Of a stretch of 64,000 nucleotides of DNA, positions 1-64,000 are shown in pieces. Below the pieces are notes generated by a model that saw only the letters and a program-made list of their open reading frames with translations, made no database searches and was not told the origin of the DNA. This DNA comes from Alphaproteobacteria bacterium. Its GTDB lineage: Bacteria; Pseudomonadota; Alphaproteobacteria; Rhodobacterales; Rhodobacteraceae. The stretch is taken from NCBI GenBank assembly GCA_030424865.1, contig JAUHVR010000019.1:1-64000 (forward strand). The letters are read 5' to 3'. The first letter of the stretch is position 1; each line of letters starts with the position of its first letter. The position numbers and the translations under genes are program-made.

Positions 1-58
1 GGAAGAAAGGGGAAAGCTTGGCCATCTGCTCGTCAGTCAGCCAGAAAAGGTCGCTCAT
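1..58 (-). CDS. IS5-family transposase, N-terminal fragment cut by the window edge
   Basis: The reverse strand starts with ATG at 58 and reads MSDLFWLTDEQMAKLSPFF before leaving the window. This closely matches the N-terminus of the IS5-type (IS427-like) DDE transposases common in Rhodobacteraceae, which begin MSDLFWLTDEQMARL. Only 19 residues are visible, so whether the gene is intact cannot be told. The terminal inverted repeat should lie within about 60 bases beyond the start, around 60-110, but it cannot be delimited without the other end of the element. Confidence 0.75.
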   Translation of the reverse strand, partial: MSDLFWLTDEQMAKLSPFF

Positions 59-294
59 GTCACCGCTCCGTTTTCCGGGCCGTGAATCACGTAGCGCTCC
101 GGAAATCAATGCATCCTGACCCTAGAACTCAGTATATTACCGCGAAGACCGACAAATCGAATGGTACAGCTGATCTTCGGAAGGAAAAGACACTGACTTT
201 TCAACGAAATCTTCTCATTTTCATTTTGAACGTGTTGAAGTTCAAGAAGTTTGCCTATTCTCGATCGTCTAAACCTTGATATCATTAATTCAAG

Positions 295-1161
295 ATGCCT
301 GTTTTTGGACACCACTCAAATGCCGCTGTCGATCTCGATCTTGATGGCACTCCCGATTTCAATTCCGTCGCACCGCGTCGTCTGCAGACCTTTCTGGGGG
401 ACCTTGGACAAGCCGAAAGCACGGATGATGTTTGGACCTTGATGCTGGGATTGTGCCGGGATCTGGGGCAGACCTATCTGTCCTATGCTTTCACAAAGGT
501 CAGCGACTACAGCCAGATAGAGTTCAACTTGCGATCGAATGCACCTGACAGCTGGAAATCCTGGCTTTCAGCCCAAGTCGCGGAACAAGAGCTCAAGGCC
601 GTCGCAACACATGATGCACAAATGCTTGGGCTGTCGGCCGTCGGCATCGAGTTCATGGACGATTACCGGCAACGGGGACCGTTGTCGCCCTCTTTCCAGG
701 ACTTCCTGCACCGTTCGGCGGCGATTGGTTGGAAAAGCGGGCTTCTGGTGCCGCTGCGCACTGTTCGGCGGATGGAATATGGCGGCATGACCATTGCAGG
801 GGATCTGAGCAGGTCGGACTTTCTGGATTTTACGCGCGAAAGCGGCTGGACGTTCAGCGTTGCGTCGCTGCAGGCCCACCTCGCGTATCGCGAGTTCATG
901 TTCCGGGAAGAGGCCGACAGCTACGACCTGTCCCCGCGCCACCTTGATTTTCTGAGGCAGTCCGCGCGCGGTTTTGAAATCAAGGAAATCGCGCACAACT
1001 GGCAGCGATCCCAACAGTACGTCACACGCGTCCGCCGCGAGGTCTGCGACAGGCTTGGCGTGACCTCAAAAATGGCGGTCATGGCCAAGGCTGCCCAACT
1101 CGACATCCTGATCGATCACGACATTCGGGATCTCGAGTCCGTCAGCGGCGATTGGGACTAG
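295..1161 (+). CDS. LuxR-type regulator with degenerate autoinducer-domain-like N-terminus
   Basis: The 288-aa protein has a C-terminal LuxR/FixJ helix-turn-helix at about residues 212-272 (starts LSPRHLDFL; GFEIKEIA recognition region; RLGVTSKMAVMAKA). The N-terminal 200 residues resemble the autoinducer-binding layout (YLSYAFTKVSDYSQ near 61-74, a GPLSPSFQDF stretch, then GWKSGLLVPLR), but most of the usual ligand-contact residues are not recognisable. No luxI-type synthase lies nearby, so it would be a LuxR solo. It stands alone between the IS fragment and the convergent halogenase gene. No good ribosome-binding site precedes the chosen ATG, so the start is uncertain. The target is unknown. 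Confidence 0.72.
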   Translation: MPVFGHHSNAAVDLDLDGTPDFNSVAPRRLQTFLGDLGQAESTDDVWTLMLGLCRDLGQTYLSYAFTKVSDYSQIEFNLRSNAPDSWKSWLSAQVAEQELKAVATHDAQMLGLSAVGIEFMDDYRQRGPLSPSFQDFLHRSAAIGWKSGLLVPLRTVRRMEYGGMTIAGDLSRSDFLDFTRESGWTFSVASLQAHLAYREFMFREEADSYDLSPRHLDFLRQSARGFEIKEIAHNWQRSQQYVTRVRREVCDRLGVTSKMAVMAKAAQLDILIDHDIRDLESVSGDWD

Positions 1162-1230
1162 TCCCCGTCAGGGCATAGCGCCGCGCTGAGCCGGACCTAC
1201 AGCAAGGCCCACACTGCAGCTGGACCGACC

Positions 1231-2892
1231 CTAGAACAAACCGGGCGCGGAATCGTCGATTGCGTCCAGTTTAACCTTGTAGGTCGCCTTGGCTGCCGAT
1301 GTTCCGGGTAGGGCCACCGTTGGCTGAGCGACCGGGAACTGCGGTTGTCTTGCAGCAGGTAGCTCTCCGCGCAGTTTGGTCAGCAGCGTTCGGTGATCAG
1401 CCTTGTACTTCACGGCGTCGCGCGTCAGCCCGTCCATCCGGGCCAGATGTTTTTCCCATGCGCGCTTGTTGAGCTTCACGGGCATCGTGACGCCGTCTTT
1501 GGCGTACCCTTGCTGATAGACCTGCTTTCCAAGAAGCACGGCTTGATAGACCATGTGATGGAACAGGTACACACGATTGAAATCGGTCGCCGCCGGCAAG
1601 CGGGTTTTCCAAAGTTCAAGGTTCTCGACCAGCCGATCAGGGACCTTCAACTGGGTGCGCGCATCGATCCAATATGGATCGTCAGTCCGGTTGCCCAGTT
1701 GGTAGTGCAGGCTGATGAACTCAAGAACCTCGTCGTACATCGCGTTCGAAACCTGATCATAACGGTTCCGGGTGACGTCGTCGAAATCGGTGGTCGGGAA
1801 ATAGGTCATCAGCCAGCGGATGCCCATGTCGATCATGTGGATCGCGGTGGATTCAAGCGGCTCGATAAAGCCCCCGGACAATCCCAAGGCCAGGCAGTTC
1901 TTGACCCAGGTACGGCGCGACCGGCCGATGCGCATGGGAATGATCCGTGGCTCTGCCCCCTTGGGCGCGCGGTCCCCGAGGTGCGCCATGAACTCATCGC
2001 GCGCCTGTTCGTCGGTGCGGTGCGCATCCGAAAACACGTAGCCGGTGCCAATCCGGTTATACAGCGGAACATTCCACACCCAGCCCGCGCCCAGCGCTGT
2101 CGAGCTTGTGCAGCTTTCAAGCTTGTCAGGGTCGCTGTGCGGAATTTGCAGGGCCATGGCACGGTTGTTGCCAAGGTAGTCCGAGTAGTTGATGAACGGC
2201 TCGCCCAGCGCCTTGTTGATGATCAGCCCCCGGAACCCGGTGCAATCGATCACGAATTCGACCTCGTGGCGGCCCCTGTCCCTGAGCTGCAGCGCCGCAA
2301 CATAGCCACGCTCGTCCAGTTCAACGTCATCCACGTCTGCAAGTATGTGCTCAACCCCGCGTGCGGTCCCGACATCTTGCAGCAAGCCCGCGAACTTGCC
2401 GGCATCCAGATGAAAGGCGAACCCCTGCGGCCCTTGCCCCTTTGGGTTCTTAGTGATCGCCGTCGGCCCGCGATACGCGCGGATCAGGTCGACCGTCGGC
2501 GCATAACTTTGGGCAAAGTCCTTTCTTCCGGCCCCGTAGGCCAGATAATAATAGGCCTCTTCGACGCCTTCGATCTCGCCCGGTCTGTTAAAGCCGTTCA
2601 AATATCGGATGAACTTGCCGTTCTTGTCGACGTTCCAGTTGTTGAACATCACCCCCATCTTGAACGAGGCGTTGCACCGCTTGAAGAAATCTTGATGCTT
2701 GATGCCCATCATATCCAGCGTGGTAGGCATACTGGGCACTGTGGCTTCACCCACGCCGACGGTCGGAACATTCGGCGACTCAATCAACGTGATCTTGATC
2801 GAATTCGAAAGAAGCGTTCTGAGGAAGCTGGCGGTCAACCAACCGGCCGTGCCACCACCGACAATCGTCACGTTGCGTATCGGTTTCCCCAT
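1231..2892 (-). CDS. Flavin-dependent tryptophan-halogenase-family protein
   Basis: This is a 553-aa FADH2-dependent halogenase-like enzyme. Visible signatures are the FAD-binding GGGTAGW at 12-18, GVGEAT at 46-51, a lysine at 78 in NASFKMG (matching the catalytic Lys79 of PrnA), the halogenase signature WVWNVP at 271-276 (family WxWxIP), and EPLEST near 344-349 carrying the second key acid. The start at 2892 is preceded by GGAGG at good spacing; the open frame runs 63 codons further upstream without support. Family members chlorinate or brominate tryptophan or other aromatics using a separate flavin reductase. None is adjacent, and there is no TonB receptor or biosynthetic cluster, so the substrate is unknown. 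Confidence 0.88.
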   Translation of the reverse strand: MGKPIRNVTIVGGGTAGWLTASFLRTLLSNSIKITLIESPNVPTVGVGEATVPSMPTTLDMMGIKHQDFFKRCNASFKMGVMFNNWNVDKNGKFIRYLNGFNRPGEIEGVEEAYYYLAYGAGRKDFAQSYAPTVDLIRAYRGPTAITKNPKGQGPQGFAFHLDAGKFAGLLQDVGTARGVEHILADVDDVELDERGYVAALQLRDRGRHEVEFVIDCTGFRGLIINKALGEPFINYSDYLGNNRAMALQIPHSDPDKLESCTSSTALGAGWVWNVPLYNRIGTGYVFSDAHRTDEQARDEFMAHLGDRAPKGAEPRIIPMRIGRSRRTWVKNCLALGLSGGFIEPLESTAIHMIDMGIRWLMTYFPTTDFDDVTRNRYDQVSNAMYDEVLEFISLHYQLGNRTDDPYWIDARTQLKVPDRLVENLELWKTRLPAATDFNRVYLFHHMVYQAVLLGKQVYQQGYAKDGVTMPVKLNKRAWEKHLARMDGLTRDAVKYKADHRTLLTKLRGELPAARQPQFPVAQPTVALPGTSAAKATYKVKLDAIDDSAPGLF

Positions 2893-3114
2893 CTCAGCCT
2901 CCACAGATCGCGCCACTACGCCCCACGATAACGGCGGATCTTCGCGGGTGCCGAGCCTTGGGCGCGTTTTTTTGGTGCTCGAAAACAGTGTCGACGCAGA
3001 TCGCCGCGCGTGCCGTCGAGAGTGGCGAACACGCGACATTGTATACCAATGTATGCTGTAGACGATTCGGAAGAAGTACACTATGGAGGGGCCAGATTAA
3101 GAAAGGTGTGCACC

Positions 3115-5319
<2,205 letters not shown>

Positions 5320-5336
5320 CGCCACCGAACTCTGAA

Positions 5337-5379
5337 CGAAAAAAGGCCCCCGCTTGTTTCAAGCGGGGGCCTTTTTTCG
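5337..5379. terminator. Bidirectional rho-independent terminator after icd
   Basis: A perfect 20-bp inverted repeat (5337-5356 and 5360-5379) with a TTT loop, a GC-rich core and A-run/T-run flanks on both strands. It serves icd on the plus strand and the convergent small gene ending at 5400 on the minus strand. Confidence 0.95.
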
Positions 5380-5399
5380 TTGTCGTCCCAAACAGGGGA

Positions 5400-5633
5400 T
5401 CACGTTGTCTGGCGAAGGTTCGGCTGCTGAAAAAGGAGCGAAACCGCTCTTGAAACCAAACCGGGTCGAGAAACCTCAGGCATCGTGACTTTGGGCGTCG
5501 CGCCCTCTGCCTTAGCGGCCTTGGACATTTCCCTGAAGGTCCTCAAGTGCTCTGCGTTCCTGTCCGCCAATTCCCCGGAAGGTTTCACCTTGGCATAAGC
5601 CGTTGTAATATCGTTTGAAAACGGGCCAAACAT
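5400..5633 (-). CDS. Small uncharacterised protein divergent from a LysR regulator
   Basis: A 77-aa protein starting MFGPFSNDITTAYAKV; ATG at 5633 has GGAGG upstream, which favours it over the start nine codons earlier. It is charged and lysine-rich in the middle (FREMSKAAKAEG), with no signal peptide or membrane segment. I do not recognise the family. It is transcribed divergently from the adjacent GcvA-like LysR gene with a 94-bp gap, the arrangement expected of a LysR target, and ends at the shared terminator of icd. A second LysR/tiny-gene pair of the same layout lies at 58.3-59.4 kb. Confidence 0.6.
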   Translation of the reverse strand: MFGPFSNDITTAYAKVKPSGELADRNAEHLRTFREMSKAAKAEGATPKVTMPEVSRPGLVSRAVSLLFQQPNLRQTT

Positions 5634-5711
5634 GGCGTCCTCCTTTTTCATTTCCTGCAAACAAGACTACCAAGCTCTCTTGCCAAACCCTAGAAAACGA
5701 ATATTTTGAAA

Positions 5712-5728
5712 TGATAGAAAAAGTATCA
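5712..5728. promoter_or_regulatory. LysR-type palindrome TGATA-N7-TATCA at the regulator's own start
   Basis: TGATA (5712-5716) and TATCA (5724-5728) form an inverted repeat with a 7-bp spacer, a T-N11-A class LysR box. It overlaps the A of the LysR start codon and lies in the 94-bp region shared with the divergent small gene, so it could serve autoregulation and activation of the neighbour. Binding is inferred. Confidence 0.45.
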
Positions 5729-6612
5729 TGTCTGAGATTGACTGGAAATCCCTGCCCGCCTTGTCATCCCTGCGGGCCTTTGAACTGACTGCACGGACGC
5801 AAAGCTTTGCCGCCGCTGCGCGGGCCTTGAACGTGACCCATGCCGCCATCGCCCAACGGGTACGGTCGCTTGAGGCCGACCTGGGCGTTCACCTCGTACG
5901 CCGCGCGGGCCGCACCATTGCCTTGACCGAGGCCGGCCAGCGACTGTCCCGACATCTGACAGAGGGGTTCGAAACCATTGCCGCCGGCATCGCCGAGGTC
6001 AAAGCCGACGAGCACAGCAAGCCGGTCCACGTCACGACCACCGTCTTCTTCTCGCAATTGATGCTTTTGCCACGGCTCGAAGTCTTTTCGCGCGAATGCC
6101 CCGACATCCGCGTGTCTGTGACACCCACGCAAGATATCGTTGACCTGACCTCCCAGGACGTCGATTTCGCGATCCGGGCGTCTCCGACCCCTCCAGACTG
6201 GCCAGGAATGCGCATTGAGCCGCTGATCACAAGCGACCTTATCATCGTCGGCGCGCCGGCGCTGCTTGATGGCACGATCCCCCCGCTGCAGGACTTGCCC
6301 TGGATCTGGACCGAAGGATCAGAGACTGAAGAAGCCGTCCTGAGGGCCTTTGGGTTGCACCTTGAAACGCTGCGCAACGCGGATTTTGGAGTGACCTCGT
6401 ATCACATTTCCTTGGTGCGCCGGGGGCTGGGGGTTTCGATGTTCCCCGAGGTCTTTGTGCGGGATGACGTCGCCTCGGGTACGCTTCGGCAGATCACGCC
6501 CCCAACAAAGATTTCGGTCACGTTTTATGCGGTGACCCCGGTGGGCCCGGTGCGACCCCAGGCCCAGATCTTTCTGGATTGGCTGAAACAGAACCTGGGT
6601 CGCGACACGTAA
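5728..6612 (+). CDS. LysR-family transcriptional regulator, GcvA-like
   Basis: The 294-aa product has the LysR winged helix at about residues 8-65 (LRAFELTARTQSFAAAA, then VTHAAIAQRVRSLEADLG) and a periplasmic-binding-like effector domain from about 95, of the GcvA type (DVDFAIRAS, GLGVSMFPEVFV). It starts at 5728 directly on a palindrome. The likely target is the divergent 77-aa gene. The effector cannot be deduced; GcvA-type proteins in this group control diverse genes, not only glycine cleavage. Confidence 0.9.
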   Translation: MSEIDWKSLPALSSLRAFELTARTQSFAAAARALNVTHAAIAQRVRSLEADLGVHLVRRAGRTIALTEAGQRLSRHLTEGFETIAAGIAEVKADEHSKPVHVTTTVFFSQLMLLPRLEVFSRECPDIRVSVTPTQDIVDLTSQDVDFAIRASPTPPDWPGMRIEPLITSDLIIVGAPALLDGTIPPLQDLPWIWTEGSETEEAVLRAFGLHLETLRNADFGVTSYHISLVRRGLGVSMFPEVFVRDDVASGTLRQITPPTKISVTFYAVTPVGPVRPQAQIFLDWLKQNLGRDT

Positions 6613-6919
6613 CCACCGACATCGCACCTGACGGGGTATGTAGTTCCGAAAAACTGGCGACGGATGAAGATTGCGGCAAGCGTCGAACCTGCACCCTGCA
6701 TGCCCGCCCTACACTGCACCCGCTCGACCCCGGCGCTGGTGGACCTCTTCGGCGAGGACACAGAGGGATTTGCGCGTCCTGATGGCAATGACCGGTTTTC
6801 ACACCTTGCGATGGGTTTGGTGGTGTTTGTGCAACGCACTTACATTCATGTCGCAAGGCCTGCGCCAAGGTTGCTACAGACCGATTGACAGGCAAATTCG
6901 ATTGGTCTTCTGGCGCATC
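6613..6919. other. 307-bp intergenic stretch without a supportable gene
   Basis: Open frames here exist on both strands but have atypical composition, no ribosome-binding site and no recognisable family. The long frame starting at 6671 is only an upstream extension of the acetyltransferase that begins at 6920. I see no clear terminator hairpin, repeat or operator. Confidence 0.5.
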
Positions 6920-7408
6920 ATGACCGACCTGACAATCAGACCCTACGCAAAAGAGCACAAGCAGACCGTTCTGGACTTGACGCTAGAGGCATGGACGCCC
7001 GTGTTCGAGAAGACGCGCCAGGACGTTCCGTCATTCGCATATGACGCGTTTTATCCAAACGGTTGGCAGACCCGGCAATTGTCGGATGTCGGAACGTTGC
7101 TGGATACCGATCCACAAGATATCTGGCTTGCCTGGCTGGGTGAACAGGCCGCCGGTTACCTCGGGATCAAGTTGCACCCCGAAGACCAGATGGGAGAAAT
7201 CTACATCATTGCTGTTTCGCCCCGGTTTCAGCGACAAGGCATTTCAACACGTCTGATGACCTTTGCAGAGGATCATATCCGTCACGCTGGAATGAAAATG
7301 ATCATGGTCGAGACAATCGGGGACAGGGGGCATGAACCGGCGAGGCGCTCTTACGAAGCCTTTGGTTTTGAGCCTTGGCCAGTTGCACGATATTTCAAGG
7401 AAGTCTGA
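6920..7408 (+). CDS. GNAT-family N-acetyltransferase
   Basis: A 162-aa GNAT protein starting MTDLTIRPY. The acetyl-CoA-binding motif is visible at IIAVSPRFQRQGISTRLM (motif A, RxxQ/RGxA/S type), with the preceding beta strand MGEIYI and the C-terminal YEAFGFEP block. The start at 6920 is chosen because the GNAT fold begins there and the extension to 6671 resembles nothing. The substrate is unknown; family members acetylate small amines, antibiotics or protein termini. A second GNAT gene follows 88 bp downstream. Confidence 0.82.
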   Translation: MTDLTIRPYAKEHKQTVLDLTLEAWTPVFEKTRQDVPSFAYDAFYPNGWQTRQLSDVGTLLDTDPQDIWLAWLGEQAAGYLGIKLHPEDQMGEIYIIAVSPRFQRQGISTRLMTFAEDHIRHAGMKMIMVETIGDRGHEPARRSYEAFGFEPWPVARYFKEV

Positions 7409-7496
7409 TTTCGCCCCTGTGCGGGTTCACGCAGTGACAGGATCAAGCTGGCTTTGGCGTGTTGGACCGGCGTTCATAGCAAGAAAAGGAAGACCA

Positions 7497-7973
7497 TTGG
7501 CTCATTTCCGGGATGTAGGCCGTGACGATCTGGAAGCCGTATGCAATCTGTCGGTTGCACCTGAACAAGCGGATATGGTGACACCAAATGTCATGACGAT
7601 GGCAGAAGCTCAGTTTGAGCCCGGGGCCGTTGTTCGCGCACTTTGGCTTGAAAAAGAGCCCGTTGGTTTGTTGGCGATGATGCGACCCTCGGCTTACCCG
7701 GAAGATGAAGACATCGTTGTCCGCAGAGACCTTGCATACATCTGGCGCTTGATGATCGGAGCACAATTCCAAGGCCAAGGGTACGGCGCTTGCGCATTGG
7801 AAGAGGCGAAGCGCATTGCCAGGTCCTGGGGTTACCCTGGTGTCTCCTTGACGGTCGCAGACAAACCAAACGGCGCGATCCCCTTTTATGAGAGATATGG
7901 CTTCGTCCCCACCGGTCGAAGGCTTTGGGGCGACTCAAACGAGCTCGAGATGATCTGGATGTTCCCGGACTAG
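7497..7973 (+). CDS. GNAT-family N-acetyltransferase (polyamine acetyltransferase-like)
   Basis: A 158-aa GNAT protein. I take TTG at 7497 as start because AAGGAAG precedes it and the fold begins with HFRDVGRDDLEAV; the longer frame from 7332 overlaps the upstream gene and adds no recognisable sequence. Motif A reads WRLMIGAQFQGQGYGACAL (QxxGxG), and the C-terminus has AIPFYERYGFVPTGR. The layout resembles BltD/PaiA-type diamine and spermidine acetyltransferases, but the substrate is inference. Upstream ATG or GTG starts cannot be excluded. Confidence 0.75.
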   Translation: MAHFRDVGRDDLEAVCNLSVAPEQADMVTPNVMTMAEAQFEPGAVVRALWLEKEPVGLLAMMRPSAYPEDEDIVVRRDLAYIWRLMIGAQFQGQGYGACALEEAKRIARSWGYPGVSLTVADKPNGAIPFYERYGFVPTGRRLWGDSNELEMIWMFPD

Positions 7974-8186
7974 CGCTGCTCTACAAGCAGCAGGTCGGGC
8001 CGTTCTGACCAGAGCTCTGGCGACTTTTGCATAAACCAACCATTCCGGCTGGACGCGGCATTTGCACGACTTGGACCCAGCGCTGCGATGTTCGGCGGTG
8101 TGCCGGATACCCGGCTGCGGGCTTTGAGGAAGACGCAAAGGGCCAACCCGCCTAATCTGTGACTAAAATCGAAAGGACTGGCCAGC

Positions 8187-9158
8187 ATGGGCACTTTGGT
8201 GGTGACAGAAGCAGAACTGAGAACCTGTCTGCACATCGACAACAGGTCGCTCGATGCTGTTGAGCAGGCCTTCGCCTGGATTGCGGAAGGGCGCGTTTCG
8301 ATGCCGCCGGTCATGCATATCGACGTTGATGCAGACAGTGCGGTCGACACCAAGGGCGCTTTCGTCGAAGGCATGGATCATCTTGCCGTAAAAATCGCAA
8401 CAGGCTTCTTTCGCAACCCTCAAATTGGGCTGCCCAGCTGCAGCAGCATCATTGTCTTGATGAACGCTCAAACCGGCGCTTTTGAATGCGTATTCCTCGA
8501 CAACGGGTTCTTGATGGATCTGCGCACGGGTCTCGCCGGGGCCGTGGCGGCGAAACACCTTGCGCCACAAAGCGTCAAGACCGTCGGGGTGATCGGGACA
8601 GGTGTCCAGGCGCGCTACCAAATCGAGAGCCTCGCGCTGGTGCGGAATTTCGAAGAGTTGCTGGTGTTCGGGCGCAACGCGAGCTCGGTTTCGACATACT
8701 GTGCCGAGATGTCAGAGCGGCTGGGCGTTCCCGTCAAGCCTTGTCCTTCGGTGGAAGAGTTGGTGAAAACCGCGCAGATCGTCGTGACGACCACGCCCGC
8801 GACCGATCCCGTCATCATGCCAGACTGGCTTCACAAAGACCTGCACATCACCGCAATGGGATCAGATTTGCCAGGGAAACAAGAGCTGCATTCGGACGTT
8901 CTGCTTCGTGCGGACGCTGTCGTTTGCGATGTGATAGATCAATGCGCCATCGGCGGCGAACTTCAACATGTCACGGCAGGACAGGTCGACGCATTGGAGC
9001 TTGGCTCGATCATAGCAGGCACGCAATCGGTTTCGCGGCAACCAGGGGCCATAACTGTTTGCGATCTGACCGGAACCGGTGCGCAAGACACGGCCATCGC
9101 GATAGACGCTTTCGCACGCATCAAGGCTGCGGGCTTGGGTTCCATCATCGGGCTTTGA
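8187..9158 (+). CDS. Ornithine cyclodeaminase / mu-crystallin family protein, EutC-like
   Basis: A 323-aa NAD(P)-binding enzyme of the ornithine cyclodeaminase/mu-crystallin family. Features are an N-terminal substrate domain with the conserved lysine in HLAVKIATGFF, the LRTGLAGAVAAKHLAP segment, a Rossmann motif GVIGTGVQAR at about 133-142, and DLTGTGAQD near 293-301. The N-terminus (EAELR, MPPVMHIDV) is closest to what I recall of EutC, the cyclodeaminase-like protein of ectoine catabolism. No other ectoine genes are present, so the reaction (ornithine deamination, imine reduction or an ectoine-derived substrate) is unknown. It stands alone. Confidence 0.85.
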   Translation: MGTLVVTEAELRTCLHIDNRSLDAVEQAFAWIAEGRVSMPPVMHIDVDADSAVDTKGAFVEGMDHLAVKIATGFFRNPQIGLPSCSSIIVLMNAQTGAFECVFLDNGFLMDLRTGLAGAVAAKHLAPQSVKTVGVIGTGVQARYQIESLALVRNFEELLVFGRNASSVSTYCAEMSERLGVPVKPCPSVEELVKTAQIVVTTTPATDPVIMPDWLHKDLHITAMGSDLPGKQELHSDVLLRADAVVCDVIDQCAIGGELQHVTAGQVDALELGSIIAGTQSVSRQPGAITVCDLTGTGAQDTAIAIDAFARIKAAGLGSIIGL

Positions 9159-9743
9159 AGCGACCTTGATGGTCGGCTTTCAACACGACGACGGAAACAA
9201 GGGCCCTGAACGGATTGGTTCCGAGATCAAAGACGACGCGTTTTGCCGTCGCGGCCAGGCCGCCAAGGCACCTTCTTTCACCAAACTTCGGTGCAACCCA
9301 AATCAATCGTCGAGGCTTGCCGGTGCTTTTAGGTCCATCACTTTGAGAGTCTCTTCGATCACGTCGTCCAGCGTGTCCATCAGGATATCCACGCGGTCCG
9401 TCCCAAACACCGCCGGCGATTGTATTTCAAACACCGGCATTGTGTGATCGAGGCCGAGGTGACGGCCCTGATTTTACGGTAGCGCCTGTTTTCGCGGGCA
9501 TTGCACAGCTCATTTTTTGATTTTCCCCTTGGCCCACCCGCGCACTGGCGCTGGCGGGCCATTCTTTTTAGAAGGTTAGGCGGCAACTCAGGACAAAATT
9601 CTTGTGTCAGATTTGTGCCAAAACGGCAAAAAAACACCCAAAATCGCACGATATAACAGGCAATCACATTGAATAAGGGTGAATGAACGAATTTTCGGAT
9701 TAGCCCCGTGTCGGTGTTTTTTCCTTTTATTTCAGAGATTTAT
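9159..9743. other. 585-bp intergenic region; one weak small ORF and a hairpin
   Basis: No conserved gene is evident. There is a possible 45-aa minus-strand frame (listed separately) and a GC-rich hairpin near 9530-9561 followed on the plus strand by TTCTTTTTA, which could be a terminator. The last part (9640-9743) is AT-rich and lies just past the 3' end of the minus-strand tRNA gene. Confidence 0.4.
9303..9440 (-). CDS. Possible 45-aa small protein
   Basis: The reverse strand reads MPVFEIQSPAVFGTD, then DVIEETLKVMDLKAPAS, ending at TGA 9303-9305. Codon use and acidic/amphipathic character look coding, but there is no good ribosome-binding site and I recognise no family. It could be the remnant of a longer gene. 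Confidence 0.3.
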   Translation of the reverse strand: MPVFEIQSPAVFGTDRVDILMDTLDDVIEETLKVMDLKAPASLDD

Positions 9744-9820
9744 TGGCGATCCCGGCAGGATTCGAACCTGCAACCTGCCCCTTAGGAGGGGGCTGCTCTA
9801 TCCAGTTGAGCCACGGGACC
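9744..9820 (-). tRNA. tRNA-Arg (anticodon CCT)
   Basis: On the minus strand a 77-nt cloverleaf folds fully: acceptor GGTCCCG/CGGGATC (one G-U pair), D arm GCTC-GAGC, anticodon stem GCCCC/GGGGC with loop CTCCTAA giving anticodon CCT, T arm GCAGG-TTCGAAT-CCTGC, discriminator G and an encoded CCA. It reads AGG codons. Confidence 0.96.
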
Positions 9821-9965
9821 GCTTGGGCCTTGATTAGCGCGCGCCGGGTCGGTTGTCATGCCCCTTTTGCCGCAAAGGCGGGTGCTGCAAAACACACCGA
9901 ATACGCTTGTGCCGCAACAAAAGTTCGCGGTAACATTTTTCCAAACAACAACAGGATCATGTCCC

Positions 9966-10991
9966 GTGGCCAACGACAGCAACCGCCCCCTCACCCTTCG
10001 CGATGTTTCAGAAGCCTCGGGCGTATCGGAAATGACGGTCAGTCGGGTGCTGCGAAACCGGGGTGACGTCTCTGCCGCGACCCGCGAAAAGGTCATGGAG
10101 GCCGCCAAGACGCTGGGTTATGTGCCCAACAAGATCGCCGGTGCGCTGGCCAGCCAGCGCGTCAACCTGGTCGCTGTCATCATCCCGTCGCTGCGCAACA
10201 TGGTCTTCCCCGAGGTGCTGAGCGGCATCAGCTCGGTGCTGGAAAAGACCGATCTGCAGCCAGTTGTCGGCGTAACCGACTATCTGCCCGAGAAAGAAGA
10301 GCGCGTGCTTTACGAGATGCTGTCGTGGCGTCCTTCGGGTGTGATCATCGCGGGTCTTGAACGTTCGGACGCCGCGCGCGCCATGCTGCGCGCCAGCGGC
10401 ATACCGGTGGTCGAGATCATGGACGTCGACGGCACGCCGGTCGATGCCATGGTGGGCATCTCGCACCGCCGCGCGGGCCGCGAGATGGCGCGGGCGATCC
10501 TCAAGGCCGGGTACAAAAAGATCGGCTTCATGGGCACCAAGATGCCGCTGGACCACCGCGCCCGTAAGCGGTTCGAAGGCCTGACCGAGGCTTTGGCCAA
10601 GGGTGGCGTCGAAGTGGCCGATCAGGAATTCTATTCAGGTGGATCGGCGCTGGCCAAGGGTCGCGAGATGACGCAGGCCATGCTGGAACGCACTCCAGAC
10701 CTTGATTTCCTGTATTATTCCAACGACATGATCGGTGCGGGCGGCATGCTCTACCTGCTGGAACAGGGCATCGACATCCCCGGACAGATCGGCATGGCGG
10801 GGTTCAACGGGGTCGAACTGCTGGATGGCATGCCCCGCCAACTGGCCACGATGGACGCCTGCCGCGCCGAGATCGGCAGACGCGCCGCCCAGATCATCGC
10901 GGCCTCGGTCGACACACCCGAGGAAGAGATCGAGCGCACTGTCGAACTGACGCCGACGATCACCTATGGCGACACGCTGAAGCGCAAGTAA
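9966..10991 (+). CDS. LacI-family transcriptional regulator
   Basis: The 341-aa product has an N-terminal LacI helix-turn-helix (LTLRDVSEASGVSEMTVSRVLRN) with the hinge region following, then a periplasmic-binding-like core (VAVIIPSLRNMVFPEVL, GVIIAGLERSD, GMAGFNGVEL). GTG at 9966 is chosen because the family begins about ten residues before the HTH and AGGA lies upstream; the frame extends to 9858 without support. The core resembles gluconate repressor GntR-type LacI members, but no gluconate genes are present. It converges on phnM with 3 bp between stop codons and no terminator. Its target may lie outside the window. Confidence 0.85.
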   Translation: MANDSNRPLTLRDVSEASGVSEMTVSRVLRNRGDVSAATREKVMEAAKTLGYVPNKIAGALASQRVNLVAVIIPSLRNMVFPEVLSGISSVLEKTDLQPVVGVTDYLPEKEERVLYEMLSWRPSGVIIAGLERSDAARAMLRASGIPVVEIMDVDGTPVDAMVGISHRRAGREMARAILKAGYKKIGFMGTKMPLDHRARKRFEGLTEALAKGGVEVADQEFYSGGSALAKGREMTQAMLERTPDLDFLYYSNDMIGAGGMLYLLEQGIDIPGQIGMAGFNGVELLDGMPRQLATMDACRAEIGRRAAQIIAASVDTPEEEIERTVELTPTITYGDTLKRK

Positions 10992-10994
10992 CGG

Positions 10995-12137
10995 TTACGC
11001 CACCTGCGTGCCCCGGCTCCAGACGCCACGCAGCATCGGCACCTTGCCCGCCACCCGGAACCGCACCAGATCGGCACGCAACCCGGTTTCCAGAATGCCC
11101 CGGTCGGTCAACCCGACGGCGCTGGCCGGGGCCGCTGTGACCGTCGCCATACCGCGCGCCATGTCGTCCCAAAGCATCCCCAGATGGACCGCCGCCAACA
11201 GCAGCGCCGACGGAACATAGTCGGACGACACGACGTCCAGAAGCCCCCGCTCTGCCAACTCTTGCGCGGCAACGTTGCCCGAATGTGATCCGCCCCGGAT
11301 CAGGTTCGGCGCGCCCATCATCACGGCAATCCCGTGGTCGTGGCAGGCCTGCGCGGCCTCCAGGGTCGTCGGAAACTCTGCCAGACGGATTCCATGCGCG
11401 GCCGAGGTTGCGACCTGCCCGGGTGTGGTGTCATCGTGGCTGGCCAGCACCGCCCCGAACCGATGCGCCTGTTTCACGGTCGCGCTTTCGTGCTTGGCCC
11501 CGAACTGCGCCTGCAAGCCCCTCAGCCGCGCCACGTGTTCGTCGAATTCGGCATCGGTCATGGACCGTTTGCCCATGACATAGGCCTTCATCTTCGACAC
11601 ATCACGGAACTGCCGCTGGCCCGGCGTGTGGTCCATCAGGCTGACAATGCCGACCCGATCATCGGGGCCGAACTCCTCGAACTCTTCGATCAGCGTTTCC
11701 GAGCAGACCTCGGCCCGCAGGTGCAAAAAGTGGCTGATCTTCAACGCATCCGCGGCGCGCAGCTCCAGCAGCTCACTGGCCAGCGACCGCGCGTATTTGG
11801 TGTAGCCGCCCTTGCCGGTCGGGATCGAGCCCACCCGCATCGCGTCGAAGACCGAGGTGATACCTGTGCTGGCCAGTTCCGCATCATGGGCGATGATCGC
11901 GGCGGCATGGGGCCAGTCGACCTTGGGGCGCGGCTGGATGTGGCGTTCCAGGTTGTCGGTGTGCAACTCGATCAGACCGGGCGCGACAAAGTCACCGCCA
12001 CAGTCGATGGCGCCAGAGGGCACAGCGTCGCCCTCGCCGATCTCGACAATCTGCCCACCGGCGACCCGCAGCCAACCGGTCATCACGCGGTCACGCAGCA
12101 CCAATTGGGCGTTGGCGAGGCACATCTCTTGTGTCAT
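10995..12137 (-). CDS. phnM: Alpha-D-ribose 1-methylphosphonate 5-triphosphate diphosphatase PhnM
   Basis: A 380-aa amidohydrolase-superfamily enzyme that removes pyrophosphate from ribose 1-methylphosphonate 5-triphosphate, giving the PhnJ substrate. Visible motifs are PGLIELHTDNLERH, PRPKVDWPH, LMDHTPGQRQF, LASHDD, EFPTT and MGAPNLIRGGSHSGN, all typical of PhnM. The start at 12137 (MTQEMCLANAQLV) aligns with known PhnM N-termini; the frame extends to 12188 but would overlap the divergent gene's start. It is separated from the phnG operon and divergent from the DUF1045 gene. A second PhnM-like gene lies at 19027. Confidence 0.95.
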   Translation of the reverse strand: MTQEMCLANAQLVLRDRVMTGWLRVAGGQIVEIGEGDAVPSGAIDCGGDFVAPGLIELHTDNLERHIQPRPKVDWPHAAAIIAHDAELASTGITSVFDAMRVGSIPTGKGGYTKYARSLASELLELRAADALKISHFLHLRAEVCSETLIEEFEEFGPDDRVGIVSLMDHTPGQRQFRDVSKMKAYVMGKRSMTDAEFDEHVARLRGLQAQFGAKHESATVKQAHRFGAVLASHDDTTPGQVATSAAHGIRLAEFPTTLEAAQACHDHGIAVMMGAPNLIRGGSHSGNVAAQELAERGLLDVVSSDYVPSALLLAAVHLGMLWDDMARGMATVTAAPASAVGLTDRGILETGLRADLVRFRVAGKVPMLRGVWSRGTQVA

Positions 12138-12186
12138 CACGCCGTCATCTCTGTCTGCGACAGGGTTCGAAAGAACCGAGGTATCC

Positions 12187-12873
12187 ATGACTTTTTCCCG
12201 TTACGCTGTCTATTTCACTTGTGCGCCCGGCCCACTGGCCGAATTCGGCGCCGCCTGGCTGGGCTGGGACGCCGCGCGCGGCACGGCCTGCGCGCATCCG
12301 CAGATGGACGGCCTGCCCGCGCCGATCGATCAGATCACCGCGACCCCCCGCAAATACGGCTTCCACGGCACCGTCAAGCCTCCGTTCCGCCTGGCCGAGG
12401 GCACCACGGCCGAGGGTCTTGCCCAGGCGCTGGCCGCTTTCTGCGCCACCCGCCCGGTTGTCCCGTTGCAGGCCATGGCGGTCACCCGTCTTGGCCGTTT
12501 CCTGGCGCTGACCCCGCAGGGCGATGTATCCGCGCTCAGTGACCTTGCGGGCGCAACCGTGCGCGAACTGGAGCCTTTCCGCGCGCCTTTGACCGAGGCT
12601 GACCTTGAACGCCGCCGCAAGTCCAACCTGACCCCGCGCCAGGACGAGTTGCTGCAGACCTGGGGATATCCCTACGTCATGGAGGAATTTCGCTTCCACA
12701 TGACCCTCAGCGGCCGTCTGGACCCGGATGTCGGCGAAGCCCTGCAGCCAATCCTTCAGGCGGAACTTGCCCCAATCCTGCCCGCGCCCTTCCCGATCGA
12801 TGGGCTGACACTGTGTGGCGAAGATGCCGAGGGGCGGTTCCACGAACTCCATCGCTACGCGCTTTCCGGCTGA
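12187..12873 (+). CDS. DUF1045 phosphonate-metabolism protein, 2H phosphoesterase-like
   Basis: A 228-aa protein of the DUF1045/TIGR03223 family found in C-P lyase loci. It carries two HxT motifs of the 2H phosphoesterase superfamily: KYGFHGTVKPPF near residue 60 and FRFHMTLSGR near 175. These suggest hydrolysis of a cyclic or ribosyl phosphate, for example a 1,2-cyclic ribose phosphate by-product, but that is inference. The start is ATG at 12187; the long upstream frame is antisense to phnM. Its 3' end overlaps phnN by 19 bp tail to tail. Confidence 0.88.
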   Translation: MTFSRYAVYFTCAPGPLAEFGAAWLGWDAARGTACAHPQMDGLPAPIDQITATPRKYGFHGTVKPPFRLAEGTTAEGLAQALAAFCATRPVVPLQAMAVTRLGRFLALTPQGDVSALSDLAGATVRELEPFRAPLTEADLERRRKSNLTPRQDELLQTWGYPYVMEEFRFHMTLSGRLDPDVGEALQPILQAELAPILPAPFPIDGLTLCGEDAEGRFHELHRYALSG

Positions 12874-13397
12874 AGCACCGCCAGCACCCGCGCGAGGGTC
12901 TGCGCCAGCGGGCCGTCGTTGCAAATCTCTGTCACTGGCAGCCCTTCGGGCAGGGCAAAGCCCGCCCGCGACAAACGCCGCGAGATGTCGTCCTGCGTCT
13001 CGCGTCCCCGGCTTGCCAGCCGCGCCGCCAGAACCTCGGTTGGAGCGGTCAACGCGATCACGTGGAATGCCGAAAACCGCGCCTGGGCCTGTGGAAGCAC
13101 AGAGCGCGACAGGTTCGCCAGAACCGTTTTGCCAGCGGCCAAATCAGCATCAACTGCGGTGGGAATGCCGTAATGCAATCCGTGTGCCGGCCACCACAGC
13201 GCAAAATCTCCCGCCTCGGCCATCTGGGCAAACGCCTCTTCGCTGACCGCGTCAAAGGCCTCGCCGCCCGCATCTGCAGCCCGCGTGATCACCCGCCGCG
13301 CCAGCACCACGTGATCCGAGGCCGCCGCCGCGGCCTCCATCACGCTGTCCTTGCCGACCCCAGAGGGGCCAACGACGGCCACAAAGCGACCACCCAT
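12855..13397 (-). CDS. phnN: Ribose 1,5-bisphosphate phosphokinase PhnN
   Basis: The 180-aa kinase converts ribose 1,5-bisphosphate to PRPP, the last step of the C-P lyase pathway. The P-loop GPSGVGKDS is at residues 10-18; RRVITR and LWWPAHGLHYGIP match the guanylate-kinase-like PhnN fold. ATG at 13397 overlaps the phnL stop (TGATG), so translation is probably coupled. It is the last gene of the phnG-to-phnN operon. Confidence 0.95.
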   Translation of the reverse strand: MGGRFVAVVGPSGVGKDSVMEAAAAASDHVVLARRVITRAADAGGEAFDAVSEEAFAQMAEAGDFALWWPAHGLHYGIPTAVDADLAAGKTVLANLSRSVLPQAQARFSAFHVIALTAPTEVLAARLASRGRETQDDISRRLSRAGFALPEGLPVTEICNDGPLAQTLARVLAVLQPESA

Positions 13398-14086
13398 CAG
13401 GCCAGCCCCGGCGTAAAGGCGGTTACATCGACCTCACGGTCACAGACCCGCGCACGCGCGGCCTCGTCGTGAAAGATCCCGACAATCGCCGCGCCCCGTG
13501 CCTTGGCCTCTTCGATCAGGCTCAGCACGGTCTCGCGGTTGATCGCATCCAGCGAGGCCGTCGGTTCGTCCAGCAAAAGCGCCGGATAGGCATGGGCAAA
13601 GCCCCGCGCGATGTTCACGCGCTGCTGCTCACCGCCCGAAAAGGTTGTGGGCGACAGCGACCACAGCCGCTCGGGGATCCGCACGCGCGTTAGCAACTCC
13701 CGCGCCCGCGCCTGCGCGGCCGCGACGTCGACACCCACCGCCAACAACGGCTCGGCCACCACGTCCAGTGTCGCCACCCGGGGCACCACCCGCAGGAACT
13801 GGCTGACATAGCCAAGGGTCTCGCGCCGCAGGGCCAGGATCTCGCGCGGCTCGGCCTTGGCCACATCCACGCCGTCCACCAGGATCGACCCGCTGGCCGC
13901 CAGGTAGTTGCCATAGATCATCCGCATCAACGTTGATTTGCCCGCACCAGAGGCCCCGATCAGCGCCACACATTCGCCGCGCGCCACCGACAGTTCGGCC
14001 CCCTCCATCACACGGATCACGGCACTGCCCTGATTGTGCATGGTGAATGTTTTGGCCACTCCGGCAATTTCAATCATCGCGTTCAT
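13397..14086 (-). CDS. phnL: C-P lyase ABC-type ATPase PhnL
   Basis: A 229-aa ABC ATPase of the C-P lyase complex. It shows Walker A GASGAGKST, an ABC signature FSGGEQQRVNIARG, Walker B ALLLDEPTASLD and a switch histidine in GIFHDE. PhnL associates with the PhnGHIJK core in the cytoplasm rather than with a permease. Start 14086 (MNAMIEIAG) is chosen over the longer frame to 14152, whose first part is intergenic repeat DNA. It is preceded by a 62-bp gap holding that repeat. Confidence 0.95.
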   Translation of the reverse strand: MNAMIEIAGVAKTFTMHNQGSAVIRVMEGAELSVARGECVALIGASGAGKSTLMRMIYGNYLAASGSILVDGVDVAKAEPREILALRRETLGYVSQFLRVVPRVATLDVVAEPLLAVGVDVAAAQARARELLTRVRIPERLWSLSPTTFSGGEQQRVNIARGFAHAYPALLLDEPTASLDAINRETVLSLIEEAKARGAAIVGIFHDEAARARVCDREVDVTAFTPGLA

Positions 14087-14090
14087 GTTT

Positions 14091-14143
14091 CTTCTTGCCT
14101 CAAATATCCCGGGGTGAATGGGCCGCAGGCACAGAGGGGCAGC
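14091..14143 (-). repeat. Dispersed intergenic repeat, copy A (phnK-phnL gap)
   Basis: On the minus strand this gap has a GC-rich hairpin (GAGGGGC-AGC-GCCCCTC on the plus strand near 14134-14151), then CCCGGGATATTTGAGGCAAG and AAGAA directly before phnL. The same order (GC hairpin, CCGGGATATTT, GCAAGAAGAAG) recurs at 43.03 kb and 45.66 kb. It may act as an intercistronic processing or attenuation element. Confidence 0.5.
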
Positions 14144-14148
14144 GCCCC

Positions 14149-14949
14149 TCAAACCTGCAGGACACTCGACACCAATAGCTGCGTATAGGCGTGTTGCGGA
14201 TCGTCCAGCACCTGGTCCGTCAACCCGGTCTCAACCACATGCCCATCCTTCATCACCATCAACCGATCCGCCAAAAGCCGCACAACGGCCAGGTCATGCG
14301 TCACGATGATGGCGCTCAGCCCCATCTCGCGCACCAGCCCGCGCAGCAGATCCAGCAGCCGCGCCTGCACGGAGACATCCAGCCCTCCCGTCGGTTCATC
14401 CATGAACACCAGCCGAGGCCCCGTCACCAGGTTCCGCGCAATCTGCAACCGCTGCTGCATGCCGCCGGAAAAGGCGGTTGGCCGGTCATCCACCCGGTCC
14501 TCGTTAATTTCGACACGACCCAGCCAATCGACAGCGACCTCGCGGATATTCCCGTAGTGCCGCGCACCGACGGCCATCAACCGCTCGCCAACGTTGCCGC
14601 CGGCGCTGACATTCATCCGCAGCCCATCGCGCGCGTGCTGATGCACAAAGGCCCAGTCGGTTCGGCCCAGCATCCGCCGCTCGGGTTCCGACATCGTCAC
14701 CGTGTCGCGCATCCCCTCGGCACGGGTGTCGAAAAGCACCTGACCCGCGTCCGGCGCAAGATGCCCTGCCAGGCAATTCAACAACGTGGACTTGCCCGAC
14801 CCGCTTTCGCCGACGATCCCCATGACCTCGCCGGGATACAGATCAAAGCTCACATCGGCGCAACCGATCCGGGTGCCGTAAAACTTGTTCAGATCCGTCA
14901 CGCGCAGCAGCGGCGTCACGGCAGAGGGGATCTCGATCGCAGTAGTCAT
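14149..14949 (-). CDS. phnK: C-P lyase ABC-type ATPase PhnK
   Basis: The 266-aa ATPase binds the C-P lyase core through PhnJ. It shows Walker A GESGSGKST, signature FSGGMQQRLQIARN, Walker B LVFMDEPTGGLDV and a switch H in VTHDLAV. The insert PERRMLGRTDWAFVHQHARDG is typical of PhnK. The start overlaps the phnJ stop by 4 bp (ATGA), and it is followed by a repeat-bearing gap before phnL. Confidence 0.96.
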   Translation of the reverse strand: MTTAIEIPSAVTPLLRVTDLNKFYGTRIGCADVSFDLYPGEVMGIVGESGSGKSTLLNCLAGHLAPDAGQVLFDTRAEGMRDTVTMSEPERRMLGRTDWAFVHQHARDGLRMNVSAGGNVGERLMAVGARHYGNIREVAVDWLGRVEINEDRVDDRPTAFSGGMQQRLQIARNLVTGPRLVFMDEPTGGLDVSVQARLLDLLRGLVREMGLSAIIVTHDLAVVRLLADRLMVMKDGHVVETGLTDQVLDDPQHAYTQLLVSSVLQV

Positions 14950-15815
14950 GCCGCATCCTCGTCAAAAGCAGTTCCCAGCGCCCCAACATGCCCGGCCGCG
15001 CGACGTGACCGGCAATAATCCGTGTCAGAGCAGACAAACATCCGCCCGCCAGCATCGTCGGTGATCACCTCGTCCAGGTAACTGTCCGTCGCGGCGCAAA
15101 GATCACAGGCGGCATCGGCCTTCGAGGCCTCAAACGGGTAGTCCTCGAAATCGAGGCTGACCACCTGGGTATAGGGCGGGATCGCATAAATCCGTTGCTC
15201 GCGCCCGGCCCCGAACAGCTGAATCGCCGCCATTTCAAGCTTGGGGTTGTCGAACTTCGGGATCGGCGAAGGATCCATGACATAGCGATCCTCAACCTTC
15301 ACCGGATAGGCATAAGAGGTCGCGATCTGCCCGTGGCGGCTGATGTCTTCGTAAAGCTTCACATGCATCAGGCCGTAGTCTTCCAGACTGTGCATCTTGC
15401 GGGTCTCGACCTCTGACGGTTCGAGAAAGCGCAGAGGTTCCGGGATCGGCACCTGGTAAACGAGGATCTGATCCTCGGTCAGGTCTTCCTCGGGGATGCG
15501 GTGGCGGGTCTGGATCACACTGGCCTTCGACGTTTCCTCGGTGGTCGCAACCCCCGCCGTGCGCTCAAAGAATTTGCGGATCGAGACCGCGTTGGTCGTG
15601 TCATCGGCCCCCTGGTCGATCACCTTCAAGGTGTCGTCCGGCGTCAATGTCGCCGCGCTGACCTGCACGCCGCCGGTGCCCCAGCCATAGGGCATGGGCA
15701 TTTCGCGACTGGCAAAGGGCACCTGGTATCCGGGGATCGCCAGACCCTTGAGGATCGCGCGACGGATCATGCGCTTGGTCTGTTCGTCAAGATAGGCGAA
15801 GTTGTAGTCGGTCAT
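14946..15815 (-). CDS. phnJ: C-P lyase catalytic subunit PhnJ (radical SAM)
   Basis: A 289-aa radical SAM enzyme that cleaves the C-P bond of ribose 1-methylphosphonate 5-phosphate. Four cysteines, C237, C240, C262 and C268, have exactly the PhnJ spacing CX2C-X21-C-X5-C. Other hallmarks are YNFAYLDEQTKR at the N-terminus and IPGYQVPFASREMPMPYGWGTGG. It is translationally coupled on both sides by ATGA overlaps, to phnK downstream and to the 72-aa gene upstream. Confidence 0.97.
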   Translation of the reverse strand: MTDYNFAYLDEQTKRMIRRAILKGLAIPGYQVPFASREMPMPYGWGTGGVQVSAATLTPDDTLKVIDQGADDTTNAVSIRKFFERTAGVATTEETSKASVIQTRHRIPEEDLTEDQILVYQVPIPEPLRFLEPSEVETRKMHSLEDYGLMHVKLYEDISRHGQIATSYAYPVKVEDRYVMDPSPIPKFDNPKLEMAAIQLFGAGREQRIYAIPPYTQVVSLDFEDYPFEASKADAACDLCAATDSYLDEVITDDAGGRMFVCSDTDYCRSRRAAGHVGALGTAFDEDAA

Positions 15816-16030
15816 CGGGTCACCTCTTGGGCGAGACGGGTCGGGACACCCGGCAGTTTGGTCATGACATCAGGGTTCGATAGCCGCAGGATGTGGTCCC
15901 CCTGGGCCGTCAGATGGGCATCGCGGGACCTCTCCCAGCCGCCTTCAGCATGTTCACCACCCTCCACTTCCAGGATCAGGCGGGAAGAGGGGGCAAGGCC
16001 GCAGCAGGGTGGAACAACGGTCATGTTCAT
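15812..16030 (-). CDS. 72-aa uncharacterised protein wedged between phnI and phnJ
   Basis: The frame starts with ATG at 16030 overlapping the phnI stop (ATGA) and stops at 15812-15814 overlapping the phnJ start (ATGA), so it fills the phnI-phnJ gap exactly. It reads MNMTVVPPCCGLAP, then SSRLILEVEGGEHAEGGW, and ends TRLAQEVTR. Notable are an adjacent cysteine pair near the N-terminus and an acidic/histidine middle. I recognise no family. Possible roles are an accessory to the C-P lyase core or simply a coupling ORF that carries ribosomes from phnI to phnJ. An internal start at 16024 is also possible. Confidence 0.7.
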   Translation of the reverse strand: MNMTVVPPCCGLAPSSRLILEVEGGEHAEGGWERSRDAHLTAQGDHILRLSNPDVMTKLPGVPTRLAQEVTR

Positions 16031-17115
16031 TCCGCCGCTTCCTGCTGCACGTCGCCCATGACCTCGCGCCGCAAACGCCGGACGAGTTCAAGTTCCGCCT
16101 GGAAATCCACGTAGTGGGGCAGCTTGATATGCTCCAGGAACCCGGTCGCCTGAATGTTGTCCGAATGGTACAACACAAACTCTTCGTCCTGTGCCGGGGC
16201 GCCCATGTCATCCTCGCCCAATTCCTTCCAGCGCAGCGCGCGGTCGACCAGCGCCATCGAGATCGCCTTGCGTTCAGTCTGGCCAAAGACCAGCCCATAG
16301 CCACGCGTGAACTGCGGCGGCTCGGTCTTCGATCCCGCAAACTGGTTCACCGTCTCGCATTCGGTCAACTCGATCTCGCCAATCTCGATGGCAAAGCCCA
16401 GCTCGGGCACTTCCATCTCCAGCGTGCAGGTGCCGATCCGCAATTCACCGACAAAGGCATGGTTGCGCGCATAGCCACGCTGGGTCGAATAAGCCATGCC
16501 CAGGATAAAGCCCTCGTCCCCGCGCGTCAGGTTCTGTAACCGCAGTGCCCGGCTGGCCGGCAACTCCAGCGGTTCGCGGGTCAGGTCCGAAGGCACCTCG
16601 TCACTGACCGGCTCGGTCTGGATCAGGCCCTCCTGGTTCAGAAATTCGGTGATGTGTGGCGTCGCTTCTTCCCGAGGCGCCGCATGGGGGGCTTCGGGCA
16701 CCTCGCCCTCGGCGGCCAGTTTGAAATCCAGCAGGCGGTGCGTGTAGTCAAACGTCGGCCCCAGCACCTGCCCGCCCGGAGCGTCCTTGAACGTGGCCGA
16801 GATCCGGCGGTCGCAGGCCATGGCACCGGTGTCCACCGGCTCTGTCGCGCCAAAGCGCGGCAAGGTCGTGCGGTAGGCGCGGATCAGGAAAATCGCCTCG
16901 ATCAGATCACCGCGCGCCTGTTTGATCGCCAGCGCCGCAAGGTCGGGATCATACAGCGACCCCTCGGCCATCACCCGGTTCACCGCCAGCTTCAACTGCT
17001 CGCGGATCTGAGCAACCGAAAGCTCGTCGACCGAGGTGTCCCCGCGCCGTTCTTCGGCCAGCCAGGCATGGGCATTGTCAATCGCGCGTTCGCCGCCTTT
17101 GACTGCAACATACAT
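16027..17115 (-). CDS. phnI: C-P lyase core subunit PhnI
   Basis: The 362-aa core subunit, with PhnG, PhnH and PhnL, forms ribose 1-methylphosphonate 5-triphosphate from ATP and methylphosphonate; PhnI alone has nucleosidase activity in E. coli. It begins MYVAVKGGERAIDNAHA, as in known PhnI proteins, and contains ITRAYRTT-like IRAYRTTLPRF, GFILGMAYSTQRGYARNH and SDNIQATGFLEHIKLPHYVDFQ. It lies 3 bp after phnH and overlaps the next gene by 4 bp. Confidence 0.97.
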   Translation of the reverse strand: MYVAVKGGERAIDNAHAWLAEERRGDTSVDELSVAQIREQLKLAVNRVMAEGSLYDPDLAALAIKQARGDLIEAIFLIRAYRTTLPRFGATEPVDTGAMACDRRISATFKDAPGGQVLGPTFDYTHRLLDFKLAAEGEVPEAPHAAPREEATPHITEFLNQEGLIQTEPVSDEVPSDLTREPLELPASRALRLQNLTRGDEGFILGMAYSTQRGYARNHAFVGELRIGTCTLEMEVPELGFAIEIGEIELTECETVNQFAGSKTEPPQFTRGYGLVFGQTERKAISMALVDRALRWKELGEDDMGAPAQDEEFVLYHSDNIQATGFLEHIKLPHYVDFQAELELVRRLRREVMGDVQQEAAE

Positions 17116-17118
17116 CGA

Positions 17119-17694
17119 TCAGCCCTCCACGTTCGAGATCTTGGTCGTACGCGGCAGGCCCGCCAGCCGGTCGCCGCAGGTCAGGAAGAAATCCAGACCC
17201 AGCGGGAACAACACCGCATTCGCTTGCATCGGCGCGATTTCTGGTAGTGACAGGGTCGCACTGCTCTGGATGCCGGGGCCGCTCAGGGTCGCGCCCGCCT
17301 CGGACAGTTCCGACATCTCGACAATCACCGTTGTCGAGCGATCCGGATACTCGGGCGTGCCGATCGGAAAGCGCGACAGCGGCGTGACCGCCGCCCAATC
17401 GCCCAGCGCAAAGGCGCAGGTCTCGGGCCCTGCAAAAGGCGCGCCGGTGTGAAAGGTGATCCAGTCTCGCACCTCGGGGCAGTCCCAGGCGCCTGCCAGA
17501 AAGACCGGCGTTTCCGGATCGCAGAGCGTCAGGATCAGCACCCCGGCCGCGACCGACATCGGCGCAGGCGGCTGTGCGCCCGCGACGGTCTCGATCCGCC
17601 CCGGCCGCGCCATGGCCGACATCGCCGCGCGAAAGGCAACGGCGGCTTCTACGGGTTCTGACGAAAACCCACCCTGCAGGGATTGCATGTGCAT
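17119..17694 (-). CDS. phnH: C-P lyase core subunit PhnH
   Basis: A 191-aa subunit of the PhnGHIJ core, with the typical start GGFSSEPVEAAVAFRAAMSAMARPG and LILTLCDPETPVFL. PhnH has a pyridoxal-dependent-transferase-like fold without the cofactor and is needed for core assembly. Its ATG overlaps the phnG stop by one base (TGATG). Confidence 0.95.
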   Translation of the reverse strand: MHMQSLQGGFSSEPVEAAVAFRAAMSAMARPGRIETVAGAQPPAPMSVAAGVLILTLCDPETPVFLAGAWDCPEVRDWITFHTGAPFAGPETCAFALGDWAAVTPLSRFPIGTPEYPDRSTTVIVEMSELSEAGATLSGPGIQSSATLSLPEIAPMQANAVLFPLGLDFFLTCGDRLAGLPRTTKISNVEG

Positions 17695-18137
17695 CAGTCC
17701 TCTCCCCGGGCCATTGTGAAGAATTCGACCTTGGTCGCGGCAGCCTTCGAGGCGCGCGCCCGTTGGGTCGCCTTGCGGTCAGCGGCCAGCGGCTCAAGCA
17801 CCAGCGTGGCCAAGGGGCCTGCCATCTCGGTCTGCATCATCGCATCCACAAGCGCCGCCTGTGTCGCCTTGGCCTTGTTGCGCCCCTGCACATAAGCGTG
17901 CCCGACCTCGCCGCTTTGCAGCTGAAGCGAACACCGCGTGACGGTGACTTCGCCCAGGTTGAACGGTGCGCCGGTGCCGCCAGCCCGCCCCCGCACCATG
18001 GCCGCGCCAATCTCGGGCTGGCGCAACCAGGTGTACTTGGGGCTGATCCCCTGCTCGGACCACAACCGATCCAAGTCTTTTGCGGGGGCCTGCGCGAGGA
18101 TGCCCATCCAGGTTTTCCGATCCAATGTCGCTGTCAT
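17694..18137 (-). CDS. phnG: C-P lyase core subunit PhnG
   Basis: The 147-aa first gene of the phnGHI-x-JKLN operon. Family blocks are RKTWMGILAQAP, the QPEIGAAMVRGRAGGTGAPFNLGE region and VGHAYVQGRNKAKA. It is divergent from phnF, with a 101-bp control region holding a PhnF-type palindrome and a Pho-box-like repeat. Confidence 0.95.
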   Translation of the reverse strand: MTATLDRKTWMGILAQAPAKDLDRLWSEQGISPKYTWLRQPEIGAAMVRGRAGGTGAPFNLGEVTVTRCSLQLQSGEVGHAYVQGRNKAKATQAALVDAMMQTEMAGPLATLVLEPLAADRKATQRARASKAAATKVEFFTMARGED

Positions 18138-18154
18138 CTAGACACCTTGCAGAC

Positions 18155-18182
18155 TTGTCTATTTCACTATACAACTAGACAA
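18155..18182. promoter_or_regulatory. Probable PhnF operator (TTGTCTA-N14-TAGACAA)
   Basis: TTGTCTA at 18155-18161 and TAGACAA at 18176-18182 form an inverted repeat between phnG and phnF, and another CTAGACA half-site touches the phnG start at 18138. GntR/HutC regulators bind such palindromes, and the position suits repression of phnG and autoregulation of phnF. Assignment to PhnF is inference. Confidence 0.6.
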
Positions 18183-18218
18183 ATATCTACACGACATGTG
18201 TGCACCGTGCAACCAGAC

Positions 18219-18240
18219 CTAAGTGAAAGTTTCATGACAT
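18219..18240 (-). promoter_or_regulatory. Candidate Pho box upstream of phnG
   Basis: On the minus strand ATGTCAT-GAAA-CTTTCAC-TTAG shows two 7-bp units spaced 11 bp apart with AT-rich 4-bp spacers, the architecture of PhoB sites (CTGTCAT-N4-CTGTCAT). It faces phnG, 82 bp from its start. The second unit is degenerate. Confidence 0.4.
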
Positions 18241-18949
18241 GACACGGGTTTCGATCTGGAAATCGATTTCGCAAACGCTGCGATCCGAGATTGCCGAGGG
18301 CCACTATGCCCCGGGCGACAAGCTGCCGACCGAGGCGGCGCTGTCCGCGCGATTCGGCGTCAACCGCCACACGGTCCGCCGTGCGCTGCAATCCATGTCG
18401 GACGAAGGCTTGGTCCACGCGCGTCGCGGCGCGGGGGTCTTTGTAGCGCATAACCCAGCGGACTACCCCATCGGCCGTCGCGTGCGCTTTCACGAAAACC
18501 TGACTGCCGCCGGACGCATGCCCGCCAAGCGCATCCTGTCCACGGTCACCCGCAAGGCCGACGCGCGCGAGGCCGAGGCGCTACAACTTGAACCGGGCGC
18601 GCCCGTCCATGTCTGCGAAGGCCTGTCGCTGGCCGATGACCAGCCGATGGCCCTGTTCCGCAGCGTTTTTCCGGCAGAGCGCATGCCTGACCTGCCCGCC
18701 GCGCTGGAACGGCATTCCTCGATCACCAAGGCGCTGAAGGACTGTGGGGTGACCGACTTCACCCGCTCCGAAACCCGCCTGAATGCCAAGACCGCCACCG
18801 CCACGCAGGCGCTGCACCTGATGATCAACGAAGGCGCGCCGATCCTGCGGTCCATCGGCATCAACGTGGATCCGAGCGGCCGACCGGTCGAATACGGCCG
18901 CACCTGGTTCTGCGGGGACCGGGTCACTCTGACGGTCAGCGATTTGTGA
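18239..18949 (+). CDS. phnF: GntR/HutC-family phosphonate regulator PhnF
   Basis: A 236-aa regulator with an N-terminal GntR winged helix (IWKSISQTLRSEIAEGHYAPGDKLPTE split over residues 6-32, then RFGVNRHTVRRALQSM) and a C-terminal UTRA ligand domain (GAPVHVCEGLSLADDQPMALF, PVEYGRTWF). Divergence from phnG and the intervening palindrome fit local repression of the C-P lyase operon. Its stop overlaps a possible GTG/ATG start of the downstream phnM-like gene, so the two are probably cotranscribed. Confidence 0.93.
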   Translation: MTRVSIWKSISQTLRSEIAEGHYAPGDKLPTEAALSARFGVNRHTVRRALQSMSDEGLVHARRGAGVFVAHNPADYPIGRRVRFHENLTAAGRMPAKRILSTVTRKADAREAEALQLEPGAPVHVCEGLSLADDQPMALFRSVFPAERMPDLPAALERHSSITKALKDCGVTDFTRSETRLNAKTATATQALHLMINEGAPILRSIGINVDPSGRPVEYGRTWFCGDRVTLTVSDL

Positions 18950-19026
18950 TGAAATCAAGGGCGTCTGTCACTGATCCGACACATAGCCCTTGTACAGGAC
19001 AGCAAACACTTCGGCAGAGCAGTCTC

Positions 19027-20208
19027 ATGATCCCTGGCCCAACATCCTTGCGTCTGACTGGCGCGATGGTCCTTCGCGACGGCGAAATGCAACAGCGCTC
19101 TGTTGCGTTCGAGGACGGTCGCATCTCCAAGGGCCCCCTGCCCGAGGTGGACCTGCGCGGCTACTACGTGATGCCCGGCATCATCGATCTGCACGGCGAT
19201 GCCTTTGAGCGCCACCTTGCCCCGCGCCCGACCGCGCCCTTCCCGATGGACAGCGCTCTGCGCGCCACCGACCGGGACGCGGCGGCCAATGGCGTGACCA
19301 CCGCCTGGATGGCCCACAGCTGGAGCTGGGAGGGCGGCTATCGCGGCCCTGACCACGCCGAGGCCTTTCTGTCCGCGCTGGATGCCTATCGCCCGCACGC
19401 CCTGACCGACCTGCGGGTACAGATCCGCTGCGAAACGCATACCGTTGGCACAGCGGACCGTCTGCTGGCGACGATCCGGCGGCACAACGTCGACTATGTG
19501 ATCTTCAACAATCACCTCGACGAAACGCTGGAAGAGGCCCGTGAACGCCCCGAGCGTCTACTTGGCTGGGCCAAGCAATCCAACCGCACGCCCGAAGAGT
19601 TCCTGGCCGTTGTCGACAAGGCTCTGGAACAAAAGCGCGATGTCCCGCGCTATCTTTGCAAGTTGGCCGAGGCGTTTGACACCTTGGGTGTGAGCTATGG
19701 CAGCCACGACGACCCCGACGGAGAGACGCGCGAGATGTACGCCATGATGGGCGCAAAGATCTGCGAGTTTCCGACACGCCGTTCTGCCGCGGCCCTTGCG
19801 CGCGCCGTGGGCGACCCGATCCTGATGGGCGCCCCCAACGTGGTGCGTGGCGGGTCGCAATCGGGCAACATTGCCGCCGCCGACCTGGTGCGCGCCAAGC
19901 TGTGTGATGCCCTGGTCTCGGACTACTACTATCCTGCGCTGATGCAGGCCGCCTTCCGGCTGGCCGACGACGGTCTGGCCACCCTGCCACGGGCCTGGGC
20001 GATGATCTCGACCCGTCCGGCCGAAATCCTGCGCCTGCCTGACCGCGGTGAGATCGACTATGGAAAGCGTGCTGACCTTGTGGTGGTGAACGCGACAACC
20101 CGTGCCGTCGAGGCCACCATCTGCGCGGGCCGGATCACCCACCTGACGGGCGAAGCCGCGGCGCGCTTCCTTGGCGCGCGCCCGGATCTTGCGCTAGCTG
20201 CTGAATAA
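19027..20208 (+). CDS. Second PhnM-like amidohydrolase
   Basis: A 393-aa amidohydrolase related to PhnM (10995-12137) but clearly divergent: IDLHGDAFERH replaces the PhnM HTDN motif, and it has NNHLDE, YGSHDDPDGE, EFPTRRS and MGAPNVVRGGSQSGN. Family knowledge would annotate it as alpha-D-ribose 1-methylphosphonate 5-triphosphate diphosphatase. Having both types in one locus suggests the second acts on a related phosphonate intermediate, which is inference. The start at 19027 fits the domain; starts at 18946/18949 overlapping phnF are possible. Confidence 0.87.
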   Translation: MIPGPTSLRLTGAMVLRDGEMQQRSVAFEDGRISKGPLPEVDLRGYYVMPGIIDLHGDAFERHLAPRPTAPFPMDSALRATDRDAAANGVTTAWMAHSWSWEGGYRGPDHAEAFLSALDAYRPHALTDLRVQIRCETHTVGTADRLLATIRRHNVDYVIFNNHLDETLEEARERPERLLGWAKQSNRTPEEFLAVVDKALEQKRDVPRYLCKLAEAFDTLGVSYGSHDDPDGETREMYAMMGAKICEFPTRRSAAALARAVGDPILMGAPNVVRGGSQSGNIAAADLVRAKLCDALVSDYYYPALMQAAFRLADDGLATLPRAWAMISTRPAEILRLPDRGEIDYGKRADLVVVNATTRAVEATICAGRITHLTGEAAARFLGARPDLALAAE

Positions 20209-20345
20209 TCAATCTTTCGCAAAGATGTCACACGCCTGTCATGGGTCATGCCGTAACAAGCGCTTGTGAGTGTGACCGCGATCGTCGCAGCGTAAGGCGA
20301 CAAACGTACCTAGATCCATACTCTTTCATAAGATGTTTCAGTACC

Positions 20346-20376
20346 AAAAAGGGCGGCCCTCGGGTCGCCCGTTTTT
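20346..20376. terminator. Terminator between convergent phnM-like and acyltransferase genes
   Basis: A run of five A, a GC-rich hairpin (GGGCGGCC / GGGTCGCCC, imperfect) and then GTTTTTA. It works on both strands and its right flank contains the stop codon of the acyltransferase gene. Confidence 0.8.
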
Positions 20377-21004
20377 ATTCGTAGCGCGCCAGAAACTCTG
20401 TCACGGGCAAGCTGCGGAAGTCCTGCAAAGCCGCGCGCAACGCCTCGTGGCTCCAGTCCCACCAGGCCAGGCGCTCCAACCGGGCGACGATCTCGGGCGC
20501 GAACCGCATCCGCACCACCTTGGCCGGCACCCCGGCAACAATCGCATAGTCCGGCACATCCTTTGTGACCACGGCCCCCGAGGCCACAACCGCCCCCGTT
20601 CCGACCCGCACCTCGGGCTTCACCTGCGCGTTGTGCCCGATCCAGGTGTCATGCCCGATGACCGCCCGCCGCGCGCGGCGCTTTTCGAACCAGGCCGCAT
20701 CGTCCTCGGCATCGTCCCAATACGAGGCTGACCGATACAGGAAATGATGCAGGCTCGCCCGGTCCAAGGGATGGTCCGTGGCGCCGATCCGCACAAAGCT
20801 TGCGATATTGGCGAACTTGCCGATCTCGGCATTGGCGATGTCGCAATAACGATCGCAGTAGGAATAGTCCCCGACAGTTGAATAGGCGACGCGACTGCCC
20901 TGCCCGATCTCGACAAAGCGCCCGAACTCGGCGCTTGTGATCGAACATCCCTCGTGCACCACAGGCGCCTCAGCTGAAAGCCTCGTCACGACGCCCCCCT
21001 TCAT
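20375..21004 (-). CDS. Hexapeptide-repeat acyltransferase of phosphonate loci
   Basis: The 209-aa protein has left-handed beta-helix hexapeptide repeats (VGDYSYCDRYCDIANAEIG, AVIGHDTWIGHNAQVKPE, VRVGTGAVVASGAVVTKDV) and the acetyltransferase tail YAIVAGVPAKVVRMRF. It fits the phosphonate-metabolism transferase family (TIGR03308, related to chloramphenicol acetyltransferases). It probably acetylates an aminophosphonate or pathway intermediate, as PhnO does, which is inference. The ATG at 21004 sits inside a repeat (GGAAAGATGAAG); GTG at 20989 after GGGGGG is an alternative. It is the last gene of the phnCDEE operon. Confidence 0.85.
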   Translation of the reverse strand: MKGGVVTRLSAEAPVVHEGCSITSAEFGRFVEIGQGSRVAYSTVGDYSYCDRYCDIANAEIGKFANIASFVRIGATDHPLDRASLHHFLYRSASYWDDAEDDAAWFEKRRARRAVIGHDTWIGHNAQVKPEVRVGTGAVVASGAVVTKDVPDYAIVAGVPAKVVRMRFAPEIVARLERLAWWDWSHEALRAALQDFRSLPVTEFLARYE

Positions 21005-21021
21005 CTTTCCGATAAATACTC
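20999..21021 (-). repeat. Dispersed repeat G(A/C)GTATTT-N3-GGAAAGATGAAG, copy 1
   Basis: On the minus strand the gap before the acyltransferase reads GAGTATTTATCGGAAAG followed by ATGAAG, so the gene's annotated ATG is part of the repeat. Two further copies face each other at 28.6 kb. Confidence 0.45.
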
Positions 21022-21042
21022 AAACCGGCGCAACGGCGGCCG

Positions 21043-22365
21043 TCAATGCCCGCCGTCATCACCTTTGATCAACCGCCGACGCAGCGCGCCGGAAACCCAG
21101 TCCATCACCATGACCATCAACACCACCAACACGATGTAATACGTCACCTCTTCCCAGTCTTTTTGGGTGATCATCGCCTGTGTCAACAGCAGGCCAATCC
21201 CACCCCCGGTGATCGCCCCGATCACGGTGGCCGAGCGGGTGTTCGATTCCAGATAGTACAGGATCTGGCTCAGCAGCACCGGCGTCACCTGCGGGATCAC
21301 GCCAAAACGATAGCGCTGCAGCGGCTTGGCGCCGGTGGACCGGATCCCCTCGATCTGCTTCTGATCGACGTTTTCCAGCGCCTCCGAGAAAAGCTTGCCA
21401 AAGGTGCCGGTGTCCGTGATCAGGATCGCCAGCGCCCCGGTCATCGGCCCAAGACCAAAGGCGCGGGTCAGGATGATCGTCCAGATCAGCGCATCAACCC
21501 CACGGAAGAAGTCAAAGAACCGGCGCGTCGCGAAGCGGACGGCCACAAAGGGCGAAAAGTTCTTGGCCGCCAGAAAGGCCAGCGGAAGCGAGACGATGGC
21601 CGCGCCAAAGGTGCCCAGGAAAGCCATCAGAACCGTCTCGCCAATGGCCCAATAGACGTCCTTGTGCAGCCACATCTTGTTGTTCCAGAAGTCGCTCAGG
21701 ATCGCGCCGGCCTCACCGGTCACAAACCGGCCCAGAACCTCGCCAAAGCCCAGCCCATGGTACGGGCTGTCCAGCGTGAAGAAGAAAAGCTCCCAGCCGG
21801 TGAAATAGCGGAACACCTCGGTGCGGTTGCGGGTGATCGTCAGGCGCCCCGCTTCGGTCGTGATCGCAACACGGTTTTTCGAGGCGTTGATCCACTCGGG
21901 GATCTCGTCCGAAGGATAGCTTTGCACCACGCCCTTGCTGCGCGAGACGGTGAATTCCATCAGGCCATAGCCCGGCACGTCATAGGTCACGCCGTTGTCG
22001 TCGGGCAGATAGGTGATGACGTGGCCGTCGCCCAGATCAATCACCGTGGTGTCGCCCAAGGCGACCCAGGCCGGGGCCTCGCCTTCGGGAAAACGGCCCT
22101 TTTTTTCACCTTCGATGGCGGCGGTCACGTCACCGCTGCGGTTGTCCCGCGTGATATGCACCTTGTGGCTGTAGACATCGGCCACCAGCGCACGGGCATT
22201 GTCGGCACTGGCGCGCTGGATCAGCCCCCCGATGTCGAAGGCAAAGAAAATGTAGACAAAGTACAGCAGCACCACGCCGGGGATGCCAAAGGCCAAAAGG
22301 CGCTTTTGGCGGAAAAGCCGGTTTGCCTGATCGCGAAGATCGGCGTTTGCGTCCATCATCGCCAT
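21043..22365 (-). CDS. phnE: Phosphonate ABC transporter permease PhnE (long form)
   Basis: A 440-aa inner-membrane permease. The first membrane segment (about residues 23-45) is followed by some 150 residues of hydrophilic, probably periplasmic sequence (KVHITRDNRSGDVT, VPGYGLMEFTVSRSKG), then the usual PhnE segments from about 190 on, with the conserved RGVDALIWTIILTRAFGLGP and GIRSTGAKPLQRYRFGVIPQV (EAA loop). With the other PhnE it forms the channel energised by PhnC. It starts 3 bp after the phnE1 stop. Confidence 0.93.
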   Translation of the reverse strand: MAMMDANADLRDQANRLFRQKRLLAFGIPGVVLLYFVYIFFAFDIGGLIQRASADNARALVADVYSHKVHITRDNRSGDVTAAIEGEKKGRFPEGEAPAWVALGDTTVIDLGDGHVITYLPDDNGVTYDVPGYGLMEFTVSRSKGVVQSYPSDEIPEWINASKNRVAITTEAGRLTITRNRTEVFRYFTGWELFFFTLDSPYHGLGFGEVLGRFVTGEAGAILSDFWNNKMWLHKDVYWAIGETVLMAFLGTFGAAIVSLPLAFLAAKNFSPFVAVRFATRRFFDFFRGVDALIWTIILTRAFGLGPMTGALAILITDTGTFGKLFSEALENVDQKQIEGIRSTGAKPLQRYRFGVIPQVTPVLLSQILYYLESNTRSATVIGAITGGGIGLLLTQAMITQKDWEEVTYYIVLVVLMVMVMDWVSGALRRRLIKGDDGGH

Positions 22366-22368
22366 GGC

Positions 22369-23247
22369 TCAGTGACCCCCTGCGTTGGAACCGTGGACCA
22401 GCTTGTCACGCACATAGCTCGACAGCTGATCAAAGAAGACAATGGTCAGGAACAGCAGGATGAACATGGCCGCGGCCTCGTCATACTTGCCCTGCCCCCA
22501 CTGGATCGAGACCTTCAGCTCGTGGCCCAGACCGCCCGCGCCGACAAAACCCAGGATGGCCGAGGCGCGGATGTTGATTTCGAAACGCAGCAGCGCATAG
22601 CTCAGCCAGTTCGGCGCCACCTGCGGGACGACCCCCAGCATCATGCGCTGCGACCAGTTTGCCCCGACCGAGGCCAGGCCATCGAGCGGCTTCAGATCGG
22701 CGTTTTCGTTGACCTCGGAAAACAGCTTGCCCAACGCGCCCACCGTGTGGAACGCAATTGCGATCATCGCGGGCACCGGGCCTCCGCCCAGGATAAAGAT
22801 CAGGACCAGCGCGATCACGATTTCGGGCACCGCGCGCATGATGTCCATGATCCGGCGGAAGACGCCGATCAGACGCGGATAACGCGCCATGCCGCGTGTC
22901 GCCAACAGCGACAGCACAATCGCCCCCAGCGCGCCGATCAGGGTCGACACGGCTGCGATGTTGATGGTCTCAACCAGCGCCGGAAAGAAATGCGCCAGGT
23001 GGCCAGGCAGTTCGCCGGCCTTGCTTGCGGCTTCGGCGATCACCTCGGCCGGGTAGTCAAAGAAATTGTCGATCCCGCCCCAGAAGCTGCCGCCATTGCG
23101 GTCTTCGGCCGTCTGGAACCCTGCGACCATGAGCAGAACAAAAATCGCCAGCATGATGCCGGAATACAGCCTGCGGCGACGGGCCTGCGCCATGTAAGAC
23201 GACTGGATGTCGTCGACGCGAACAGACCCTGCGGTGAGATCAGCCAT
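22369..23247 (-). CDS. phnE: Phosphonate ABC transporter permease PhnE
   Basis: A 292-aa inner-membrane permease with about six membrane segments, beginning at residues 31-48, and the PhnE-typical RRIMDIMRAVPEIVIALVLIF-type core split around residue 125, plus GLASVGANWSQRMMLGVVPQV as the EAA loop. It pairs with the long PhnE downstream to import phosphonates. An intercistronic hairpin separates it from phnD. Confidence 0.94.
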   Translation of the reverse strand: MADLTAGSVRVDDIQSSYMAQARRRRLYSGIMLAIFVLLMVAGFQTAEDRNGGSFWGGIDNFFDYPAEVIAEAASKAGELPGHLAHFFPALVETINIAAVSTLIGALGAIVLSLLATRGMARYPRLIGVFRRIMDIMRAVPEIVIALVLIFILGGGPVPAMIAIAFHTVGALGKLFSEVNENADLKPLDGLASVGANWSQRMMLGVVPQVAPNWLSYALLRFEINIRASAILGFVGAGGLGHELKVSIQWGQGKYDEAAAMFILLFLTIVFFDQLSSYVRDKLVHGSNAGGH

Positions 23248-23271
23248 GAGAAAGCCTTTGGGGAGGATACG

Positions 23272-23299
23272 AAAAAGCGGGCCCCGATCCGGGACCCGC
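23272..23299 (-). terminator. Intra-operon hairpin/attenuator between phnD and phnE
   Basis: On the minus strand GCGGGTCCCG-GAT-CGGGGCCCGC pairs fully (one G-U) and is followed by TTTTT, so it looks like a rho-independent terminator inside the operon. Such hairpins after binding-protein genes usually allow PhnD to exceed the permeases. Confidence 0.7.
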
Positions 23300-23316
23300 C
23301 AAGGGATCAGTCAAAC

Positions 23317-24228
23317 TTAGTTCGACTTCGCTTTGCGTGCTTCGATGATCGAAACATAGGCGTCGTGGGTGATCGGGTCGAAGCCCAGCGAGTCACCAGC
23401 GGCCACGCCGTAGGCGCAGTCAGCGTCGTTTTCGTGCAGGCTGTCGACCAGGGCGATCATTTTCGCCTTGACGTCGGCAGGCAGCGACTTGCGCAGAACG
23501 ATCGGGCCTTCCGGGATCGGAGCCGATTTCCAGATCTGCACCAGGTCGTTCATGTCAACCAGGCCGGCGTCAACCGCGCGGCGCAGCGCGCCCGAGTTGT
23601 AGCCGTCTTCCCAGTCACCCTGACCGTCGGCCCAGGTCACGCCACCGTCGATGTCGCCTGCGTTCACGGCAACGATGGTCTGTTCGTGGCCACCGGTGAA
23701 TTTCACTTCACCAAAGTAGTCACCCGATTCCATGGTGATGCCGTCTTTGTACTGGGGGATCTCGATCGAGGGGATCAGGTAGCCCGAGGTCGAGTTGGGG
23801 TCGCCGAAGCCGAACACTTTGCCGGCCATGTCGTCCAGCGAGGTGATGCCGCTGTCTTTGCGGGCAAAACCGATCGAGTGGTAGCCATACGAACCGTCCA
23901 GGTTGATTTTGACCAGAACCGGCTCAACGGCGTCGGGGTTGCGCAGGTAGGTCGCCGCATAGGACGACGCGCCCAGCCATGCCATGTCCAGAGTGCCGCC
24001 AACCAGGCCTTCGATCACGCCAGCATAGTCCGCAGGGGCGAACAGCTTGGTTTCAACGCCAAGGGCCTCTTCGGTGTATGCGCGCAGGCACTCGTTGTTG
24101 TTCAGACGGTCCTGTGCGTTCTCACCGCCCAGCAGGCCGATGCGGAACTCGGAAATGGCGTGGCCGTCGGCCATTGCAGCCGAGGTCAGAGCTGTGGTTG
24201 CCAGGGCGGCAGCGATCAGTTTTTTCAT
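23317..24228 (-). CDS. phnD: Phosphonate ABC transporter substrate-binding protein PhnD
   Basis: A 303-aa periplasmic protein with a Sec signal (MKKLIAAALATTALTSAAMA) and PhnD-type sequence: FRIGLLGGENAQDRL, LGASSYAATYLR, FGDPNSTSGYLIPS and TGGHEQTIVAVNAGDIDGGVTW. It captures phosphonates or organophosphate analogues for PhnCE. It is the second gene of the operon and is followed by a strong hairpin. Confidence 0.95.
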   Translation of the reverse strand: MKKLIAAALATTALTSAAMADGHAISEFRIGLLGGENAQDRLNNNECLRAYTEEALGVETKLFAPADYAGVIEGLVGGTLDMAWLGASSYAATYLRNPDAVEPVLVKINLDGSYGYHSIGFARKDSGITSLDDMAGKVFGFGDPNSTSGYLIPSIEIPQYKDGITMESGDYFGEVKFTGGHEQTIVAVNAGDIDGGVTWADGQGDWEDGYNSGALRRAVDAGLVDMNDLVQIWKSAPIPEGPIVLRKSLPADVKAKMIALVDSLHENDADCAYGVAAGDSLGFDPITHDAYVSIIEARKAKSN

Positions 24229-24285
24229 CGTTCAGGTCTCCATAAAGATTAACGGGGCCCAGTCTTGGAACCCCGATGATGAAAC

Positions 24286-25095
24286 TCAGGCAGTGATTGA
24301 TTGAGCGGCAGTCTTGTCGAGCGTGCCAATCTCGGTCGAGGTCGCCTCTTCCGAAAAGGACGCATCGGCGCCATAGATTTCGCGCGCCATGCCGGTCGTC
24401 AGCTGGTCCGCGGTGCCGTCAAAGACGATGCGGCCCGCGCGCATGCCGATCACGCGGTCGCAATAGCGGCGCGCCGTGTCCAGCGTGTGCAGGTTGGCGA
24501 TGACCATACGGCCATCTTCTTCGTGGATGCGGCGCAGGGCCTCCATCACGATCTGCGCGTTCATCGGGTCCAGCGAGGCGATGGGTTCGTCCGCCAGGAT
24601 GATCTTGGGGTCCTGCATCAGGGCGCGTGCAATAGCGACGCGCTGCTGTTGGCCACCCGACAGCGCCTCGGCGCGTTTGGGCGCATGTTCGGCGATTCCC
24701 AAACGATCAAGGATTTCGATCGCCTGGTGAATGTCTTCGGTCGGGAAGAGGTTGAACATGGTCGCCAGCGTCGAGCGTTTGTTCAGCGTGCCGTGCAGCA
24801 CGTTGCTGACCACGTCCATGCGAGGCACCAGGTTGAACTGCTGAAAAATCATCGCGCAGTCGGATTGCCACTTGCGTTTGGCCGTGGTCTTCAGCGCGGT
24901 GACGTTCAGATCGTCGTACCAGATCTCACCTTCGGTCACATCCGTCAGACGGTTCAGCATGCGCAGCAGGGTCGATTTCCCGGCACCCGAACGGCCGATG
25001 ATCCCGATCATCATGGGCCTGTCGACCGTGATATTCGCTGCATCAACAGCCGTGTTTCCGCCAAAGCGTTTGGTCAGATTTTCAATGCGCAGCAC
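24286..25095 (-). CDS. phnC: Phosphonate ABC transporter ATPase PhnC
   Basis: The 269-aa ATPase of the phosphonate importer: Walker [11 protein letters not shown]-loop [17 protein letters not shown], signature [14 protein letters not shown], Walker [17 protein letters not shown] and switch H in ANLHTLD. GTG at 25095 is the likely start, with GGGGTGA upstream. As first gene of phnCDEE it is preceded by a candidate triple Pho box. Confidence 0.95.
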
Positions 25096-25144
25096 GCCGT
25101 CACCCCGTGATTGGTCAGGGGCGGCTTAGGGGCGTGCGGCTACG

Positions 25145-25177
25145 CTTTTGTGACGAAAATGAAAAAGATTTGTAACG
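25145..25177 (-). promoter_or_regulatory. Candidate PhoB box (three 11-bp units) upstream of phnC
   Basis: On the minus strand the units CGTTACA-AATC, TTTTTCA-TTTT and CGTCACA-AAAG follow each other at exact 11-bp steps, with AT-rich 4-bp spacers, as in PhoB-binding sites. The outer units are good and the middle one is degenerate. It lies about 50 bp before the phnC start, as expected for a phosphate-starvation promoter. Binding is inferred. Confidence 0.6.
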
Positions 25178-25193
25178 CGGCTGGGGATAACGG

Positions 25194-25230
25194 CAAAAAA
25201 GAAACCGGGTCTAGACAACTAGACCCGGTT
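25194..25230 (-). terminator. Terminator of the pyrimidine-transport operon
   Basis: A perfect 12-bp stem (25203-25214 with 25219-25230) and a 4-nt loop, followed on the minus strand by TTTCTTTTTT. It ends the operon whose last gene stops at 25261. The loop and inner stem read CTAGTTGTCTAG, which includes the TTGTCTA half-site seen at the phnG/phnF operator. Confidence 0.88.
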
Positions 25231-25260
25231 GTATATTTTTGTGCAATTACAGCGTGTTGC

Positions 25261-26247
25261 TTATTTCAGCGCAACATCGGTAATGGCATGGGTCCAGGCC
25301 CCTTCGGGCGCCTTGGTGATCACCGGGTCCGAACCGCCCGACAGCAGCGAGGCCACGGTGCGCTCATAATCCGCCGGGTCCAGCGCGCCATTGCTGCCTG
25401 CGGTCAGCTTGGCAATCTCGCCCATCATGCGCACCTGGTGCTTTTCGGTCTGGGCGCCGGTTTCGTCGTAATCCAGAACGATCATCGCCGAGTCTTCGGG
25501 GTTTTCCTCGGCCCACTTCCAGCCCTTCATCGAGGCGCGGACAAAGCGCACCATCTTGTCGGCAAAGGCGGGATCGGCCAGGTTCTCTTCCAGCGCATAA
25601 AGCCCGTCTTCCAGCGTCGCCACGCCCTGATCTTCATACTTGAAGACCACCAGCTCTTCGGGCGTCAGCCCCGCGTCGATGACCTGCCAGTATTCGTTGT
25701 AGGTCATGGTCGAGACACAGGCCGCCTGCCCCTGCAGGATCGGATCGACATTGAAGCCCTGCTTCAGAACCGTCACGCCGTCCCCGCCATCGGTCGACAG
25801 GCCCAGCTGGCTCATCCAGCTCAGGAAGGGGAACTCGTTGCCAAAGAACCAGACGCCCAGCGTCTTGCCGGCAAAGTCATCGGTGGTTGCGACGCCGGCA
25901 TCCTTCCGGCAGGTCAGCATCATGCCCGAGCTCTTGAAAGGCTGCGCGATGTTCACCATCGCCAGACCCTTTTCACGGGCTGCCAGCGCGGCAGGCATCC
26001 ATTCAACGGTCACATCCGCGCCGCCACCGGCCAGCACCTGCGTCGGAGCGATGTCCGGGCCACCCGGCTTGATGGTGACGTTCAGATCCTCGGCTTCGTA
26101 AAAGCCCTGGTCCAGCGCTACGTAATAGCCCGCGAACTGGGCCTGCGTGACCCACTTCAATTGCAGCGTCACATCATCCGCCGCGGCCGCAATTCCGGCC
26201 CAGGCGCTCAGTGCGGCACCAGCCGCGAGTTTTGTCAGGTGTTTCAT
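25261..26247 (-). CDS. ABC transporter substrate-binding protein, NMT1/THI5-like (pyrimidine uptake)
   Basis: A 328-aa periplasmic protein with a signal peptide (KLAAGAALSAWAGIAAAA) and NMT1/THI5-family sequence (QLKWVTQAQFAGYYVALDQG, GGPDIAPTQVLAGGGADV). The family binds pyrimidine-like or thiamine-precursor rings. Its place in an operon with dihydropyrimidinase and ureidopropionase genes points to uracil, thymine or their dihydro/hydantoin forms, which is inference. ATG at 26247 after AAGGAG is chosen; GTG two codons upstream is possible. It is the last gene before a strong terminator. Confidence 0.88.
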   Translation of the reverse strand: MKHLTKLAAGAALSAWAGIAAAADDVTLQLKWVTQAQFAGYYVALDQGFYEAEDLNVTIKPGGPDIAPTQVLAGGGADVTVEWMPAALAAREKGLAMVNIAQPFKSSGMMLTCRKDAGVATTDDFAGKTLGVWFFGNEFPFLSWMSQLGLSTDGGDGVTVLKQGFNVDPILQGQAACVSTMTYNEYWQVIDAGLTPEELVVFKYEDQGVATLEDGLYALEENLADPAFADKMVRFVRASMKGWKWAEENPEDSAMIVLDYDETGAQTEKHQVRMMGEIAKLTAGSNGALDPADYERTVASLLSGGSDPVITKAPEGAWTHAITDVALK

Positions 26248-26280
26248 TCTCACACACTCCTTGTTGGTCTGGTATTGTTG

Positions 26281-26808
26281 CTATGTCTCCGTCGGGGCCG
26301 CGTTGCGAAACGAGAACCCGGCAGGATACTGGTGAAAGCCGTCAAAGTCTGCTTTGCCGATCGCCGCCCCGTGTTGGCGCAGGGTGGCATAAGCAATCGA
26401 CAGATGGAAAAAGAAATTTGGCAAGCCGTAACAGGTCAGGAACTCTGCAGCACTCTGCGTAAGGTCCGCATCGCCCGCGCGATGCGTAATCTGGCGTTCG
26501 GGCGCTCGAAAAAAATCCGCAGGATCAATCTCGGAAAGATGGCGGCGCACGACATCGGATCGCGCGATCAAATCACCCGTCCCCTCCAGGGCAATCGTCA
26601 GGTCAGGCACGGGTTTTCCGACCAGCGGCAGCACCGCACGCAGTGCAAAGCCCTGCGCGATGTTCAGGTTCTCGATGGCGGAAAACCCGTCTTCGGTCAG
26701 CCGCGCCTCCAGCATGTCTGGCGTTGCCTTCAGCGCCAGCGCGTCCAGGCGATCCAGATAGTGCAGGAACACCGGCACGCTGGCCTGAAAAAGCGCCTGA
26801 CCGTCCAT
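26281..26808 (-). CDS. DUF1993-family protein
   Basis: A 175-aa protein with the DUF1993 pattern: ALFQASVPVFLHYLDRLDALA at the start, FLTCYGLPNFFFHLSIAYATLR near the end and a C-terminal GKADFDGF. The family has a DinB-like helical-bundle fold and no known activity. ATG at 26808 overlaps the permease stop (TGATG), so it is translated as part of the pyrimidine transport operon, a place that hints at a role there. Confidence 0.78.
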   Translation of the reverse strand: MDGQALFQASVPVFLHYLDRLDALALKATPDMLEARLTEDGFSAIENLNIAQGFALRAVLPLVGKPVPDLTIALEGTGDLIARSDVVRRHLSEIDPADFFRAPERQITHRAGDADLTQSAAEFLTCYGLPNFFFHLSIAYATLRQHGAAIGKADFDGFHQYPAGFSFRNAAPTET

Positions 26809-27659
26809 CACCGCGCCCCCCGTTGCGACGGATGCCAAAAGGTCACCCACCGCTCCAAAAGCGATACCATACCATAAAACGCCGAACCCACGATCGCCGC
26901 CACGACAATCTCGGCCCAGACGAGGTCAATCGACAGGCTGCCCACGCCGGTGGAAATGCGGAACCCCATGCCGCGGGTCGGCGAGCCGAAGTATTCGGCC
27001 ACAATTGCCCCGATCAGCGCCAATGTGGTGGCGATCTTCAGCCCGTTGAAGACAAACGGCATCGCTGCAGGCAGGCGCAGCTTGATCAGCGTCTGCACAT
27101 AGCTGGCGGCATAGGTCCGCATCAGATCGCGCTGCATGGTGTCGGCCTCTTTCAATCCTTGCACACAGTTTACGAGGATCGGGAAAAAGACCATCACAAC
27201 CACGACGGCGGCCTTGGAATGCCAGTCGAATCCGAACCAGCTGACCAGAATTGGCGCAATCCCGACAATGGGCAGCGCAGCCACAAAGTTCCCGATGGGC
27301 AACAGCCCCCGCGTCAGGAACCCGCTGCGGTCGATGGCAACGGCTGTCAGAAAGGCCGCCACCATGCCGATGACATAGCCCGACAGCGCACCCTTCAGCA
27401 CGGTCTGTTGAAAGTCGACCCAAAGGGTCTCGGTCGAGTTCACGAAAGTCTGCGCGACCAGAGAGGGCGGCGGCAGGATCACTGGCGACACGCCGAAGTG
27501 GCGGACCAGTCCCTCCCAGAGCATCAGCAGGGTCGCCCCAAAGATCAGCGGCACGGCAATCCGCACCACCCGTGTCTCGCTGAAGGATGAGCCCGCCAGC
27601 CAGGCGTTCACCAGGGTCGCGGCGACCCAGAACAGCAGAGCAGTCACAAGCCAGCTCAT
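26808..27659 (-). CDS. ABC transporter permease (SsuC/TauC-type)
   Basis: A 283-aa inner-membrane protein with about six hydrophobic segments and the BPD_transp_1 EAA loop MRTYAASYVQTLIKLRLPAAM. It resembles permeases of NMT1-type pyrimidine/hydantoin importers. It overlaps both neighbours by 1-4 bp and presumably pairs with the following permease and the ATPase at 28.8 kb. Confidence 0.9.
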   Translation of the reverse strand: MSWLVTALLFWVAATLVNAWLAGSSFSETRVVRIAVPLIFGATLLMLWEGLVRHFGVSPVILPPPSLVAQTFVNSTETLWVDFQQTVLKGALSGYVIGMVAAFLTAVAIDRSGFLTRGLLPIGNFVAALPIVGIAPILVSWFGFDWHSKAAVVVVMVFFPILVNCVQGLKEADTMQRDLMRTYAASYVQTLIKLRLPAAMPFVFNGLKIATTLALIGAIVAEYFGSPTRGMGFRISTGVGSLSIDLVWAEIVVAAIVGSAFYGMVSLLERWVTFWHPSQRGAR

Positions 27660-28591
27660 ACCCGACCTCCCATGCGACGCTGGACAAGACGTTGAAGCAC
27701 ATCAAGCAAGGTGACCAGCATGCCTGCCAGGATGGCAGCCGCAAAAAGCGCCGACCAGATGGCCAAAGGTGTGCCAAACTGATCCCCGATCAGAATCCGC
27801 GCGCCCAGACCCGAGATCGCCCCGGTCGGCAGCTCTCCGACAATCGTGCCCACAAGCGCCGCTGCGATCCCCACTTTCAGCGTGGTGAACAGATAGGGGA
27901 CCGAGGCAGGCAGCCGCAGAAACCGAAACACCTGCGCACCCGACGCGTTATAGGTCTTGAGCAGATCCAGCTGTGCCGTCGCAGGCGACCGCAAACCTTT
28001 GACCATGCCGACAAGCACCGGGAAATAGCACAAATAGGCCGAGATGATCGCCTTGGGCACCCCGCGCCCCTCAATCCCGACCTGGCTGCTCAATACGATG
28101 ATCATCGGAGCCAGCGCCACGATGGGGATCGTCTGACTGATGATCGCCCAGGGCATCAGGCTCATCTCCATCACCCGCGAATGGGTGATCAGAACCGCGC
28201 CAAGAATACCCATGCTGGTGCCCAGCAAGAACCCCCAGAAAGTCGATTGCAGGGTGATCCAGCCATGATAGATCAAGGACCGCTTCGACCAGGCCCGCCC
28301 CCGCTGCACCATCTTGCCGGTGGTTTTCCAAAGCTCCTGACCAACCTGTTGCGGCGTCGGCAACCTTGGCCGCTCAAGGGCATAGCCCAAAGCCACATGC
28401 TCGGAATTCTGCGCCATCAGGCGCCAGACCGACACGTCCCGCCTGACAGCCGAGCCCTCAGGCACAATCTCGGCGCCCGCCCGCTCGGCGGTATCAAGCG
28501 CCACCCGAATGTTCATCGGCGCCACCGCAAGGTACCAAAGCACCACAATCGCGCCCAGCACCGCCAATACAGGGAAAACCACCCGCATCAT
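27656..28591 (-). CDS. ABC transporter permease with periplasmic insertion
   Basis: A 311-aa permease. A first membrane segment (residues 4-25) is followed by about 90 hydrophilic residues (RVALDTAERAGAEIVPEG, PRLPTPQQVGQELWK) before the transport domain, whose EAA loop is LLKTYNASGAQVFRFLRLPAS. Its stop overlaps the next permease start by 4 bp. A 234-bp gap with a long hairpin separates it from the upstream ATPase gene. Confidence 0.88.
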   Translation of the reverse strand: MMRVVFPVLAVLGAIVVLWYLAVAPMNIRVALDTAERAGAEIVPEGSAVRRDVSVWRLMAQNSEHVALGYALERPRLPTPQQVGQELWKTTGKMVQRGRAWSKRSLIYHGWITLQSTFWGFLLGTSMGILGAVLITHSRVMEMSLMPWAIISQTIPIVALAPMIIVLSSQVGIEGRGVPKAIISAYLCYFPVLVGMVKGLRSPATAQLDLLKTYNASGAQVFRFLRLPASVPYLFTTLKVGIAAALVGTIVGELPTGAISGLGARILIGDQFGTPLAIWSALFAAAILAGMLVTLLDVLQRLVQRRMGGRV

Positions 28592-28606
28592 GGGCGCACC
28601 CCTTGC

Positions 28607-28686
28607 CCTTCATCTTTCTCCAAATACGCAAATGCGCCGCCCGAAATCGAGCGTGGTTTTTTGCGTATTTTAGGAAAGATGAAAGG
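28607..28686. repeat. Long imperfect inverted repeat made of two facing copies of the GTATTT/AAAGATGAA repeat
   Basis: Left arm 28607-28632 and right arm 28659-28686 are nearly complementary over about 27 bases, with a 26-nt loop. Each arm is a copy of the repeat also at 20999-21021. It lies in the 234-bp gap between the ATPase and permease genes of one operon, so it would form a strong RNA hairpin. The rest of the gap (28690-28825) shows nothing else I can name. Confidence 0.6.
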
Positions 28687-28825
28687 AATAAGGGGTTTCT
28701 TATCCTCACGGTACAGGCTGGCGAGCCGATGACCGTGAAAGGTGAAGGGCCCCGCAACCTTAGACAACCTGCGGGACGGACCCGGGGGGATGCGGGCGCC
28801 CAAATCCCCTTGGGCCGTTGAATTC

Positions 28826-29656
28826 TTAGTCATAAGCATGCCCCGCGCGCAGGCCATCGCGGACGCGGTGGGCGATTTCCAGGAACTCCGGCGTGTCGCG
28901 GATGTCGAGCGGGCGCTCTTTCGGCAGGGGGCTGTCGATCACATCGGTGATCCGGCCCGGGCGCGGCGACATGACGACGATCTTGGTCGACAGGTATACC
29001 GCCTCGGGGATCGAGTGGGTCACGAAACCGATTGTCTTGCCGGTGCGGGCCCAAAGCGCAAGCAACTGTTCGTTCAGGTGGTCACGCACGATCTCATCAA
29101 GCGCCCCGAATGGTTCGTCCATCAGAAGGATGTCGGCGTCAAAAGCCAGCGCGCGCGCGATCGAGGCGCGTTGCTGCATGCCCCCCGACAGCTGCCAGGG
29201 GAATTTCTGTTCAAAGCCCGAAAGTTCGACCAGGTCCAGAACCTTGGCAACGCGTTCCGCCATCTCGGATTTGGCGTAGCCCATGATCTCGAGCGGCAGA
29301 CGGACGTTGCCGGCAATCGTGCGCCAGGGATACAGCCCCGCCGCCTGGAAGACATAGCCATAGGCGCGCGCCTTGCGGGCCTCTTCGGGGCTGACGCCGT
29401 TCACGGTGATCGCGCCGCCGGTGGGCTTTTCCAGATCCGCCATAACCCGCAGAAAGGTGGTCTTGCCACAGCCCGAGGGGCCGATGAAGCTGACGAAATC
29501 CCCCTTTTCGATGGTCAGTGAGACGTCTTTCAGTGCGTGCACCGGGCCGTCGTTGGTTTGAAAGGTCAGCGACAGGTCGCGCGCGTCGATCACCACATCG
29601 GGCAGGGTTTCGCGCTCGGCAAACCCGTCAATTTCATCCGTACTTAGCATGGGCAT
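28826..29656 (-). CDS. ABC transporter ATPase (SsuB/TauB-type, pyrimidine importer)
   Basis: The 276-aa ATPase shows Walker A GPSGCGKTT, Q-loop FQAAGLYPWRTIAGNV, signature LSGGMQQRASIARA, Walker B ILLMDEPFGALDE and switch H in VTHSIPEAV. It energises the two permeases at 26.8-28.6 kb. The start is either 29656 or the ATG two codons later; neither has a clear Shine-Dalgarno. It follows the dihydropyrimidinase gene across a hairpin. Confidence 0.92.
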   Translation of the reverse strand: MPMLSTDEIDGFAERETLPDVVIDARDLSLTFQTNDGPVHALKDVSLTIEKGDFVSFIGPSGCGKTTFLRVMADLEKPTGGAITVNGVSPEEARKARAYGYVFQAAGLYPWRTIAGNVRLPLEIMGYAKSEMAERVAKVLDLVELSGFEQKFPWQLSGGMQQRASIARALAFDADILLMDEPFGALDEIVRDHLNEQLLALWARTGKTIGFVTHSIPEAVYLSTKIVVMSPRPGRITDVIDSPLPKERPLDIRDTPEFLEIAHRVRDGLRAGHAYD

Positions 29657-29675
29657 TCACTGTTCTTGCAAAGGG

Positions 29676-29695
29676 GCCCCGCCAAGTGGCGGGGC
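29676..29695. other. Intercistronic hairpin between dihydropyrimidinase and ATPase genes
   Basis: A perfect 8-bp GC stem GCCCCGCC / GGCGGGGC with loop AAGT. It is followed on the minus strand by CCCTTTGC, too few T for a strong terminator, so mRNA stabilisation or partial attenuation is likelier. Confidence 0.45.
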
Positions 29696-29707
29696 AGAGG
29701 ACGGGGG

Positions 29708-31168
29708 TTAGATACCGGCCGGGATATTCAGGGGATCGCGCTCGACCTTGCGGGGCGAGTTCAGGTCCTTCCATTTCGAAAGCGCTGCGGCCGCCGAACT
29801 GAAGGCCGGGCGAGGGATGAACTTGCCGCGTCCCGGTTGGGGCTGCGAGTTCTGGCCCCAGGCCCAGATGACGTCACCGCGCGACAGCGTGTAGCGGGCC
29901 TGTGCACTGACCTCCATGCCCTCCCAGACCGAGTAGTCGAGTACCGATTTCTGGGTCGAGGCCGAGAGCGTTTTCGACAGTTTCGGATCCCAGACCACGA
30001 TGTCCGCATCGGCCCCGGGCACCAGTGCGCCTTTGCGGGGGTAGATGTTGAGGATCTTGGCAATGTTGGTCGAGGTGACGGCGACGAACTCTTCCGGTGT
30101 CAGGCGCCCGGTTTCGACGCCCAGGGACCAGAGGACGGCCAGGCGCTCTTCCAAGCCCCCGGTGCCGTTGGGGATCATGCAGAAGTTATCGCGGCCCATG
30201 CGCTTTTGTTCGGTTGTGAAAGCGGCGTGGTCGGTGGCGACGACTTGCAGCGACCCGGCGGCGAGACCGGCCCACAGGCCGTCCTGATGCTCTTTGCCCC
30301 GGAAGGGCGGGGACATAACGCGCTGCGCGGCATAGTCCCAGTCCTTCTTGAAGTAGTCGCTTTCGTCGAGGCAGAGGAACTGCGCCAGCGGTTCGCCGTA
30401 GACGCGGTGGCCTTTCTGGCGGGCGCGGCGGATTGCTTCGTGCGCCTGCTCGCAGCTGACGTGCACGATGTAAAGCGGGGTGCCGACCGCATCGGCGATC
30501 ATGATCGCGCGGTTGGCGGCCTCGCCTTCCACCTCGGGCGGGCGGGAATAGGCGTGGCCTTCGGGGCCGGTGATGCCCTTGGCGAGCATCTCTTTCTGCA
30601 GAAGGTCGACCACATCGCCGTTTTCGGCGTGGACCATGGGCAGCGCGCCCAGTTCCTTGCAGCGCGCGAACGAGGCAAACATCTCGTCATCCTCGACCAT
30701 CAGCGCGCCTTTGTAGGCCATGAAGTGCTTGAAGCTGTTGACGCCCATCTTCACGGCGTCTTCCATCTCGGAAAAGATGTTTTCGTTCCAGCCGGTGATG
30801 GCCATGTGATAGCCGATGTCGGAACATATCTGCGGGGCCGACTTGCGGTGCCACTCCTCGATCGCGTTCTTGATCGAGCCATCGCCGCCCGGCAGGCAGA
30901 AGTCGATCAGCATTGTCGTGCCACCGGCAGCTGCGGCCCAGGTGCCGGATTCGAATGTTTCGGCCGCCGTGGTGCCCATGAACGGCATCTCAAGGTGCGT
31001 ATGCGGGTCGATCCCGCCGGGGATCACATAGGCCCCTTCGGCATCCACGTATTCGTCACCCTTCAGATCGGGGCCAATCTCTTTGATCGTTTCCCCTTCG
31101 ATCAGGATATCCGCCATATACTGACGGTCGGCGGTCACGATGGTGCCGCCCTTGATCACCTTGCTCAT
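29708..31168 (-). CDS. hydA: Dihydropyrimidinase
   Basis: A 486-aa cyclic amidohydrolase opening dihydrouracil/dihydrothymine to N-carbamoyl-beta-amino acids. Metal and catalytic motifs: GGIDPHTHLEMPF (HxH), the carbamylated-lysine region SFKHFMAYKGAL, MVHAENGDVV, IVHVSCEQAHEA, VATDHAAF and the IPNGTGGLEERL loop. Length and motifs fit D-hydantoinase/dihydropyrimidinase. It is second in the pathway encoded here, after PreTA and before the amidohydrolase at 31.5 kb. Confidence 0.95.
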   Translation of the reverse strand: MSKVIKGGTIVTADRQYMADILIEGETIKEIGPDLKGDEYVDAEGAYVIPGGIDPHTHLEMPFMGTTAAETFESGTWAAAAGGTTMLIDFCLPGGDGSIKNAIEEWHRKSAPQICSDIGYHMAITGWNENIFSEMEDAVKMGVNSFKHFMAYKGALMVEDDEMFASFARCKELGALPMVHAENGDVVDLLQKEMLAKGITGPEGHAYSRPPEVEGEAANRAIMIADAVGTPLYIVHVSCEQAHEAIRRARQKGHRVYGEPLAQFLCLDESDYFKKDWDYAAQRVMSPPFRGKEHQDGLWAGLAAGSLQVVATDHAAFTTEQKRMGRDNFCMIPNGTGGLEERLAVLWSLGVETGRLTPEEFVAVTSTNIAKILNIYPRKGALVPGADADIVVWDPKLSKTLSASTQKSVLDYSVWEGMEVSAQARYTLSRGDVIWAWGQNSQPQPGRGKFIPRPAFSSAAAALSKWKDLNSPRKVERDPLNIPAGI

Positions 31169-31206
31169 GATCTAAGTCTCCTTATGTGGCCAGTCGTGTC
31201 CCGGCC

Positions 31207-31449
31207 CTAACCTTCGCAAATGGGGTTTCCGTCCTCGCCCATCATCGGCCGGAAACTTCCATCCGGATTGGCGAACACAAAACATCCGTTTGCATCCTGG
31301 AACATGCCGCCCTGTCCGACGACCGGCGGCCCATCCTGCGGCGGTGCCGACAGTGACCCGGTGTCCGACGGCGCGGTTTCCGTGCATCCGCTGACAGCCA
31401 GCAGCAGGCCGCAGCAGAGTGCGGGTATTGAAATCTGTTTTAAAATCAT
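31207..31449 (-). CDS. Small lipoprotein in the pyrimidine operon
   Basis: An 80-aa protein with a lipoprotein signal (MILKQISIPALCCGLL, lipobox AVSGC at about 18-22), then a proline-rich linker and NGCFVFANPDGSF. I recognise no function. It lies between the two amidohydrolase genes on the same strand, 38 bp from dihydropyrimidinase, so it is likely cotranscribed. Two mature cysteines may form a disulphide. Confidence 0.7.
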   Translation of the reverse strand: MILKQISIPALCCGLLLAVSGCTETAPSDTGSLSAPPQDGPPVVGQGGMFQDANGCFVFANPDGSFRPMMGEDGNPICEG

Positions 31450-31533
31450 GGCACAGCCCCCCTTGAATGGTATGGATCAAGTAGAGCGCGTGTCCCCTGC
31501 GTTTGTCCAGCCTTGCCTTTTCCCGAGAGGGTG

Positions 31534-32784
31534 TCACTCGACAATCCCCGCAGTTTCAACAACCGCGTGGAACAGTACATCCGCACCGGCCGTGGACCAT
31601 TCCTTGGAAATCTCCTCGGCTTCGTTATGGCTCAGACCGTCGACGCAGGGGCACATGATCATGGCCGTCGGGGCAACATCGTTGATCCAGCAGGCGTCGT
31701 GACCCGCGCCTGAAACGATGTCCATGTGGCTGTAGCCCAACCGTTCAGCCGCTTCGCGGACTGCGGAAACACAGGCTTCGTCAAAGGCGGGTGGGTTGAA
31801 CTGGCCGACGATTTCAGCCTCAAAACCCACTTCGATCTCTTCGCACAGCGCCGGGGCCCGGGCCATCAGCTCGTCGACCATGCCATTGAGCTTGTCCAGA
31901 TCCGGCGTCCGGAAATCGATCGTGAAGACCACCTTGCCCGGGATGATGTTGCGCGAGTTCGGATAGACGTCGACATGGCCAATGGCGCCCACGGCGTTCG
32001 GCTGGTTCTTCATCGCGATTTCGTGCACCAGCTCGGTGATCAACGCGAGGCCGCGGCCAGCGTTCTTGCGCATGTGCATGGGTGTCGAGCCGGTGTGGCT
32101 TTCCTTGCCCGTGACCGTGCATTCGATCCAGCGCAGCCCTTGACCGTGTGTGACAACGCCGATGTCCTTGCCCTCGGCCTCAAGGATCGGGCCCTGCTCG
32201 ATGTGCAGCTCGAAAAAGGCGTGCATCTTGCGGTCGCCGACCTTTTCCTCACCTTTCCAGCCGATGCGCTCCAGTTCGTCGCCAAAACGTTTGCCTTCGG
32301 CGTCAACCCGGTCATAGGCCCAGTCCTGTGTATGCCGGCCGACAAAGACGCCCGAGGCCAGCATGGCCGGGGCAAACCGGGTGCCTTCTTCGTTGGTCCA
32401 GTTGGTGACCACGATCGGATGACGGGTCTTGATGCCCAGGTCGTTCAGCGAACGCACGACCTCAAGACCGCCAAGCACACCCAGAACACCGTCGTATTTG
32501 CCACCCGTGGGCTGGGTGTCGAGGTGAGAGCCGACATAGACCGGCAGCGCCTCGGGATCGGTTCCCGGACGCATGGCAAACATGTTGCCCATTTCATCCA
32601 GCCCCATGGTGCAGCCCGCCGCTTCACACCAGCGTTGGAACAAGGCGCGGCCTTCGCTGTCTTCGTCAGTCAGCGTCTGTCGGTTGTTGCCCCCCGCGAT
32701 GCCCGGACCAATCTTGGCCATCTCCATTAGGCTGTCCCACAGCCGATCTCCGTTGATGCGCAGGTTTTCCCCTGGTGCCGCCAT
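31534..32784 (-). CDS. Zn-dependent hydrolase, N-carbamoyl-beta-alanine amidohydrolase (beta-ureidopropionase)
   Basis: A 416-aa M20/M28-like amidohydrolase. Metal ligands are visible in YVGSHLDTQPTGGKYDG, TNWTNEEGTRF and ELHIEQGPILE, with SGAGHDACW and SHNEAEE near the C-terminus. The family cleaves N-carbamoyl-beta-alanine or N-carbamoyl-L-amino acids to the amino acid, CO2 and ammonia. Next to dihydropyrimidinase, the beta-alanine reaction is likely. ATG at 32784 fits the family length; the frame to 32874 runs through the RutR-like operator. Confidence 0.92.
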   Translation of the reverse strand: MAAPGENLRINGDRLWDSLMEMAKIGPGIAGGNNRQTLTDEDSEGRALFQRWCEAAGCTMGLDEMGNMFAMRPGTDPEALPVYVGSHLDTQPTGGKYDGVLGVLGGLEVVRSLNDLGIKTRHPIVVTNWTNEEGTRFAPAMLASGVFVGRHTQDWAYDRVDAEGKRFGDELERIGWKGEEKVGDRKMHAFFELHIEQGPILEAEGKDIGVVTHGQGLRWIECTVTGKESHTGSTPMHMRKNAGRGLALITELVHEIAMKNQPNAVGAIGHVDVYPNSRNIIPGKVVFTIDFRTPDLDKLNGMVDELMARAPALCEEIEVGFEAEIVGQFNPPAFDEACVSAVREAAERLGYSHMDIVSGAGHDACWINDVAPTAMIMCPCVDGLSHNEAEEISKEWSTAGADVLFHAVVETAGIVE

Positions 32785-32845
32785 GTTTTCACCCTGTCGT
32801 CTTTGCGGAGGCTTTGTTACGAATAAACATTGCGTCCGCATATTT

Positions 32846-32861
32846 TTTACCATTTGGTAAA
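32846..32861. promoter_or_regulatory. RutR-like operator TTTACCA-N2-TGGTAAA
   Basis: A perfect palindrome between the divergent amidohydrolase and rutR genes, 62 bp from one start and 104 bp from the other. The known E. coli RutR site is TTGACCA-N2-TGGTCAA; this differs by one symmetric base change per half. A close copy precedes preT. Confidence 0.8.
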
Positions 32862-32964
32862 GACACGATTGCAATGAGAACCACAGCTGTCAAGAACTGA
32901 CCTGAAAACTTTGCGCCGGAATAGCGCGCATTGCCCAAGACATGAGCACCGGAGACCCGCGTAT

Positions 32965-33594
32965 ATGCCCGACACCGCGCCCCGCAAGATGAGCCGCATA
33001 CAACAGCGGAATCGCCACCGCATTCTGGATGCGGCGTTGGACGTGTTTTCGAAGCATGGCTATCGCGGTGCAACGTTGGACCAGATTGCCGCGGCCTCGG
33101 GGATGTCGAAGCCGAACATCCTGTATTACTTCGAAGGCAAAGAGGCGATCCACGTAGCGCTGCTGAGCGCCCTGATGTCCGAATGGCTGGCCCCCCTGGA
33201 AACGATGGATGCGCAGGGCGATCCGGTGTCAGAGATCCTCGGCTATGTTGAACGCAAGATGGAGATGAGTCGCGCCTATCCTCGGGAAAGCCGGCTTTTT
33301 GCCAACGAAATCATCCAGGGCGCACCGCGCATGAAGCCACACCTGGAAAGAGATCTGAAGCCATTGTTCGACGCAAACTGCGCGGTCATTCAGGAATGGA
33401 TCGACGCCGGGCGACTGCCCACGCTGGACCCGCAGCACCTGATCATGTCGATCTGGGCGATGACCCAGCACTACGCCGATTTCGAGGCGCAGGTTCAGGT
33501 CCTGATGCCCGGCGACGATGACAGCTGGGACCGCGCCAACGCGCATGTCACGGGGATGTTCCGCACGCTTCTGACGTCTAATACGGCCGACTGA
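32965..33594 (+). CDS. rutR: TetR-family pyrimidine regulator, RutR-like
   Basis: A 209-aa TetR-type regulator, close to the 212 residues of E. coli RutR. The N-terminal HTH reads RILDAALDVFSKHGYRGATLDQIAAASGMSKPNILYYFEGKEAI (residues about 17-60, shown in pieces by its family), and the C-terminal YcdC-type ligand domain contains SRLFANEIIQGAP and SIWAMTQHYADFEAQV, as in RutR, which binds uracil/thymine. Divergence from the catabolic operon and two matching palindromes support this assignment. Confidence 0.9.
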   Translation: MPDTAPRKMSRIQQRNRHRILDAALDVFSKHGYRGATLDQIAAASGMSKPNILYYFEGKEAIHVALLSALMSEWLAPLETMDAQGDPVSEILGYVERKMEMSRAYPRESRLFANEIIQGAPRMKPHLERDLKPLFDANCAVIQEWIDAGRLPTLDPQHLIMSIWAMTQHYADFEAQVQVLMPGDDDSWDRANAHVTGMFRTLLTSNTAD

Positions 33595-33684
33595 AGCGCG
33601 CTCTGATTGAGCCGCGCTTGATCGGTTTATGCCGCATCGGTAGTCTCGAGGCGCGTGACCCCAAAACGGCCAGAGGCCTGACCG

Positions 33685-35619
33685 ATGCGGATAGTTTTTC
33701 TGGCACTGATGCTCGCGCCCGGCCTTTCGCTGGCGCAGGGCACGGACATGGACCCCTTGGCGGACTGGGGGTTGCGCGCAACCGAGGGGGCCGCGGCGGG
33801 ATATGTCGATGACAGTGCCTGTGCGGAATGCCATTCGGACAAGGCCGACAGTTTCAGGGACGTGGGCATGGCCCGCAGCTTCTATGCGCCTGACCCCGCC
33901 TCCCCGGTCGAGGATTTCTCGGCTCTGCCCTATTACCACGCGCCCTCGGACCGGTACTACCAGGTCGAGATCAAGGACAACGCCTATTGGTTCACCCGCT
34001 ATCGCCTGACGCCCGGTGGCGCCCGTACCGAGGTTTTTGAACATCGGATCAACTGGATCCTTGGATCCGGCAACCATTCACGCATCTACCTGTACCAGAC
34101 GCCGGACGGGTCACTTTTTCAGCTGCCTTTGTCTTGGTACAGCCAATCCGGCAAATGGGCGATGGCGCCGGGCTATGAGCATGCCGGCCATCTGGGCGTC
34201 AAACGCCAAGTCGAAGAACGCTGCATGTCCTGCCACAACGCCTTTGCAGAGGTGCCAAAAGGGTCCGACAGACCCGGCATGAACGCGCTGTTCCCAACCG
34301 AGTTGCCGCAGGGCATCGGTTGCCAGCGCTGCCACGGTCCCGGGGCGGCCCATGTCCGAAGTGCCCTGTCCGGGCAAGAGGAACAGACCGTCCGCGCTGC
34401 GATCGTCAACCCCGGCACGTTGCCCAACGAACAGCTGTACGGCATCTGCTATGGGTGCCACATGCAACCGACCGTCTCGGTCAATGCGGGGTTGCGACTG
34501 GGGCGCGGCGCCTATTCGTTCCGCCCCGGACAGGATCTGCAGGACTATCTGTTCCATCTCGACATCGAGGACCAGGTTCGAGCCAAGGAAGATCGGTTCG
34601 AGATCAACCACCATCCCTACAGGCTGGAACAAAGTGCCTGCTTCGTGGAAAGTCAGGGTCAGCTGGGCTGTCTGAATTGCCACGACCCCCATGTGAAGAT
34701 CGCGCCACAAGACCGGGCTGCGCACTATCGCGCCGCCTGTCTGCAATGTCATGAACTTGACGATAAAGGCCTGCCGATCCTGCAGGCCGCCGGGGCCCGC
34801 CACCCCGAGATTTCGGCGACCGATGACTGCACGACATGCCACATGCCGGAACGGAGGACGCAGGATGTGATCGAGGTGACCATGACGGATCACAAGATCA
34901 CACGTGTGCCGCCGGTTCCCGATCCCCTCGCGCGCCTGCCCAAGGCCCAGGCCGAGGTTCACGGCGTCTATCCGTTGCGCCAATACGATGACATCGAAAG
35001 CTCTGAACGCCTGTTTCAACAGGTGCGCGCGATCCTGCAACACAAGAACGGCAAGGACGTCCATGCAGCGAGCCGTTTGGCGCAAGAGATGTCGCGTCAG
35101 CCCTCGCCGCACTATGAGCCCTGGATGGAACTGGCACGCAGCAGTCTGGCGCTGAACCAGCCGGACTTTGCCCTGCGCGCTGCTCGCGAAGCGCATGCCC
35201 GTGCGCCCGATGTGGACAGCGTGGTTTTGTATCTGGCGCGCGCCATGGAACAAACGGGGGATCGCGACGGGGCCACGCAGGTGCTTCGCGATCACCTTCT
35301 GCAGTCGCCCCTGCAGGTGTCTTTGCTCAGCAACCTTGCGACAATGCTTTATCGTGAGGGTGAGATCACACAGGCCGCGCTTGTCGCGCGGCGCGGGCTG
35401 GATCTGCGCCCGAACGACGTCTCATTGTTGCTGCTGCTGGCCGCCATCCACGGAAAACAGGGCGCGCCGGACAAGGCGATTGACGCCCTGGAACGGGCCC
35501 TGGCCGTCGACCCGATGCTTGATGACGTCCGAGAGGCGCTGGCCCGTCTGCTGGCAACTGCGGGACAGGTCCAACGGGCCGAGATCCTGCGCGAAATGGC
35601 GCTTGATCCGCAGGATTGA
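33685..35619 (+). CDS. Secreted seven-heme cytochrome c with C-terminal TPR region
   Basis: A 644-aa protein with a signal peptide (MRIVFLALMLAPGLSLAQG) and seven CXXCH heme sites: CAECH (46-50), CMSCH, CQRCH, CYGCH, CLNCH, CLQCH and CTTCH, the last near residue 390. Residues about 440-640 form TPR-like helical repeats (PHYEPWMELARSSLALNQPD, PDKAIDALERALAVDP). The heme part resembles multiheme cytochromes of the octaheme/NrfA-like superfamily, but catalysis cannot be assigned. It lies 90 bp after rutR and is convergent with a small membrane protein gene. A link to pyrimidine degradation is not shown. Confidence 0.88.
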   Translation: MRIVFLALMLAPGLSLAQGTDMDPLADWGLRATEGAAAGYVDDSACAECHSDKADSFRDVGMARSFYAPDPASPVEDFSALPYYHAPSDRYYQVEIKDNAYWFTRYRLTPGGARTEVFEHRINWILGSGNHSRIYLYQTPDGSLFQLPLSWYSQSGKWAMAPGYEHAGHLGVKRQVEERCMSCHNAFAEVPKGSDRPGMNALFPTELPQGIGCQRCHGPGAAHVRSALSGQEEQTVRAAIVNPGTLPNEQLYGICYGCHMQPTVSVNAGLRLGRGAYSFRPGQDLQDYLFHLDIEDQVRAKEDRFEINHHPYRLEQSACFVESQGQLGCLNCHDPHVKIAPQDRAAHYRAACLQCHELDDKGLPILQAAGARHPEISATDDCTTCHMPERRTQDVIEVTMTDHKITRVPPVPDPLARLPKAQAEVHGVYPLRQYDDIESSERLFQQVRAILQHKNGKDVHAASRLAQEMSRQPSPHYEPWMELARSSLALNQPDFALRAAREAHARAPDVDSVVLYLARAMEQTGDRDGATQVLRDHLLQSPLQVSLLSNLATMLYREGEITQAALVARRGLDLRPNDVSLLLLLAAIHGKQGAPDKAIDALERALAVDPMLDDVREALARLLATAGQVQRAEILREMALDPQD

Positions 35620-35625
35620 CAGCGC

Positions 35626-35937
35626 CTAGTCCGTCGCGGTCTTTCGACCGCCCCGTTTGCGATGCGCCCAGTCCAGATAGCGGTCTTCGAGCACCTGTTC
35701 GCAAATCTTGAAAGTTAGCCAACAGCTTAGCGACAAACTCCCCCACAAAAGCAGCTCTGCCACCTGCCACAGACCTCCAAAGCGAATGGCGTCCCAGGTG
35801 TGCCGGCTCAGGAAATCGACGCTCGCCATGGCCTGGGAAAAGAGGTTGTAGGTGACAAAGGCAAAGATGACTGCGGCGGCGCCGGCCAGCAGAAAGACCA
35901 GTATCGACGGGTACCGGGTTATGTTGAAAAGGGCCAT
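35626..35937 (-). CDS. Small two-segment membrane protein downstream of preA
   Basis: A 103-aa protein starting MALFNITRYPSILVFLLAG, with ATG at 35937 after GGGAGG. Two hydrophobic segments, at about residues 11-34 and 54-76 (LWQVAELLLWGSLSLSCWL), and a basic C-terminus (AHRKRGGRKTATD). I recognise no family. It follows preA across a terminator-like hairpin and its end faces the cytochrome gene, 6 bp away. The long frame reaching 36363 is an antisense-free extension through preA and is not real. Confidence 0.65.
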   Translation of the reverse strand: MALFNITRYPSILVFLLAGAAAVIFAFVTYNLFSQAMASVDFLSRHTWDAIRFGGLWQVAELLLWGSLSLSCWLTFKICEQVLEDRYLDWAHRKRGGRKTATD

Positions 35938-35967
35938 ACGTGTCCTCCCACCTTCAGGGGTACCGTC

Positions 35968-36001
35968 GAAAAAGGCGCCCGGGCAAGACCCGAGCGCCTT
36001 T
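35968..36001 (-). terminator. Terminator after preA
   Basis: On the minus strand AAAGGCGCTCGGG-TCTTG-CCCGGGCGCC pairs with one bulge and is followed by TTTTT. It separates preA from the small membrane protein gene. Confidence 0.75.
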
Positions 36002-36032
36002 CTGGCGGACATGTGAGGAAGGACGTGATCGC

Positions 36033-37334
36033 CTACTCGGCCGCCTTGGCCGCCGGGTTGTTCGGATGGGTCGTCCAGTTGGCGTAATCCGCCTCGACCA
36101 CCTTGCCCGTACGCTCGTCGATGGCCCCCACCGGCAGTTGCTCCATCGTGATGCAGTTTTCCACCGGGCAGACGTTGACGCACAGGTTGCAGGCCACGCA
36201 TTCGTCGTCCTTGACGCTGAACACCCGGTCGTCCGACATCGCAATCGCCTGGTGCGAGGTGTCCTCGCAGGCCGCGTAGCAGCGGCCACATTTGATGCAC
36301 AGATCCTCGTTGATCTTGGCCTTGGCGATGTAGTTCAGGTTCAGGTGCTGCCAGTCGCTGCAATTCGGAACGGCGCGCCCGACGATCTCATCGACCGAGG
36401 TAAAGCCCTTTTCGTCCATGTACTGGCTGAGACCCGAGATCATTTCCTGAACGATCTTGAAGCCATAGGTCATGGCCGCCGTGCAGACCTGCACGTTGCC
36501 CGCGCCCAGCGCCATGAACTCGGCCGCGTCACGCCAGGTGGTCACGCCGCCGATACCGCTGATCGGCAGGCCTTGCAGATCCGCCGAGCGGGCGATCTCG
36601 GCCACCATGTTCAGCGCAATCGGCTTGACCGCCGGACCGCAATAGCCGCCATGCGCGCCCTTGCCGTCAATCGTCGGCTCTGGCGCGAACAGATCGAGGT
36701 TCACCGAGGTGATCGAGTTGATCGTGTTGATCAGGCTGACCGCATCCGCGCCGCCATCCTTGGCGGCCTGCGCCGGCTTGCGGATGTCGGTGATGTTCGG
36801 CGTCAGCTTGACGATCACCGGCATGCGCGTGTGCGCCTTGGCCCAGCGGGTCACCATCTCGATATACTCGGGCACCTGCCCCACGGCAGACCCCATGCCG
36901 CGTTCGCTCATCCCGTGCGGGCAGCCAAAGTTCAACTCGACGCCATCCGCGCCTGTGTCTTCGACCTTTTTCAGGATGAATTCCCAAGGGTCTTCCTCGC
37001 AGGGCACCATCAGGCTGACAATGACCGCCCGGTCGGGGTAGTCGCGCTTGACCGATTTGATTTCCTGCAGGTTCACCTCAAGCGGGCGATCGGTGATCAG
37101 TTCGATGTTGTTCAGCCCCAGCAAACGCCGATCCGCACCCCAGATCGCGCCATAGCGCGGTCCGTTGACGTTGACGATATGCGGGTCCAGCCCCAGCGTT
37201 TTCCAGACCACGCCGCCCCAGCCGGCCTCGAAGGCGCGGCGGACGTTGTATTCCTTGTCTGTCGGCGGGGCCGAAGCCAGCCAGAAGGGGTTCGGAGATT
37301 TGATGCCAATGAAGTTTGATGTCAGATCAGCCAT
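36033..37334 (-). CDS. preA: NAD-dependent dihydropyrimidine dehydrogenase subunit PreA
   Basis: The 433-aa FMN and 4Fe-4S subunit reduces uracil/thymine to the dihydro form, first step of the reductive pathway. The N-terminal dihydroorotate-dehydrogenase-like barrel shows SPNPFWLASAPPTD, VELNFGCPHGMSERGMG and GIGGVTTWRDAAEFMALGA. The C-terminus has two ferredoxin motifs, CIKCGRCYAAC and CVACNLCVNVCP. It lies 18 bp after preT and forms the enzyme with it. Confidence 0.96.
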   Translation of the reverse strand: MADLTSNFIGIKSPNPFWLASAPPTDKEYNVRRAFEAGWGGVVWKTLGLDPHIVNVNGPRYGAIWGADRRLLGLNNIELITDRPLEVNLQEIKSVKRDYPDRAVIVSLMVPCEEDPWEFILKKVEDTGADGVELNFGCPHGMSERGMGSAVGQVPEYIEMVTRWAKAHTRMPVIVKLTPNITDIRKPAQAAKDGGADAVSLINTINSITSVNLDLFAPEPTIDGKGAHGGYCGPAVKPIALNMVAEIARSADLQGLPISGIGGVTTWRDAAEFMALGAGNVQVCTAAMTYGFKIVQEMISGLSQYMDEKGFTSVDEIVGRAVPNCSDWQHLNLNYIAKAKINEDLCIKCGRCYAACEDTSHQAIAMSDDRVFSVKDDECVACNLCVNVCPVENCITMEQLPVGAIDERTGKVVEADYANWTTHPNNPAAKAAE

Positions 37335-37352
37335 GTTCCTGGTCTCCCGTCC

Positions 37353-38675
37353 TCAGCCCATCAGGCTGGAGTGAATGTCTTCGGCAGCGTCGCGCCCTTC
37401 GGCCACGGCCGTCACGGTCAGGTCATCCCCGCCCGAGGCACAGTCGCCCCCGGCCCAGACGCCATCGACCGAGGTGCGCCCGGCCCCTGTCACCGCGATC
37501 TTGCGACCTTCCAAAGCAGGCAGGTCGTCGCCTTCCAGCGTCTGGCCGATGGCCTTCATCACCTGGTCGGCGGCCAGACGGAAGGTCTGGCCCGTCGGCT
37601 GCAGCTGGTCATCGGTGTATTCGAACTCGATCTCGCGCACGGCGCCGTTGCCATGCACCGCGACGGGCGAGGCATTGGTGATGATCCGCACGCCCTTCGA
37701 AGCCGCCAGTTCCTGCTCAAAGACACTCGCGTTCATGCGGTCCTGCCCCCGGCGGTAGACGATCGAGACATTCAGCGCGCCCAGCAGCTTGGACTGCACC
37801 GCCGCGTCCACGGCGGTCATGCCGCCGCCGATCACCACGACGTCGCGGCCCACGGGCAGCGCCGCCAGATCCGAGGCCTGACGCAGGTCGGCGATGAAAT
37901 CGACAGCGTCCAGCACGCCGTCCTTGTCCTCGCCCGGTGCGCCCAGCGCGTTCACGCCGCCCAGACCGATGCCAAGGAACACCGCATCAAACCGGTCGCG
38001 CAAATCGGACAGCGAGATGTCGCGGCCCATGGCCTTGCCGGTTTCAACCGTGATGCCGCCGATCTGCAGCAGCCAGTCGACCTCGCGCGCGGCGAATTCA
38101 TCGGTGCTTTTATAGGCGGCAATGCCGAACTCGTTCAGGCCACCCGCCTTGGGGCGGGCATCGTAGATCACCACGTCATGGCCCTTCATGGCCAGACGGT
38201 GTGCACAGGCCAGACCCGCTGGCCCCGCGCCGACGACGGCAACGGTCTTGCCCGTCGCCTCGGCCCGGTCAAAGGGATGCACCCCAGCGGCCATCAGCGT
38301 GTCGGTGGCATAGCGCTGAAGGCGCCCGATCTGCACCGGCTTGCCCTCGGCCGCCTCGCGGACACAGGCCTCTTCGCACAGCGTCTCGGTCGGGCAGACC
38401 CGCGCGCACATGCCCCCCAGAATGTTCTGATCCAGAATCGTCTTGGCCGCCGCCTCGGGCGTGCCGGTGGCGATCTGACGAATGAACAAGGGAATATCGA
38501 TGTCGGTCGGACAGGCCGTGATGCAGGGTGCATCATGGCAGAAATAGCATCGGTCGGCGGCGACCAATGCCTCGTGTCCGTCCAGATTTGGATGCAGGTC
38601 CGAGAACCCGGCTTTTAGGGCATCGTCATCCAAACGCCCTGCTTGAATGCCTTCGGCCAACGCTTTCGCGTCCAT
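37353..38675 (-). CDS. preT: NAD-dependent dihydropyrimidine dehydrogenase subunit PreT
   Basis: A 440-aa FAD/NAD(P)-binding subunit of the glutamate-synthase small-subunit type. It has an N-terminal 4Fe-4S region (CYFCHDAPCITACPTDIDIP and CARVCPTETLCEEACV), the FAD site VVGAGPAGLACAHRL, the NAD site VIGGGMTAVDAAV and a C-terminal VWAGGDCASGG. It passes electrons from NADH to PreA. ATG at 38675 has GGAGGTTGGC upstream. A RutR-like palindrome lies 53 bp before the start. Confidence 0.96.
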   Translation of the reverse strand: MDAKALAEGIQAGRLDDDALKAGFSDLHPNLDGHEALVAADRCYFCHDAPCITACPTDIDIPLFIRQIATGTPEAAAKTILDQNILGGMCARVCPTETLCEEACVREAAEGKPVQIGRLQRYATDTLMAAGVHPFDRAEATGKTVAVVGAGPAGLACAHRLAMKGHDVVIYDARPKAGGLNEFGIAAYKSTDEFAAREVDWLLQIGGITVETGKAMGRDISLSDLRDRFDAVFLGIGLGGVNALGAPGEDKDGVLDAVDFIADLRQASDLAALPVGRDVVVIGGGMTAVDAAVQSKLLGALNVSIVYRRGQDRMNASVFEQELAASKGVRIITNASPVAVHGNGAVREIEFEYTDDQLQPTGQTFRLAADQVMKAIGQTLEGDDLPALEGRKIAVTGAGRTSVDGVWAGGDCASGGDDLTVTAVAEGRDAAEDIHSSLMG

Positions 38676-38727
38676 GCCAACCTCCGCTGTTTGTTTCTTG
38701 GATATTACGCTGGCACAGGTTCATTTT

Positions 38728-38743
38728 TTTATCAACTGGTAAA
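38728..38743. promoter_or_regulatory. RutR-like operator TTTATCA-N2-TGGTAAA upstream of preT
   Basis: The right half is identical to the site at 32846-32861 and the left half differs by one base. It sits 53 bp upstream of preT, so preTA and the hydA operon are probably co-regulated by the RutR-like protein. Confidence 0.75.
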
Positions 38744-38871
38744 ATTTAGGCGTTTTGAGAACTTCGGCCATGCAATGCACGCCGGACGGCTATGCCAAAA
38801 CGGCAATTTCCGCAGCGCAGCATCGGACCTATGTTAGCGCCAAGACTGATCTACATCCCAAGAGGCCGCAC

Positions 38872-39078
38872 ATGGCACACTCAGAGAACGTTCAAGAAAA
38901 CCCTGCTGTCTTTACCCTTGCCGCAGTGGGTCGCTTCCTGTGCGGAGCGCACACCGCAGCACGCCGCTCGGACGACCTAGTCTATCTGCAGAACATGTCA
39001 GACGACCAGCTGGCGAAACGCGGCATCAAGCGCGAAGACATCGCGCGCCACGTCTTTGGCGACCTGAACTACATCTAA
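38872..39078 (+). CDS. Small DUF1127-like protein
   Basis: A 68-aa protein starting MAHSENVQENPAVF with AAGAGG upstream. The C-terminal half (YLQNMSDDQLAKRGIKREDIARHVF) follows the YjiS/DUF1127 pattern of a short helix ending in 'gIkRedI'. Such small proteins are common in Rhodobacteraceae, and some affect stress or RNA metabolism. The role here is unknown. It ends one base before the convergent DUF4175 gene. Confidence 0.75.
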   Translation: MAHSENVQENPAVFTLAAVGRFLCGAHTAARRSDDLVYLQNMSDDQLAKRGIKREDIARHVFGDLNYI

Positions 39079-39079
39079 G

Positions 39080-41653
39080 TCAGAACCGTTCAAGCAAGCG
39101 GCGCAGGTACTCCAGCTCGACCTCGGGGCGTTCGTTGTCGCCCGAGCGGCGGCGAATCTCATCCAGAAGTTCCCGGGCACGGCGATAGACATCCTCGCCC
39201 TGCAACAGCTCGTCATTGGTCGACAGCTCGCCGTTGTTGCCCGAGTTCCGGCCCAGCGGATCGCGCTGCTGGCCGGTCTGCTCGCCCTCGGCCGTGCCCT
39301 GATCCCCCTGCTGACGCTGCTGCTCGGCCATGGCCTCGCCCAGGTTGCGCATGCCTTCGCGCAGGGCGTCCATCGCCTCGGCCTGACGGTCGATTGCCTC
39401 GGCCAGATCGCCACGCCGCAGGGCATCTTCGGCCCCGTCCATCGCGCCCTCGGCCCGGCCCAGCGCTTCGCGTGCCGCATCGCCGGCCTCGCTGCCCGCG
39501 CCCGGCAGGTTCTGCCGCTGCCGGCCAAGCTCATTCCGAAGGGCCTGCTGACGGTCGGCCAGGCTTTCACCAAGCGACTGCTCGCCGTTTTCACCAGATT
39601 GGCCCTCTTGGCCCTGCTGACCCTCGCCGCCTTGTCCGTCGTGCTGCTGCCCGCGCCCCTGTCCGCCACTGCGGCCTTCGTTCTGCTGGCTTTCGCCCTG
39701 ATTGGCGCCCGGATTGAACTGTTCCTGCAAATCGCGGAAGGCCTGATCGCTCAGCCCCTGCTGTTCGCGCAGCGTTTCGGCCAGACCCTCCATGGCCTGC
39801 TGCCCCTGCGACTGGCCATTCTGACTGGGATCCTGCGTGACGCGCATGTTCTCCATCATCTGACGCAGCTCTTCCAGCGCCTGCTGCGCCTCGGCCATGC
39901 GGCCCTGCTCCATCAGTTCCTGAATGCGGTCCATCATCCGCTGCAGGTCATTCTGCGTCATCTGCATGGATTCGAGGTTCTGGCTTTGCGACGGATCACC
40001 GGACTGCCCGTCCTGCTGGGCCTGACGGCTGAGCTGCCGCATGTAATCCTCGGTCGCCTCGCGCAGTTCCTGCATCAGCTCGGCAATCTCTTCGTCCGAC
40101 GCGCCATTGCGCATCGCCTCGCTCAACCGGTCCTGCGCCCGGCGCAGCCGCTCCAGCGCGCTGGACAGATCGCCTTCTTCGAGGATGATCGCCAGATCCC
40201 AAAGCGCCTGCGCCAGTTCATCCCGCGTGGGCTCGGTCAGACCCACCTCAACCGAGGCTTCCAGCCGCCGCAGGATCGTCCGGAACCGCAGATAGGCCCC
40301 GGGTGAACGGAACAGATCGTCCGGCAGATATGACACCGCCCGCATCACCTGCGAGACCCGCTTGCCGTTTTCCCGGCTCCACAACAGATCGCGCCGCATC
40401 TCGATGACCGAGGCCGCAAGCGGATCAAAGAACCGCCGCCCCGGCAGTGTAAGCACCTGGCCTTCCGTGGTGCCGGTCTGGCCCACCGCATCCTCGACCT
40501 GCAGGGTCAGCGTGACCGGCAACTGCGCCCAGGGATGTTCCGAGAAATCCTCGATCATCGTTTCGGCAAACTCGGCGCGCGACCCTGAGATCGGCATCGG
40601 CAGGGGCACCACAACCGCTTCGCGCGGTTCGGGGTCCACCGTCAGACCAAAACGCCGGTCGACATCGTCGAGGGCCAGCTCGATCCGGACCGACCCCGCC
40701 ATGACCGCATAGTCATCCTGCGCCTGAAACGGCAGCGACGCCTCGCCATCGAACGAGGCCTCCCATTCGCCGGTGATCTCGACCGAGGGCGGAATGTCCG
40801 GCAGCATCGACAGGATCCAGTCACGCCCGCCCGGGCCCTCAATCGCCACGCGGCCCGATTGCGTCACGTCGAACTCATACGAGACCTGCGGCTCGGCATC
40901 CTCGCGCGCAGGCAGGCCAGAGACCTCTTCGGTCACGGTCAATGCACCAACTTCGCCATAAAGCCGCAGCGTCACCCGGCTGCCCGCCGGAGTTTTCAGA
41001 ACGGGCCGGTTCACGTCTTTCAGATAGACTGCGGGCAGACGTGTATAGGCGGGCGGCTCCATCCACCCTTCCCAGGTCGGCCCCGCCACAAGCCCGTCGC
41101 CCGCGCCCATCGTGGTCACCGACTGCACCCGCAGCAGCGATCCAAAGAGAGCCCCGACGCAAAGCACCAGCAAGGCCACGTACCGCAACGCAAAGGGGTC
41201 GCGTTGCGACACCCGCAGATCCGGCTCAACGGCCTTGGCCGCCTCCAGCCGCTTGGCCATCCGCGCCTGATGCGCCGCCCAGACCGCCTGCGAGGCGCCG
41301 TCCTCGGCACCGATCACCTGCGTGTCCAGCGTGGTCTGAATGGGCCGCCCCGGCAAGGTCGCATCCAGCCGCTCAACCGCGGCCTGCCGCCCCGGCAGGC
41401 GCATCCGCCGAAGGCCCAGAACCAGCGTGACCAAGGCCGCCAGTCCCGCGACGCCGCCGGCGCCCCAGACCCAGGCTTCGGCCACATGGTCCTGAACGCC
41501 CAGCATCAAGAGCCCCAGCGCCACGAACAGCACCGACCACAGGGGCCAGAAGGCCCGCACCACGGCCTCGGCCAGCATCCCGGCCCGTGTCAGGAACAAG
41601 GGCCAACGGATGCGGCGCGCCACGCTTTTGGTCAAAGGCTGATCATCGGCCAT
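39080..41653 (-). CDS. DUF4175/TIGR02302-family membrane protein
   Basis: An 857-aa protein of the TIGR02302 family known in alphaproteobacteria. Two N-terminal membrane segments (about 30-50 and 56-78), a third at about 155-175, a middle beta-rich region (PPAYTRLPAVYLKD, PPSVEITGEWEASFDG), then a helical, glutamine- and glutamate-rich C-terminus with a low-complexity Q/G stretch (GGQGRGQQHDGQGGEGQQ). Function is unknown. GGAG before ATG 41653 decides the start. Its place downstream of lysA is typical for Rhodobacteraceae. Confidence 0.88.
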   Translation of the reverse strand: MADDQPLTKSVARRIRWPLFLTRAGMLAEAVVRAFWPLWSVLFVALGLLMLGVQDHVAEAWVWGAGGVAGLAALVTLVLGLRRMRLPGRQAAVERLDATLPGRPIQTTLDTQVIGAEDGASQAVWAAHQARMAKRLEAAKAVEPDLRVSQRDPFALRYVALLVLCVGALFGSLLRVQSVTTMGAGDGLVAGPTWEGWMEPPAYTRLPAVYLKDVNRPVLKTPAGSRVTLRLYGEVGALTVTEEVSGLPAREDAEPQVSYEFDVTQSGRVAIEGPGGRDWILSMLPDIPPSVEITGEWEASFDGEASLPFQAQDDYAVMAGSVRIELALDDVDRRFGLTVDPEPREAVVVPLPMPISGSRAEFAETMIEDFSEHPWAQLPVTLTLQVEDAVGQTGTTEGQVLTLPGRRFFDPLAASVIEMRRDLLWSRENGKRVSQVMRAVSYLPDDLFRSPGAYLRFRTILRRLEASVEVGLTEPTRDELAQALWDLAIILEEGDLSSALERLRRAQDRLSEAMRNGASDEEIAELMQELREATEDYMRQLSRQAQQDGQSGDPSQSQNLESMQMTQNDLQRMMDRIQELMEQGRMAEAQQALEELRQMMENMRVTQDPSQNGQSQGQQAMEGLAETLREQQGLSDQAFRDLQEQFNPGANQGESQQNEGRSGGQGRGQQHDGQGGEGQQGQEGQSGENGEQSLGESLADRQQALRNELGRQRQNLPGAGSEAGDAAREALGRAEGAMDGAEDALRRGDLAEAIDRQAEAMDALREGMRNLGEAMAEQQRQQGDQGTAEGEQTGQQRDPLGRNSGNNGELSTNDELLQGEDVYRRARELLDEIRRRSGDNERPEVELEYLRRLLERF

Positions 41654-41698
41654 GTGCTGCTCCGGCTCCATTTGGGGCCGGGACACAAACACCTCAGG

Positions 41699-42967
41699 TC
41701 ACAGCCATGCGGGAATGGTATCTCGATTTATGATTTCGTCAAAGGTGGGGCGTGCGCGGATGACGGCATATTGATCACCCTGCACCAGAACCTCGGGGAT
41801 CAGCGGCCGGGTGTTGTATTCACTCGACATAACAGCCCCATATGCACCTGCCGAGCGAAACGCCACCAGATCCCCTGCGGCCAGCGGCGGCATCATGCGC
41901 CCCTTGGCAAAGGTGTCGCCACTTTCACAGACCGGACCAACGATGTCATAAGCCGCCTGCTCGACCCCGGCATCTGCCTCAATAACAGGCACAATGTCAT
42001 GATGCGCCTCATACATGGCCGGGCGGATCAGGTCATTCATCGCCGCATCGAGAATCAGGAAATCGCGCCCCTCGCCCGATTTCACATAGATCACCTGGCT
42101 GACCAGAATGCCCGCGTTCCCGGCAATCAGCCGCCCGGGCTCGATCTCGACCTCGCAGCCCAGGTGCCCCACACACCGCTTGATCAGCGCGCCATAGTCC
42201 GTCGGCAAAGGCGGCGCCTCGTTCGAGCGCGCATAGGGAATGCCCAACCCCCCGCCCAAATCCAGGCGGGTGATCTCATGCCCATCCGCGCGCAAAGCCT
42301 CGGTCAACTCGGCCACCTTCTGATAGGCCAGCTCAAAGGGCGCCAGATCGGTCAGCTGCGATCCGATGTGCACGTCAATGCCCACCACCTTCAGTCCGGG
42401 CAGCGCCGCGGCTTCGGCATAGACCTCACGCGCCCGCGCGATCGGGATGCCGAACTTGTTCTCGCTCTTGCCCGTGGCGATCTTGGCATGGGTCTTGGCG
42501 TCCACATCCGGGTTCACCCGAATGGTGATCGGCGCGACGACGCCCAAAGACACCGCCACCTCGGAAATCGCCCGCATCTCGGGTTCGCTTTCCACGTTGA
42601 ACTGCCGGATGCCGCCCTGCAAAGCGGCCCGGATCTCGTCTTGCGTCTTGCCGACCCCCGAAAACACGATCCGCTCACCCGGAACACCGGCCGCCACAGC
42701 CCGCGCATATTCCCCGCCCGAGACCACGTCCATGCCCGCGCCAAGCCCCGCCAGCGTCTTCAGGATCGCCTGGTTCGAAGCCGCCTTCATCGCATAGCAA
42801 ACCAGGTGTGGCAGGCCGTCCAGCGCCTCATCAAACAGCCGGAAATGCCGCTCCAAGGTGGCGGTAGAATACAGATAAAACGGCGTCTTCACCGAAGCCG
42901 CGATCTCGGCAACCGCCACATCCTCGGCAAACAGCACCCCATCCCGGTACAGAAAATGATCCACCAC
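41699..42967 (-). CDS. lysA: Diaminopimelate decarboxylase
   Basis: The 422-aa PLP enzyme decarboxylates meso-diaminopimelate to L-lysine. The PLP lysine is in VCYAMKAASN, the glycine-rich loop at LDLGGGLGIPY, EPGRLIAGNAG and the family CESGD block (GPVCESGDTFAKGR) are present. A GTG start at 42967 or 42964 follows AGGGGG. It belongs to the argH-lipoprotein-DUF2834-lysA series on one strand. Confidence 0.96.
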   Translation of the reverse strand: MVDHFLYRDGVLFAEDVAVAEIAASVKTPFYLYSTATLERHFRLFDEALDGLPHLVCYAMKAASNQAILKTLAGLGAGMDVVSGGEYARAVAAGVPGERIVFSGVGKTQDEIRAALQGGIRQFNVESEPEMRAISEVAVSLGVVAPITIRVNPDVDAKTHAKIATGKSENKFGIPIARAREVYAEAAALPGLKVVGIDVHIGSQLTDLAPFELAYQKVAELTEALRADGHEITRLDLGGGLGIPYARSNEAPPLPTDYGALIKRCVGHLGCEVEIEPGRLIAGNAGILVSQVIYVKSGEGRDFLILDAAMNDLIRPAMYEAHHDIVPVIEADAGVEQAAYDIVGPVCESGDTFAKGRMMPPLAAGDLVAFRSAGAYGAVMSSEYNTRPLIPEVLVQGDQYAVIRARPTFDEIINRDTIPAWL

Positions 42968-43027
42968 AGCCCCCTATCTCGCTTGGCCCGTTCCCCTACC
43001 CCAGCGACAGACCACAAACCACCCCGA

Positions 43028-43072
43028 TCTTCTTCTTGCTGAAAATATCCCGGGGTCTGGGGCAGAGCCCCA
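43028..43072 (-). repeat. Dispersed intergenic repeat, copy B (upstream of lysA)
   Basis: On the minus strand: GGGGCTCTGCCCC hairpin, then AGACCCCGGGATATTTTCAG and CAAGAAGAAG. It shares order and sequence with copies A (14.1 kb) and C (45.7 kb). It occupies most of the gap between the DUF2834 gene and lysA. Confidence 0.6.
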
Positions 43073-43118
43073 GTCCGCCCCGCAGGGGCTCATCAAGCGT
43101 CCCCCCGAAAGGGGGGAC

Positions 43119-43439
43119 TCATTTCGACAGCAGCCGAAAGCGCAGGAACAGGTAAAGGGGCAACCCGCAGCTCACGCCAATGCAGAACGTCGCCGGGATC
43201 GCAACCAGACCCCACCAGAACCGCGCGCGCACCGCCTCGAACACGACCCAGACTGTCAGGGCGATGGCGGCAATTGTCAGATCCCAGACCAGCCCCGCCG
43301 TCGCCGCATTGACGTTCCAGGCCTCGACCATCGGCCCCAACTGCCAGCCGTTTTCGGAAAACCAGGTCACAAACCAGTACATGGGGTGCACCGCTCCCCA
43401 AATGGCCAATGCCAGAAACACCCAGGAAAATGCGCGCAT
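43119..43439 (-). CDS. DUF2834 membrane protein
   Basis: A 106-aa inner-membrane protein with three hydrophobic segments: AFSWVFLALAIWGAVHPMYW, AATAGLVWDLTIAAIALTVW and the stretch from WWGLVAIPATF to LYLFLRF. This matches DUF2834, whose function is unknown. GGAGGAGTTC precedes the ATG. It lies between the argH-linked lipoprotein gene and lysA. Confidence 0.82.
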   Translation of the reverse strand: MRAFSWVFLALAIWGAVHPMYWFVTWFSENGWQLGPMVEAWNVNAATAGLVWDLTIAAIALTVWVVFEAVRARFWWGLVAIPATFCIGVSCGLPLYLFLRFRLLSK

Positions 43440-43486
43440 GAACTCCTCCGTAGCCTTAACGGATACGGGGGCCCAAGGCCGTCAGA

Positions 43487-43600
43487 TCACGCAAATGCAG
43501 CCTGTTCGGTCAAAACCTGCACTGCAGGACGTTCAGGCTCGCCGTCCGCCCCGCAGGCTGCCAACAATCCCAGCATCAAGGCCGCGGCTATCCATTTCAT
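43487..43600 (-). CDS. 37-aa lipoprotein coupled to argH
   Basis: ATG at 43600 overlaps the argH stop by 4 bp (ATGA). The peptide reads [19 protein letters not shown] and ends VLTEQAAFA, giving a clear lipobox LAAC with Cys16 and only 22 mature residues. It is too short for many gene callers. Very small lipoproteins after argH are a known feature of this and related families; function is unknown. Confidence 0.8.
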
Positions 43601-44988
43601 CCCAGCACCTCCTGCCAACGTGCCACTTGTTCGCGCACCCGCACCGGCGAGGTTCCGCCATAGCTGGTGCGCGACGCGACCGAGTTGTGCACGCCCAATA
43701 CGCCAAAGACCTCCTCCGTGATCTCGTCATGCACGCCCTGCATGTCGGCCAGCGTCAGGTCCGGCAGATCACAGCCCTTGCCCTCGGCCAGCGCGACCAG
43801 CGCGCCGGTCACATGGTGCGCCTGGCGGAAGGGCATGTCCAGCGCGCGCACCAGCCAGTCGGCCAGATCGGTTGCCGTCGAGAACCCGCTTGAGGCCGCC
43901 GCCTCAAGGCTGTCGCGGTTGGCAGCCATGTCCTTGACCATGCCTTCCATCGCGGCCAGCGCAAGCATCAGGTTGTCGGCAGCATCAAAGACCTGTTCCT
44001 TGTCTTCCTGCATGTCCTTGGAATAGGCCAGTGGCAGGCCTTTCATGACAGTCATCAGCGCGACGTTTGCGCCAAAGATCCGGCCGATCTTGGCGCGGAT
44101 CAGCTCGGCGGCATCGGGGTTCTTCTTTTGCGGCATGATCGAGCTGCCCGTCGAGAAGCGGTCACTCAGCGTCACAAATCGGAACTGCGCCGAGGACCAG
44201 ATCACCAGCTCTTCGGCCAGCCGGCTGAGGTGCATGGCGCAGATCGAGGCTGCCCCCAGGAACTCAAGCGCAAAGTCACGGTCGCTGACCGCGTCCAGGC
44301 TGTTGGACATCGGGCGGTCAAAGCCCAGCGCCTGGGCTGTCATCTCGCGGTCGATCGGGAACGAGGTCCCCGCCAGCGCCGCCGCGCCCAGGGGCGATTC
44401 GTTCATCCGGGCGCGGGCATCGCGCACGCGGCTCAGGTCGCGGGCGAACATCTCGACATAGGCCAGCATATGGTGGCCCCAGGTCACCGGCTGCGCGGTC
44501 TGCAGATGGGTGAAGCCCGGCATGACCCAATCCGCCCCGGCCTCGGCCTGCGTCACCAACGCCTTCATCAGCGCCTGCAGTCCCGCGTCTGCCGCATCAA
44601 GTTGATCACGCACCCACAGGCGGAAGTCCGTTGCCACCTGGTCATTGCGCGACCGTGCGGTGTGCAGGCGGCCCGCCGGGTCGCCGATGATCTCGGTCAG
44701 GCGCGCCTCAACGTTCATGTGGATGTCTTCCAGCGCTGTCGAGAATTCGAACCGCCCCGTTTCAATTTCTGACAACACCGTGAGCAAGCCTTTGCGGATG
44801 GCCTCGACGTCGCTAGGTTTCACGATGCCGGTGGCGCCCAACATGGCGGCATGGGCCCTGGAGCCGGCAATGTCCTGTGCTGCCATGCGTTGGTCGAACC
44901 CGATCGAGGCGTTGATCGCCTCCATGATCGCGTCCGGTCCGGCGGAAAAGCGGCCGCCCCACATCTGGTTCGAGGACGTGTCTGACAT
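43597..44988 (-). CDS. argH: Argininosuccinate lyase
   Basis: The 463-aa enzyme splits argininosuccinate into arginine and fumarate. The superfamily signature [12 protein letters not shown] is present, with NQMWGGRFS at the start, [14 protein letters not shown] and [19 protein letters not shown] at 44988 follows AGGAG, preferred over the start two codons earlier. It is divergent from the TlpA-like gene, with 22 bp between starts. Confidence 0.97.
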
Positions 44989-45010
44989 GCGCAAAGCTCC
45001 TGGAGGGACA

Positions 45011-45580
45011 ATGAGAAAGATCCTGTTCGCGCTCCTCTATACGGCCATGGCCGGTCTTGCAATTCCAGCCGCCGCCGAAGACGCCGGGATCGAGGCCGCA
45101 ACGGCCCTGCGCACTGGCGACATGAAGAAGCTGACCTTTCATTCTGCGCCCAAACCGGTCAGCGCGGCCGTGTTTACAGATTTTGACGGCACGGCCGAGC
45201 TGCAGTTGGCCGACTACCAGGGCAAATACGTGCTGTTGAACTTCTGGGCGACCTGGTGTGCGCCCTGCCGGAAAGAGATGCCGATGCTGTCGGATCTTCA
45301 GACAGAACTGGGCGGAGACACGTTTGAAGTTGTCACGATCGCCACCGGTCGCAACCCGACGCCCGCGATGAAGAAGTTCTTTGACGAGATCGGCGTGGAC
45401 AATCTGCCGCTGCACCGCGACCCGAAACAGGCGCTGGCGCGTGACATGGCAGTCTTTGGTCTGCCCATCACGGTGATCATCAATCCCGATGGCGAAGAGA
45501 TCGCCCGCCTGCGGGGCGACGCGGATTGGTCGAGCGACGCCGCCAAGGCGATTCTGCGCGCGCTGCTTGCTGCCGGGTGA
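45011..45580 (+). CDS. tlpA: TlpA-like thiol-disulfide oxidoreductase
   Basis: A 189-aa exported thioredoxin-fold protein: signal peptide [22 protein letters not shown], then [14 protein letters not shown] with the redox CAPC, and the cis-proline region [14 protein letters not shown]. TlpA/ResA proteins reduce periplasmic cysteines, for example in cytochrome c or oxidase maturation. TGGAGGGACA sits directly before the ATG. The divergent argH promoter shares the 22-bp gap, so the promoters must overlap the coding starts. Confidence 0.92.
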
Positions 45581-45640
45581 CTTGAATTGGGCGGGACCTG
45601 ACGGCCCCGCGCATGTTTGAGCCCGCCTAGGGGGCGGGCA

Positions 45641-45700
45641 GGCAAGGGGGCTGTCTGCCCCCTTGAACCCCCGAGGATATTTTTCGCAAGAAGAAGACAG
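45641..45700 (+). repeat. Dispersed intergenic repeat, copy C (after tlpA)
   Basis: On the plus strand: GCAAGGGGGCTGTCTGCCCC hairpin, then CCCCCGAGGATATTTTTCGC and AAGAAGAAG. It is the same element as copies A and B, in the opposite strand. After tlpA it may serve as a 3' hairpin. Confidence 0.6.
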
Positions 45701-45728
45701 GGTCCGCGCGACATGCGGATTGCCCAAG

Positions 45729-45758
45729 AAAAAAGCGGCGGGGCAAACCCCACCGCTT
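45729..45758 (-). terminator. Strong minus-strand terminator without an annotated minus-strand gene
   Basis: On the minus strand AAGCGGTGGGG-TTTG-CCCCGCCGCTT pairs over 11 bp (one G-U) and runs into TTTTTT. No conserved gene reads into it; it implies a short transcript started somewhere in 45.8-46.1 kb. Confidence 0.75.
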
Positions 45759-45759
45759 G

Positions 45760-46055
45760 TCGTTCTTAAAAATGTTTAGGTGATGAAATCCGGGGAAAGG
45801 ATTTGGTGCTGAAAATCTGCTCGGTCTAAAGGGTGGGCCGGAAAAATTGGCCCCTGGAAATTGGCCTGTGGGAAGGTTTTGGTGCTGAAATCGTGGTCAA
45901 AGGGTTTGGGTCAAAAGGGTCAGCTTGGGATCAGGACCAGGCGGGTCTGAAAGAATTTGGCGATCCGGGAAAATGTCTTGGTCATCTTGGTCCGTCTCCG
46001 TTTGCTGTGTGTCGGTCTGTTGTGTTCCGATGAGGTCAATATGAGCGGACTGGCG
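45760..46055 (-). other. Intergenic region with direct repeats; possible small RNA or micropeptide transcript
   Basis: Between tlpA and the gene at 46150 no conserved protein is seen. Two near-identical segments, GGAAAGGATTTGGTGCTGAA (45794 onward) and GGAAGGTTTTGGTGCTGAAA (45871 onward), lie 77 bp apart, and ATTGGCC occurs twice between them. On the minus strand a 21-codon frame, 45985-45920, starts MTKTFSRIAKFF after GGAG and is amphipathic. All this lies upstream of the terminator at 45729-45758, fitting a minus-strand transcript of about 250-350 nt. Confidence 0.35.
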
Positions 46056-46057
46056 CG

Positions 46058-46121
46058 TGGTACGAGCTTCAAGTGTTGGTATGTGATCCAAATGTCTGGT
46101 ACCTGTTCCAAAATTTGGTAC
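46058..46121. repeat. Four TGGTA(C/T) direct repeats at 19-20 bp steps
   Basis: TGGTAC or TGGTAT starts at 46058, 46077, 46097 and 46116. Within units TTCAA or TCCAAA recurs about 10 bp later, giving the consensus TGGTAC-N4-TCCAAA-N3. The array ends 28 bp before the gene at 46150 and lies between it and the putative minus-strand transcript. Spacing of two helical turns puts all copies on one face of the DNA, typical of a cooperative regulator site. Confidence 0.6.
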
Positions 46122-46149
46122 AGTTCAGTCAGAGCAGTTTGGAGTCCCC

Positions 46150-46749
46150 ATGTCAGACCAGTTTAGCCGCGAGTTGATCTGCCTTGCCGCCATGCGGCAG
46201 GCGCGGTCCGATTTCTTTGACCGGGTGGTGGATCATGCCGAGGCCTGGCGGCGCGACCGGGGAGAGGACGAGCCCTCGCGCGATGCGCGAAAGTTGCTGC
46301 GCAGCGAAGGCGTGGCGCAGATTGCCGAGTTTTTCTTTGCGATCCGCGAGGGCGGCATCAGCACATCCGAGGCGTTGCGGGGCTTTTTCGATCGGCACAA
46401 TGCAGACATGGCCGCGTTGCTGGAGACCTGCGAGCGCGGGTACACGCGCTTTGGCCTGTCCGAATCGCGGGTGAAGTCGGCCATCTTCAAGGATCATCAG
46501 GTCGATCTGGTGATCCATGAAAGCAGCCATGGCACCGTGACCTTTGACCAGCGCTCGATTGGCAAGATCCTGACGCAGGTGATGTCATATGAAAGCTGTC
46601 GGACGTTGCTGATCCTGCTGTCAGAGGCCGGTCTTTTGCAGCGACGGGATTTTCGCGCGGTGGTTCTGATCAGCTCGAACGGGACATTGGAGTCGCTTTA
46701 CAGGGATCATTTGAGCTATATCGCCACTGCATTGACCCCGCAGGATTGA
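46150..46749 (+). CDS. Uncharacterised 199-aa protein
   Basis: A soluble, helix-rich protein starting MSDQFSRELICLAAMRQARS; the C-terminal half (KILTQVMSYESCRTLLILLSEAGLL, shown over residues about 137-162, then FRAVVLISSNGTLESLYRDHL) looks like a small alpha/beta or winged-helix domain. No signal peptide or catalytic motif is visible and I recognise no family. It follows the four-copy repeat array and is probably cotranscribed with the secreted protein 12 bp downstream. Confidence 0.7.
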   Translation: MSDQFSRELICLAAMRQARSDFFDRVVDHAEAWRRDRGEDEPSRDARKLLRSEGVAQIAEFFFAIREGGISTSEALRGFFDRHNADMAALLETCERGYTRFGLSESRVKSAIFKDHQVDLVIHESSHGTVTFDQRSIGKILTQVMSYESCRTLLILLSEAGLLQRRDFRAVVLISSNGTLESLYRDHLSYIATALTPQD

Positions 46750-46761
46750 GGAGACGCGATT

Positions 46762-47220
46762 TTGCGACATTGGATCTTTTTGAGCATTTTTGCCGGCTGC
46801 GCCGCGCCGGTCGGGGCGCAGGATGCCGGGGCAGCCTTTCTGGAAGGTGTGGCCACCCTGAGTGTATCAGACTGCCATGCGCTGGCAGACAGCATTCCCG
46901 ATCTTGACAACACCGGCACCTCGGCCGAGGCGTTGGACCTGCTCGGCCGGGCCGTGCGGGAACAGTGCTTTCTGACCGCGATGCTGGCCGAGACCGCTCC
47001 GACAGGTGTCACCCGTGGACGGGCACCAGACGAAAGCAATGCTGCGGTCGATCTGCAAGCGCGCGAGTCCGCAAAGGCGCTGCCCGTCCTGACGGACGAC
47101 ATGAAGGCGCGGGCGCGCGCGTCCGAGAACCTGTTGAAGTCAGCCATGGCCGCAGATTCCGGTGTGCAGAACGACCTTTTGCGGCGCCTATTGGGGCAGG
47201 ATCCGGTGCCAAAGGGTTAA
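46762..47220 (+). CDS. Uncharacterised exported protein
   Basis: A 152-aa protein starting at TTG 46762 with GGAG upstream, 12 bp after the previous stop. The signal peptide reads MRHWIFLSIFAGCAAPVGAQD. The mature part is helical and has two cysteines (SDCHAL and REQCFL). I recognise no family. Its end overlaps the convergent extensin-like gene by 4 bp. The cysteine in the signal region (GCAAP) could instead be a weak lipobox. Confidence 0.65.
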   Translation: MRHWIFLSIFAGCAAPVGAQDAGAAFLEGVATLSVSDCHALADSIPDLDNTGTSAEALDLLGRAVREQCFLTAMLAETAPTGVTRGRAPDESNAAVDLQARESAKALPVLTDDMKARARASENLLKSAMAADSGVQNDLLRRLLGQDPVPKG

Positions 47221-48092
47221 CGGCAGTACGGGCCGCCACCGTGGCGAGCGGTGTCAAAGTGGAAGTGATCGCGGTGGAACCGGTCTGATTCGGGACCGAG
47301 GACCGTTCCGAACGGACCACAGGCCGCCTTGTGCATCTTTTTCAGAATGCGGCCGTCACGTCCCTTGCCCCAGTCGTTGAGCACGCTGAGGCTGCTGCCG
47401 TTCTTCAGCTTGAACTCTGACAGGTCGATCGCGCGGCCGGTGCTGTGTTCGGACAGCGGAGCCCCCGGCTGGTGGTTGCGTGTCCGGCAGGCGTAATGCG
47501 CGGCGACGCGCATCTCGACCAGACCACCGCCGCGATTGCCGATGGCGCGTTTTGCGCCCTTCTTGACCCAGGTTTTCAGGGCCCGGGCAGACTCACAACG
47601 CATCAGCGCGGGCTGGCTGAGCCGCACGCCGTCCACCGAGGTGAGCCGCACCGCGTCGGGAATTCCGCAGCCCTTGAGCTTGCCGGGGACAAAGCCAACC
47701 TCTTCGCCCTGCAAATCGATGTCACCACAGACCGAGCCGCGCCTGCGTTCCAACCTGCGGGACATTGCGCGTTCGGCCACAATTCCGGGCCGCGCCACGG
47801 GGCGGCGCGACGTGGCAAGGCCCGAGGCCGTCGCCAAGACGGCGCTGGCCTGCAACAGGATCGGGTCGGGCTGCGCCACCGGGCGTTTCAGCACATCGGA
47901 CAGGATCTTTCGGGTCAGGGCGTCGGTCCGCGCCACCGGGCGGACAAAGGCCATTGCGTTGGCGGGAACCGCGACCCCGATCTGAACACGCGCGACAGGC
48001 CGCAAAGAGGTCTGAGGCGCGGTCGAGGCCTGCGCCACACTGGCAAGACCTCCGGTCAACAAAAGGATGCCTGCGATGAATGCCCGTTTCAC
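47217..48092 (-). CDS. Extensin-like C-terminal domain protein (LAS peptidase-like)
   Basis: A 291-aa exported protein with a signal peptide ([22 protein letters not shown]). Residues 30-105 form a linker with four RPVA(R/Q) repeats at about 31, 51, 70 and 97. The C-terminal extensin-like domain has SEHSTGRAIDLSEF and FHRDHFHFDTARHGG, which look like the zinc ligands of the VanY/LAS peptidase fold, so murein cleavage is possible. GTG at 48092 overlaps the tyrC stop by 4 bp (GTGA). Confidence 0.88.
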   Translation of the reverse strand: MKRAFIAGILLLTGGLASVAQASTAPQTSLRPVARVQIGVAVPANAMAFVRPVARTDALTRKILSDVLKRPVAQPDPILLQASAVLATASGLATSRRPVARPGIVAERAMSRRLERRRGSVCGDIDLQGEEVGFVPGKLKGCGIPDAVRLTSVDGVRLSQPALMRCESARALKTWVKKGAKRAIGNRGGGLVEMRVAAHYACRTRNHQPGAPLSEHSTGRAIDLSEFKLKNGSSLSVLNDWGKGRDGRILKKMHKAACGPFGTVLGPESDRFHRDHFHFDTARHGGGPYCR

Positions 48093-49009
48093 GTCTTTCC
48101 TTGTCCTCGCCCGAAATCCGGAGCCTCAGTATCCTGACCTGCCTGAATAATGCCACGTCGGATGGCCCGGGTGCGGGTGAAATAGGCGTGAAGATGCTCA
48201 CCATCGCCGGTGCGGATGGCGCGTTGCAGGGCAAAAAGCTCTTCCGTGAAGCGGCCGAGGATTTCCAGCGTGGCGTCCTTGTTTGTCAGGAAGACGTCGC
48301 GCCACATGGTCGGGTCCGAGGCGGCGATGCGGGTGAAATCGCGGAAACCAGCGGCTGAATACTTGATGACCTCGCTGTCGGTCACACGACGCAGGTCGTC
48401 GGCAACGCCGACCATCGTATAGGCGATCAGATGCGGCGCGTGGCTGGTGACGGCCAGTACGAGGTCGTGGTGGTCGGCGTCCATTTCCTCGACGTTGGCG
48501 CCCAGCGCCTCCCAATAGGCGCGCAACTGGGTTGTGGCGGCCTTTGACGCGCTTTCTGTCGGCACCAGCAGCGTCCAGCGGTTGTCAAAGAGCGTGTCGA
48601 AACCGGACTCGGGGCCGGAATGTTCGGTGCCCGCCAGCGGGTGGCCGGCGACAAAATTCACACCCTCGGGCAGATGCGGGGCCACGGCGTCGATCACATG
48701 GCGTTTGACCGAGCCGACGTCGGTGACCGTGCAGCCGGGTTTCAGATGCGGGGCGATCTCTTGCGCGACGGCGGACATCGCGCCGACGGGCACCGCGAGC
48801 ACGACCAGATCGGCGTCCGCGACGGCCTCGGCGGCCGTTTCGCAGACCTGATCGCACAGGCCGATGCGGCGGGCGGTCTCGCGCGTGGCCTCTGACCGCG
48901 CGTAGCCCGAGGTCACGCCCGCTGCGCCCGCGCGTTTCGAGGCCCAGAACATCGACGAGGCGATCAGCCCCAGCCCGATCAGGGCGACCTTGCCGTAGAT
49001 CTGCGTCAT
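48089..49009 (-). CDS. tyrC: Prephenate/arogenate dehydrogenase
   Basis: The 306-aa enzyme makes 4-hydroxyphenylpyruvate or tyrosine from prephenate or arogenate. It has an N-terminal dinucleotide fold [27 protein letters not shown], and the substrate region [18 protein letters not shown]. Whether it prefers prephenate or arogenate cannot be read. ATG at 49009 overlaps the hisC stop by 4 bp, and this gene overlaps the extensin-like gene. Confidence 0.93.
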
Positions 49010-50094
49010 GCGCGGGCCCCGGCTTTGAAGGCGGCGATGGCCTCGGCCACGGCGCGGCATTCGGCTTCGGTGCCGACGGTGATGCGCAGGGCCTTGGGGA
49101 GGTTGTAGCCCGAGACGCGACGGATCAGGATGCCCTGCGATTGCAGGTAGGCGTCACACAGGTCCGCCTCTTCGACCGAACCAAGCCGCGCCAGGATGAA
49201 GTTCGCCTGCGCCGTGTCCGAGGGCACGCCGACGCGCGCCAGCTCACCTGCCAGCCAGGTCCGCAGGCGCGCATTTTCCGCGCGGCAGGCCTCGACATAG
49301 GCCTGGTCGCGCACGGCGGCCGCGGCGGCGGCAAGCGCCGTGCCCGACAGGTTGAACGGCCCGCGAATGCGGTTCAGAACGTCGATGATGGCCTGCGGGG
49401 CATAGCCCCAGCCAACGCGCATCCCGCCCATGCCGTAGATCTTGGAAAACGTCCGGGTCATCACGACGTTCTGCCGGGCCTCGACCAGCGAGGCATGGCC
49501 GTCAAAGCCCTGAACATATTCCGCATAAGCCCCGTCAAGCACCAGGATCACGTTGGGCGGCAGCCCGTCGGCAAGCCGCGTCACCTCGGCCTCGGAAATC
49601 ATCGTGCCGGTGGGGTTGTTGGGGTTCGCGATGAACACCAGCCGTGTGCGGTCCGTCACCCCGGCCAGCAGCGCGTCGACATCCGTCACACGGGTGTTTT
49701 CGGGCACCTCGACCGGGGTCGCGCCTGCCGCCAGCGCGCTGATCTTGTACATGCCGAACCCGTGTTCAGTATACAGCACTTCGGTGCCCGGTCCGGCGAA
49801 GGCCTGACAGAGAAAGGTGATCACCTCGTCGCTGCCAACACCGCAGATAATGCGATCGGCGTCCAGCCCGTGCACCTCGGCAATCGCCTGGCGCAGGGCG
49901 GCATGGTCGGTCGAGGGGTAACGATGCAGCGTTTCAGCCGAGGCGCGCACGGCCTCTTTTGCGGCCGGCGACGGACCCAGGGGGTTCTCGTTCGAGCTGA
50001 CCTTGATGATGTTTTCGACACCGCTTACGCTGGACTTGCCGCCCACGTAAAGTTTGATGTCCATGATGCCGGGCTGGCATTCGATCTGCGTCAT
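49006..50094 (-). CDS. hisC: Histidinol-phosphate/aromatic aminotransferase
   Basis: A 362-aa fold-type I PLP aminotransferase: [29 protein letters not shown], the PLP lysine in [17 protein letters not shown], and the C-terminal [10 protein letters not shown]. HisC proteins transaminate imidazoleacetol phosphate; coupling to tyrC suggests this copy also or mainly serves tyrosine and phenylalanine synthesis. ATG at 50094 follows AAGGAG. Confidence 0.93.
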
Positions 50095-50213
50095 ACCTAT
50101 CTCCTTGCGGCACGTATTATCTGTGGCCCGACCCCAAGGAAAGGGCCTTTGCAACTACGTCATTGGCCTGTCACGGTTGACCGGGTATTCAAAGGGGCAA
50201 GGAGATTGTCACG

Positions 50214-51833
50214 ATGAAGTCGATTTTCAGACTGGGCCTGATGGTGGCCGTGGTTGCGATTGTTGCGATTGTTTACGTGATCACCAGCGGCAGCTTTGGC
50301 GGGCCGCGTTCGTCGCTGCACATTGTCTCGGGCTCCGAGAACGAAGCGCTGGAACCAATCATCCAGGAATGGGGCCAGAAAAACCGCGTCGATGTACAGA
50401 TGAGTTATCTGGGCTCGGTCGACATTGCGCGCGAGCTGGCAAAGGGCACGGCAACCGAGTTTGATGCGGTCTGGCCCGCAAATTCGCTGTGGATCGAGTT
50501 GGGGGACGAACAGAAGGTTGTGAAACACGCAACCTCGATCCTGCGCTCGCCCGTGGTGTTGGGTTTGCGGCAGTCCATCGCGCAGGATCTGGGTTGGATC
50601 GGGCGCGATGACGTGACCATCCAGGACATCCAGGCCGCCGCGCGGGACGGCAAGTTCCGATTGTCGATGACCTCGGCCACGCAGTCGAACTCGGGCGCGT
50701 CGGCCTATTTCGGGTTCCTTTACGCGCTGTCGGACAACCCCGACGTGCTGGGCATGGAGCAGCTGGCCAACACAGAAACGCAGGACAAGGTGCGGGATCT
50801 GCTGGCGCAGGTGGACCGATCGTCGGGATCCAGCGGCTGGCTGCGGTCGGCGCTGGTTGAAAACCCCGCGGCCTATGACGCGATGTTCAACTACGAAGCG
50901 TTGGTGATCGAGGCGAACCAGACCTTGGTCCAAAGCGGTCAGGAGCCGCTATATGCGGTCTATCCCGCCAATGGCCTGTCTGTGGCCGACAGTCCGCTGG
51001 GCTATATCAGCAAGGGGGACGCCGCCAAGGAAGAGGCCTTTCTCGCGCTGCAGGCGCACCTGCAGACCTCTGAGATTCAAGAGCTTTTGAACAATCAGGG
51101 CCGCCGCGCCGGGCTGATTGGGCTGATGGCCGAAAGCGCGGACAAATCGGTCTGGAACCCCGATTGGGGCATCGACCTGACCCGCGCAATTGCACCGATC
51201 CCGATCCCGGGATCGGATGTCATCAGCGAGGCGCTGCGGCTCTACCAGTCCGAACTGCGCAAACCCTCGCTGACGGTCTGGGTGCTGGACACCTCTGGCT
51301 CGATGGAGGGCGACCCGATTGCCCAGTTGAAGGACGCGATGCGCCTGTTGCTGGACCCGCAGGCGGCGGCGCTGAACCTGCTGCAGCCGTCGTCCCGCGA
51401 CATCACGATGATCCTGCCGTTCAACCATGACATCGGGCGACTGACGCAGGTCGAAGGCTCGGACACGGAAGAGCTGCGGCGCGCCCTGAACGCGGTTGTC
51501 CAACTGCAGGCCGATGGCGGCACGGATCTGTACTACGCCCTCTTCAAGGCCTTCGAAGAGCTGGGCACATGGGAAGCCGAGGGAACACTCGATGACTACC
51601 TGCCCGCCATTGTGGCCATGACCGACGGCGCTTCGGCGACCGACAACCGCGATCCGTTTTTCAACTATCTGCAGGGCCTGAGCTATGCCACCAAGGTGCC
51701 GATCCATTCGATCGCCTTTGGCGACGCGGATGAGGCGCAGTTGCAAGAGCTGTCCAATGCCTCGATCGGGCGGCTGTTTCACGCCAAGTCGGACCTGGCA
51801 GCGGCCTTGCGCAAGGCCAAGGGGTACAACTGA
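50214..51833 (+). CDS. Membrane-anchored binding-protein/VWA fusion
   Basis: A 539-aa protein. One N-terminal membrane segment (about residues 7-25) is followed by a type-2 periplasmic-binding-like domain to about 340 (LHIVSGSENEALEPII, FDAVWPANSLWIELG, YAVYPANGLSVADSPLG). A von Willebrand A domain follows from about 353, with the MIDAS motif DTSGS at 359-363, GGTDLYYALF and MTDGAS. It is likely exported and held in the membrane. It is the first of three overlapping genes; the XpaC ATG overlaps its stop by one base. No ABC permease is near, so sensing or scaffolding is more likely than transport. Confidence 0.85.
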   Translation: MKSIFRLGLMVAVVAIVAIVYVITSGSFGGPRSSLHIVSGSENEALEPIIQEWGQKNRVDVQMSYLGSVDIARELAKGTATEFDAVWPANSLWIELGDEQKVVKHATSILRSPVVLGLRQSIAQDLGWIGRDDVTIQDIQAAARDGKFRLSMTSATQSNSGASAYFGFLYALSDNPDVLGMEQLANTETQDKVRDLLAQVDRSSGSSGWLRSALVENPAAYDAMFNYEALVIEANQTLVQSGQEPLYAVYPANGLSVADSPLGYISKGDAAKEEAFLALQAHLQTSEIQELLNNQGRRAGLIGLMAESADKSVWNPDWGIDLTRAIAPIPIPGSDVISEALRLYQSELRKPSLTVWVLDTSGSMEGDPIAQLKDAMRLLLDPQAAALNLLQPSSRDITMILPFNHDIGRLTQVEGSDTEELRRALNAVVQLQADGGTDLYYALFKAFEELGTWEAEGTLDDYLPAIVAMTDGASATDNRDPFFNYLQGLSYATKVPIHSIAFGDADEAQLQELSNASIGRLFHAKSDLAAALRKAKGYN

Positions 51834-52435
51834 TGACCTTGCCTGACGGACCTCGGCAGATGCTGGCCGCTGCCCTTTCGGCTGCGGTCTTTCTGGGCCT
51901 TTTCTTTGGGGCGCAACTTGTCTGGTGGCTGGCGCTGGCATTGGCCGTGGCCGTCTATGGCGCGGTTCTGCTGATCGTGCGACGCCGCCGTCGCGCCGAC
52001 GAGATCGTTTTGGGCGCGCGGGTCACCCAGGCCGACGTTCAGGCCGCCGGAGAGGCCCTGCGCGACAGTGCAGAACGGCTGGATAAAGCGGCTGCACAAG
52101 TGCCCGAGGCAGACAGAGAGGCTGTCGAAGAGATGGCCCGCCACGTCTGGTCGATCCGCGAAAATGTGCTGGAAGACGCGGATGATTACCGCCTGACCCG
52201 GCGGTTCATCGGGTCATATCTGCCCAACATCGTCAAAAGCGTCGAAACCTATGCGCAACTGGCGTCCAAGGCCGCGCGCAGCCAGCCCGAACGCCTGGCG
52301 GCGGTTGGCAAACAGATCAGGGAGTACGGGCCCGTGCTGGAACACATTGACCAGGCCTGCATCGAAAACGACTTTGCCGCACTCGAGTCCGAGGTGGACG
52401 CCTTGGGTGCACAGCTTTCCCGGAGGATCCGATGA
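51833..52435 (+). CDS. XpaC-like membrane protein
   Basis: A 200-aa protein with two N-terminal hydrophobic segments (residues about 10-28 and 30-47), a basic turn (RRRRRADE) and a cytoplasmic helical domain (RRFIGSYLPNIVKSVETYAQLA, broken across residues 121-142). The shape and the LPNIVKSVETY motif match the XpaC family (named after 5-bromo-4-chloroindolyl phosphate hydrolysis), which is usually found beside TelA. No telA gene follows here. Its stop overlaps the next start by 4 bp. Confidence 0.8.
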   Translation: MTLPDGPRQMLAAALSAAVFLGLFFGAQLVWWLALALAVAVYGAVLLIVRRRRRADEIVLGARVTQADVQAAGEALRDSAERLDKAAAQVPEADREAVEEMARHVWSIRENVLEDADDYRLTRRFIGSYLPNIVKSVETYAQLASKAARSQPERLAAVGKQIREYGPVLEHIDQACIENDFAALESEVDALGAQLSRRIR

Positions 52436-53520
52436 ACCGAACCATCCTTGGCCTTGCTGTCCTGGGCGTTGTCGCCGCCGTTTCGGTTGGCGTGACAATG
52501 GTGGATCTTTCCTCCGTGACACGCTCGGTCGAGCGTAGGGAGCCGGTGACCGTCTCGATGTTCTTCGGTGGCGAGAAATCGGCGCTTCTGCGCAACGAGA
52601 AGGTCAGAAAGATCATCGAGGATCGCTACAAGATCACGCTGGACGCAACCAAGGCGGGATCGGTCGAGATGGTGACGACGCTGCCCTCGACCGGCAAGGA
52701 TTGCCTCTGGCCGTCGAACATGGTCGCCGTCGAACTGGCACGAAACTCGGGCCGGACGGTTCTGGGCGACGAGACGATCTTCAACTCGCCAATTGTGTTC
52801 TACGCCTGGTCCGACGTGGCCGATGCGCTGACCAAGGCGGGGGCCGTGAAGCAGCGACCGGACGGTTTCCTGGCTGCGGACGTGTCCAAGATCGGCGAGC
52901 TGATCGCAGGTGGTGCGCGTTGGCAAGAGGATCTGGGTGTGAACGTCTATGGGCCGTTCAAGGTCTTTTCGACCCACCCGGCCAAGTCGAACTCGGGCAA
53001 CATCTGGTCGGGGCTCCTGGCCACGGTGTTCAACGATGGCGCGCCTCCGGCGGAAAGCGACATGGGCGTCGTGCTGCCGAAGGTGACGGCCTATTTCGAG
53101 GCGATGGGGCATATGGAGGCAAGCTCGGGTGACATCTTCGAGAACTTCCTGAAGCAGGGCATGGGGTCGCGTCCGATCATCGTGGGATATGAGAACCAGA
53201 TGGTCGAGTTTCTGGGCGAGAACGCGAATTACGCCGAGCTGATCCAGGATCGGATCCGGGTGATCTATCCCGAACCGACGATCTTTGCCTCGCATCCGCT
53301 GATTGCCCTGACGTCGACCTGCAAACGCCTGCAAGAGGCCCTGGCGGACCCGGATCTTCAGGACATAGCCTGGTCGGATCATGGCTTTCGAACCGGCCTG
53401 ATCGGGGTCGAGAACGATCCCGGCGCCATCACGGGCGCCAAACTGCCGGAAACCGTCTCGTTGGTCGTCCCGATGCCAGCGGCCGCCGTCATGGAAGACA
53501 TCATTCAGGCCGTGCGCTGA
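52432..53520 (+). CDS. Membrane-anchored or exported substrate-binding-like protein
   Basis: A 362-aa protein with an N-terminal hydrophobic segment (residues 4-22) and a type-2 binding-protein fold: VTVSMFFGGEKSALL, LWPSNMVAVELARN, PIVFYAWSDVADALT, VFSTHPAKSNSGNIW. It resembles the binding domain of the first gene of this module but lacks VWA. The ligand is unknown. It is coupled by ATGA to the XpaC-like gene and followed by three hairpins. It has no permease partner in the window. Confidence 0.8.
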   Translation: MNRTILGLAVLGVVAAVSVGVTMVDLSSVTRSVERREPVTVSMFFGGEKSALLRNEKVRKIIEDRYKITLDATKAGSVEMVTTLPSTGKDCLWPSNMVAVELARNSGRTVLGDETIFNSPIVFYAWSDVADALTKAGAVKQRPDGFLAADVSKIGELIAGGARWQEDLGVNVYGPFKVFSTHPAKSNSGNIWSGLLATVFNDGAPPAESDMGVVLPKVTAYFEAMGHMEASSGDIFENFLKQGMGSRPIIVGYENQMVEFLGENANYAELIQDRIRVIYPEPTIFASHPLIALTSTCKRLQEALADPDLQDIAWSDHGFRTGLIGVENDPGAITGAKLPETVSLVVPMPAAAVMEDIIQAVR

Positions 53521-53525
53521 GGCCA

Positions 53526-53594
53526 CCAAATTCCGGCACGGAATTTGGGACGGAAAACGCAGTTTTCCGCTCCGGAATTCGTACCGAATTCCGG
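53526..53594. repeat. Three consecutive related inverted repeats between convergent genes
   Basis: Hairpin 1: CCAAATTCCG / CGGAATTTGG (53526-53548, loop GCA). Hairpin 2: CGGAAAAC / GTTTTCCG (53551-53569, loop GCA). Hairpin 3: CCGGAATTC / GAATTCCGG (53572-53594, loop GTACC). All arms are perfect and share a CGGAA core. No T-run follows on either strand. They fill the whole gap between the binding-protein gene and the YqhA-like gene. Confidence 0.85.
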
Positions 53595-53600
53595 TTTCCC

Positions 53601-54146
53601 TCAGCCAGCCTTCTGCGCTTTGGCCCGGGACATCAGCCAGTCCATCAAGGCCATCAGCACACCGGACAGAACAAAGACCATGTGGATGATCACCAGCCAC
53701 ATCAGCTCACGATCCCCAAAGACCTTGTCCGCGTCAGACTGACCGATCTCCATGAACCTCTTCAGCAGGTGGATACCGGAAATCGCGATGATCGAGGCGA
53801 TCAGTTTCATCTTGAGACCACCAAAATCCACGGTGCCCATCCAGGCCGCGCGGTCATGGGTCTCGCCAATGTCAAGCTTGCTTACAAAGTTCTCGTAGCC
53901 CGAGAACAGTACGATCACCAACAGGTTCGCCGCCAAGGTCAGGTCGATCAGCGTCAGAACCGCCAGGATCGACTTGTCCGCACTGATCGTCAGGATCTGC
54001 GGCATGTAATAGGCCAGCTCGCGCAGGAACACGACCACCAGCAGCGCCAAAGACACCGACAGTCCTAGGTACATCGGCGCCATCATCCAACGTGAGGCAA
54101 AGAGCGTGCGTTCGAAACGGCTTTCAATCGAGGTTTTCTGGGTCAT
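53601..54146 (-). CDS. YqhA/UPF0114-family membrane protein
   Basis: A 181-aa inner-membrane protein with about four hydrophobic segments and the YqhA/TIGR00645 pattern: FERTLFASRWMMAPMYLGL at the start, DLTLAANLLVIVLFSGYENFVS, and LKMKLIASIIAISGIHLL. The family function is unknown. ATG at 54146 (MTQKTSIES) fits family starts; the frame extending to 54335 crosses the rpsD terminator. It has no obvious operon partner. Confidence 0.88.
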   Translation of the reverse strand: MTQKTSIESRFERTLFASRWMMAPMYLGLSVSLALLVVVFLRELAYYMPQILTISADKSILAVLTLIDLTLAANLLVIVLFSGYENFVSKLDIGETHDRAAWMGTVDFGGLKMKLIASIIAISGIHLLKRFMEIGQSDADKVFGDRELMWLVIIHMVFVLSGVLMALMDWLMSRAKAQKAG

Positions 54147-54220
54147 GCCCGGTCTTTGCCGCGCTGCGGCGGCAAGGTCAATTTCTTTCCGCAGTTTCTG
54201 TCCTTGGTGACGCACCCAAC

Positions 54221-54250
54221 AAAAAAGGGCCGCGCATGGCGCAGCCCCCT
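54221..54250 (-). terminator. rpsD terminator
   Basis: On the minus strand GGGCTGCGC-CAT-GCGCGGCCC (one G-U) is followed by TTTTTTG, directly after rpsD. Confidence 0.9.
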
Positions 54251-54273
54251 TGCAAGTCCCGCTCTGGAACAGC

Positions 54274-54894
54274 TTAGTTCTGAGCGTAGTATTCGATGAC
54301 CAGGTTCGGTTCCATGACAACCGGATAAGGCACATCGCCCAGACCCGGGGTGCGCACGAAGGTCGCGGTCATTTTCGAGTGGTCAGCTTCGACGTAATCC
54401 GGAACGTCACGCTCGGCCAGCTGAACAGCTTCCAGCAGGACGGCCAGTTGCTTGGACTTCTCGCGCACCTCGATCACGTCGCCTTCCTTGACGCGGTACG
54501 AGGGGATGTTCACGCGCTTGCCGTTGACCAAGACATGGCCGTGGTTCACGAACTGACGGGCTGCGAACATGGTGGCAACGAACTTGGCACGGTACACAAC
54601 CGCGTCCAGGCGGCGCTCCAGCAGGCCGATCAGGTTTTCGCCGGTGTCACCTTTGACACGCTCGGCTTCACCATAGATGCGGCGGAACTGCTTTTCGGTC
54701 AGGTCGCCGTAGTAGCCTTTGAGCTTCTGCTTGGCGCGCAGCTGCAGACCAAAGTCCGACATCTTGCCCTTGCGGCGCTGGCCATGCTGGCCGGGGCCAT
54801 ATTCGCGACGGTTGACCGGGGATTTCGGACGACCCCAGATGTTTTCGCCCATCCGGCGGTCGATTTTGTACTTGGCAGACGTGCGTTTGGTCAC
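54274..54894 (-). CDS. rpsD: 30S ribosomal protein S4
   Basis: The 206-aa S4 protein has the conserved start [53 protein letters not shown] and the S4 RNA-binding domain [32 protein letters not shown]. It nucleates 30S assembly on 16S rRNA. As usual in this group it stands alone rather than in the alpha operon. The upstream region (54895-55132) contains a GC hairpin near 54969-54982 that might be a leader structure. Confidence 0.98.
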
Positions 54895-55132
54895 GGCTGA
54901 TCTCCTTCGTTCAGGTTTCGAAGGGCGTTGTCCTCTTCCCGGTTATTGCCGGAATGACAGGAATCCCCTTGCGGGGGCCACCAACACCAATGAAAGCGCG
55001 CTTATAAACAAGCGCCGGGTACTGTCAAGCGCCGTCAGCCGGATCGCTAAAATTGGAACAAAACAGGAAAATTTAACCTCTGGTTAAGCCTTGTGGCGCA
55101 ATTGTGATCCTGCCCTGAGACAGGAGGCGACC

Positions 55133-55951
55133 ATGCCCCAGCCCATTGATTTGAGCAATTTCAACATCCTCGCAGCAGCGGTCGCGCGGCGGGATGCGGA
55201 CATCGTCCAAATGGCATCGGACGCAATTCAGGACTGGCGCGTCGCTCTTGCCTATCAACCGATCGTAAATGCCCGAAACGGTGACGTCGGCTTCTACGAA
55301 GGACTTGCACGCGTGCTGGAACCCAATGGGCGCATCATTCCTGCGGGTGACTTCATCACCGCCATCGAGGAAACCCAGGTCGGGCGCCAACTCGACTGCC
55401 GCGCACTTCAGCTTGGCCTGGAGGCCCTGCACCAGGTGCCGGGGCTCCGTTTGGCTGTGAACATGTCCGCCAGATCCATTGGCCACCCGGAATGGACCAG
55501 GTTGCTGGACGACGCGACACGCCAGGATGACACGGTGGCCGAACGGCTGATTCTGGAAATCACCGAAAGCTCGGCCATGACCGTGCCCGAACTTGTCGCG
55601 CAATTCATGACAACCTGGCGCGCAAAGGGCGTGTCATTTGCGCTCGACGATTTCGGCGCGGGGCAGACGGCGTTTCGGTATTTCAAGCAGTTTCAATTCG
55701 ACATTCTCAAGATCGACGGGCAGTTCAGCCGGAACATCGCGCATGACCCCGACAATCAGGTGATCACCAAGGCCCTGCTCAGCATCGCAGGGCATTTCGA
55801 CATGATCTCGGTCGCCGAGCACGTCGAAACCGAAGCAGATGCCGCGATGCTGCAATCGCTGGGTGCTGGGTACCTGCAGGGGTATCATTTAGGCGCCCCC
55901 GTCCTGAATCCCGTCTGGACGGATCAATATGACGCATCCCAGACGGGCTGA
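55133..55951 (+). CDS. EAL-domain c-di-GMP phosphodiesterase-like protein
   Basis: A 272-aa protein consisting of an EAL domain after a short helical N-terminus; no sensor, GGDEF or membrane part. EAL is replaced by EGL (FYEGLAR), but catalytic positions appear kept: N in VNMSARS, E in LEITES, DDFG in LDDFGAG, K in LKIDGQF and E in VAEHVET. So it could hydrolyse c-di-GMP. AGGAGGCGACC before ATG 55133 is a strong ribosome-binding site. Confidence 0.9.
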   Translation: MPQPIDLSNFNILAAAVARRDADIVQMASDAIQDWRVALAYQPIVNARNGDVGFYEGLARVLEPNGRIIPAGDFITAIEETQVGRQLDCRALQLGLEALHQVPGLRLAVNMSARSIGHPEWTRLLDDATRQDDTVAERLILEITESSAMTVPELVAQFMTTWRAKGVSFALDDFGAGQTAFRYFKQFQFDILKIDGQFSRNIAHDPDNQVITKALLSIAGHFDMISVAEHVETEADAAMLQSLGAGYLQGYHLGAPVLNPVWTDQYDASQTG

Positions 55952-56099
55952 TACCGCCAACTGAGACACCCTGTCAGATGCCGCACCGCCGCATTTTCGC
56001 ATAATGACGCAGCGTAATTGCGGGAATCGGAAGCTGCTTGCATCCGCAGAATGCCAAGCGATACTCGCACCAAGTCAATCTGGTGGAGGACACTAAACC

Positions 56100-57275
56100 A
56101 TGACGAATGTAGTGATCGCATCGGCGGCCCGGACGGCTGTCGGCAGCTTTGGCGGCTCGTTTGCCACAACCCCCGCGCACGATCTGGGCGCTGCCGTGCT
56201 GCAAGCACTGGTCGAGCGTGCCGGTATCGAAAAGGCCGACGTCTCGGAGACCATCCTGGGCCAGGTGCTGACCGCGGCACAGGGCCAGAACCCGGCGCGT
56301 CAGGCACACGTGAATGCCGGCCTGCCGCTGGAAAGCGCGGCCTGGAGCATCAACCAGGTCTGTGGCTCGGGCCTGCGCGCCGTCGCGCTTGGCGCCCAGC
56401 ACATCCAGTTGGGTGACGCCTCGGTTGTCGCCGCGGGTGGCCAGGAGAACATGACGCTCAGCCCCCATGCCGCGCACCTGCGTGCCGGCCACAAGATGGG
56501 CGACCTCAAGTACATCGACACCATGATCCGCGACGGTCTGTGGGATGCCTTCAACGGTTACCACATGGGCCAGACGGCGGAAAACGTCGCGGACCAGTGG
56601 CAGATCACCCGCGAGATGCAGGACGAATTTGCCGTTGCCTCGCAGAACAAGGCCGAGGCCGCGCAGAAGGCTGGCAAGTTCGACGACGAGATAGTCCCCT
56701 TCACCGTCAAGCACCGCAAGGGCGACATCGTTGTCGACAAGGATGAATACATCCGCCACGGCGCAACCATCGAAGCCATGCAGAAACTGCGCCCCGCCTT
56801 CACCAAAGAGGGTTCGGTCACCGCAGCCAACGCCTCGGGCCTGAACGACGGCGCGGCCGGCGCCCTGCTGATGAGCGCCGATGAGGCCGAAAAGCGCGGC
56901 ATCGAGCCGCTGGCCCGCATCGCATCCTACGCAACCGCCGGTCTGGACCCGTCGATCATGGGCGTCGGCCCGATCTACGCCTCGCGCAAAGCGCTGGAAA
57001 AGGCAGGCTGGAAAGCCGAGGACCTGGACCTGGTCGAGGCAAACGAAGCCTTTGCCGCACAGGCCTGTGCTGTGAACAAGGACATGGGCTGGGATCCGGC
57101 CATCGTGAACGTGAACGGCGGCGCCATCGCCATCGGTCACCCGATCGGCGCATCGGGCGCCCGTGTCCTGAACACGTTGCTGTTCGAGATGAAACGCCGC
57201 AACGCCAAAAAGGGTCTGGCGACCCTCTGCATCGGCGGCGGCATGGGCGTGGCCATGTGCCTCGAGCGTCCGTAA
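56100..57275 (+). CDS. phaA: Acetyl-CoA acetyltransferase
   Basis: The 391-aa thiolase condenses two acetyl-CoA to acetoacetyl-CoA. The nucleophilic cysteine is in [10 protein letters not shown] (about residue 88), the histidine in [16 protein letters not shown] and the second cysteine in [11 protein letters not shown]. Length and motifs are typical of PhaA. It is followed by a terminator and then phaB, so both are for polyhydroxybutyrate synthesis; phaC is not in the window. Confidence 0.96.
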
Positions 57276-57283
57276 CCAATTGG

Positions 57284-57311
57284 AAAGGGGCGCCAATGGG
57301 CGCCCCTTTTT
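57284..57311 (+). terminator. Terminator between phaA and phaB
   Basis: AAAGGGGCGCC-AATG-GGCGCCCCTTT with further T forms a perfect 11-bp stem and T-run, so phaB is probably transcribed at least partly from its own promoter in the 134 bp that follow. Confidence 0.9.
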
Positions 57312-57445
57312 GCTTCAGGGGGGCCGGTCGCGCACAAGAACTCAGAACCTGCGACCGTTTAACGCGAAGTAATTTTGTTGCTCGTTCCAAGGCTGAATGA
57401 TAACAAAATTTCAAACAATTTCTTGCCAAACTGGAGGACACCATA

Positions 57446-58171
57446 ATGGCACGCACAGCACTCGTTACCGGCGGCAGCCGCGGCATCGGCGAAGCAATTT
57501 CCAAAGCTCTGAAGGCCGAAGGCTACAACGTCGCCGCGACCTACGCCGGCAACGACGAGAAGGCCGCCGCCTTCACCGAAGCCACCGGCATCAAGACCTA
57601 CAAGTGGGACGTCGCAGACTATGACGCGTCCGAGGCGGGCATCGCACAGGTCGAAGCGGACCTGGGCCCGGTTGACGTGGTTGTCGCCAACGCTGGCATC
57701 ACCTGGGACGGCTTCTTTCACAAGATGACGCCCGAGCAGTGGAACAAGGTCATCGCGACCAACCTGACCGGCGTGTTCAACACCGTTCGCCCCGTGTGGC
57801 CCGGCATGCGCGAGCGCAAGTTCGGCCGCGTCATCGTGATCAGCTCGATCAACGGTCAGAAAGGCCAGGCGGGCCAGGTGAACTATGCCGCGACCAAGGC
57901 GGGCGACCTGGGCATCGTGAAATCGCTGGCCCAGGAAGGCGCGCGCGCCGGCATCACTGCCAACGCGATCTGCCCGGGCTACATCGGCACCGAAATGGTC
58001 CGTGCGATCCCCGAGAATGTCCTGAACGAAAAAATCATCCCGCAGATCCCGGCAGGCCGCCTGGGCGAGCCGGAAGAGATCGCACGTTGCGTGACCTTCC
58101 TGGCCTCGGACGACGCGGGCTTTATCAACGGCTCGACCATCTCGGCAAACGGCGCGCAGTTCTTCGTCTAA
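57446..58171 (+). CDS. phaB: Acetoacetyl-CoA reductase
   Basis: The 241-aa short-chain dehydrogenase reduces acetoacetyl-CoA to (R)-3-hydroxybutyryl-CoA with NADPH. It shows the cofactor motif TGGSRGIGEAI at 8-18, NAGI at about 83, SSINGQKGQAGQ with the catalytic Ser, and YAATKAG (Tyr/Lys); the GQKGQ segment is characteristic of PhaB. GGAGG lies 10 bp before the ATG. It is flanked by terminators on both sides. Confidence 0.96.
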   Translation: MARTALVTGGSRGIGEAISKALKAEGYNVAATYAGNDEKAAAFTEATGIKTYKWDVADYDASEAGIAQVEADLGPVDVVVANAGITWDGFFHKMTPEQWNKVIATNLTGVFNTVRPVWPGMRERKFGRVIVISSINGQKGQAGQVNYAATKAGDLGIVKSLAQEGARAGITANAICPGYIGTEMVRAIPENVLNEKIIPQIPAGRLGEPEEIARCVTFLASDDAGFINGSTISANGAQFFV

Positions 58172-58192
58172 CGCGCCCTCGTCAGACAATAA

Positions 58193-58233
58193 AAACGCCC
58201 CCGGAGCCAGCAGGTTCGGGGGCGTTTCTTTTT
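58193..58233 (+). terminator. phaB terminator
   Basis: An 11-bp perfect stem (58193-58203 with 58217-58227, AAACGCCCCCG) followed by CTTTTT; A-rich flank upstream. Confidence 0.9.
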
Positions 58234-58268
58234 CACGCAGTCAAGGTCGTCGGGCAGGGCCTGCGGCC

Positions 58269-58385
58269 TTATCCCCTGCGTGCGGGACGGAAGAACCGAA
58301 AGAGTTCAGCAAAGGCTTCGCTGCGGGCGGCATGTGCGGCCCGATAGGCGTCACGGGTGCGGGCGTTGGGTGTGGTCTCGATCAT
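58269..58385 (-). CDS. 38-aa protein divergent from a LysR regulator
   Basis: The reverse strand from ATG 58385 reads MIETTPNARTRDAYRAAHAA and ends FRFFRPARRG. It is basic, probably one long helix, with AGAGGA upstream. Similar tiny Arg/Ala-rich proteins are common in Rhodobacteraceae, but I know no function. It is divergent from the GcvA-like LysR at 58497, the same arrangement as at 5.4-6.6 kb. It lies below the length cut-off of many gene callers. Confidence 0.65.
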   Translation of the reverse strand: MIETTPNARTRDAYRAAHAARSEAFAELFRFFRPARRG

Positions 58386-58470
58386 GGCGGTATCCTCTGG
58401 GATCAGTAATTTCTAACTGACCCCAATATGATCCAAGCAAACAAAACCGACAAACGAGACTTTCGCGGCC

Positions 58471-58495
58471 TTCAGTTAAGTTGTATTTAACTGAA
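58471..58495. promoter_or_regulatory. Perfect palindrome TTCAGTTAA-N7-TTAACTGAA one base before the LysR start
   Basis: Nine-base arms at 58471-58479 and 58487-58495 with a 7-bp spacer, ending one base before the LysR ATG. A further partial copy, TCAGTAAT then CTAACTGA (58403-58420), lies near the 38-aa gene. The symmetry suits autoregulation plus control of the divergent gene; binding is inferred. Confidence 0.65.
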
Positions 58496-58496
58496 T

Positions 58497-59432
58497 ATGT
58501 CCGAACGCCTGCCTCCGCTGACCGCCCTGCGCGCTTTCGAAGCCGCCGCCCGACACATGTCCTTTGCCCGGGCCGCCGACGAGTTGTCGGTGACGCCCGC
58601 CGCATTGAGCTTCCAGATCAAATCGCTGGAAGAGCATCTTGGCCAACCGGTGTTTCGCCGCCTCAACCGCGCCGTGGAACTGACAGAGGCCGGGGCCGCA
58701 CTGGCTCCGGGCGTGCAAGAGGGGTTTGAACAGCTCACCGCCGCATGGCGCGCCACGCGGCGCCTGCAGGACCACAACAAGCTTACAGTCACGGCGGGTC
58801 CGGCCGTGACGTCGCTTTGGCTGGCACCCCGGCTTTACGCGTTTGCGCAGGCCCATCCCGATATCGATCTCAATCTCTCGGCCACGCTTCGCACGCTGGA
58901 TTTTGTCCGGGACGACGTCGATGTGGCCTTGCGCTTTGGCCATGGGGACGATGCGGGGTTGTTCTCGAAGGAGCTGTCGCCAGAATGGTTCAGCCCGATG
59001 ATGACGCCCGCGCTGGCCGAAACCTTCAAGACGCCCGAAAGCCTGGTCGGCCAGCACCTGCTGGTCGACAACAGCACGGCCTTTCTGCGCCCTCATCGGG
59101 ATTGGCATTCCTGGTTCGAGGCCTGCGGCATCGATCACACGCCCCCCGACACCATCAAGTTTTCGCAGGCCGACCACGCGATCAGCGCGGCCGTTGCGGG
59201 CGCGGGTGTCCTGCTGGGGCGGGTCAGCCTTTCGATGCGCTACCTGGCCGAAGGCCAATTGGTCGCGCCGTTTCCCGTCGCCTTGGGAACTCGTGCGCGT
59301 CTGCGGTTCATTTGTCAGAAAGGCCACGAAACGCGGCCGGCCACGGCCGCGTTGCTGTCATGGATCAGCAGTGAGTTTGAAAAACACGCCCACGTTCTGG
59401 AAGGGAAAGACCTTCACTTCCAGACGGGCTGA
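58497..59432 (+). CDS. LysR-family transcriptional regulator, GcvA-like
   Basis: A 311-aa protein with the LysR HTH at about residues 7-63 (LTALRAFEAAARHMSFARAA, VTPAALSFQIKSLEEHLG) and a GcvA-type effector domain (DVDVALRFGHGD, AVAGAGVLLGRVSL). It begins on a palindrome and is divergent from the 38-aa gene. The effector is unknown. It shares its architecture with the LysR at 5728. Confidence 0.92.
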   Translation: MSERLPPLTALRAFEAAARHMSFARAADELSVTPAALSFQIKSLEEHLGQPVFRRLNRAVELTEAGAALAPGVQEGFEQLTAAWRATRRLQDHNKLTVTAGPAVTSLWLAPRLYAFAQAHPDIDLNLSATLRTLDFVRDDVDVALRFGHGDDAGLFSKELSPEWFSPMMTPALAETFKTPESLVGQHLLVDNSTAFLRPHRDWHSWFEACGIDHTPPDTIKFSQADHAISAAVAGAGVLLGRVSLSMRYLAEGQLVAPFPVALGTRARLRFICQKGHETRPATAALLSWISSEFEKHAHVLEGKDLHFQTG

Positions 59433-59470
59433 CGGCTGCCTGAACGGTGGCCGAAAGAAGGTGGCGCGTT

Positions 59471-59644
59471 TCAGACCGTCTCGGACGACAGTCTGTTGAT
59501 CTCTTCCTTGAGCTTCAGTTTTTGTTTCTTCATGTCCGCGATGGTCAGATCGTCAACACTGGGCGCGCGTTGCGCCGCCTCGACAGCATCAGACAGGGTT
59601 TGGTGTTTCTTCTTCAGTTCCTCCAAATGCGAACTCAAGCTCAT
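59471..59644 (-). CDS. YdcH-family protein (DUF465)
   Basis: A 57-aa coiled-coil protein starting MSLSSHLEELKKKHQTL, with IADMKKQKLKLKEEI in its second half, as in the DUF465/YdcH family. AGGAGGATGCAT precedes ATG 59644. The function is unknown. Confidence 0.88.
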   Translation of the reverse strand: MSLSSHLEELKKKHQTLSDAVEAAQRAPSVDDLTIADMKKQKLKLKEEINRLSSETV

Positions 59645-59759
59645 ATGCATCCTCCTATCTTCTGTGTGCACTTCAGTGCAGCACATTCGCCTTCACTTGT
59701 CACGCTGCGGTCGCAGCATCCGGTGAACAATCGCTTAATGAGTGCAGGGAAGCGGAAAA

Positions 59760-60533
59760 TTATTTCGGAAATGTAAATTCCGCACCGTCGCGCAGCACGC
59801 CTGCGATCATCGGCGTATAGTCTTCGGCATCCTGCAGATGTTCATCGCCTTGATGCAGAATCACCGGGGCGTGCAGGCGCAAGGGCGCTCGCCCCCCTTT
59901 CCGCCCCCGGACCAGAACCAGATGCGCGGCGCGTCCCTGGCGGGGCGCAAGCGGCAGCACCTCGAGCGAGCCAAGCGTTTCCGCCATGGGCGCAAGGACA
60001 TCCGCCAGACGGTCGGCGCGTTGGATAAAGGTCACCGTCCCCCCCGGCCGGGCCCGACGCGAGGCCACCGCGACCCACTCGGCCAGGGGCGTTTCTCCGG
60101 CCAATCCCAGTTCTTTGCCGCGGTCATCCGCGCCAAGCCGCGCACCGGCGTGAAAGTACGGCGGGTTTGCCATGACATGGTGAAATTGCTGGGCCGTCAC
60201 CTCGGGGGGCAACTGCCGCAGGTCAGCGGCGTAGATCCGGGCGTCCAGATGGTTCTCTTGGGTGTTTCGCTGGGCAAGGGCGGCATAACCGGGCTGAAGC
60301 TCGACACCTGTCAAGACAAGTCCCGCCACGCGCGCGCCCAGGCAACACAGTCCCGGCCCGCCGCCGCAGCCCAGTTCCAGAACGCGGTCACCGGCCTTCG
60401 CGGGAACCGAGGCCGCCAGAAACACGGGGTCGACGCCCGCGCGATATCCCACGCGCGGCTGCCGCAGCATCACCTTGCCGCCCAGAAAGGCATCGCGTGT
60501 CAGGTCAGCGTCCGAAAAGGGGTCACCCCTCAA
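59760..60533 (-). CDS. TrmN6-like SAM-dependent methyltransferase
   Basis: A 257-aa class I methyltransferase: SAM motif VLELGCGGGPG, acidic loop GVELQPGYA, and the N6-adenine signature MANPPYF (NPPY). The family includes the tRNA1(Val) A37 N6-methyltransferase TrmN6. No ATG is available near the domain start; TTG at 60533 after GGGG is chosen, while TTG at 60545 is possible. Both overlap the end of the DUF2007 gene, so the two genes are cotranscribed. Confidence 0.87.
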   Translation of the reverse strand: MRGDPFSDADLTRDAFLGGKVMLRQPRVGYRAGVDPVFLAASVPAKAGDRVLELGCGGGPGLCCLGARVAGLVLTGVELQPGYAALAQRNTQENHLDARIYAADLRQLPPEVTAQQFHHVMANPPYFHAGARLGADDRGKELGLAGETPLAEWVAVASRRARPGGTVTFIQRADRLADVLAPMAETLGSLEVLPLAPRQGRAAHLVLVRGRKGGRAPLRLHAPVILHQGDEHLQDAEDYTPMIAGVLRDGAEFTFPK

Positions 60534-60738
60534 GAGACACCCCAAAGTCCTGAAGGATCCGCCGCGCGCGCGGCAAATCGTCGGTCCGCACCATCAACCG
60601 GCGCGGCAATATGCCAATCGACCCCTCGAGGACGCTCATATTTACGTCCAATTCAAAGCTGTCTATACCCTGATCCTCAAGAAGGGATCGGGCCAGTGGG
60701 ATGACCGTGATATCGGTTGTGCGCAAGAGCTCTTCCAT
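60523..60738 (-). CDS. DUF2007-family protein
   Basis: A 71-aa protein, MEELLRTTDITVIPLARSLL then GSIGILPRRLMVRTDDLPRA, matching DUF2007 (putative signal-transducing protein) with a ferredoxin-like fold. It is divergent from the polyprenyl synthase gene (56 bp) and overlaps the methyltransferase gene at its 3' end. No clear Shine-Dalgarno is seen at 60738. Confidence 0.82.
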   Translation of the reverse strand: MEELLRTTDITVIPLARSLLEDQGIDSFELDVNMSVLEGSIGILPRRLMVRTDDLPRARRILQDFGVSLEG

Positions 60739-60793
60739 GGTGGGGATGTAAGGACAAGGCAGGCCGATTGTCGAGCCTTGTGACGGGAGCGTG

Positions 60794-61804
60794 ATGAGCT
60801 TGGATACTTCCGTGTCAAAGGCGGCCAAGCCGCATGATGTGCTGGCTCAGGTGCTGGCAGATGAAATGCAGGCTGTAAATGGATTGATCCGTGAACGGAT
60901 GGCGTCCGAACACGCGCCACGCATTCCCGAGGTCACCGCCCACCTGGTCGAGGCCGGCGGCAAGCGCCTGCGGCCGATGCTGACCCTGGCCGCCGCGCGG
61001 CTGTGTGGCTACGACGGGCCCTATCACGTGCACCTGGCCGCGACGGTCGAATTCATCCACACCGCAACCCTGCTGCACGACGACGTGGTCGACGAAAGCG
61101 AACAGCGCCGTGGGCGGCCCACGGCCAATCTGCTGTGGGACAACAAGAGCTCGGTCCTGGTGGGCGATTACCTTTTTGCGCGGTCGTTCCAGCTGATGAC
61201 CGACACCGGCAACATGCGGGTGCTTCGGATCCTGTCGAACGCAGCGGCGACCATTGCCGAAGGCGAGGTGCTGCAGATGACCGCGGCGCAGGATCTGGGC
61301 ACGGACGAGTCGGTCTATCTGAAGGTCGTGCGCGGCAAGACAGCGGCGCTGTTCTCGGCGGCCACCGAGGTGGGCGGCGTGATCGCGGGCGCCGATGAGG
61401 CGCATGTGCAGGCGCTTTTCGACTACGGTGATGCGCTGGGGATCGCCTTTCAGATCGCCGATGACCTGCTGGATTACCAAGGCGACAGCGGCGCAACAGG
61501 CAAGAACGTCGGCGACGACTTTCGCGAGCGCAAGCTGACCCTGCCGGTGATCAAGGCTGTGGCGGCGGCGGATACCGAAGAACGCGCCTTCTGGTCCCGC
61601 ACCATCGAGAAGGGTCGCCAAGGCGAGGGCGATCTGGAGCACGCCATTTCGCTGCTGCACAAACATGGCGCGCTGACGGCCACGCGGGACGATGCCTTTG
61701 GCTGGTCCGCCAAGGCCCGCGCCGCGCTTGAGGTGCTGCCGCAAAGCGACCTGCGCGATACGCTGATCGACCTGTCGGACTACGTGGTGGCGCGGCTCAA
61801 CTGA
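60794..61804 (+). CDS. ispB: Polyprenyl (octa/decaprenyl) diphosphate synthase
   Basis: The 336-aa trans-prenyltransferase makes the ubiquinone side chain. It shows the first aspartate-rich motif LLHDDVVDESEQRRG (about residues 91-105), GKRLRPML, GKTAALFSAATEVG, and the second motif AFQIADDLLDYQG. Chain length (C40 or C50; Rhodobacteraceae use Q-10) is not readable. GGGAG precedes ATG 60794. Its 3' end overlaps ispE by 8 bp tail to tail. Confidence 0.94.
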   Translation: MSLDTSVSKAAKPHDVLAQVLADEMQAVNGLIRERMASEHAPRIPEVTAHLVEAGGKRLRPMLTLAAARLCGYDGPYHVHLAATVEFIHTATLLHDDVVDESEQRRGRPTANLLWDNKSSVLVGDYLFARSFQLMTDTGNMRVLRILSNAAATIAEGEVLQMTAAQDLGTDESVYLKVVRGKTAALFSAATEVGGVIAGADEAHVQALFDYGDALGIAFQIADDLLDYQGDSGATGKNVGDDFRERKLTLPVIKAVAAADTEERAFWSRTIEKGRQGEGDLEHAISLLHKHGALTATRDDAFGWSAKARAALEVLPQSDLRDTLIDLSDYVVARLN

Positions 61805-62627
61805 GCTCGCAGTCCACGACCCACCAGTCGGGGTGCGCCGAGGCCAGCTCGGATGCGGCCATCTGCGCCTGCGCCTTGGTTGCATACAAGCCAAAGCAGG
61901 TCGCGCCAGACCCTGACATACGAGCCAGCAAATTGCCGCCCGTCATGGTCAAATCGCCCAGAACCTGCTCAATGACCCGAGCCTGACCCATCGCCGGGAC
62001 CTCGAGGTCATTGCGTTGTGCCGAAAGCCAGTCTGCACAGGCGGAGACGTCGCGAAATTCCGGAACCTGTGATGGCATCGGCGCGTTTTCCTTGCTCATC
62101 AGCGCCCTGAAGACTGCCGGAGTGGCAACCGAAGCGCCCGGATTGACCAAAACGGCTGGCAGAGTTGGCAGCGTGATCGGGCGCACGATCTCTCCGATCC
62201 CGGACATCCGCGCGGCGCGTGCCAGCGCGCAGACCGGCACATCGGCGCCAAGCGCCTCCAATCCACCCGGGATGTCCACGCCGCGCAGATCCGCGATTGC
62301 GCGCAGCGCGGCGGCGGCGTCCGAGGTCCCGCCACCGATTCCGGCCTGCGCGGGCAGGTTCTTTTCAAGGCCAAACGCCAGATTGTCCTGCCCCAGAAAC
62401 ACGGCCGCCTGCAGGATCGAGTTCGACGCATCGGTCGGGACATGCCGCGCCTTGGGGCCAAAGACGTCCAGCGTCAGCCCCTGCCCTTCGCGCAGCGTCA
62501 ACACATCGCCCACATCGGCAAAGGCCACAAGCGAATCGAGCCGGTGATAGCCGTCCGCACGCTGGCCGGTGACATGCAGGGTCAGGTTGATCTTGGCGGG
62601 CGCAAAGGCCTTAGTCACCACCGCCAT
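61797..62627 (-). CDS. ispE: 4-diphosphocytidyl-2-C-methyl-D-erythritol kinase
   Basis: The 276-aa GHMP kinase of the MEP isoprenoid pathway. It shows FAPAKINLTLHVTGQRADGYH at the N-terminus (given by family as residues 8-28, shown here in outline), the ATP loop PAQAGIGGGTSDAAA, and ARMSGSGATCFGL near the C-terminus. It overlaps the upstream TPR gene by 17 bp and faces the polyprenyl synthase gene, which uses its pathway's product. Confidence 0.96.
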   Translation of the reverse strand: MAVVTKAFAPAKINLTLHVTGQRADGYHRLDSLVAFADVGDVLTLREGQGLTLDVFGPKARHVPTDASNSILQAAVFLGQDNLAFGLEKNLPAQAGIGGGTSDAAAALRAIADLRGVDIPGGLEALGADVPVCALARAARMSGIGEIVRPITLPTLPAVLVNPGASVATPAVFRALMSKENAPMPSQVPEFRDVSACADWLSAQRNDLEVPAMGQARVIEQVLGDLTMTGGNLLARMSGSGATCFGLYATKAQAQMAASELASAHPDWWVVDCELS

Positions 62628-64000
62628 TGGCCACTTTCAGGGGCTCTGCGCCTTCTTCTTCCAGGACAACGTCCAGCCCAACTTCCAGTTTGCGGCGGAT
62701 GCGGTCCACGTCCGCGGGTTCGGCAGCGGTGCCGTGGTCGGCAAAGCTCAGCGCCCGTTTCCACTGGAATTCGGCCTCGCGCTTGCGGCCGACCGCCCAA
62801 TAGACGTCGCCCAAATGGTCGTTCACGATCGGGTCGATCGGCATCAATTCGGCCGCGCGCTCCATGTGGCCGACGGCCTCGTCATAGCGGCCCAGCTTGT
62901 AGAGCACCCAGCCCAGAGAATCGACGATGTAGCCACTTTGCGGACGTTCCGCGACGGCGGTTTCGATCATCGACAGCGCCTCGTCCAGCTTGATCTGCTT
63001 TTGCACCAGCGAATAGCCAAGATAGTTCAGCACCTGCGGCTGGTTCGGGTTCAGCTCCAGCGCCTTGCGGAAATCGGCCTCGGCCAGGTCCCACTGATCC
63101 AGGCGTTCATAGGTGATGGCGCGGACATAGAACAGGAACCACTCGGACCGGCCCGGCTCTTCGTGGAGCGCCAAGGCGTTGCTATAGGCCTCGGCGGCTT
63201 CGGCGTATTGTTCGTCTTGCCGCATCGCGTCGCCCAGTGCCGTTTGCACCACGGCCAGATCGCCGTGCGTGCGCGCAAGGCCGCGCAGCACCTCGACCGA
63301 GGCCTCGATCTGCCCCGCGTCGCGCAATGCGCCTGCACGGCCAAGTTCGGCGGCGTGATACGACGCGCTGTCGGTCGGCACCCGTTCATAGGTTTCAACC
63401 GCAAGTTCCGGCTGACCCAGCCGCTCCAGCAACTCTGCCGACAGAAGGATGGCATCGATGTGCGTGGGCGACAGATGTTCGGCGATGCGCGAATAAAGCA
63501 GCGTGAAATCATCGTTCGATTCGTTGCTCAGCGCGCCGGCAAGCGTAAAGAACACCTCCGCGATGCCGTCACGGGCGGTGTCCACATAGGTGAACGGCAG
63601 CATGCGCCCGGCTTCGAGATCGGCAACAATCTTGGACAGGCCGGGGTCCAGATCGGCCCGGAACGAGTCCATGATCAGCTTTTGCGCTTCGTCATTGCGT
63701 TCCAGCTGGCTCAGCACCTCGACATTCGCCAGAACGGCCCGGCGGGTGCGCTGCAGCGCCCCCATGGCACCCGAGGCAAAGATTTCGTCGGCGCGCTCGA
63801 AATCGCCGATCGAGGCCAGCGCCATGGCCCTGTGGTAGGCCGCGAACCCCTTGAACGCATCTTCCAGCGCGACTTCGTCAAAGGCATCCATGCTGCCTTG
63901 CAGCTCGCCCGCTCCCAATTGCGCCCATCCCAGCAGCAGTCCGTCGACCAGAGGTCCAATGCCCTTGCTGTCGCGGATGCGGGCCTCGAGGTCCGCAAAA
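62611..64000 (-). CDS. Tetratricopeptide-repeat protein, 5' end beyond the window
   Basis: At least 462 residues are visible; the frame continues open to the right edge (DLEARIRDSKGIGPLVDG), so the start lies outside. Several TPR units are present (AEAYSNALALHEEP, WDLAEADFRKALELNPNQPQ, YDEAVGHMERAAELMPIDP). In alphaproteobacteria a large TPR protein with a signal peptide often precedes ispE; its role is unknown. Any apparent start at 63918 is internal. Confidence 0.88.
   Translation of the reverse strand, partial: FADLEARIRDSKGIGPLVDGLLLGWAQLGAGELQGSMDAFDEVALEDAFKGFAAYHRAMALASIGDFERADEIFASGAMGALQRTRRAVLANVEVLSQLERNDEAQKLIMDSFRADLDPGLSKIVADLEAGRMLPFTYVDTARDGIAEVFFTLAGALSNESNDDFTLLYSRIAEHLSPTHIDAILLSAELLERLGQPELAVETYERVPTDSASYHAAELGRAGALRDAGQIEASVEVLRGLARTHGDLAVVQTALGDAMRQDEQYAEAAEAYSNALALHEEPGRSEWFLFYVRAITYERLDQWDLAEADFRKALELNPNQPQVLNYLGYSLVQKQIKLDEALSMIETAVAERPQSGYIVDSLGWVLYKLGRYDEAVGHMERAAELMPIDPIVNDHLGDVYWAVGRKREAEFQWKRALSFADHGTAAEPADVDRIRRKLEVGLDVVLEEEGAEPLKVANGGGD

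Follow-up and report, generated by a model that had tools for sequence, protein, structure and literature searches.

A recurrent cassette of two predicted binding proteins, a VWA domain and an XpaC-family protein, often linked to telA, suggests a ligand-linked envelope device

Three overlapping genes of a Rhodobacteraceae genome form a gene cassette that is found in several phyla, often with telA, which suggests that it is a device linking a ligand bound outside the cell to an inner envelope-stress protein. Tentatively, with a probability of about 0.4, we favour an envelope complex whose binding proteins serve sensing or capture, not import, and whose state is passed via XpaC to TelA or a substitute. 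In the window, i.e. the whole stretch of 64,000 nucleotides analysed here, the features are:

50214..51833, + strand: P1, fusion of an anchored SBP_bac_11 binding domain and a VWA domain (539 aa)
50217..50288, + strand: P1 N-terminal helix (residues 2-25), a helix in the AlphaFold2 model, taken as signal anchor
50325..51104, + strand: P1 type-2 binding domain (residues 38-297; SBP_bac_11, PF13531)
51273..51830, + strand: P1 VWA domain (residues 354-539; Pfam and structure comparison)
51288..51302, + strand: P1 MIDAS motif DTSGS (residues 359-363; D-x-S-G-S conserved)
51833..52435, + strand: P2, XpaC-family membrane protein (200 aa; PF10112 match)
51851..51988, + strand: P2 hydrophobic stretch (residues about 7-52; hydropathy), followed by an Arg-rich stretch
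52432..53520, + strand: P3, second anchored type-2 binding-like protein (362 aa; predicted fold)
52435..52500, + strand: P3 N-terminal helix (residues 2-23), taken as membrane anchor (AlphaFold2 model, pLDDT only 40-62)

Pfam assigns residues 38-297 of P1 to SBP_bac_11 (PF13531; 68.5 bits, cut-off 25), and VWA_2 and VWA (39.8 and 32.4 bits, cut-offs 27 and 23.8, respectively) together cover residues 354-528. A MIDAS is defined by DxSxS and metal-binding T and D residues, and putative elements of this kind can be read from the P1 sequence, i.e. DTSGS (359-363), GGTD (435-438) and TDG (470-472). In the predicted AlphaFold2 model (mean pLDDT 88.3) the binding domain aligns with the sulfate-binding protein 5um2 (VIA-align Z 27.1, 3.1 Å, 288 residues) and the VWA domain with 4fx5 (Z 22.4, 2.0 Å, 173 residues), whereas the top Foldseek ranks are held by P5PA and G6P-/ferric-binding proteins. 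The binding domain contains conserved motifs around GSE, SNSG and NYE, which are defined by sequence and whose placement in the pocket is assumed. Both the MIDAS D-x-S-G-S and these three motifs are intact in 28/28 full-length cassette P1 proteins, a count that leaves out the shortened second P1 of L086 (386 aa). Outside the Rhodobacterales-like group 14 of 18 P1 proteins have a lipobox pattern, with 3 more recognizable by eye, and window P1 has a hydrophobic anchor in place of the lipoprotein signal; these export signals suggest that the binding and VWA domains lie outside the cytoplasm.

P2 matches PF10112 (XpaC) with 52.7 bits, above the gathering cut-off of 29.8. Among six other cassette P2 proteins scanned, those of L030, L050 and L085 pass as well, and those of L044, L045 and L028 give no PF10112 match at E 0.01. 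The hydrophobic stretch of P2 is a single run of sufficient length for two membrane helices and is likely a two-helix hairpin; as it is followed by the Arg-rich stretch, the C-terminal part would probably be cytoplasmic.

For P3 no Pfam family is found at E 1, and the only NCBIfam match, at 10.5 bits, is far under the cut-off. Its AlphaFold2 model (mean pLDDT 81.5) has the two-lobed type-2 fold and aligns with SubI (Z 22.6, 267 residues) and Sbp (Z 22.1, 274 residues), both at 3.6 Å, and Foldseek ranks ModA/Sbp first. Profile comparison of P3 with P1 (98.8% probability, E 6.3e-17) rejects the idea that the two are unrelated, and by prediction P3 adds another type-2 binding protein to the cassette, a homologue of the one in P1. 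At the sequence level P3 aligns only weakly with Sbp (65.6% as the highest probability, 12.4% when the narrower profile is used; 1.3% for P1), a PDB sequence search with P3 returned one chance-level match, and alignment with E. coli ModA gave no usable signal.

The preliminary description of the locus had been made from its sequence, and its architecture stands. Both the open reading frame coordinates and the printed sequence contain the claimed overlaps, 1 base between P1 and P2 (TGATG, gap -1) and 4 bases between P2 and P3 (ATGA, gap -4). PF13531, the VWA scores and the motifs agree with a membrane-anchored protein that joins a type-2 binding domain to a VWA domain with a DTSGS MIDAS, PF10112 and a hydrophobic stretch long enough for two helices agree with an XpaC-like protein with two membrane segments, and, at the level of prediction, the N-terminal helix and type-2 fold of P3 agree with another anchored binding-like protein.

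P1, P2 and P3 occur together in 29 non-duplicate loci, 2 of them cut by contig ends, and the expected co-occurrence in other genomes is thus borne out. Left out of the counts are the duplicates L004-L006, L022, L049 and L091, other short copies and G151, a P3 match, whereas L084 is counted as a cassette with its P1 beyond the contig end. The contig scan was queried with window P1 peptides and is biased toward relatives of the window, and in some genome searches up to five candidates were scored per genome, so that rates are lower bounds. The order P1-P2-P3 is found in Alphaproteobacteria, Bacillota, Armatimonadota and one Schekmanbacteria bin; P3 comes first in betaproteobacterial, actinobacterial and Deinococcus plasmid loci. 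In the P1 tree the Rhodobacterales are separated from other alphaproteobacteria and fall together with Armatimonadota, Schekmanbacteria and one Clostridiales genome (fork supports 90/90, 69/87), which hints at an old transfer. L018 sits on a long branch of this tree.

Across seven pairs of P1, P2 or P3 genes, of which one consists of two P1-only copies, dN/dS values were 0.08-0.31; window P1, P2 and P3 gave 0.25-0.31 against G021. Together with the conservation across phyla, these values argue that the three-gene module is more than a chance arrangement. Where P2 and P3 are gone, P1 has lost its motifs: the four P1-only copies have not kept the MIDAS and binding-domain motifs (three binding-domain motifs intact in 0/4), and P3 is missing genome-wide in 4/4 of these genomes. 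As these copies form one clade in the P1 tree, the loss counts as a single event. A recent foreign origin of the module in the window genome was rejected on composition, since its G+C content (62.3% vs 62.2% for the window) and third-position G+C (0.81, 0.73 and 0.80 for P1, P2 and P3 vs 0.81, 0.80 and 0.77 for three neighbour genes) are close to the surrounding values. A promoter and terminator scan remained at chance level (0 and 3 sites vs 0.8 and 3.0 expected).

The gene telA lies inside the cassette in 13/29 loci, in three positions:

telA-P1-P2-P3: L017, L050-L053
P3-telA-P1-P2: L044, L045, L047, L054, L055
P1-P2-P3-telA: L084-L086

This varying position favours a functional tie over an inherited neighbourhood. 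No telA was found in the window operon, nor in the cassette of any of the 10/10 Rhodobacterales-like loci; the window genome encodes TelA elsewhere (G000:C21), adjoining a separate XpaC of its own. TelA is present in 89/100 sampled family genomes and scores above the cut-off somewhere in 20/25 cassette genomes, the window genome included. Ten genomes with telA in the cassette were searched in full, and in nine of them no further TelA was found. The TelA rows L006, L041, L042 and L072-L074 are cassette genes present in duplicate. The 13 core TelAs of Rhodobacterales form one clade (97/100) that contains zero cassette TelAs. No TelA above the cut-off was found in any of the three Armatimonadota with P1-P2-P3 (G498, G950 and G989, the last with one sub-threshold match of 20.7 bits), in the Schekmanbacteria bin G497 or in the alphaproteobacterial bin G492. 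TelA thus appears to be a frequent but not an obligatory partner and no universal receiver. The absence of telA, claimed as a trait of the module, therefore holds for the window operon, but neither for the window genome nor for the 13 cassettes, and is rejected as a defining trait. Likewise, the counter-case of telA-type partners in a fixed operon was found in part, as other lineages do have telA in the operon, but not at a fixed position.

SBP_bac_11 proteins usually serve ABC importers, and P1 and P3 might be orphan binding proteins whose importer genes lie at another locus, VWA and XpaC being accessories. A crude scan for sequence patterns, which covered the window and 34 loci and can miss permeases, detected no ABC-ATPase or permease motif inside the cassettes and ABC-motif matches in the flanks of only 5/34 loci; this bears out the claim that the module lacks transporter genes and speaks against homologues always being adjacent to ABC permeases. 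In the window the same scan gave four ABC-ATPase-like open reading frames, none <20 kb from the module, and no open reading frame with a permease motif; by these motifs the operon has neither component of a binding-protein-dependent importer. ABC-like reading frames do lie about 1.5 and 3.7 kb downstream of L026 on the same strand, and a P1-like gene of Thiodictyon is about 5.5 kb from pstS, but an importer would explain neither the VWA fusion nor the telA linkage, and we consider it quite unlikely. Another use of a VWA domain, assisted metal or cofactor insertion of the MoxR or chelatase type, is extremely improbable: its one hint is a weak NCBIfam match (16.2 bits vs cut-off 779) between the VWA domain of P1 and a cobaltochelatase model, and the AAA+ partners of such systems are cytoplasmic, whereas P1 relatives have lipoprotein signals. 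Among the annotated neighbours at the plasmid loci no AAA+ (MoxR) gene is named.

P1 and P3 might also act as surface sinks for a toxic anion or antimicrobial, with XpaC, and TelA if present, stabilising the membrane in the absence of any signal. The presence of two homologous binding proteins and the lack of ABC motifs in the cassettes would suit such sinks, as would the ties of Firmicutes TelA/XpaC genes to nisin, tellurite, bacteriocins and sigma-W, their roles being called unknown or uncertain in the papers that describe these ties. Yet a sink would require high expression, and it would not account for the VWA domain, which retains its MIDAS in all counted cassette P1 proteins, making this reading unlikely. 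That the window copy is a non-working leftover of telA loss would fit the operon without telA and the relatives at the same chromosomal site, which lost P2 and P3 and changed, but is very improbable, as all examined window motifs are intact, the dN/dS values against G021 are low, the overlapping frames are retained and the telA-less form is common to all Rhodobacterales-like loci. A defence system was rejected, PADLOC matches being only weak (P1-TerY 18.6 bits, P2-JetC 15.1, P2-ZorA 13.1-13.6; none for P3).

In the envelope complex that we favour, P1 and P3 would be homologous type-2 binding proteins anchored on the outside of the cytoplasmic membrane. Sulfate-type oxyanion binders are among the proteins that their predicted folds resemble, but given the Foldseek ranks and the weak P3-Sbp alignment this resemblance does not fix a ligand class. 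The P1 VWA domain may bind a partner via its MIDAS metal site in a ligand-dependent manner, with P3 or the outward part of P2 as the simplest candidates, and P2 may carry the state across the membrane. In the complete system TelA would be the cytoplasmic receiver, resulting in protection of the envelope as reported for XpaC-TelA; in the window lineage, with telA outside the operon, P2 might work via the core TelA, whose gene lies elsewhere, or independently of TelA. We infer complex formation, ligand type, signalling direction and output, and the coupling of an exported ligand-binding complex via XpaC to TelA or a substitute. The ligand-sensing or envelope complex proposed earlier, including a VWA-mediated assembly that might be under ligand control, gains from the conserved transporter-less unit and the exported P1 domains, but loses telA absence as its basis. 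Somewhat doubtful is the most specific form, a transporter-independent receptor in which ligand closure of the paired binding proteins would be read by the MIDAS VWA and relayed through XpaC to cytoplasmic TelA; if true, XpaC-TelA would make up the inward-facing half of an envelope receptor gated by a ligand. That XpaC, and often TelA, recurrently has a VWA domain and a pair of exported binding proteins as neighbours points to an extracytoplasmic ligand. PMC12791056 reports the mode of protection by TelA (Lmo1967) as unknown, a question that could be approached by screening P1 and P3 for bound ligands.

Among the matches listed, titles and abstract openings do not contain the cassette, in a literature coverage that is incomplete and has most subscription papers outside it, and the phrase 'substrate-binding and VWA' had no full-text publication match. 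The 'substrate-binding and VWA domain-containing protein', as one Variovorax cassette protein is named, has the domain order of P1, but is an annotation only. Sbp, SubI and ModA (sulfate/molybdate-type) share the predicted fold of the P1 binding domain, which passes PF13531, and of P3, which has no Pfam family; in contrast to them, the cassette proteins are anchored, paired and VWA-fused and have no transporter genes in the cassette. Plasmid telA neighbourhoods of Sphaerotilus and Variovorax contain the same cassette as P3-telA-P1-P2, with P3 and P2 annotated as hypothetical proteins, and differ from the window in that telA adjoins P3. In Bacillus and Listeria, xpaC-yaaN is listed in the core sigma-W regulon of B. 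subtilis (PMC3498285), and a Listeria lmo1967 (TelA) mutant is reported to be 4-fold more susceptible to nisin and 2-fold more susceptible to tellurite (PMC12791056, citing Collins 2010). The cassette shares with this XpaC-TelA pair the XpaC family of P2 and, in the 13 loci above, telA, but the pair as named in these descriptions comes without binding proteins or VWA; the window operon differs further in that telA is missing and a separate XpaC-TelA pair is encoded elsewhere in its genome.

The cassette in the window consists of three adjoining genes, overlapping by one base (P1/P2) and four bases (P2/P3), in a genome of 4.77 Mb and 35 contigs, and is followed by a convergent gene:

50214-51833, + strand: P1, anchored type-2 binding domain plus VWA domain; passes PF13531 and two VWA models
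51833-52435, + strand: P2, passes PF10112 (XpaC)
52432-53520, + strand: P3, second binding-like protein; no Pfam family
53601-54335, opposite strand: UPF0114 membrane protein (Pfam)

On one side the cassette is flanked by a divergent hisC, with 59 bases separating the longest reading frames, on the other by the UPF0114 gene and then rpsD, both on the opposite strand. The names hisC, tyrA and rpsD are presumed from recognition of the sequences; the UPF0114 and extensin-like genes were identified by Pfam. A comparison with cassette loci from other genomes showed no relative of this UPF0114 protein.

Among 101 genomes, the window's plus 100 relatives, five have a full-length P1 match (G003 with P1 only), and in six further genomes the match is limited to the VWA part. 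P3 occurs in at least 9/398 sampled Pseudomonadota, in at least 4/398 from the phylum to which G500 (Clostridiales, locus L030) belongs at E < 1e-80, with three further weak matches, and in 4/101 from that of G498 (Armatimonadetes, locus L028). Scanning genome contigs with window-P1 peptides, which is biased to the window's relatives, yielded 14 loci, and divergent cassettes are found on plasmid records of Sphaerotilus, Variovorax, Deinococcus and Nonomuraea. From the genome counts and plasmid records, the spread of the cassette is therefore patchy yet wide. P3 without P1 in the same stretch is seen in G1033 (L089) and on a Streptomyces plasmid (L048). Upstream of its intact cassette, G886 has an additional P2 and a P1 broken into two ORFs (L086, 9986-12239), a partial duplication.

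Gene orders in 29 non-duplicate loci with P1, P2 and P3 (L021 and L084 end at contig ends)
telA-P1-P2-P3: L017, L050-L053 (five genomes of the window's class)
P3-telA-P1-P2: L044, L045, L047, L054, L055
P1-P2-P3-telA: L084-L086
P1-P2-P3, without telA: window, L015, L016, L020, L021, L023-L028, L030, L033, L087, L088
P3-P1-P2, without telA: L046, Deinococcus plasmid

The preliminary description was right in its anatomy of the three genes, but not in the meaning it gave to the missing telA, which it had made its headline: telA adjoins P1, P2 and P3 in 13 of the 29 loci and is missing from the cassette in 16, and its absence is a lineage trait. telA presence requires two changes on the P1 tree (shuffled mean 10.5) and five on the P3 tree (shuffled mean 10.0). 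TelA is encoded somewhere in 20/25 cassette genomes; it was not found in G492, G497, G498, G950 and G989, nor in the plasmid records L046 and L048, where the records alone were searched. Armatimonadota suggest that a TelA-free mode of the cassette exists. TelA is present in 89/100 sampled genomes of the window's family, and 3/14 control genomes also give a match; it is near-core in this family while the cassette is rare, and core TelA is thus independent of the cassette. In the window genome core TelA follows an XpaC of its own (PF10112, 89.4 bits); P2 of the cassette may act through this TelA. Ahead of the core XpaC-TelA pair, L019 (7394-8224) and L092 (6950-7789) have another ORF with weak XpaC similarity, with E values of 5e-14 in one search and 2e-4 in another.

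The hisC-tyrA-extensin site is common to the window, G021 (L015) and Pelagimonas (L020), and P1 alone remains there in G003, Antarctobacter and two Mameliella. None of these four whole genomes contains P3, which the same search does recover in G018 and G021, and P2 was not found in the stretches of the four loci. The P1-only copies, at L018, L029, L031 and L032, form one clade (100/99) adjoining Pelagimonas in the P1 tree, with L018 on a long branch. Each of the 28 full-length cassette P1 proteins keeps DxSGS, the MIDAS threonine, [ST]DG, [GS]SE, N[ST]G and NYE; no P1-only copy has an intact [GS]SE, N[ST]G or NYE, the threonine is methionine in three of the four (the L018 alignment is ambiguous there), and DxSxS and TDG are also gone from the two Mameliella copies. 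This motif loss, as one event, is consistent with the binding site and MIDAS being of importance only when P2 and P3 are present. As the reading frames are open and the Mameliella copies show a dN/dS of 0.21 against each other, the lone P1 may be kept for something else, possibly a new role.

Profile comparison (98.8% probability, E 6.3e-17) identifies P1 and P3 as homologues, sharing the blocks GSEN/GGEK, GSVDI/GSVEM, VWPAN/LWPSN, SPVV/SPIV, SNSG/SNSG and NYE/GYE. AlphaFold2 models, built from alignments of window and related-locus proteins (15 rows for P1, 11 for P3), have mean pLDDT values of 88.3 (P1) and 81.5 (P3). By VIA-align the predicted P1 binding domain best resembles sulfate-binding proteins, at Z 27.1 over 288 residues (3.1 A); binders of G6P, thiamin and polyamines rank lower. 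The closest matches of the modelled VWA part are inter-alpha-inhibitor heavy chain 1 and a VWA protein of Catenulispora, both at Z 22.4. Foldseek ranks the P1 model differently, with P5PA, G6P- and ferric-binding proteins at the top. The P3 model is nearest to SubI (Z 22.6) and Sbp (Z 22.1), which are tied, above many type-2 binding proteins, and in Foldseek to ModA and Sbp. In a weak alignment with E. coli Sbp, SNSG of P3 falls over the SSGG loop, which we take to be the sulfate-binding loop, and GYEN over AWEN.

A simple lipobox pattern is found in 14/27 P1 proteins, none of these 14 being Rhodobacterales-like, and overlooks a cysteine ending the hydrophobic stretch in L045, L085 and L086; the start of L054 P1 was misjudged in this survey. 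The nine Rhodobacterales-like P1 rows, including the window's, have a hydrophobic anchor only. On the basis of this survey the binding and VWA domains of P1 are very probably extracytoplasmic. A hydrophobic stretch in P2 could accommodate two helices and leads into an arginine-rich stretch.

That the module lacks transporter genes, as proposed earlier, is borne out by a crude motif scan of 34 loci, in which no ABC ATPase or EAA-loop permease match lies inside any cassette; matches occur in the flanks of five, the nearest on the same strand being an ATPase-like ORF ~1.5 kb and a permease-like ORF ~3.7 kb downstream in L026. Flotillin and OB-fold membrane-protein genes lie within a few kb of P1 at five Rhodobacterales-like loci (L018 13926-16387, L029 2452-5007, L031 2632-5118, L032 2544-5045, L015 12082-14487) and on a Variovorax plasmid (L047 3515-5910), but not in the window; this proximity may be local synteny. 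On the Variovorax plasmid a gene annotated Wadjet JetA and then a DUF4194 gene (L047 15268-16831) lie ~2.4 kb from the cassette, and a Thiodictyon plasmid (L096 194-10786) carries a P1-like gene together with a gene for a second binding protein and a small hypothetical one, with pstS ~5.5 kb away.

The cassette is real, conserved and uncharacterised. B. subtilis xpaC-yaaN is in a list of the core sigma-W regulon (PMC3498285), the bacteriocin garvicin KS slightly induces the Listeria XpaC-TelA pair, and a Listeria telA mutant reportedly has higher nisin and tellurite susceptibility by an unknown mechanism (PMC12791056); the genes mutated in a lactococcus resistant to a bacteriocin include an XpaC-like one, its role called uncertain, and XpaC-linked findings in other Firmicutes are cited there (PMC7864038). 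Because of this literature we favour a putative envelope-stress or ligand-sensing complex as the cassette product, the main rival being direct capture by the cassette proteins. Among the matches listed, titles and abstract openings held no description of the exported binding-protein/VWA half. The XpaC-TelA theme itself is already known; the exported half may be what is new.
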